Shown in pieces: positions 1-27,427 of a stretch of DNA of 27,427 nucleotides. Source of the DNA: a virus. The stretch's first letter is position 1; each line of letters opens with the position of its first letter. The stretch is from IMG/VR virus record IMGVR_UViG_3300029319_000385, positions 1 to 27,427 of that record; one strand, written 5' to 3'. The notes under the pieces are model-generated. The model did no database searches, had not been told where the DNA came from, and worked only from the letters and a program-made list of their open reading frames with translations. A program made the translations under genes and the position numbers.

Positions 1-36
1 CCGACACTTAATCATATGATCTGATTGGAGAATACA

Positions 37-303
37 ATGAATAGAAATTTAAATAGAAGAACTTTGAGAAAAATGATATTAGAAGAATTAAGATTGCTCA
101 ATGAGAATCAACACGGCTTTGGAGAAACTGGTTTAGGATTTGCTCCAGATTCAGCTGAGGGTATGATTGACTCATTTATTGAGTGGGCACATGCTAATGG
201 TATTGGAGATACTTTGTCCGGTCGCAGCAACCCCGGCAATCCTCTTTACATCGTCCTTCCTGGCGTAGGAAAGTTTGAAATCGTAGCATTAGAACAACCC
301 TAA
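37..303 (+). CDS. Small helical phage protein with N-terminal LxE motif, unknown function
   Basis: An 88-residue protein. I choose the ATG at 37 because GGAG at 27-30 sits six bases upstream; an in-frame TTG at 25 lies next to that ribosome binding site and is unlikely. Residues 7-23 form an Arg/Glu/Leu-rich amphipathic helix that ends in L21-N22-E23. The rest is a small Gly/Pro-containing domain ending in a beta-like segment (IVLPGVGKFEIVAL). N-terminal helices of this kind followed by 'LNE' are, as I recall them, common in small proteins of marine T4-like phages. The LNE fits the (L/I)-x-E rule of T4 prohead protease sites, so an internal or capsid-targeted protein is possible, but this is inference. 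A strong terminator follows at once, so this is the end of a transcript. No enzymatic motif is visible. Confidence 0.7.
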   Translation: MNRNLNRRTLRKMILEELRLLNENQHGFGETGLGFAPDSAEGMIDSFIEWAHANGIGDTLSGRSNPGNPLYIVLPGVGKFEIVALEQP

Positions 304-329
304 TAAATAATTAGTTACAATATCATAAG

Positions 330-356
330 AAGCACCCATCTGGGTGCTTTTTTTTA
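330..356 (+). terminator. Rho-independent terminator after the first gene
   Basis: AAGCACCC (330-337) pairs perfectly with GGGTGCTT (342-349) around the loop ATCT. A long T-rich tract follows. It separates the gene at 37-303 from the one at 399. Confidence 0.9.
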
Positions 357-398
357 TTTTTTTTACGACAAGGATACTTATTATATGGGGGTGTATAA

Positions 399-1088
399 GT
401 GTTTTTATTATTCTTGACATTAGTGGGTATTGCAGACGTTCCAAATCCACACGAAAGTGAGCATGATGCTCAAAAAGAAATTATTGTTTCGTCTACCAGA
501 TATGCTGAAATATATGTTGAAGATCCTATGGTTATATCAAATGGAGAAAGTTCATCAATATATGAGCATGATTCAATAACAATATTTACAAAAATGAATC
601 AAAAACATAGGACGTGGTATACACAAGGTAAAGTTAGCGGTGTTTATAATGATGAAACAATAGGCTTTCAATCAGATTGCAACTATAAAACTAATTCACT
701 TAAGTGTGCAAATCAAGATGGTTTATGGGTGTTGAGAACAATCATAAATGAAGATCCAGAACAAGCTACTGTCAACATGCTATTGTTTGATGAAAATGGA
801 GTTGTTATTGGTCAGTCAAGCATTTCGAAAACAAAAAAAGTTAATATTATAGAAAGGCAAAAGACAACAACAACGCAGGGTCCGACCCAACAAGGTGTGG
901 GATATGCAAGAAATTGTGATCAACAAAATGGTTCTTGTGTTGGTGGTTCTTTTCCCATTAATAGCTCTGGCAATACAACAACCCAAGTAGAAGATCTGGA
1001 GCCAACTGTTATTGAGTTACCGCCAAAGATAAGAGATCGTGATATTGACCAAGCTGTTATAATGCTTTATTTGAGCATTAATTATTGA
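399..1088 (+). CDS. Putative secreted protein, unknown function
   Basis: A 229-residue protein starting at GTG 399 behind a G-rich ribosome binding site (387-393). Residues 1-12 (MFLLFLTLVGIA) are hydrophobic and resemble a short signal peptide with a possible cut after Ala12, but the usual positive n-region is missing. The body is probably beta-rich and contains several Cys residues (two near residue 100, two in a NCDQQNGSCVGG loop near 175-185). This fits an exported, disulfide-bearing protein. A Thr/Gln-rich low-complexity linker lies near 155-170. I do not recognise the family. The gene lies between a terminator and a convergent minus-strand gene, overlapping the latter by 7 bases at the 3' ends with no terminator visible between them. 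Confidence 0.7.
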   Translation: MFLLFLTLVGIADVPNPHESEHDAQKEIIVSSTRYAEIYVEDPMVISNGESSSIYEHDSITIFTKMNQKHRTWYTQGKVSGVYNDETIGFQSDCNYKTNSLKCANQDGLWVLRTIINEDPEQATVNMLLFDENGVVIGQSSISKTKKVNIIERQKTTTTQGPTQQGVGYARNCDQQNGSCVGGSFPINSSGNTTTQVEDLEPTVIELPPKIRDRDIDQAVIMLYLSINY

Positions 1089-1387
1089 TTTTGTTCCCAC
1101 CAAGTATTGGCAATATCCCAATCAATTGATTCAGAAAGCCAATCAGGTAATAGACCTGTGCATTCAAATTTAAACCACTCACCTTTTTTCTTGGTTTTGT
1201 AATTAGAAAGTCTTCTATGCAGAAAGACTTCTTTGTGACCCATTTGAGGCAATTCACAAAGAAGCTTTAGTTTGAATTGATTACCTGTTTGTAATTGTTT
1301 TAAACGTTCAGGAGGGTTTTTGCTTCGTCCTATTTTGATATCACCCGTGACATCAGATTGTATTATGTATAAACTATCTTTTTTCAT
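1082..1387 (-). CDS. T5orf172 / GIY-YIG-superfamily protein
   Basis: A 101-residue protein on the minus strand, the only gene there in the window. The pattern fits the T5orf172 (MUG113-like) branch of the GIY-YIG nuclease fold: YII at residues 7-9, KIGRSKNPPERLKQLQTGN at 18-36, a Glu at 53 followed by LHRRL at 56-60, and GEWF at 69-72. In this family the KIGRS...R core and a downstream Glu correspond to GIY-YIG active-site positions. Biochemical roles are mostly untested, and DNA binding or nicking is inferred from the fold. It is short and consists of the domain alone, with no DNA-binding extension like those of classical homing endonucleases. No good ribosome binding site precedes its ATG. 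It could be a selfish or defence-related insertion between the secreted-protein and dUTPase genes. Confidence 0.8.
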   Translation of the reverse strand: MKKDSLYIIQSDVTGDIKIGRSKNPPERLKQLQTGNQFKLKLLCELPQMGHKEVFLHRRLSNYKTKKKGEWFKFECTGLLPDWLSESIDWDIANTWWEQNQ

Positions 1388-1446
1388 ATGTGTATTTTAC
1401 CACATGACACAGTAAGATAAACTACATTTTAATTTCGGAGGTTTAA

Positions 1447-1863
1447 ATGAAAGTAAAGATTAAAAAATTACATCCAGGTGCAGTTATACCTAGATATGCA
1501 AAACCAGGTGATGCCGGTATGGATTTGACAGCAGTCTGGCAAAAACAGGAGTTTGACTTAATCACTTACGGTACGGGATTGTCCGTTGAAATTCCAAAAG
1601 GTTACGTTGGACTGCTTTTCCCTCGATCTTCTGTCTATAAAGCTAAAATGTTTTTAACAAACTGTGTAGGTGTTATTGATTCTGGATATCGCGGTGAGAT
1701 AATGATGAAATTTGAAATGATGGATTCTAATGTCATGTACAAGACAGGAGATAGGGTCGGACAATTAATTATTATGCCTTATCCTCAAGTTGAGTTTGAA
1801 GAAGTTGAGGATTTAACAGAGACAAATCGGGGAGAAGGAGGATTTGGATCTACGGGAGTGTAG
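1447..1863 (+). CDS. dut: dUTPase (dUTP diphosphatase), trimeric type
   Basis: A 138-residue protein carrying all five motifs of the homotrimeric dUTPase family. Motif 1 is DAGMDL (22-27), motif 2 PRSS (59-62), motif 3 GVIDSGYRGE (75-84) with the uracil-pocket Tyr81, motif 4 GDRVGQLII (101-109), and motif 5 RGEGGFGSTG (128-137). It hydrolyses dUTP to dUMP and pyrophosphate, which keeps uracil out of DNA and supplies dUMP for thymidylate synthesis. Length is normal and all expected catalytic residues are present, including Asp78 of motif 3. The start is supported by CGGAGG just upstream. It is the only nucleotide-metabolism gene in this block, so its location among late genes is a little unusual; cytoplasmic action is expected. 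Confidence 0.97.
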   Translation: MKVKIKKLHPGAVIPRYAKPGDAGMDLTAVWQKQEFDLITYGTGLSVEIPKGYVGLLFPRSSVYKAKMFLTNCVGVIDSGYRGEIMMKFEMMDSNVMYKTGDRVGQLIIMPYPQVEFEEVEDLTETNRGEGGFGSTGV

Positions 1864-1892
1864 AATTAAGATAGAAAATTACAATTAGGTGT

Positions 1893-1903
1893 GATACTTA
1901 TAT
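1893..1903 (+). promoter_or_regulatory. Candidate late promoter element GATACTTATAT
   Basis: This 11-base motif recurs exactly at 8347-8357, also between genes. The downstream context is similar in both (AAG, then ATTAATT, then TAGGAG before the next ATG). It lies about 30 bases before the gene at 1935, far enough upstream to keep that gene's ribosome binding site on the transcript. Assignment as a promoter is inference from recurrence and position. Confidence 0.4.
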
Positions 1904-1934
1904 ACAAGTCATTAATTTATCATAGGAGTTTAAA

Positions 1935-2144
1935 ATGGCAGTTAAAAAATCATCAGCAGAAGAATGTTGTTCAAAATGCGAAAAGGATATTGCAGCGCTT
2001 AAGAAAGAAATTGCAGCGCTTAAGAAAGAATTAAAAGCAAAGTCAAGTGGCGGAGCAGATCCAAGAGTTGACGTACTTATCGAAGCTTTAACTAGAAACC
2101 CAGGATGGTCTTGGGCAAAAATTATTAATGAAAAATTAAAATAG
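1935..2144 (+). CDS. Small coiled-coil protein with Cys cluster
   Basis: A 69-residue protein with AGGAG upstream. Residues 11-15 are a CCSKC cluster. Then come two identical heptads (IAALKKE, residues 19-32) and a shorter third, an almost ideal coiled coil with Ile and Leu at the core positions. A short linker with SSGGADPR leads to a helical C-terminal domain (residues 44-69) that includes NPGWSWAKIINEKLK. The two heptads are encoded by an exact 21-base tandem repeat. The protein is likely to form oligomers, with cysteines that could cross-link or bind metal. Function is unknown; small coiled-coil proteins of this style occur near structural genes of marine T4-like phages. It precedes the two tandem small paralogs. 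Confidence 0.75.
   Translation: MAVKKSSAEECCSKCEKDIAALKKEIAALKKELKAKSSGGADPRVDVLIEALTRNPGWSWAKIINEKLK
1989..2030 (+). repeat. Exact 21-base tandem repeat, two copies
   Basis: Copy 1 is 1989-2009 and copy 2 is 2010-2030, with no mismatch. Each copy encodes one heptad, IAALKKE. Perfect identity at synonymous positions points to a recent duplication of a heptad unit. Confidence 0.97.
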
Positions 2145-2147
2145 CTA

Positions 2148-2204
2148 GCCTATATAGTATTAGGCCCGGCACACAGCATAAAGACGATCCCACCGTCGTG
2201 TCGG
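2148..2204 (+). ncRNA. Two consecutive stem-loops in the leader of the 2242 gene
   Basis: Hairpin 1 pairs GCCTA (2148-2152) with TAGGC (2161-2165). Hairpin 2 pairs CCG (2166-2168), ACAC (2171-2174) and GACG (2183-2186) with the uninterrupted arm CGTC-GTGT-CGG (2194-2204), leaving GC and AGCATAAA as bulges on the 5' side. The segment is visibly more G+C-rich than its surroundings and lacks a T tract, so it is not a simple terminator. It may be a structured 5' leader or RNA-processing site. Class unknown. Confidence 0.35.
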
Positions 2205-2241
2205 AATCATGTGGACAACTACTCTCAAATAGGAGGAAATT

Positions 2242-2586
2242 ATGCCAAAAGTAACGTATACAGAAGCTAAGGGTTTGGTTCAGGCAACAGGCGCTGGATT
2301 TAACATAAATAGTATTACAACAGTCACCGCAACTGGGAATTTAGACGCAACAACTTTTTTAACAATTGCTGATAATTCGTTCACTAATAATAATGAATTA
2401 ACTTTACCAGCGTCTGCAGACACTGGCGCTATTAAAATTATTATTAGTGATACTGCAAATAACGTTAAGATTCTAGGTGATAACGCCACAACAGCAACCG
2501 CAGATACAACGCTTACAAATATTGGAGATTTTGCAATTTGTATTTACAACGGCACAGAATGGGTTGTCGGAAGATCATTAACATAA
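2242..2586 (+). CDS. Small phage structural-type protein, tandem paralog 1
   Basis: A 114-residue protein with GGAGG upstream. It is clearly paralogous to the next gene: both begin MPKVTYT and share KGLVQA near residues 10-15, NLDATTFLT in the middle, LPASADTGAIKIII, and a C-terminal block AICIYNGTEWVVGRSL. The composition (many Thr, Ala, Asn, Gly; alternating hydrophobic residues; no Cys) suggests a compact beta-sandwich. Small abundant virion proteins such as head-decoration or fibre-associated proteins have this look, and similar 'MPKVTYT' proteins are familiar to me from marine phage genomes as unassigned or virion proteins. The precise role is unknown. No signal peptide or membrane segment is present. 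Confidence 0.75.
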   Translation: MPKVTYTEAKGLVQATGAGFNINSITTVTATGNLDATTFLTIADNSFTNNNELTLPASADTGAIKIIISDTANNVKILGDNATTATADTTLTNIGDFAICIYNGTEWVVGRSLT

Positions 2587-2598
2587 TAGGAGAATAAC

Positions 2599-2937
2599 AT
2601 GCCAAAAGTAACGTATACGCCACTAAAAGGTTTAGTGCAAGCCGCAGGAGGCGGATTTGTTGTTAATTCTATTCTAACTACTGCAGGAACAGTAAATTTA
2701 GATGCCACAACCTTTTTGACTGTTTTAACTGGAACTAGTTCAGTTACACTTCCTGCATCAGCTGATACAGGTGCAATTAAGATTATTATATGCGATCAAG
2801 GTACAGGTACTGATACTGCTGCCATAGTTGCAACTAATACAATACATGGTAGTAATGTAGAATTAAACGATACTGGTGAAATGGCCATTTGTATTTATAA
2901 CGGTACAGAATGGGTCGTTGGAAGATCACTCCAGTAG
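2599..2937 (+). CDS. Small phage structural-type protein, tandem paralog 2
   Basis: A 112-residue protein starting 12 bases after paralog 1 with AGGAG upstream. The first 20 bases of the two genes are identical, and the N-terminal, central and C-terminal blocks are shared. The stretch between LPASADTGAIKIII and the C-terminal AICIYNGTEWVVGRSL differs strongly in sequence (DQGTGTDTAAIVATN here), so the copies have diverged mainly in one surface-like loop region. One Cys (in IIICDQ) is present here and not at that position in paralog 1. The pair is closed by a strong terminator, so both are probably made from one transcript. A virion surface protein is the best guess; function is unproven. Confidence 0.75.
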   Translation: MPKVTYTPLKGLVQAAGGGFVVNSILTTAGTVNLDATTFLTVLTGTSSVTLPASADTGAIKIIICDQGTGTDTAAIVATNTIHGSNVELNDTGEMAICIYNGTEWVVGRSLQ

Positions 2938-2958
2938 TTATAATAAATTTCTATAAAG

Positions 2959-2986
2959 AAAAGACACTCATATGAGTGTCTTTTTT
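2959..2986 (+). terminator. Rho-independent terminator after the tandem paralogs
   Basis: AAAAGACACTCA (2959-2970) and its exact complement form a perfect palindromic hairpin ending at 2984, and the T run continues to 2986. It may work in both directions because an A run precedes the stem. Confidence 0.9.
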
Positions 2987-3056
2987 ATTTACACAAGCTT
3001 TTTTTAGCATATAATCAAAATACACACATTATACACTACACACAAGAGGAGCAATA

Positions 3057-3269
3057 ATGAGTTCAAATCCATATGAATTGCGAACGCAATTATTACAGCA
3101 AGCACAAGATATATTACGATCAAAGTTTGTCAATGAGCATGAACGTGTTAGATATTTATGCGATAGAGACATGGTCAATCCAAAATCTGTAGTCTGGCCA
3201 CACCCCCCCACAACAGAACAGATTATAGAAGTAGCGGAAAGACTGTACACATTTGTACAAACTAAATAA
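3057..3269 (+). CDS. Conserved small phage protein, unknown function
   Basis: A 70-residue protein with GAGGAG ahead of its ATG. It begins MSSNPYELRTQLLQQAQDIL. The 'NPYE-(L/I)-R' start, a central helix, a Pro-rich turn (VVWPHPPTTEQI) and a C-terminal helix ending AERLYTFVQ match a small protein family that I recall as widely conserved in cyanophages and other marine T4-like phages, without an assigned function. It is predicted to be helical and cytoplasmic. It forms a single-gene unit between two terminators. A run of seven C at 3203-3209 lies inside the gene; the zero frame reads on into the conserved C-terminus, so the gene looks intact. Confidence 0.8.
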   Translation: MSSNPYELRTQLLQQAQDILRSKFVNEHERVRYLCDRDMVNPKSVVWPHPPTTEQIIEVAERLYTFVQTK

Positions 3270-3291
3270 AGACGTTTAATAGTCAAAACAT

Positions 3292-3320
3292 AAAAGGTCG
3301 GTGGCAACACCGACCTTTTC
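3292..3320 (+). terminator. Rho-independent terminator with 12-bp stem and GCAA loop
   Basis: AAAAGGTCGGTG (3292-3303) pairs without mismatch with CACCGACCTTTT (3308-3319) around a GCAA tetraloop of the stable GNRA type. It separates the 70 aa gene from the lipoprotein gene. Confidence 0.92.
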
Positions 3321-3354
3321 TATTATGCAGTATACTTATACTAGAGGTGTAATT

Positions 3355-3930
3355 ATGCTTTTAATTTTGACTAGCCTGTTAGCTTGTAGTAGTGTAGACA
3401 AACTCAATGAGCAATTAGATTCACAAGAGACTGCAGAACAGACAGTTGATGTTATCGAAAAATGTATACATATAAAAGGACACAAACCATGCGATTTTGA
3501 AACATTTGATGTACATGGTAATATTGTTAACCTACATGATTTAGAAGGCTCTCCGTTAATTCTGGATATATCTGCAGCATGGTGTGGGCCTTGTCGCGCA
3601 GCTGCTCAAGAAGTTCAAGATGTACAGGATGCGTATAGTGAATACAATCTAAAGTATTTAACATTACTTTTTGAAGATACAGGAGGTAATGTACCAAATC
3701 AATCTGATTTAGAAGTTTGGGCTTCTCAAAATGAAATTACCACAGCACCAGTATGGGGTGGGAGTAGAGATTTATTGGTAAATAGCCCCATAGAGACAGA
3801 ACAAGGTTTCTATATGACTTCGTTACCTACTTTTTATTTCATTAACAGCGAAATGAGAATATATAGTATGCAAGTAGGTTTTAATTCTAGCGTAATTGAA
3901 GAAAAAATTCAGGAGATGTTAAATGACTAA
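3355..3930 (+). CDS. Thioredoxin-like (TlpA/ResA type) lipoprotein
   Basis: A 191-residue protein when started at ATG 3355, which has AGAGGTG five bases upstream. The longer reading from 3301 would begin inside the terminator. Residues 1-11 (MLLILTSLLAC) form a short lipoprotein signal with an ideal lipobox LLAC, so Cys11 should be lipidated and the protein anchored on the outer side of the inner membrane or in the outer membrane. Residues 37-191 are a thioredoxin fold with WCGPC at 76-80 and the cis-Pro loop SLPT at 156-159. The probable role is disulfide oxidation or reduction in the periplasm, with cysteine-bearing neighbours as possible substrates. Two extra Cys (37 and 46) sit before the fold. 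The basic residues usual before the signal are absent. The gene overlaps the next by 8 bases. Confidence 0.88.
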   Translation: MLLILTSLLACSSVDKLNEQLDSQETAEQTVDVIEKCIHIKGHKPCDFETFDVHGNIVNLHDLEGSPLILDISAAWCGPCRAAAQEVQDVQDAYSEYNLKYLTLLFEDTGGNVPNQSDLEVWASQNEITTAPVWGGSRDLLVNSPIETEQGFYMTSLPTFYFINSEMRIYSMQVGFNSSVIEEKIQEMLND

Positions 3931-4177
3931 AATAAAATTATATGAAACAGTTTATGGGGAAAGCCCGCCTGAAATTTCTACTGATGAATATGAGATGTCT
4001 ATTATGGATCAAATGGAAAATGCTATGAATGTTGCTATTCAGGATTCTGAGCTTAACGGTTATGACAATATTTATGATTACGTTAAAGAGATGTATCCTC
4101 AATATGAAGACACGCCAGGCGGAATGACTAGAGACGAAAAATTTATTGAAGATATTGCAAAAAATCTGGTTGACTAG
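3923..4177 (+). CDS. Acidic small protein with LYE leader
   Basis: An 84-residue, strongly acidic protein. Its ATG overlaps the end of the lipoprotein gene and has AGGAG upstream. The first 12 residues (MTKIKLYETVYG) align with the starts of the next two proteins: a Lys-containing five-residue start, L6-Y7-E8, then a (T/A)-x-YG stretch. The remainder is helical and rich in Asp, Glu, Tyr and Met, with no enzyme motif. L-x-E followed by a small residue is the known cleavage rule of the T4 prohead protease gp21, so the leader may be a removable capsid-targeting peptide. Alternatively the three genes share a duplicated 5' end. Function is unknown. Confidence 0.7.
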   Translation: MTKIKLYETVYGESPPEISTDEYEMSIMDQMENAMNVAIQDSELNGYDNIYDYVKEMYPQYEDTPGGMTRDEKFIEDIAKNLVD

Positions 4178-4179
4178 TC

Positions 4180-4839
4180 ATGAAAAAGTTAAATTTATAT
4201 GAAGCAACATACGGAAGCTTAGACAATATTAACGAAAGTATTTTATCTGGAGTTACTTTAGCAGCATTATTTACAGGTTGTGCAGGTCAAGATTATAATC
4301 TTACTTCTTTACCAAAAAAAAATAGATCAGGCATTGATATACCAAATTGTGTGAATAATGTTTATTACGAACCTAGATGGGATAATCCAATCTGGAAACA
4401 AGAAAACAATCAAGAAGGTTTAAATAACGCTTTAGGCATGGTACCACTTGAAGAATTTAAAAGTCAATTTGAAAATAGTGAAAAACAAATTCTTGTTAAA
4501 GAAGGCCTTCATGGTTCTCGTGATATTCCCGTTCTTGAAGTCTACTGGGGATATGTTCCCAAGTCATGTCCCTACTTCGGATCAGCTGGTCCTACTAAAG
4601 GAAAAACAGATGAACTAGTTTATGATGACCAATATATTGAAGATATATACAGCGCAGATCATGAAGATAGTTTTAATTACGAGGATAGAGAAAATTTTCT
4701 AGTAACCATTGGATTAAAGTTTCCTATATTCGATTTTGAAGGAGAGTCTTTTGTAGCTGAGCCTATTTATATTTCAAGTGCACCTATACCTAACTCGAGT
4801 GAATGCTCGAAAGCATATGCTGAATGGTATTTCAATTAA
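4180..4839 (+). CDS. Putative lipoprotein with LYE leader, unknown function
   Basis: A 219-residue protein. Its ATG lies two bases after the previous stop, with no clear ribosome binding site, which suggests coupled translation. Residues 1-12 carry the shared leader (L6-Y7-E8, then ATYG). Residues 21-33 (ILSGVTLAALFTG) form a hydrophobic segment ending at Cys34, a fair but imperfect lipobox (L-F-T-G-C; Phe at -3 is uncommon). The mature part contains further Cys residues (in PNCVN, KSCPYF and SECSKA), many aromatic residues and an acidic stretch near 145-165. An exported protein with disulfides is likely, which fits its position next to a thioredoxin-like lipoprotein. A run of nine A at 4314-4322 lies in the gene. 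Confidence 0.65.
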   Translation: MKKLNLYEATYGSLDNINESILSGVTLAALFTGCAGQDYNLTSLPKKNRSGIDIPNCVNNVYYEPRWDNPIWKQENNQEGLNNALGMVPLEEFKSQFENSEKQILVKEGLHGSRDIPVLEVYWGYVPKSCPYFGSAGPTKGKTDELVYDDQYIEDIYSADHEDSFNYEDRENFLVTIGLKFPIFDFEGESFVAEPIYISSAPIPNSSECSKAYAEWYFN

Positions 4840-4854
4840 CCCAAAGGACGAGAA

Positions 4855-5178
4855 ATGATAAAAATAAGTTTGTATGAGGCAACATACGGAAATATTGATG
4901 AGTATGTAGTTCCAATGGGATATAGTTTAGAACGTTGGTTAGAAAAAAAGAAGAAAGAAAAGCTAACTAATAAACAATATGCTGAAGAGACGACGGGCGA
5001 CAAGTGGAAGGTAGTTCATAGTAAAAATAGACCTAAAAGAAAAGGGAAGGGTGGTAGAAAGTTGCCCGCAACTAAACGTGGTAATATCATAAATAAAAGC
5101 GCTAAAAATCTATCATATCAGAAAGCACATAATCAACATGTTGCTGTGAAACTAAGTGAAAATAATTTAGAAGATTAG
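4855..5178 (+). CDS. Basic small protein with LYE leader
   Basis: A 107-residue, Lys/Arg-rich protein with AAAGGA upstream. Its first 12 residues (MIKISLYEATYG) match the two preceding proteins, and the bases encoding the ATYG part are nearly identical to those of the 4180 gene. Residues 30-80 are very basic (KKKKEK, RPKRKGKGGRK). A basic protein with a short N-terminal L-x-E leader recalls the T4 internal proteins, which are carried into the head by a roughly 10-residue targeting peptide that gp21 removes, and are injected with the DNA. A DNA-binding internal protein is therefore a reasonable hypothesis, but no homology is seen. It is the last gene before the neck/tail block. Confidence 0.7.
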   Translation: MIKISLYEATYGNIDEYVVPMGYSLERWLEKKKKEKLTNKQYAEETTGDKWKVVHSKNRPKRKGKGGRKLPATKRGNIINKSAKNLSYQKAHNQHVAVKLSENNLED

Positions 5179-5253
5179 TGATAAATCTGATATCTATATT
5201 GGGTTGCTTGAAGTTGCGTTACATATATATATATAAAAGGGGAGTGTGACAAA

Positions 5254-6447
5254 ATGGCAACTTTTGCGAATACTACTAATCCTACACCTTTTGGTGTTTT
5301 TGATAGTGATTCAACGTTTCAAGGAGACGCTGACAATATTGTTACTTTTGTTAAAAGAAAACTGGGTGATGATATATTAAGTGTTGAATTAACGAAAAAA
5401 ATGATCTGGGCTAATTTTGAAGAATCTTGTTTCGAATATAGCGCTATATTAAATCAGTATCAAGCAAAATCGACAATGCTCAATTATTTAGGTTATACAA
5501 CATCTTCAAATGCTGAACAGAAATATCCTCGCGAAAATTTAGAATACTTATCGAGATTTGCTGAACCCTATGCAATGGAAGCAGGAATCGGAGGCTCTTA
5601 TAATACAATGAGTGGTTCCATAGTTCTTACTGGAAGTCAACAAGATTATGACTTATACACAGACTTAAAGGACGCAGATGATAATGCTTTGTTTACTTTG
5701 GGCAGCAATGCAGAAACATCGTCAGATGGAACACTTCATTTAAAAGGAAAAATGAAAATAGCAGAAGTCTTTCATTTTGATCCCCAAGCAGCATATAGAT
5801 TTTTTGATACAACTTCAGCAATTAATTATCTTAATAATGAATTCAGTTTTGAATCGTTCACACCAGAAACAATTTTTTATGTTTTGCCTGTTTTCGAAGA
5901 TATATTGCGAGCAGGTCAGTTAGATACATCTAATAGAGTTAGAAGATCAAATTATTCTTATGAGGTTGTGGGTACAAAAATAAGAATATATCCAACGCCT
6001 ACAACGGTGATGAGTGGTAAGAAGTTGTGGATTAGAGTTAGACATTATCCAGACCCGCTAAATCCTGCTTATGTTGATAACTCAATTAATGGAGTTTCTA
6101 ATTTAGGCAATATACCTTTTGGAAATTTAAACTATACAAACATTAATTCGATAGGAAAACAATGGATTAGACAGTACTGTCTCGCTCTCTGTATGGAAAC
6201 TTTAGGAAGGGTCCGAAGTAAATTTGGATCTGTTCCAATACCGGGAGCGACAGTTAATTTAGACGGTACAACACTAATTGGCGAAGGCCGATCTGATCGT
6301 GATGCACTGCGGACTAGTTTGAAAGAAATGTTAGATACATTAACATACGACAAGTTAATTGAAATGAGTGCTCTGCGGGCAGAAAATTTACAAAAACAAC
6401 TAAAATATATTCCAATACCAAATGGTAAAGCAATATTTTTTGGATAA
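5254..6447 (+). CDS. Neck protein, T4 gp13-like
   Basis: A 397-residue protein with GGGGAG nine bases upstream of ATG. The N-terminal helical part (residues 28-66: IVTFVKRKLG, a VELTKKMIW segment, FEESCFEYS) and the C-terminal part (WIRQYCLALCMETLGRVRSKFG, then VPIPGATVNLDG, then a helical LKEMLDTL) match the pattern of T4 gp13-like neck proteins of marine phages. In T4, gp13 (309 aa) joins gp14 to seal the portal after DNA packaging and binds the completed tail. The central 80-250 region is longer than in T4. The gene leads the 13-14-15 block in T4 order, which supports the call. The usual gp16/gp17 terminase genes are not between gp15 and the sheath here. Confidence 0.75.
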   Translation: MATFANTTNPTPFGVFDSDSTFQGDADNIVTFVKRKLGDDILSVELTKKMIWANFEESCFEYSAILNQYQAKSTMLNYLGYTTSSNAEQKYPRENLEYLSRFAEPYAMEAGIGGSYNTMSGSIVLTGSQQDYDLYTDLKDADDNALFTLGSNAETSSDGTLHLKGKMKIAEVFHFDPQAAYRFFDTTSAINYLNNEFSFESFTPETIFYVLPVFEDILRAGQLDTSNRVRRSNYSYEVVGTKIRIYPTPTTVMSGKKLWIRVRHYPDPLNPAYVDNSINGVSNLGNIPFGNLNYTNINSIGKQWIRQYCLALCMETLGRVRSKFGSVPIPGATVNLDGTTLIGEGRSDRDALRTSLKEMLDTLTYDKLIEMSALRAENLQKQLKYIPIPNGKAIFFG

Positions 6448-6465
6448 CAATCGGGGGGTTGAACT

Positions 6466-7128
6466 ATGGCTAGGCTTTTTATAACACCTAGAGAAATTGA
6501 TTTCATGAATGATATCGCTAAGGAATTAGTTAAAGATGTTGCGGGACAAAAAATCTATTTGTATCAAATATCAGAAATTAAGTCTAGAGTCCATGATGTA
6601 TATGAAGAAGCTCAAGATAAAATATTTGACAACCCAATAGAAGTAGATTGTTTCGTAAAGTATGAACCACAATCTATAAAAACTGATAATTTTGGTTCAG
6701 AAGAATATTCTAGTATTACAGTCTACATACAATCAAGAGACTTACTCGACAAGGAAATAGAAATATTAGAAGGTGACTTTTTCTCCTATGGAGAAATATT
6801 TTTTGAGATAGTCACAGCTCCCACATCAGAAACGTTATTTGGTCAGGTTGAACACGACTCTTATACAACACTTACAGGTAAGCAAGCAAGAAGAGGTCAA
6901 TTTGTCTCTAAAGTATATGGACCGACGTCAGAATCTTATAATGACCAGGATGCTGTTCAGGATACTTTCTATCAGCAAAGAGGATTTGATGCTAACAGGC
7001 TGGGTGAGACAGCAGACGTTAGGGACTTAAGAAAGAAAGGAGTTTTGGAAGATCCTATCACTGGTCCTAAAGAAATTTCAGATTCAGGCACTTCAACTAA
7101 TGCCGGTAATTCTTTTTATGACGAGTAA
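6466..7128 (+). CDS. Putative neck / head-closure protein, T4 gp14-like by position
   Basis: A 220-residue protein with an unusual all-G ribosome binding site (GGGGGG at 6453-6458). Residues 5-60 are helical (ITPREIDFMNDIAKEL). Residues 70-130 look like a beta-barrel (SSITVYIQSRDLL, EGDFFSYGEIFFEIV, then ETLFGQVEHD). Such a small barrel with 'GD...G..FEI' is typical of phage head-closure or connector proteins. The C-terminal 70 residues are charged and probably extended. T4 gp14 (256 aa) occupies this place in the gene order, between gp13 and gp15, and that is the main ground for the name. Sequence alone would support only 'neck or connector protein'. Confidence 0.6.
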   Translation: MARLFITPREIDFMNDIAKELVKDVAGQKIYLYQISEIKSRVHDVYEEAQDKIFDNPIEVDCFVKYEPQSIKTDNFGSEEYSSITVYIQSRDLLDKEIEILEGDFFSYGEIFFEIVTAPTSETLFGQVEHDSYTTLTGKQARRGQFVSKVYGPTSESYNDQDAVQDTFYQQRGFDANRLGETADVRDLRKKGVLEDPITGPKEISDSGTSTNAGNSFYDE

Positions 7129-7133
7129 TTTAA

Positions 7134-8327
7134 ATGAAAAAACTGGATTTTAAAAATATAAATGAAAAGTTAACTGAAGACTTCGATTTGCCGCCAGTCG
7201 GTATTGAAGATGTTGATAGGTCTATTTTTAATTTATTTGACAAAGATATAAACTTTGAAGTTGTAAATAATAAACAATTAACAAAAGTTCCTGTTGTGTT
7301 TGCTGCAGGGGAAAGGTTTGCTTTGACACGTAGGAAAAATCCTATAAGAGATAATAACAACACACTTATACTACCTATCGTTTCAATTGTTAGAGGTGAG
7401 ATTGATTTTTCGACTAGTCTAGGGGGTCGAGGCTCTGCCATATCAGTCCCAGACCAGACAAACTACGTTATCAAAAAGAGGCTGTCAGCAGAAGATAGAG
7501 ACTATCAAAATATTAGAAATAAGTTTAGTCTATTAAATCAAGATAATGTTTCAACTCGAGGACACTTGAAAGGAGACTTAATAAGCCCAGGTAATGAAGC
7601 TGTCTTAGGCACCATTGCTTCTAGAAGACAAGGAAATGCAATAAAATTTAGAAAATCAGGTGCTCAAATAAACTTAGGATCTAATTCAGCGCTTGGAGAT
7701 AATATTTTTGAAATAATTTATGTTCCTTACCCAAGACAATTTGCAATTAAATATACTGTTACATTTTGGACACAGTACATTGGTCAAATGAATCAAATTC
7801 AAGAAACATACTTATCAAGATTCCCTGCTCAATCAAAAGAATTTATTTTAAAAACAGAGCATGGTTACGAATTTGTTGCTGCGTCATCACAATCTTTTTC
7901 ATCAGATACCAATTTTACAGAATATACAAATTCAGAAAGATTGATTAAATCATCAGTAACTATAACTGTTGTAGGCTACGTTATCAATCCCCAACACCCA
8001 GGGATTGCTAATCATATTCGTAGCTCTTTTTCAGCTCCAAATATAGAATTTGGTTATAACAATGCAAATTCTCATGTTGTTGTTCGTGAAAATATCGATG
8101 ATAGAAATTTAAACAAATTTATTTTAAACGACATTGAAAATGTTGAAGAAATTACTAATGAATTACAACGAGGAAATTCTAGCGAAGAACTACAAACGGA
8201 AATTATAAATCCGTTTACAGGTGAAAAAGAAGTAGGATTTTCTAAAATATTAACTAGAAACCAAAGGAGCGGAGAAACAGTTGCTTCCAACTTAATAGTT
8301 AAAAAGATAGAAACACAATATGAATAA
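7134..8327 (+). CDS. Tail terminator / sheath stabiliser, T4 gp15-like
   Basis: A 397-residue protein starting five bases after the previous stop, with only a weak ribosome binding site. Three blocks line up with T4 gp15. They are KVPVVFAAGERF followed by LPIVSIVRGEIDFS (gp15: IRVPITYASKEHF... LPRINL), then YPRQFAIKYTVTFWTQYIGQMNQIQE (gp15: SPIKMIYELSIFTRYEDDMFQI), then SSVTITVVGYVINP (gp15: IEWSLTFEVNGWMYPP). gp15 forms a hexameric ring at the top of the tube, ends tail growth, stabilises the sheath and joins the neck. This protein is longer than the 272 aa of T4 gp15, with an insert around residues 105-170 and an acidic C-terminal tail. It lies directly before the sheath genes. Confidence 0.78.
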   Translation: MKKLDFKNINEKLTEDFDLPPVGIEDVDRSIFNLFDKDINFEVVNNKQLTKVPVVFAAGERFALTRRKNPIRDNNNTLILPIVSIVRGEIDFSTSLGGRGSAISVPDQTNYVIKKRLSAEDRDYQNIRNKFSLLNQDNVSTRGHLKGDLISPGNEAVLGTIASRRQGNAIKFRKSGAQINLGSNSALGDNIFEIIYVPYPRQFAIKYTVTFWTQYIGQMNQIQETYLSRFPAQSKEFILKTEHGYEFVAASSQSFSSDTNFTEYTNSERLIKSSVTITVVGYVINPQHPGIANHIRSSFSAPNIEFGYNNANSHVVVRENIDDRNLNKFILNDIENVEEITNELQRGNSSEELQTEIINPFTGEKEVGFSKILTRNQRSGETVASNLIVKKIETQYE

Positions 8328-8385
8328 GATAATTGCAAATTTAAACGATACTTATATGAGAAGATTAATTAATAGGAGACCATAA
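8320..8385 (+). CDS. Possible 21-codon leader ORF before the sheath gene
   Basis: An ATG inside the last codons of the gp15-like gene opens a 21-codon frame (MNKIIANLNDTYMRRLINRR plus Pro). Its stop codon TAA directly abuts the ATG of the first sheath gene. It fills the gap exactly and would couple translation from gp15 to the sheath. The peptide is basic. It has no strong ribosome binding site and may be chance; the recurring GATACTTATAT motif lies within it. Confidence 0.25.
   Translation: MNKIIANLNDTYMRRLINRRP
8347..8357 (+). promoter_or_regulatory. Candidate late promoter element GATACTTATAT
   Basis: Identical to 1893-1903, with a similar following context (AAG, ATTAATTAA, TAGGAG). It lies about 28 bases before the first sheath ATG and upstream of that gene's AGGAG, so a transcript starting just after it would still carry the site. 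It would give the abundant sheath its own transcript. Inference only. Confidence 0.4.
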
Positions 8386-11300
8386 ATGGCAGAACAAACA
8401 TTCAAATCTCCCGGATTTTTTGAGAAAGAAATAGATTTAACGCAAAGAACTGCCCAGTTAACCGGAATTCCGGCAGGTGTTGTAGGGACTGCACAGAAGG
8501 GTCCGGCTTTTGTGCCTGTAACTGTAGGATCATTGTCTGACTTTATTAGAAAATTTGGTGATTTAGATTCAGAAAAATTTGGACCTTACGCAGTTAATGA
8601 ATTTTTAAAAAATAGATCTGCGTTAACATATGTTCGTGTACTTGGAGCTGGAGCAAACTCATCATCAACAGATATCGCAACGACAAATGCACAAGGTACA
8701 GTGAAAAATGCCGGATTTATAATTAAAGGTTCTGGTATGAATTCTTTTAGCGGTCCTAACAGTCCCTATACATTAGTAGGTGCAGTTCAATTTATTTCTG
8801 CAAAACACCAGATACATGAAGCGGGGTTAGAGGCAGATTCTTATCCAATTTTTACTGATAATGACTCACTAACAACATCAGCTAGTGAAGTTACTTTAAT
8901 TAGAGGAATGCTGTTTTTAGGCTCTGGATCTAGAGTTCAAATAATGCAAGCTGATGAATTTTATAATGAAAATATTGAATTTCAAGTTGATGAAACATTT
9001 AGTTCACAAATATCTTCGTATGATGGTACTAAAAATGAAGGAACTTTTAAATTGGTAATATCTTCATCAGCAGGTGCAAGATTTAATACGCAAGAAGGTT
9101 TTGATGGCATTAAGATTTATACTGCATCTTTAAATTACGATAGTGACCATTACATTGGAAAAGTATTAAATACTGATCCGGATAATTTTAGAACTGAAAA
9201 CCATTTACTCTATGGAGACTTCCCCATAGAACCTGGTTTGGCACGTGTTAAATACGATGGAAGCAATGACACAGTTTGTATTCTTTCTGGTACGACAACT
9301 TGGTCAGATAACTTAGGTAGATTTGACACACGATATTCAAATGCTAAAACCACTTCTTTTATTTCACAGCCATTTGGTACAAAAGAATACGATCTATTTC
9401 ATTTTGAAACATTAAGTGATGGATCAGTTGCAAATACTCAAGTTAAAGTATCAATAACAGACTTGAAAAGATCAACAAATCCTGTTAGTCAGTTTGGAAC
9501 TTTTACTGTTTTGGTAAGAGATTACTACGATAATGATTTAGCTCCTAAAATATTAGAGCAATTTCCAAACTGTACTTTAGACCCAGGAAGTGAAAACTTT
9601 ATTGCTAAAGTTATAGGTGATTACAAGGTTTTTTATGATTTTGATGCAACGTCAGAAGGTGAACGTAGATTAAAAGTTAGCGGAAAATATCCAAACAAAT
9701 CAGAATATATTAGAATTATTATGAATTCTGCTTTTGATACAGCAGGTAACGTTCCAGAAAATGCATTACCCTTTGGCTTTAGAGGTATTCCAGGGTTGAT
9801 GACTAACGAGGAAGGTACAGATACAAGTACAATGTATAGATTAGCAACAAAAACCGACGTTGCAGCTTTAAAAAGTGGTATCATACCTCCTATTCCCATG
9901 ACAATTAAAGCTACTAGAGGTAAAGTAAAAGAGTCTGGTGCATTTTTTGGTGATGCTGGTAATGCAGAAGTTGCAGATCCTAGAATTTATTGGGGTATTA
10001 AAACAACAACGCTTCCGCTTAGTTCAAGCATAAGCAAAGCTGTTTTAATGACAAATGGTAGTGGTGATCACAATCCATTGATTGATAACTACACAAAAAT
10101 GCTAGGGATTCAAAAGCTTGATGTTTTAACGACAGGTTCAGCTTCTGATACGTTTAATAACAATAAATTTACTTTGGCAAGAGTTGGTCTTTACAATCAC
10201 GGTGTCGATGGTGCAACACCTTCCATTAGTGGCGAAATTACAGGGTCAGCCAACGATCATATGATTAATGCAGCGTATATAAGAAATGCAACTCCTGATG
10301 CAAACACTTATTTTGTAAGTGACGGATCGTTAACACAAAGAATATCTTTTGCATCGCTAATTAAAGAAACTGATGCAAAATTCTTTAATCGATTTACTAG
10401 CTACTTAAAATTTACAAATGTATTTTACGGCGGTTTTGACGGTCTCAACATATTAGATAAGGACTCTAGAAAAATGAATGACCGTTCATCTTCTTCTGAA
10501 ACTGGTGGGAAAGCAGTAAGTGGTGTAAGAAGTCGACTTAACTTACATTCTTCATATACGCCAGGTTTAGGATTAGAAAACAATGTTGTTGCATCTTACA
10601 GAGCGGGCATTAAAATATTAACCGATGAGATGTCATCAAGAATCAATATTTTAGCTGTACCTGGAATTAGAGATAGTTTTGTTACAAATTACGCTTCTGA
10701 TCGTGTTCGAGACTTCAGTAAGGCAATCTACTTAATGGATTTGGAGAATTACTCTGATGTTGATGGAACTGCAACTAGACTATTTGATGACGATACCGAT
10801 CCACCTAGTGTAAGACAAACTTCAGAAAAGTTTGATGCGCGTGGTTTAGACAATAATTATGTTGCAACATATTTTCCAAATGTCACAATTAATGATCCTA
10901 ATAATGACATGTTAGTTAGAGTTCCTTCTTCTGTTGCAGCATTAGGAGCACTAGGGTACAATGATTCAGTAGCTTATCCTTGGTTTGCCCCTGCCGGATT
11001 TAATAGAGGTGCGTTGGAGTTTGTTGTCAATACACATTCTAGATTAACAGCAGGTGATAGAGATACTTTGTATGAAGCAAGAATTAATCCTATTGCAAAC
11101 TTTCCTCAAGGCGGATATGTTATATTCGGTCAAAAAACATTACAATTTGCAAAAACGGCATTAGATAGGGTGAATGTTAGAAGAATGTTGCTGGAGGTTA
11201 AAAGATTAGTAAGTAAAGTTGCTAACAATATTGTTTTTGAACAAAATACACAATCAACAAGAAATAGGTTTATATCTCAAGTTACGCCCCTCTTGTCAAC

Positions 11301-11478
11301 AATACAAACGCAGCAAGGTATCGATTCTTTTAGAGTTGTAATGGATTCATCAAACAATACAGCTGAAGATGTCGAACAAAACAGGCTTAATGGTAGAATT
11401 GTTCTCGTTCCTACACGAGCCGTTGAATTTATTGCGATAGATTTTATTATCACAAATTCGGGTGTAAGTTTTGAGTAA
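8386..11478 (+). CDS. 18: Tail sheath protein, first paralog (very long)
   Basis: A 1030-residue tail sheath protein with TAGGAG upstream. The N-terminus has the family start (MAEQTFKSPGFFEKEIDL), PAGVVGTA at 29-36 and GPAFVPVTV at 39-47, then a domain ending in YVRVLGAG. The C-terminal domain carries PWFAPAGF, LDRVNVRRMLLEVKR (about 925-940) and the final beta part (GRIVLVPTRAVEFIAIDFIITNSG) that links neighbouring subunits in contractile sheaths. Sheath subunits polymerise around the tube and contract to drive it into the cell. T4 gp18 has 659 residues; here about 370 extra residues lie in the middle and probably form surface domains. It is followed 30 bases later by a second, homologous gene. 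Confidence 0.95.
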   Translation: MAEQTFKSPGFFEKEIDLTQRTAQLTGIPAGVVGTAQKGPAFVPVTVGSLSDFIRKFGDLDSEKFGPYAVNEFLKNRSALTYVRVLGAGANSSSTDIATTNAQGTVKNAGFIIKGSGMNSFSGPNSPYTLVGAVQFISAKHQIHEAGLEADSYPIFTDNDSLTTSASEVTLIRGMLFLGSGSRVQIMQADEFYNENIEFQVDETFSSQISSYDGTKNEGTFKLVISSSAGARFNTQEGFDGIKIYTASLNYDSDHYIGKVLNTDPDNFRTENHLLYGDFPIEPGLARVKYDGSNDTVCILSGTTTWSDNLGRFDTRYSNAKTTSFISQPFGTKEYDLFHFETLSDGSVANTQVKVSITDLKRSTNPVSQFGTFTVLVRDYYDNDLAPKILEQFPNCTLDPGSENFIAKVIGDYKVFYDFDATSEGERRLKVSGKYPNKSEYIRIIMNSAFDTAGNVPENALPFGFRGIPGLMTNEEGTDTSTMYRLATKTDVAALKSGIIPPIPMTIKATRGKVKESGAFFGDAGNAEVADPRIYWGIKTTTLPLSSSISKAVLMTNGSGDHNPLIDNYTKMLGIQKLDVLTTGSASDTFNNNKFTLARVGLYNHGVDGATPSISGEITGSANDHMINAAYIRNATPDANTYFVSDGSLTQRISFASLIKETDAKFFNRFTSYLKFTNVFYGGFDGLNILDKDSRKMNDRSSSSETGGKAVSGVRSRLNLHSSYTPGLGLENNVVASYRAGIKILTDEMSSRINILAVPGIRDSFVTNYASDRVRDFSKAIYLMDLENYSDVDGTATRLFDDDTDPPSVRQTSEKFDARGLDNNYVATYFPNVTINDPNNDMLVRVPSSVAALGALGYNDSVAYPWFAPAGFNRGALEFVVNTHSRLTAGDRDTLYEARINPIANFPQGGYVIFGQKTLQFAKTALDRVNVRRMLLEVKRLVSKVANNIVFEQNTQSTRNRFISQVTPLLSTIQTQQGIDSFRVVMDSSNNTAEDVEQNRLNGRIVLVPTRAVEFIAIDFIITNSGVSFE

Positions 11479-11508
11479 TAGATATTTAAGTATAAATGGA
11501 GTTTTATA

Positions 11509-14500
11509 ATGGCAGAAAGAATATTTAAAAGTGCAGGCGTTAGTACGCGAGAAATTGATTTATCTGCACCTGATCAAAGCACACCGTCAGGAGTTCCAGC
11601 CGGTATTATAGGTACTGCTGATGAAGGTCCAGCTTTTGTCCCGGTTACGGTTTCAAATTTCACATCTTTTCAAAATGTTTTTGGGTCGATGGATGGAACA
11701 AAATTTGGTCCAATTGCTGTTAATGAGTGGCTAAGAAATGCACAATCTGCAACTTTTATAAGGGTTTTAGGAGCTGGTGATACCAAGAAAAGAAGTTCAG
11801 CGGGTGTTGTTACAAATGCAGGTTTTGTTGTAGGCGGACAGCAAGTACAGTCTAATGGAGAATTAGGCAATAACACTTACGCAAATCATGCAGCAGGCGC
11901 AGCAACCTTAGGAAGAACATATTTATTAGGAACATATATGTCAGAATCTGCTGGAAGTACAATATTTTCAGAAGCAGGAATTCAGACAGCAAGAAAACAA
12001 GCTGTTGCTGCCTTTCACATGGTGGCAGGTATTACAGGCGCAATTATTATTGATGACGGAGCAGGTACACAAAAATCTTATCATTTTACCACAGGTACAC
12101 AAGGTGCTGCACACGCGGCTCAATACAACTACGCTGCTGGTGTTATTGTTAAATCTGATGGGATATCAGCCATCGAGGTAGCAAAAAACTTTGCAGGAGC
12201 ATTGGTCGCTGCTAATGGTCACGTAGGTACTGTGTCAGGTTCAAATAACAATGCTGCGGGAGGCGGAACTGTTATTGCACACGTCACTCAATCTTACTTT
12301 GGTGAGGTAGGAAATACAACAATTAACTTTGTTGCTCCAACAACTCAAGGACACAGTACTAACGGATCATCTGGCGATGCTGTTGCATCTGGGATTAGAA
12401 CAACTGGAATTGTAGCTGATACACAATTTAGATCTGGTTCTGGTGGTGCAGTTCCTATATTACGTGGTGTATTACTAGCGCCTAGTGGGGTCATACTTCA
12501 CTTAAGCGGTGCTAGATCAAGAAACGGTAATACAGTTGTCGCTTCAGACACAGCCGCCGCTGGAAACAGCCCAGCGCCTGTTGGACAAAAGGGTGGCGTT
12601 ACAGGATCCCTAGAAATAGCAACAGAAAACTTTGTAATGTTACTAAATGGTCATAAAGGGAGCTCTGAATATCCTAATGAAATTACTGCTTCTTTTGACT
12701 TATCGAATGAACAGCAATATTTTAGAAATGTTTTCAATACAGATCCAACTAAAATAGAAGAAGCAGGTCATCTTCTTTACGCTAGCTATGATATACATCC
12801 TAATTATGCAGTTGCTACAGGATCTGAAATGGTTCAGCACGGTCATAGTTCAGATCCTCAATTGACTGGTAATTCAAAACTTGAAGATATTGCTTTCATA
12901 CTGACATCGTCAGCCGATAGAAATGCAGGAAGTTCAACAGTCCCTGACTATGAAGGCTTTGAAGATAGATTTAAGCATGCTGAATCACCTTTCGTCATAT
13001 CGCAAAAGTATGGTTCAGAAAATAAAAATCTTTTTAAAGTTGTAGCATTATCGGCAGGTGCAAAAGCTAACACTAGATATAAGATTAGCATAGATAATTT
13101 AACTAGAATAAATGCAACAACTTATCCTTCTTTTGATTTAGAAGTTAGAGACTTTTTTGATTCTGATGATGATAAAGTTGTTTTAGAATCATTTAGAAAC
13201 TTAAATCTAGATCCTGCTTCTAATAGATTTATTGGTCGCGTCATTGGAGATTTAAACGTCTATTATGATTTTGACAAGTCACCCTTAGATCAAAAAATAA
13301 ATGTAAAAGGCGATCATCCTGTTCTTTCAAACTATATTAGAATTGAGATGTCAAGCGATCTAAAAGCAGGTAACATACCAGTTGACGCATTGCCAATGGG
13401 TTTTAGAGGCCCAATGTGCATTCAGACGTCAGGTTCGATATTACAAATTCCAGGATCAGATAATATTTTTGACGTTGATGAGCGACAAAAGCACAGAAAC
13501 GTAAAACAACCACCTATACCTTATAGGAAAACAATTGCACTTGGTACAGGTCAAAGCAAAAGAGTTAATTCTAGATTGAATTGGGGTATGCAATTCAATA
13601 GAAAGACATCGACAACAGAGCCTAATAAGCAAACTCTATTTGATAATTCTTTTGAAAGTTTTGTTAGATACTTACCTAATCACAGAACTGACATATTGAA
13701 TGTGAATGTGGCATCTGATACATTTAATAACAACTTGTTTAGTTTAGAAAATATTTCTGTTAGAACAGGTTCGGGTGGAACTGATGGTAGCAACTTAAAG
13801 GCAGACCCAGAATATTGGTTAAGTGCCTCATACGTTAGAAATGGTTCAATAACAGCAAATGCTGCTCTTAAAACAAGGGCTTTAAAGCCTTCTGACTTTG
13901 AAGTTCCTGCAAACAGACGTTATTCTGGATTTAATTTCTTTTTACAGAATGGTTTTGATGGATTGAATATATTCAATGCTGATAAAGCAGCTATGACAAA
14001 TAACGCAGCAAAAAGAGAAATGGGAGAATCTGGGCAGGGTGAGAAAAATGGTTCCACAGTTGCTGGATTTAGAAAAGCAATTGATATCATGGGATCAAAA
14101 GCTGATGTTGACATTAAGTTGTTAGCAATCCCAGGAATGAGAGAGCCCACAATAACAGATTACGCAATAAGCGCAGTCGAATCTAGATTTGATGCTTTAT
14201 ACCTTATGGATATTGAAGAAAGAAACAATTATAATGTAACGATAACCGGATCAAGTGATGCTGTTAATGTAACAAACACAGTTAATTTGTTCAAGACAAG
14301 AGGTTTAGACAGTTCTTTTGCAGCGGCATATTTTCCTGATGTTACAAAAACTGTTTCAACATCGACAACAGGCAAAAATGCATCTTCTGGTAATAATCTA
14401 ATAAAAGTTCCACCATCAGTTGTTGCACTAGGAGCATTTAGTTTTAATGACGCTGTTGCACACCCCTGGTTTGCTCCTGCTGGATTTACAAGAGGGGCGT

Positions 14501-14964
14501 TAAACGCTGTTGAATCTGCTGATGTTAGACTAAGCAGGAATGATTTAGACTCCCTATACGACGCAGATATTAATCCGCTAACTGCATTTCCAGGAACGGG
14601 TGTTGTGATTTGGGGACAAAAGACATTATTGGAAGGAGCATCAGCTTTAGATAGAGTCAATGTTAGAAGATTACTTATTGATATAAGAAGATCAGTAAGG
14701 AATATCGCGAACACTTTACTTTTTGAACCAAATCGTCAAGAAACATTAGATCGATTTAATTCTTTGGTAAATCCAATCCTACAAAGAGTTCAAGAAAAAG
14801 GTGGAGTAGATAGATACAAGGTCGTTATAGACACAACTACGACTACTCAGGCAGATGTTGAAAATAATACAATACGTGGCAAGATCTTCTTGCAGCCTAC
14901 AAGATCAGTTGAATTTGTTGCACTTGATTTTGTTGTAACAAATGCTGGTGCTGAAGGTTTATAA
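11509..14964 (+). CDS. 18: Tail sheath protein, second paralog (very long)
   Basis: A 1151-residue sheath protein, paralogous to the one before it along most of its length. Shared parts include PAGIIGTA (30-37), GPAFVPVTV (40-48), VRVLGAG, NTDP, ASDTFNNN, FDGLNIF, HPWFAPAGF, LDRVNVRRLLIDIRR (about 1046-1060) and the C-terminal PTRSVEFVALDFVVTNAG. Residues from about 125 to 305 form an Ala/Gly-rich insert absent from the first copy. It reads like the beta/alpha module found in many phage surface proteins (AIEVAKNFAGALVAANG, then TVIAHVTQSYFG). A GGAG ribosome binding site precedes the ATG. The two copies may assemble as mixed or alternating rings, or serve as variants; the sequence does not decide this. 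Only one tube gene follows. Confidence 0.94.
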   Translation: MAERIFKSAGVSTREIDLSAPDQSTPSGVPAGIIGTADEGPAFVPVTVSNFTSFQNVFGSMDGTKFGPIAVNEWLRNAQSATFIRVLGAGDTKKRSSAGVVTNAGFVVGGQQVQSNGELGNNTYANHAAGAATLGRTYLLGTYMSESAGSTIFSEAGIQTARKQAVAAFHMVAGITGAIIIDDGAGTQKSYHFTTGTQGAAHAAQYNYAAGVIVKSDGISAIEVAKNFAGALVAANGHVGTVSGSNNNAAGGGTVIAHVTQSYFGEVGNTTINFVAPTTQGHSTNGSSGDAVASGIRTTGIVADTQFRSGSGGAVPILRGVLLAPSGVILHLSGARSRNGNTVVASDTAAAGNSPAPVGQKGGVTGSLEIATENFVMLLNGHKGSSEYPNEITASFDLSNEQQYFRNVFNTDPTKIEEAGHLLYASYDIHPNYAVATGSEMVQHGHSSDPQLTGNSKLEDIAFILTSSADRNAGSSTVPDYEGFEDRFKHAESPFVISQKYGSENKNLFKVVALSAGAKANTRYKISIDNLTRINATTYPSFDLEVRDFFDSDDDKVVLESFRNLNLDPASNRFIGRVIGDLNVYYDFDKSPLDQKINVKGDHPVLSNYIRIEMSSDLKAGNIPVDALPMGFRGPMCIQTSGSILQIPGSDNIFDVDERQKHRNVKQPPIPYRKTIALGTGQSKRVNSRLNWGMQFNRKTSTTEPNKQTLFDNSFESFVRYLPNHRTDILNVNVASDTFNNNLFSLENISVRTGSGGTDGSNLKADPEYWLSASYVRNGSITANAALKTRALKPSDFEVPANRRYSGFNFFLQNGFDGLNIFNADKAAMTNNAAKREMGESGQGEKNGSTVAGFRKAIDIMGSKADVDIKLLAIPGMREPTITDYAISAVESRFDALYLMDIEERNNYNVTITGSSDAVNVTNTVNLFKTRGLDSSFAAAYFPDVTKTVSTSTTGKNASSGNNLIKVPPSVVALGAFSFNDAVAHPWFAPAGFTRGALNAVESADVRLSRNDLDSLYDADINPLTAFPGTGVVIWGQKTLLEGASALDRVNVRRLLIDIRRSVRNIANTLLFEPNRQETLDRFNSLVNPILQRVQEKGGVDRYKVVIDTTTTTQADVENNTIRGKIFLQPTRSVEFVALDFVVTNAGAEGL

Positions 14965-14986
14965 AAAATAAATTAAAAAATAAATT
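14963..14986 (+). repeat. 12-base tandem repeat, two copies, after the second sheath gene
   Basis: AAAAAATAAATT occurs at 14963-14974 and again at 14975-14986 without mismatch, starting inside the stop codon of the sheath gene. It is AT-only and could simply be replication slippage. Confidence 0.85.
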
Positions 14987-15023
14987 AGTAATGCATAATT
15001 ATTAAAGATTTAGGAGAAATAAA

Positions 15024-15518
15024 ATGGCAGAAACACTTTCAGTTGCAGACATGCTTCCCAATAAATTTGAACCAAAAAGAAAGAATAGATTCGTCCTAGC
15101 GATTGAGGGTATTGACTCATTTTTGATTCAAGAATCAGCTAGACCTGATTTTAAGTTGGGCGAGCAAAAGTTAAATTTTATTAATAGCTACAGAAAGATA
15201 TCAAATGGTCGTGGTGAATGGCAAAATATATCTGTTAAACTTCACGATCCTATAGCACCTAGTGGTGCACAGCAAACAATGGAGTGGATTAGAACTCATT
15301 ATGAATCAGTAAGCGGAAGAGCTGGTTATGCAGATTTCTATAAGCGCGACATACAAATAAAAATATTAGATCCAGTCGGAACTGTTGTAGAATTATGGGA
15401 TATTAAAGGTGCGTTTTTAACAAACGTAGGCTTTGATGCTTTAAACTACACATCTGATGGTGAACCATTTATGATAACACTAACAATAGCATTTGACAAC
15501 TGTATATTCCAGTTTTAA
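15024..15518 (+). CDS. 19: Tail tube protein, T4 gp19-like
   Basis: A 164-residue protein, almost the same length as T4 gp19 (163 aa), with AGGAG upstream. The N-terminal block (MLPNKFEPKRKNRFVLAIEG), the central VKLHDPIAPSGAQQTMEWI and the ending (VGFDALNYTSDGEPFMITLTIAFDNC) fit the T4 gp19 tube family, a beta-barrel that forms stacked hexameric rings. The tube is the channel for DNA and is pushed through the envelope when the sheath contracts. It lies directly after the sheath genes as in T4 and ends with its own terminator, consistent with high expression. The gene looks complete and unremarkable. Confidence 0.95.
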   Translation: MAETLSVADMLPNKFEPKRKNRFVLAIEGIDSFLIQESARPDFKLGEQKLNFINSYRKISNGRGEWQNISVKLHDPIAPSGAQQTMEWIRTHYESVSGRAGYADFYKRDIQIKILDPVGTVVELWDIKGAFLTNVGFDALNYTSDGEPFMITLTIAFDNCIFQF

Positions 15519-15540
15519 TAAAAATGCAATAATTACTTTT

Positions 15541-15565
15541 AAAGCTCCTTTTTGGGGCTTTTTTA
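15541..15565 (+). terminator. Rho-independent terminator after the tail tube gene
   Basis: AAAGCTCC (15541-15548) pairs with GGGGCTTT (15554-15561) with one G-T pair around a TTTTT loop, followed by more T. It separates the abundant sheath/tube unit from the chaperone, tape measure and baseplate unit. Confidence 0.85.
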
Positions 15566-15611
15566 TTTTACTATTTAGACTCAAAATGTTAGTATTTTCA
15601 TGGGAGGAAAA

Positions 15612-16409
15612 GTGTCAAATAATAAGATAGGTATAAAAAGTGATATATTTAATTGGGAAGTTCCAATAGAAACAGTACCTTTACCTTCTAAAGGAAAAAT
15701 ATATTCAAAAGATTCTTGGTTTCACATGAAAGAAACCGTTGATATTAAATCAATGACTGCTAATGAAGAAGATATTCTTGCTTCTCAAGCTTATATCAAA
15801 AAAGGTGTTGTTGTTGATGAGCTTATTAAATCATGCGTAATGGATCGAAATGCTGATCCTAAAGACTTGCTCGTTGGCGATAAAAATGCTTTAGCTATGG
15901 CAATTAGAATTACGGGTTACGGCTCAAGCTATGATGCATCAATAGTATGTCAGCATTGTCGACATAAAAATCAGAAAGTTTTTAATTTGACTGAATTAGC
16001 AATTAAACCTTTGCAAGCTGAACCTATCGAACCAGGACTTAATTGCTTTGAATTTAATTTACCTGTGACTAAGAAGAAAGTTTATTTTAAATTGCAAACA
16101 GGTAGGGACGAAGAGGTTTTGCAAAAAACAATTGAAAGTAAAAGAAATATTCTAGGTGAAATGTCGATTGGCCCTATTACTTCAAATTTAGAATCAATGA
16201 TTGTTTCAATTGATGGTATAGAAGAAGCTGGTAAAATAAAAGAATTTATTTCTATGATGCCTGCTTACGATTCTAGATCTTTAAGAAGTTATATGACTAA
16301 AATTCAACCAGGGATGGACATGAATGTCACAATAAAATGTGACAATTGCGGCGAGAAGTCAGAGGCGTTTTTACCGATAAACGCAAATTTTTTTTGGCCA
16401 GCAGTGTAA
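15612..16409 (+). CDS. gp26-family (T4_baseplate) protein, likely tail assembly chaperone or hub factor
   Basis: A 265-residue protein from GTG 15612, chosen because GGGAGG (15602-15607) sits just upstream. An in-frame ATG at 15600 overlaps that ribosome binding site and would add four residues. The pattern VPLPSKGK, SMTANEEDILAS, KKGVVVDELIKSCV, GDKNALAMAIRITGYG is typical of the T4 gp26 family (Pfam T4_baseplate). Two CxxC pairs, Cys113/116 (CQHC) and Cys243/246 (CDNC), probably bind zinc. The protein lies between the tube and the tape measure, where tail assembly chaperones are expected. Eight T's at 16388-16395 near its 3' end allow a -1 shift into the next frame, giving a predicted 345-residue fusion. 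In T4, gp26 is required for hub assembly. Confidence 0.85.
   Translation: MSNNKIGIKSDIFNWEVPIETVPLPSKGKIYSKDSWFHMKETVDIKSMTANEEDILASQAYIKKGVVVDELIKSCVMDRNADPKDLLVGDKNALAMAIRITGYGSSYDASIVCQHCRHKNQKVFNLTELAIKPLQAEPIEPGLNCFEFNLPVTKKKVYFKLQTGRDEEVLQKTIESKRNILGEMSIGPITSNLESMIVSIDGIEEAGKIKEFISMMPAYDSRSLRSYMTKIQPGMDMNVTIKCDNCGEKSEAFLPINANFFWPAV
16388..16394 (+). promoter_or_regulatory. Candidate -1 ribosomal frameshift site, T TTT TTT
   Basis: In the reading frame of the gp26-family gene the bases divide as AAT TTT TTT TGG, giving a perfect X XXY YYZ heptamer with all T. It lies 12 bases before the zero-frame stop (16407-16409). After a -1 slip, translation continues as LASSVNIREN in the overlapping frame to the stop at 16646-16648. 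No obvious downstream pseudoknot was seen by eye. Confidence 0.6.
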
Positions 16410-16648
16410 ATATAAGAGAAAATTTTTTAGAAACATCGTTTATACTGCAAATGCATTTAGGGATGTCATACCAAGACATAAGAAATTTACCGCTAAGTTA
16501 TAGAAGATGGTATGTTGATAGACTATTAAAACACTTCAAGAAGAAAAATAAAACCACAAAAAAACACCAAGAAAACACATCTCAAAATAATTCAAAGTCT
16601 CCGGAAGACTTAAAAAAGATAGAGAAAATATTTAAAAAATTCTCTTAG
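16394..16648 (+). CDS. Downstream frame of frameshifted chaperone pair (short gp51-like region)
   Basis: An 84-residue frame, entered by a -1 shift at 16388-16394. The coding signal (ENFLETSFILQMHLGMSYQDI, NLPLSYRRWYVDRLLKHF) begins directly after the shift site. The pattern of a hydrophobic helix followed by 'LPLSYRRW..DRL.KHF' recalls small proteins next to gp26 in T4-like phages (place of gp51) and the C-terminal part of tail assembly chaperones. No credible start exists: only TTG codons at 16346 and 16394, and an ATG at 16451 that would cut off the conserved helix, none with a ribosome binding site. The tail (residues 45-84) is basic and polar. If not frameshifted, it could be made from a weak TTG start. 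It ends 30 bases before the tape measure gene. Confidence 0.6.
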   Translation: MASSVNIRENFLETSFILQMHLGMSYQDIRNLPLSYRRWYVDRLLKHFKKKNKTTKKHQENTSQNNSKSPEDLKKIEKIFKKFS

Positions 16649-16678
16649 TGATAATTATATTTGAGGTAAAATTGTAAA

Positions 16679-18760
16679 ATGTCTATAACACAACCAGAAA
16701 TGGAAGCCCTTTTAAATAAATTTATGGGTGCTGGGTCTCCAATAACAGCTGCTATGGGAGGAGGAGGAACTACTACTGCACCTGCAGGATCTCCACCTGT
16801 TGCTGGTAGCATTGTTGATTTAGACAAGCTAGTAAGCCCTGAACAAACAACTTTCTTACAGAATTTGAAAGGAATGACTTCTGATGCTATGGGTCTTCTT
16901 GATTCTTTAAAAGAAGGTGCAAAAGCAGTAGACGACATGATGTTGACTTATACTGAGCCTCTTCGTGTTGCTTCTTTACAGATACAAGAATCATTTGGTG
17001 GGTTTAGAAAAGCAAATCAAGAAATGAGTATAGGAATTAGCCAAGATCTTCGTGATTCATACGACTCATTTGCAGCAAACATCACATCAACAACAGACGA
17101 ACTTGTAGCAATGGGTAAAGAAAAGTATGTTGTTGAAATTGACGGTGCTGATGTAAATTTACTAGGAGAAGCATTTCAAGACGCCGATGTATTTCGTGAG
17201 AAGTTTTTTGGAATGATTGAGAATTATGGCGACACAATAGGGCCTGCATTAGCTGCAGGACTTAAAGATAGCATGGAAGACATTGCACTATTCCAAGAAA
17301 ATTTTGGTCTATCAACACAACAGTTAGGAGACTTTATAGGTATTGAAGTTGCAAGAACAGGCGAAGCAACAACAACAATGATGGATGATTTAAAGAAATT
17401 TTCTTACGGTATGTCTGCACAAACTGGAATAAGCGCAAAGCTTATAGCAAAAGATACGGTTGAAATTGTAAGTAACGTTAAACAATTTGGAAATGTTACT
17501 GTTGAAGAAGCAGCCAGGATGTCAACTGCTTTAAAACAACTCGGGGTTGAATATTCACAATTATCAGGTATGGTCGGCGCTTTCCAAGGTTTCGATACAG
17601 CCGCACAAAAAGTTGGAAATTTATCAGCAGTATTTGGAATACATTTAGATGCAGTTGAAATGATGCACCTTGCTAACACTGATCAAGAAGCAATGATGTT
17701 TAAGCTTAGAGATGCTTTCGATGCATCAGGACAGTCTTTAGACGATATGAATATTGCACAAAAGAATTTGTTAGCTGAACAGGCAGGATTTACAGATGTC
17801 AATCAAATGGAAATGTTTTTTAGCGGTCAAGTTGATAGTATGGAAGAACTACAAGCAATGTCTGAAGAGGCAGCAGATGAAGCTACCGCTGCTGATGCTG
17901 TTGAAGCTTTCAACAAAGACTTAGCAACTTTAGCGTTGCAAGGCGTAGAAGCAGCTGACAAAATTGACAAGGCAAAAAACGATCTAGTATTTTCTTTAAA
18001 TAGTTTAGCTCCCGAGGTTATGGACTTTCGATCAAACCTTATGACAGGAATAGGTTTTACAGCAGACGAAGTTAAATCACTAGCTACAGGCGCTGTTCAG
18101 GAAGTTGATAAGGTTAAAGACGCTTTAGTAGACGCTTATAGAGGAGAAGGCTCCCTTGAAGATGCTATGTCGACTGCTGGTGAAGGTTTTATAACTAGCA
18201 TTTCAAGAGTACCTGGATCACTCGGAACTATTTTAGATAAGACGCTTGATGTGTATGAAGCATCTGACTTTAAGTCAAGAAGCCCCAGTGTTGTTGGCGA
18301 AAATATGACAGATGGTTTTGTTCATGCCTTGGAAGACGGTCGTATTGCTTCTGCTTTTGATAATATTTTAATTATGGCAGAAGAAGCATCAAGTGCTTCA
18401 TCAGCAATGATGGCAGAATCAGGATTAGCAGAGTACACTGAGTTGACCGAGCGTGCGGGTAATGAAGCAACTGCTACTGTTGCAGAGGTTTTAGCACAGC
18501 ACATAGAAAAGATAGAAGAGGTTGAGCAATTAGTAGATGCACCTGATAAGATTGTAGATATTCTTTCAAACGTAGGGGAAATGAAAACTATTAATGATCA
18601 GTTAATACAAAGTTTAAAGGAGAATGCAGAAAAACCTCTTAAAATATCATATGAGTCAAAAGGAGCTGATGATATTGGTAGTGTGATATTTGGATTACTA
18701 AAAGATCATATCAGCATTAACGGCGGCCAAATGGTCATGTCATACCCAGATAATCAATAG
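16679..18760 (+). CDS. Tail tape measure protein
   Basis: A 693-residue, largely helical protein rich in Ala, Glu, Asp and Met, with GAGGT 11 bases before its ATG. T4 gp29, the tape measure in the equivalent place, has 590 residues. Residues 90-300 are long helices. The core block (LIAKDTVEIVSN, VTVEEAARMSTALKQLGVEY, FQGFDTAAQKVGNLSAVFG) is the pattern I recognise from tape measure proteins of marine contractile phages. SRSPSVVGENMTDGF (about 533-547) resembles the SPS...G motif near the C-terminus of many tape measures. A Gly/Pro/Thr-rich linker lies at about 25-42. At about 0.15 nm per residue the tail would be roughly 100 nm. No strong membrane segment stands out, which is unusual for some families but not for the gp29 type. 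Confidence 0.82.
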   Translation: MSITQPEMEALLNKFMGAGSPITAAMGGGGTTTAPAGSPPVAGSIVDLDKLVSPEQTTFLQNLKGMTSDAMGLLDSLKEGAKAVDDMMLTYTEPLRVASLQIQESFGGFRKANQEMSIGISQDLRDSYDSFAANITSTTDELVAMGKEKYVVEIDGADVNLLGEAFQDADVFREKFFGMIENYGDTIGPALAAGLKDSMEDIALFQENFGLSTQQLGDFIGIEVARTGEATTTMMDDLKKFSYGMSAQTGISAKLIAKDTVEIVSNVKQFGNVTVEEAARMSTALKQLGVEYSQLSGMVGAFQGFDTAAQKVGNLSAVFGIHLDAVEMMHLANTDQEAMMFKLRDAFDASGQSLDDMNIAQKNLLAEQAGFTDVNQMEMFFSGQVDSMEELQAMSEEAADEATAADAVEAFNKDLATLALQGVEAADKIDKAKNDLVFSLNSLAPEVMDFRSNLMTGIGFTADEVKSLATGAVQEVDKVKDALVDAYRGEGSLEDAMSTAGEGFITSISRVPGSLGTILDKTLDVYEASDFKSRSPSVVGENMTDGFVHALEDGRIASAFDNILIMAEEASSASSAMMAESGLAEYTELTERAGNEATATVAEVLAQHIEKIEEVEQLVDAPDKIVDILSNVGEMKTINDQLIQSLKENAEKPLKISYESKGADDIGSVIFGLLKDHISINGGQMVMSYPDNQ

Positions 18761-18767
18761 GTGAGTG

Positions 18768-18986
18768 ATGTCTAAAGAAACTTTTCAAGAGTTAAAACAA
18801 ATATTTGGGTCTATAGACTTAAAAGAAGATGAAATGGTCGAGCTAAATAATTATTGTAAAGAATTAGAAGAAAAATTAGAACAGCTTCGATTTAAAAATA
18901 TAGAAATTGAAAATTCAGAAAAAATATTTGAAAATACAATTTTCAATTTAGATAAACTTTTTGCATATATCGTGGATGACAAGTAA
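18768..18986 (+). CDS. Small coiled-coil protein between tape measure and baseplate genes
   Basis: A 72-residue protein. ATG 18768 is preferred; a GTG one codon earlier is possible. The upstream GGTGAG lies very close, so translation is probably coupled to the tape measure stop at 18758-18760. The whole chain is helical. Residues about 20-60 form an acidic coiled coil (ELNNYCKELEEKLEQLRFKN), with a hydrophobic end (FNLDKLFAYIVDD). It overlaps the next gene by one base (TAATG). The function is unknown. Its place between tape measure and baseplate genes suggests a tail assembly factor or a small tail component. Confidence 0.7.
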   Translation: MSKETFQELKQIFGSIDLKEDEMVELNNYCKELEEKLEQLRFKNIEIENSEKIFENTIFNLDKLFAYIVDDK

Positions 18987-21900
18987 TGACAACAAGAAAA
19001 ACTTTAAAGGATTTTTTAAATTCAAATGCCGCGATTGGAGTTAACTCTATATCATATGATATAAATAACACTCCTGATGGCCCTATCGAATCTGTCGTTG
19101 AAGGTACTGACTTAGGTATTGATCCAAATACTGATAGAGAATTGTTAGGGACTGACGGCATGTTGGGCGATTATTTAAAACATTTAGTTGATAATTCAAC
19201 AAATGTTCATAAGTTTAAAAAAGGAAATGAAGAGTCCGCGCCGACGACAAGAGGAAATAGTTTGCAACAACCGCAAGATCAAGGCACAGAAACTATTTTT
19301 GTTGAACAAGACAGCCCAGCTTTTCCTCTTTTATCAAAATATTCAAATAGCGGAATGATGGACGATGAATCAGGTTTGACTGTGGGTGATAGTTTGGATA
19401 AGGTTGGAGAAACTAACATTGGAACAGGAAGAATACTGTCAGATGTCATTGGTCGCCCTCTAAATGAAACAAATCAAGTACTTACAAACAATGAAGGCGA
19501 ATCAATAGCAGAAAAGTTAACGTATCAGCTTTTAAACAATCACAATAGATTTAATCCTGCTAAAGAAAAAGGAGCATTTAAAGACAACAATACAACCATC
19601 AATCAGTTTGAGACAAAAAATAATTTATCTGACAACGATCGTGTTGAAGGCACATTCTTATTACAGAATAAATTTGGTAAATATGACACAGAAACTGTTG
19701 ATGGAAAACTTAGTTTGGAGAAGCTAAAGGGTATTGGTGTGTCAATGCTTTTAAGAGCAGGAGGCTGGGATAGTGAATCAAATCCAGCTATGGGAATAGA
19801 TACTGATCAATCTCAGGACATAATGTTTAGCAATCAAATTAAAATCTTAGGTGAGAACAAAGCCATAACAGATAAGGTTGATAATTTAACTGTTGATTTA
19901 GATAAAATTAGATCAAAAAATTCATATTCTTCTCCGGTTGATAGTGCATCAGGTGATTCATTGAGATTGGGTCGTAGTGAATCAGCCGCACAAAGAGTTA
20001 AGGGTCAAGCTAGTTTATACAATACAGAATTTAATTTTACACACAAAAATAGTAATTTAATAAAGTATCAAGCAGCAGCCGCCCTAATTAATATTTTTAG
20101 TTTATTTACGGAACAGCTTGAGGTTATTGAGAACTTCACAGCTGGTCAAAGCTTGACGGGTGATAAATTTAAGTTAGAAAAATTTTATAATGGTGCAGGA
20201 CCATACGCTTACGGCACCAGCAAGACTTCTGGTTTAAATATTGTAGACTTTTTTAAGAAAAATATTTTAGTTAGTACACGCTATTCTTATTCTGAATCTC
20301 TTAAGACAGGCATGAAAATAATGTTTGGTATTAATAGTGAAGAAGACAATTTTAAAGATGTCGCTAATAATACATCAAGAGGAATGCTTGACGATTCTCC
20401 TGGTTATTGGCAATCAATTGCCTTTACAGTGATAAGAAGGCATAAAAACGTCATAGATAAGTTAGAAATCTCTAGCGACCCGATCAGCAACTTTATTAGT
20501 CTACTAACGCAGCTTAGAGAAAATTCAATATTGCAATTTATGAACGTTTTAGCAACTATAGGAGACATAAGACTTCAAAGCACTCAAGGTAAACAAGATA
20601 TTGACGAGTCTACAACTTTACCGTTAGATGTTGACGCCTTAGAAGATCGACCATCAACAAGAGTGATGAAAGGTAGGAAATTAAGAGGTTTTACAAAATT
20701 AGAAAGATCTACTAGTCAAAGGTCAATGCCATCCGCTTATCTTTTGCCTGGCAACGTCATTGAAGCAACATTGAAAATGGGAACCACATTTAGTGGTCAG
20801 AACCCTACAAAAGGAATGTTAGGCAGTGGCTTAGCTGATAAGACGTATATTGATAGGAACTTAAATCAATCATTTAATAAAATTCCTATTGAGGTAGTTA
20901 AAAATCTTGAAGACAAACTAGAAGGGGAATATGTCCCGTTTTACATCCATGACTTAAGAACAAACGAAATCGTATCTTTTCATGCATTTTTAACAAAACT
21001 AACTGATACAATTTCTCCTAAATTTGATAGCAAATCAGGTTACGGAAGATTGGATAATGTTCAAATATACAACACTACAACAAGAACAGTTGATGTTGGA
21101 TTTGTTTTATATGCAACTTCAAAAGAAGATTTTGATGAAATGTGGTATAAAATTAACAAAATTACAACTTTGTTGTATCCACAGTGGACACAAGGAACAA
21201 CACTTAAGTCAGGAAATGCTAAGTTTGTACAACCATTTAGTCAAGTATTGGGTGCTTCTCCTATAGTTAGATTAAGAGTTGGTGATATTATAAAATCTAA
21301 TTATTCTCAATTTAATCTTGCTAGAATACACGGGTTGGGTGACAATGGAATGAATTTGGTGCCTAACTTAGATGAAGAATCAGTAGCTGGACAACTTAAC
21401 GAAGCAAAGCAAATGTTTTCAACCAGCGGGATTGGAAAGTGGTTAGAAAAATGGGCTTTAGAAACCTTTTATGCATTAGCCGGATCACCAATACAGTACC
21501 AATCAAATCTTCAAGGGAATAACAATTTTGTCAATGCTGCTGTTAATACTGGTTTTGATGCAGTTAGTGATTCCCTAATCAATGGTTTTGTTAATCCACT
21601 TGTAATAGGCCAGCTTTTAAATCAAATGAAAGATCCGGATATTAACGAACCAGGAGAAATTTCAAATCGTAGTTTTGGCTATAAGGCAGGATTGATTAAA
21701 TCTAGAGTGTATCTTAAAGCTAGTCCCACTAAAGGTTATAATGTTGATGGTAAAATGTTAAAAACATCAACAAATTATTCGTGTAAAGTGATTGAAGTAA
21801 TTAGTCCTGACAAAACACTAAATATACCTGAATCATCTACACAAATATCATATGAACAAATGTCAAATCTTTCTGGTAAGAATGATAAAAACTTTAAAGG

Positions 21901-22549
21901 CTTTAGTAGACAAGGTTACACACAAAAAAGAACAAAATATCGAGTAAAAATTATAGATTCATCAGCACCACAAGCATTAATTGAGTTGGATTTTATTGAA
22001 GTGTACCATTCAGATCTTTTACCTGATTATAGTAGTATTTTCAACACAAGGGTGGCTCCAATATTTGCAGCAGGTAACCCTTTGTCTGCGCTTTCTGAGG
22101 GTATCAAAGGTGTGGTGAAGAGCGCTGCATCAAAAGCAGGCATTGGCGCTGATCAAATAGATGCACTAACAAGCGATTTTTTACAAAGTCAAGCCGGGCA
22201 GTTTATATCATCTAAAAATAATCCCATTACTAGAGCGTTTGAATCTACGATGGGTAGAGGCCTGGCAGGAACCTTAGGTAATATTACTTTTGATTGGTTG
22301 GATGACAATTACGGTTGGGAAACTGATTTTAATAGTAGAGCTCCCATGGGTTGCAAAATAGGGTTTTCAATGTCTGTAATCCATGATATACCTCCGGGTC
22401 TTGATCATGGTGGATATAATAGAGCACCGATTTATAATGTTGGTGAAATAATGAAGCACGTAAGCGGAGATCCAAATGAAAGGCTAGATAGGGCTGAATT
22501 TGAATATAAGTCTGGGGAATCTGTTGTTAAGAAACTTTATAAAAAATAG
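18986..22549 (+). CDS. Very large baseplate/tail structural protein
   Basis: A 1187-residue protein. Residues 1-340 are polar, Asn/Asp/Thr-rich and probably partly disordered. Residues about 345-560 are mainly helical (YQAAAALINIFSLFTEQLEVI). Residues about 645-735 form a beta domain (YVPFYIHDLRTNEIVSFHAFL, GRLDNVQIYN, RTVDVGFVLYA, KINKITTLLYPQW), followed by SPIVRLRVGD. I recognise this arrangement from large baseplate-associated proteins of marine contractile phages, where it resembles tube-like or tube-initiator domains. The C-terminal block (GCKIGFSMSVIHDIPPGLDH) is also typical of that group. It lies between tape measure and gp53-like genes, so a hub or tube-initiator role (place of gp48/gp54 in T4) is likely. 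No enzymatic motif was seen. Confidence 0.65.
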   Translation: MTTRKTLKDFLNSNAAIGVNSISYDINNTPDGPIESVVEGTDLGIDPNTDRELLGTDGMLGDYLKHLVDNSTNVHKFKKGNEESAPTTRGNSLQQPQDQGTETIFVEQDSPAFPLLSKYSNSGMMDDESGLTVGDSLDKVGETNIGTGRILSDVIGRPLNETNQVLTNNEGESIAEKLTYQLLNNHNRFNPAKEKGAFKDNNTTINQFETKNNLSDNDRVEGTFLLQNKFGKYDTETVDGKLSLEKLKGIGVSMLLRAGGWDSESNPAMGIDTDQSQDIMFSNQIKILGENKAITDKVDNLTVDLDKIRSKNSYSSPVDSASGDSLRLGRSESAAQRVKGQASLYNTEFNFTHKNSNLIKYQAAAALINIFSLFTEQLEVIENFTAGQSLTGDKFKLEKFYNGAGPYAYGTSKTSGLNIVDFFKKNILVSTRYSYSESLKTGMKIMFGINSEEDNFKDVANNTSRGMLDDSPGYWQSIAFTVIRRHKNVIDKLEISSDPISNFISLLTQLRENSILQFMNVLATIGDIRLQSTQGKQDIDESTTLPLDVDALEDRPSTRVMKGRKLRGFTKLERSTSQRSMPSAYLLPGNVIEATLKMGTTFSGQNPTKGMLGSGLADKTYIDRNLNQSFNKIPIEVVKNLEDKLEGEYVPFYIHDLRTNEIVSFHAFLTKLTDTISPKFDSKSGYGRLDNVQIYNTTTRTVDVGFVLYATSKEDFDEMWYKINKITTLLYPQWTQGTTLKSGNAKFVQPFSQVLGASPIVRLRVGDIIKSNYSQFNLARIHGLGDNGMNLVPNLDEESVAGQLNEAKQMFSTSGIGKWLEKWALETFYALAGSPIQYQSNLQGNNNFVNAAVNTGFDAVSDSLINGFVNPLVIGQLLNQMKDPDINEPGEISNRSFGYKAGLIKSRVYLKASPTKGYNVDGKMLKTSTNYSCKVIEVISPDKTLNIPESSTQISYEQMSNLSGKNDKNFKGFSRQGYTQKRTKYRVKIIDSSAPQALIELDFIEVYHSDLLPDYSSIFNTRVAPIFAAGNPLSALSEGIKGVVKSAASKAGIGADQIDALTSDFLQSQAGQFISSKNNPITRAFESTMGRGLAGTLGNITFDWLDDNYGWETDFNSRAPMGCKIGFSMSVIHDIPPGLDHGGYNRAPIYNVGEIMKHVSGDPNERLDRAEFEYKSGESVVKKLYKK

Positions 22550-22558
22550 GTACTAAAA

Positions 22559-22852
22559 ATGGCAATAAGCAGAAATTCATTTGTTAAAAAAATTAGAGGT
22601 GGTAGATATTTTGGTACATCTCTAGCTTCGACTATTATTTTTAATGCAATTGAGAATGGTAACTTATCGTATACAGTTATTGAAACTAGAGAAAAGCAAA
22701 GATTAGATCATCTTGCCGGATCTGTTTATGGTGATTCAAGTTATTGGTGGATTCTTGCAGCAGCATCAGGAATAGGCTGGGGTCTTCAAGTTCCACCAGG
22801 TACAATTATAAGAATTCCTGTCAACTTAAAAGAAGTTTTTAACATATTGTAA
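22559..22852 (+). CDS. 53: Baseplate wedge protein, gp53/LysM-like
   Basis: A 97-residue protein starting nine bases after the previous gene. Residues about 40-92 (YTVIETREKQRLDHLAGSVY, GDSSYWWILAAASG, VPPGTIIRIP) follow the LysM-like pattern of T4 gp53-type wedge proteins: a beta strand, the 'RLD.LA...YGD...WW.I..A' helices, then 'PG..IRIP'. In T4, gp53 (196 aa) closes the wedge and joins neighbouring wedges around the hub. Here only the LysM-like core with a short N-terminal extension is present, which is common in reduced baseplates. It is flanked by the two largest baseplate proteins. Confidence 0.85.
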   Translation: MAISRNSFVKKIRGGRYFGTSLASTIIFNAIENGNLSYTVIETREKQRLDHLAGSVYGDSSYWWILAAASGIGWGLQVPPGTIIRIPVNLKEVFNIL

Positions 22853-22855
22853 ATT

Positions 22856-25800
22856 ATGTCAGCAAACAATTATTCAAACGAACAAAGATTAAAAGAGAAT
22901 ATTAGAACTAGTTCTGTAGCTGAGTTTCAAAATTTACTTGGTGGACAGTCCAATTCTAATATACTAACTTTTGACGATCCAATTAATGATACTCGTATAA
23001 GCAAATCAAAACAAGATGATTTACATCAGATTTTACAAGGTTCTGTGAATGGTACATATTTTACTGATGATATTGCTAGATATATTTTAGACACTGATAT
23101 CGAATCGGATCAGGATGAAACAAAAAAAGGTTTGATTATTTATGAAGAAGGTACTCTTGTAGATAGTAAGTTCGTATCAAAGTCTAAAATTTCAGATGCT
23201 TTGTCGGATGTAAAAGTTACGTATTCAAAAATTAGCAAAAGTATAAATGGAAAAGATATTGAAGGATACGGATATAATACACCAAAAGGTAATATTGTTC
23301 CTTATGTCAATAATAGCTCTAAATTTTCTCAAGTCCCTGATCGAATAGATAATCCACAGATTACTGCTTTAAGTTTTCTTGAAGGACGATTCAGTATTCC
23401 AAGCAGAGGTTCTGATGAGATTAATTTATTTTTTAATGCGATCCCTACGTTAGAAATGTCAAAGTGTGTTCCTTATTTGAATTTAACGATAGTTTATGGT
23501 AACGCTCAAAACGAAAAAAACAACATGTCGCTAGGTAGTTTTTTAAGATTTGTTAAAAATGATGAAGGAAATTTAGTAATTGATCAAGCCATACAATTGC
23601 AAGATGATGTTTCTAGGATAGCATCTGGGTTGGCATCAGGTAATGTGATAGATATAGCAAAAGGAGCCAAAAGTGCTTTTGGTGGAATTCAAGATTTTTT
23701 AAAGAGTAGTAAAACAAAAAATGTAGGGGAAGCAGGCATGGAGTTGTTTTTAAGCCCGCAGACTCTTTCTAACTCAAACGTTAATAAAGATGCTTACGGA
23801 GAAACAATTTTAGAACCAATTATGCCTTTGATGACAATTGAAAGTTTTAGTGTTGCAATACAAGGCTTAGGATACGGATTGTATTCTTCAAAAAACGCAA
23901 ATCTGAAAATACATTTACATGATAGATCTAGATTAAAAGATGTTGCTCCTTTAGTATCACCTGAACAATTTGGTGAAACAAAAATAATTATTGAATATGG
24001 GTGGAGTCATCCTGAGGGTGATGTTGATAGCAATAATCCTATAGGGCAATTTTTAAATTCACTGCGTGATGTTGGCGTATTTACTGTTGCATCGTCAAAA
24101 ATGGATTTTTTAGGTCAGGGTGCTTCCATTGACATTAGAATGGCTATGCAGGGTGGTGATGACTCAAATGCAATTTCAATAGCTTGCGGTAAGTTTGTTC
24201 AAGGAAAAGTATTTAAACCACAAGTAGAATCAATTATTAATAGGATACAGAAAGATTTAAATCCGTCTGCGTATGATAAAAATCAACTAAAAGAAATAAG
24301 AAAGAAGCATCTACTTTCAATAAGCGAAGCAGGCAGTACTAGATCGATTATCTCATATTCAGACTACTTAGAATTACTAAGATTCGCCGGTTTAGGAGGT
24401 CAAGATAGGGATGATGAAAGCTTTACAACAAAAGTTAAAGAAATATTTAAAATAGATGAGTATAGCGATCCAGCCGGACAAAGCGAAAAGAAGGAGGGAT
24501 TCCAACCATCAGAATCAGGAATAAGATTGACTGAGGCAATCGGTTCAAAAATACAAAGTTTATATACTTTAAATGATCCATTTATAAACGAAACAATTGA
24601 GACACAAACAAATACGCCTTTTTACAAGTCAGTGCAATCTCAGACAGACGGATTTCCTGACGATGTTTTAGAGTCAACATTTGGAGCGGTTTCAGGTTTT
24701 AAGGGGTATCACAATTCGGAAACTGAAAGCAGAGAAATAACAACACTGGGCACTCTTATTTTAAAATTTGTTGCAGAACCGCTGGCAACAACCGGTCGTT
24801 ATGATCAGATACAGGTTTGTTTTTATAGGTTCAATAATCAATCAGCAGGAGCTAGAATATATACAACAGCATCGTATCCTGTGGTAATTGATGATTTTAA
24901 AACTGCTTTAATGGATACAATATTTAAAAATCCAAATATAACAGTTAATAAATTTTTAAGAATATTAGACTCCAAAATAATCAATGATTTTGAAAACCCT
25001 GCTTACGGTTTATCAAGTGAAATGGAGATGAAAAAGAAAAGAAAGAATATGTCCTATAAGGTTTTAAAGGGTATGACAGATCAGGAAATATCAGAAATGG
25101 GTTTACCTGGTGAATTTGTAAATATTCGAGATACATTAACGGATGACAAAAAAGAATTATCAAAAAGTGAGAAAAAAATATTTAGTGATTGGCGAGAAAA
25201 GATAATAGACGATTCTACAAAGACAATAACAAATAAGCTAAATCAGATCTATTCTCTAGATGGATCAACAGAATTTATAGGAGAGCCAGCTTTTGTTATT
25301 CCTGATTTGGGGGTGTACTATGAATCTTTACCTGCTATAAAGCCAGGGCAGAGCAAAGGAAATCAAAGAAAGGATTCTGATTATGAGGATAAAACAATAC
25401 TAAGAATTCACGTTTATGATAAAAATCATACTCCAAACCCTGAATTATTGTATTATCAAGAGTTGATGACGTCAGATACAGTCACAACTGGTTTTTCTAA
25501 TGATTCAATAAGTAATGATATGAAGTCGCCTGCTGAAGTTATGAAATTAAGTGCTGTTGAAATTAAAAATGCAATTAAAACAAAAATGCCAAGCATAACT
25601 TACGGATCTGAGTATAATAATGTGACAAAATTATCTCTAAATGGCATGTCCACATCTGGCGGTAGTATAGGTAATGCTTTATTTTTAACTGCGTTACAAA
25701 ATAAAGATTCGCCACAATCAGGACATGGTGGTATTAGTGATATTGATGATATGCAAGTTATGCCTATGGAAGCTTCTATGACTTGTATGGGAATGCCTTT

Positions 25801-26119
25801 GTTGACGAGAGGGAATCAGTTATATATTGATATGAATTCAAATACAACTGCAGATAATATGTATGCTGTAAAAAGTGTAACTCATTCAATTAGATCGGGT
25901 GAGTTTTCAACAGACGTTAGTCTTACATTTGTTGCTCAAAATAGCATCAAAGACATTAGATCTAAAATAATGTCTGTTACCAAGTCTTTACAAAAAGCAA
26001 GAAAAATAGAAACAGAAGTTATTGCTAATGCTCAGAAAGAAATTGAAAATTTAGCTGAAGCTGCTGCTGAAGCTGGTTATGATATGAAATTTGTTCATAA
26101 ATTAAAAGAAAATCAGTAA
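22856..26119 (+). CDS. Very large baseplate hub-like protein
   Basis: A 1087-residue protein. ATG 22856 lies three bases after the gp53-like stop without a ribosome binding site, so translation is probably coupled. Residues about 195-215 (IPTLEMSKCVPYLNLTI) and about 320-420 (IESFSVAIQGLG, IIIEYGWSHPEGD, NPIGQFLNSLRDV) are blocks I know from large hub-type structural proteins of marine phages. The C-terminal domain at about 970-1030 (MEASMTCMGMPLL, GNQLYIDMN, YAVKSVTHSIRSGEFSTDVSLTF) resembles the last domain of gpD/gp27-type hub proteins. A helical, Ala/Glu-rich tail (1040-1080) follows. The hub joins the tube to the spike. No lysozyme domain was seen, so cell-wall digestion, if any, must be coded elsewhere. 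Confidence 0.68.
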   Translation: MSANNYSNEQRLKENIRTSSVAEFQNLLGGQSNSNILTFDDPINDTRISKSKQDDLHQILQGSVNGTYFTDDIARYILDTDIESDQDETKKGLIIYEEGTLVDSKFVSKSKISDALSDVKVTYSKISKSINGKDIEGYGYNTPKGNIVPYVNNSSKFSQVPDRIDNPQITALSFLEGRFSIPSRGSDEINLFFNAIPTLEMSKCVPYLNLTIVYGNAQNEKNNMSLGSFLRFVKNDEGNLVIDQAIQLQDDVSRIASGLASGNVIDIAKGAKSAFGGIQDFLKSSKTKNVGEAGMELFLSPQTLSNSNVNKDAYGETILEPIMPLMTIESFSVAIQGLGYGLYSSKNANLKIHLHDRSRLKDVAPLVSPEQFGETKIIIEYGWSHPEGDVDSNNPIGQFLNSLRDVGVFTVASSKMDFLGQGASIDIRMAMQGGDDSNAISIACGKFVQGKVFKPQVESIINRIQKDLNPSAYDKNQLKEIRKKHLLSISEAGSTRSIISYSDYLELLRFAGLGGQDRDDESFTTKVKEIFKIDEYSDPAGQSEKKEGFQPSESGIRLTEAIGSKIQSLYTLNDPFINETIETQTNTPFYKSVQSQTDGFPDDVLESTFGAVSGFKGYHNSETESREITTLGTLILKFVAEPLATTGRYDQIQVCFYRFNNQSAGARIYTTASYPVVIDDFKTALMDTIFKNPNITVNKFLRILDSKIINDFENPAYGLSSEMEMKKKRKNMSYKVLKGMTDQEISEMGLPGEFVNIRDTLTDDKKELSKSEKKIFSDWREKIIDDSTKTITNKLNQIYSLDGSTEFIGEPAFVIPDLGVYYESLPAIKPGQSKGNQRKDSDYEDKTILRIHVYDKNHTPNPELLYYQELMTSDTVTTGFSNDSISNDMKSPAEVMKLSAVEIKNAIKTKMPSITYGSEYNNVTKLSLNGMSTSGGSIGNALFLTALQNKDSPQSGHGGISDIDDMQVMPMEASMTCMGMPLLTRGNQLYIDMNSNTTADNMYAVKSVTHSIRSGEFSTDVSLTFVAQNSIKDIRSKIMSVTKSLQKARKIETEVIANAQKEIENLAEAAAEAGYDMKFVHKLKENQ

Positions 26120-26149
26120 TTAAAATTAATGTTGTAAATAGTACCTTTT

Positions 26150-26155
26150 TATAAT
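26150..26155 (+). promoter_or_regulatory. Possible -10 element TATAAT before the polymerase gene
   Basis: TATAAT lies 22 bases before the polymerase ATG and before its GAGGG ribosome binding site (26167-26171). A TTGTAA at 26132-26137 is only 12 bases away, too close for a normal -35 box. In such AT-rich DNA the hexamer could be chance. Confidence 0.25.
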
Positions 26156-26176
26156 AGCCTTAATTGAGGGTATAAA

Positions 26177-27220
26177 ATGATTATTATTGAAAAGAAATAT
26201 TCTGGTTTAAATAAAGATATAAAATTAAATAAATTTAATAATAATTGGCAGTTAGATGATGATTTGTTTAATTTAAATAAATTACTTACATTAGAAAAAA
26301 TAGAAATAATTGATAGTATAGAGAAACAATATAAAAATATTTTAAGCATGCTGAATATCGATAATGCAAACTGGTTGTATTTTTTGGGTCAAGATACAAT
26401 TAAGAAAAATTTAAGTGCAATTAAAAATAAGATAGAAATGTTAGATAATAATTTTAATTCTAAATACGAATCGATTATTTCAAAAAGAATCATGATGACC
26501 AGTAATATTGATAATTGTTATTATGATAATGATAAATATGAAAAACCTGTCTATGACCATGTATCCTCAGTAACAGGAAGGACTAAAATAGTTAGTGGGT
26601 TAAATTTTCTGATTATGAAAAAAGAAGATAGACACAAGCTGACATCAAAGTTTAAACATGGTAGAATTTATGAAATTGACATTGTTTCTTTAGAGCCTAG
26701 AGTTTTATTAAAATTATCTAGAGATAAAATTTGTGATGACGTCTACGAACATGTTGCACAAAATGTTTTAAAGTTAGATAAAAGTAGAAGCAAAATTAAG
26801 CTAGGACTTATATCTACGCTTTATGGAGCAAAAAACTCTACTGTAAAAAAGCTATCAGGATTAGAAAAGAGTCAGGTTGAAAAAATAAAAGAATATTTTA
26901 AAATTAAAGAATTATATCAAAAATTAAATTCTGAATTTGAAAATCATTCTAGAATTACTAATTTTTACGGTAGGAATATTTACAGCAACAATTCAATGAT
27001 TAATCATTATATTCAATCTACAGCTGTTGATTGCGCAATGATTGGTTTTAATAACTTTTTAAATCAGTTTTCTGAAGGTGTTAATTTAGTATCAACAATT
27101 CACGATGCGATTATTATTGATGTACATCCTGATTATTTTGAAAAAATACATGATACTTATGAAATATATGACGATATAATGGACATATATTTGCCTGTTA
27201 CAATAGAGAGACTCTCATGA
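26177..27220 (+). CDS. Minimal family-A DNA polymerase (thumb/palm/fingers only)
   Basis: A 347-residue protein with GAGGG upstream. It has the catalytic motifs of family-A polymerases in the right order. TGR (Arg135) matches Klenow Arg668. Motif A is DIVSLEPR (168-175), with Asp168 = Asp705 and Glu173 = Glu710. Motif B is R204-x3-K208-x7-Y216-G217, aligning base for base in spacing with Klenow 754-767. N276...Q280-STA matches Asn845...Gln849. Motif C is HD (309-310) = His881-Asp882. The Phe762 position is Ile212, and the Glu883 position is Ala311. No 3'-5' exonuclease or 5' nuclease domain is present; the first 130 residues are a short helical, perhaps thumb-like, region. It is flanked by structural genes and is strikingly AT-rich (about 20% G+C over 26221-26520 by hand count). 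T4 itself uses a family-B polymerase. Confidence 0.85.
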   Translation: MIIIEKKYSGLNKDIKLNKFNNNWQLDDDLFNLNKLLTLEKIEIIDSIEKQYKNILSMLNIDNANWLYFLGQDTIKKNLSAIKNKIEMLDNNFNSKYESIISKRIMMTSNIDNCYYDNDKYEKPVYDHVSSVTGRTKIVSGLNFLIMKKEDRHKLTSKFKHGRIYEIDIVSLEPRVLLKLSRDKICDDVYEHVAQNVLKLDKSRSKIKLGLISTLYGAKNSTVKKLSGLEKSQVEKIKEYFKIKELYQKLNSEFENHSRITNFYGRNIYSNNSMINHYIQSTAVDCAMIGFNNFLNQFSEGVNLVSTIHDAIIIDVHPDYFEKIHDTYEIYDDIMDIYLPVTIERLS

Positions 27221-27427
27221 AAAAAAGAAAATTAAATGAAAAGATGGGTGGCCGTGCCACTGGAGCTTCTTACGGAATTAACTCACAAGGACCTGCAGAT
27301 CCAAGGTATATGACAAAGTATCCTTCGGGTTATAATATGGGTGGGTATGCTAGCAATGCTGATAATACGTTTAGTCAAAGGTTAGCGTTAGCGTCTACCT
27401 TAGAAGAAGACGATGAGTCCATTGAGT
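27217..27427 (+). CDS. Unknown phage protein, cut off by the window end
   Basis: At least 70 residues; the stop lies beyond the window. Its ATG overlaps the polymerase stop (ATGA), so translation is coupled. It begins MKKRKLNEKMGG, with L6-N7-E8 in exactly the place of L6-Y7-E8 in the three leader proteins at 3923-5178. The rest is Gly/Tyr/Asn-rich and low in hydrophobic residues, with an acidic stretch (EEDDESIE) at the visible end, so it may be flexible. An L-x-E cleavable leader and a structural or internal role are possible. Function unknown. Confidence 0.65.
   Translation, partial: MKKRKLNEKMGGRATGASYGINSQGPADPRYMTKYPSGYNMGGYASNADNTFSQRLALASTLEEDDESIE

Follow-up and report, generated by a model that had tools for sequence, protein, structure and literature searches.

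The locus considered here lies in a viral DNA stretch of 27,427 nucleotides (IMG/VR record IMGVR_UViG_3300029319_000385, positions 1 to 27,427; hereafter the window), in which a gp26-type gene runs into a tract of T shortly before its stop codon while a second frame, one base back, stays open for a further 84 codons. Is this second frame joined to the first by programmed -1 frameshifting, as originally predicted, and, if so, how does the arrangement relate to the chaperone pairs of other tailed phages?

Layout of the locus

The relevant features, in window positions, are these:

15602..15607, + strand: Shine-Dalgarno (SD)-like GGGAGG, 4 nt before GTG 15612 (sequence)
15612..16409, + strand: gp26-type ORF, short form (TAC-N); PF12322 4e-16, phrog_150 5.6e-20, AlphaFold pLDDT 92.8
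16361..16367, + strand: SD-like AGAGGCG, some 20-28 nt ahead of the slip site (sequence)
16388..16394, + strand: slippery heptamer T TTT TTT (sequence, relatives)
16394..16648, + strand: -1 frame extension (gp51-like or TAC-C domain, 84 aa, helical); homologs in 150+ loci
16401..16448, + strand: predicted stem-loop, outer 11-bp stem from 6 nt past the heptamer (z -2.46 and -1.65; moderate)
16646..16648, + strand: stop TAG of the extension (sequence)
16679..18760, + strand: gene in the tape-measure position, 693 aa; place conserved in relatives

Besides the family matches listed, the zero-frame protein aligns with T4 gp26 (hhalign E 1.6e-6), and by sequence homology it is a gp26 homolog of the T4 gp26/gp51 family; T4 gp26 itself ends in KEFFELL, with a Phe-Phe near the terminus as at the slip site of the window. 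The ORF probably begins at GTG 15612 (alternative, ATG 15600) because GGGAGG lies just upstream, and it ends GCA AAT TTT TTT TGG CCA GCA GTG TAA, the stop being 16407-16409. Its T-run is eight bases long (16388-16395), and the in-phase X XXY YYZ heptamer was found where it had been predicted, 12 nt ahead of the stop. The predicted products are a short form of 265 aa and a fusion of 261 + 84 = 345 aa, the size originally expected.

Evidence that the downstream frame is coding

The sequence itself shows the slip site, a coding -1 frame that wants a start, and the conservation of that frame. The peptide has recognizable relatives at the same place (e.g., 47% identity over 79 aa), and in almost all relatives the domain sits after gp26 in an overlapping frame. 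Past the gp26 stop, the differences among 30 pairs of relatives fall on positions 1/2/3 of the downstream-frame codons in the proportion 522/300/1160, the third-position bias of a translated frame. At the slip site itself TTT makes up 273 of 279 Phe codons, vs. 993 of 1397 in the rest of the gene (150 relatives; p 7e-29).

The frame is also poor in starts. In the window only TTG 16346 and TTG 16394, the latter inside the slip region, precede the conserved core, no SD is found near TTG 16394, and the first ATG (16451) falls within a conserved helix, so that the frame has no credible start of its own, as had been claimed. The alignment of relatives that had been proposed as a check gave the same picture, with the T-run site conserved and no ATG, GTG or TTG before the domain in 69 of 150 distinct +1 loci (described below); nor is there a start codon in the -1 frame of phiAS5 and of several -1 contigs (L104, L107). 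The extension is often omitted from annotation or entered as a separate hypothetical gene, and a conserved domain of this kind is easily missed in protein databases.

Direction of the shift in related phages

Across 150 distinct loci of relatives, the F-F-W-P slip site is again followed by this domain, but there in the +1 frame, so that the frame used by the window differs from that of most of its relatives, a point against the proposed -1 shift. The common +1 site, TTT TTT TGG CCN, is nearly invariant, with TTT CTT TGG, TTC TTT TGG and rarer forms as variants. Re-pairing after a +1 shift is possible at all 150 sites and after a -2 shift at 123; a -2 shift as the general mechanism in the relatives was ruled out by the 27 sites unable to re-pair in this way. 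The +1 loci include Microcystis phage Mel-JY01, Flavobacterium phage immuto and phage contigs binned into bacterial MAGs, and the layout extends to the more distant phages SP-15, LIS04 and GXN1. As a side observation on such binning, one 305-kb contig of a Methylococcaceae MAG (NHDW01000006.1; L127, L128) carries the same phage segment near both its ends and is likely a phage assembly with terminal redundancy that was placed in a bacterial bin.

A -1 layout is found in the window and in other phages: RAS14, XacN1, the PA5oct group, Rhizobium IC12, Aeromonas phiAS5, L104 and most of L109-L123, all with NNT TTT TTY, and L105-L107 with A AAT TTT (L105 and L106 also have an ATG in frame). A first tree nested the window within the +1 set. 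A second search recovered closer relatives, two of them +1 (L160, 62% identity, and L163) and two -1 (L161 and L162); the latter are independent contigs from other samples, 54-56% identical to the window gp26, and carry the slip site AAT TTT TTC TGG with its canonical T TTT TTC heptamer. The window and L160-L163 form a five-member clade (support 100/99), in which the window, L161 and L162 are joined by a single change to -1 in 41% of bootstrap trees. The -1 direction originally predicted is supported for the window and these two relatives, together with the other -1 phages, while most relatives shift +1.

The codon before the slip site differs between the two directions. It ends in T at 14 of 14 -1 sites, including every T TTT TTY heptamer, vs. 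5 of 100 +1 sites (p 4e-14, indicative only, as the sequences are related), and the +1 sites strongly avoid such a codon: it was present at 10 of 123 uninterrupted +1 sites, vs. 44.6 expected, and at 3 of 27 interrupted ones, vs. 11.3 expected. The idea that T is avoided solely as protection against a T8 run was not supported, since interrupted sites avoid it too. It seems probable that the direction of frameshifting has been reversed at one orthologous site, +1 in most members of the marine clade and -1 in the window, L161 and L162, that the pre-slip codon marks the direction, and that the U8 of the window may allow both shifts, with only the -1 shift giving a functional extension.

Two relatives carry the domain with no frameshift, a further point against the proposed shift. 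L010 gives it an ATG of its own. In L003 (5733-5957), alone among the relatives, it continues in the zero frame immediately past the gp26 stop codon (TAA TTG...), an arrangement that suggests either stop read-through or re-initiation.

Alternative explanations

An extra base could instead be supplied before translation, by RNA polymerase adding one U on the T8 and the fusion then being made from the edited mRNA. Polymerase slippage on T-runs of this kind is established, and eight T in a row would permit it in the window. We consider it improbable here: the run is interrupted in 27 of 150 orthologous +1 sites (TTT CTT, TTC TTT, TTT CTA), the sites of other phages have only T6 to T7 or A AAT TTT, and the codon phase is maintained at every site, a requirement of slipping ribosomes but not of a slipping polymerase.

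Still less likely is a separate downstream gene, started at TTG 16394, TTG 16346 or ATG 16451 through re-initiation or translational coupling. Starts do occur in some relatives (the ATG of L010, as TAATG; the TTG after the stop in L003; an ATG in cyanophage Sf-FS3), and many loci have an SD-like element upstream of the slip site. Against this, the 69 start-less orthologs would have nothing from which to begin, TTG 16394 has no SD near it, a start at ATG 16451 would truncate the first, conserved helix, and the TTT bias at the slip site would be left unexplained.

A sequencing or assembly error, the true virus being +1 like most relatives or having one plain fused ORF, is the least credible: the window overlap is indeed one base off those of L001 and L002, with one base fewer giving the usual +1 spacer length, and no near-identical contigs were found that would confirm the base count, but no other large ORF of the window is broken, and a lone error is unlikely given the -1 layout of L161 and L162, which come from other samples and belong to the same well-supported clade.

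A programmed -1 frameshift yielding the 345-aa fusion accounts for the locus by far the best, and is highly probable; that the slip itself is ribosomal we infer. The original proposal of such a shift joining a gp26-family protein to a start-less domain is supported, and comparison with relatives strongly favors the proposed mechanism.

Proposed mechanism and RNA signals

On this explanation most ribosomes would reach the TAA at 16409 and make the 265-aa gp26-type protein, and a minority, presumably, would move back by one base at U UUU UUU to make the 345-aa fusion with its 84-aa helical extension, the tRNA-Phe in both the P and the A site being able to re-pair fully. For the +1 shift of the wider clade the simplest route would be a forward step of the P-site tRNA-Phe from UUU onto the UUY that overlaps it. 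The window lineage would have turned to -1 by a one-base change in the overlap combined with a codon ending in T ahead of the site.

Phages with a -1 layout frequently have a stem-loop shortly past the heptamer (XacN1, z -5.3; PA5oct group, -3.2; IC12, -3.1). The window hairpin gave z -2.5 for a stretch of set length (60 nt) and -1.65 by the folding tool. L161 and L162 have no clear downstream hairpin (z -0.4, -0.9), which counts against the proposed -1 shift. Downstream structure as a general +1 signal was dropped, since the mean over +1 relatives matches that of a control stretch (z -0.65 vs. -0.57); unlike this mean, L160 and L163 do show downstream structure.

A separate observation concerns the upstream side: 84 +1 relatives (among L001-L095) have a conserved, purine-rich SD-like element, GAGGTG or GGAGGT, 18-30 nt ahead of the slip site. 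Synonymous codon choice in the +1 set is under strong selection there, with GAG in 23 of 23 cases at -21, 40 of 49 at -27 and 16 of 17 at -30, against a background of 38%; the window counterpart, at 16361-16367, occupies a position under synonymous selection for GAG/GTG in the +1 relatives. The spacing matches the textbook arrangement of neither dnaX (-1) nor prfB (+1).

Identity of the extension

The extension had been called gp51-like. It does align with the C-terminus of T4 gp51 (residues 222-246), but the scores are weak (hhalign E 0.48; phrog_634 E 0.06), and the sequence hints at no closer than a faint kinship. DUF6760 matched in 7 of 43 relatives (best E 6e-4). The predicted structure is helical (pLDDT 84.7), with no significant match in the PDB; the extension of a relative, searched directly in phage records, gave no match, and a short-peptide search with the extension matched only L102 and L103, both of which lack gp26.

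A search of the phylum of one host MAG found no DUF6760 other than that of the phage itself. Six loci in genomes from the phylum of an actinomycete MAG (L148, L149, L150, L151, L152, L156) have a DUF6760 gene immediately behind an ORF with weak likeness to gp26. The junction GGG GAA TCG TGA is identical in all six and could hold a -1 slip site (G GGG GAA) together with an overlapping GTGA start; from this junction, contractile injection systems may have a comparable chaperone pair.

Proposed chaperone function and the neighboring gene

When the gp26 model was compared with 350,542 PDB chains, the top matches were the HK97 tail assembly chaperone entries 2ob9 and 3fgx. The first ranked highest in Foldseek at a non-significant E of 0.87 (VIA-align Z 5.4 over 82 residues), and the second reached Z 5.8, the next PDB entry having 2.9; these Z scores, too, are below significance. 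That the HK97 chaperone ranks first agrees with a tail assembly chaperone reading, though it is not significant alone. An earlier account (PMC3004832) counts T4 gp26 and gp51 among the hub assembly chaperones and has gp51 absent from the final particle. By analogy, the gp26-type gene and its extension fit the lambda G/GT model of paired tail assembly chaperones, in which the short form would coat the tape measure protein and the extension would recruit the tail tube subunit.

The place just before a tape measure gene, part of the original prediction, is suggested by position and by annotation in distant relatives: the gene after gp26 is annotated as tape measure in Flavobacterium immuto and LIS04. 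The window gene itself (16679..18760) has no family match; its iterated profile reaches L004 4755-7755 (5.8e-18) and does not reach the tape measure proteins of immuto and LIS04. We call it a putative tape measure gene from its position and that annotation.

Other reading frames of the window

Three neighboring ORFs at 3923, 4180 and 4855 (window 3923-5178) share an N-terminal (I/L)(K/N/S)LYE(T/A)xYG and otherwise differ; the motif is possibly a common targeting or processing signal. Two large tandem ORFs (8386-11478 and 11509-14964) have like N-termini, MAE(Q/R)xFKS(P/A)G, and the first matches sheath families, so that the two may be a tail sheath paralog pair. A 347-aa ORF at 26177-27220 matches DNA_pol_A (E 2e-9) in its C-terminal half only and is shorter than usual family A polymerases.

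Comparison with known systems

In E. coli prfB (RF2), the +1 shift at CUU U occurs by re-pairing in the P site, as we propose for the TTT CTT TGG of some relatives. This likeness concerns the +1 relatives and not the window; prfB is autoregulatory, with its SD 3 nt upstream.

The ratio of two assembly proteins is governed by frameshifting in tail chaperone genes, and a phage group is usually assumed to keep one direction. Close relatives that shift in opposite directions at the same site would offer matched natural sequences on what makes ribosomes slip forward or back at U-runs. Neither the +1 majority nor a change of direction within a clade was found described in the literature examined, where the 2022 Virology work cited below figures only through later citations.

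The chaperone genes of Vandenendeviridae and Andersonviridae resemble the window in having a poly-T -1 site (GTTTTT) near the end of TAC-N and an open -1 frame; they belong to other phage families, and -1 is reported for them throughout (PMC12846349). For poly-T -1 signals in the TAC-N genes of T4-like phages the same study cites the 2022 Virology work.

Lambda gpG/gpGT has the same plan, a short and a long form made by a -1 shift before the tape measure gene, and a 2016 review states that neither product is in the virion and that, with the exception of T4, long-tailed phages have conserved G/GT frameshifting (PMC5009743). The window differs in its slip site, T TTT TTT rather than that of lambda, and in its larger gp26 with two CxxC pairs. 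The suggestion that gp26/gp51 is the counterpart of G/GT agrees with the layout and the probable frameshift, but the window gp26 has no significant match to gpG by sequence or fold.

A further likeness is to the T4-like phages themselves, for which the original prediction knew of no established case. That statement is outdated: Vladimirov, Gautam & Davidson reportedly identified tail assembly chaperone genes of T4-like phages, with frameshifting in some groups (Virology 2022; 566:9-15), and in another study (PMC10885494) some T4-like phages pair a short gene with a long, fused one. The TAC-N/TAC-NC (gp26/gp51) of several T4-like groups reportedly likewise combine a short gp26-family protein with a C-terminal domain gained by poly-T frameshifting. 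The 2022 authors reportedly name genes 26 and 51 and find frameshifting conserved in several T4-like groups. T4 differs in having 26 and 51 as separate, divergent genes where the window has one gene with a shifted extension, and the T4-like chaperones differ from the marine clade of the window, which is mostly +1. Because T4-like TAC frameshifting was reported in the 2022 work, the window is a new member of an already reported kind of T4-like chaperone.
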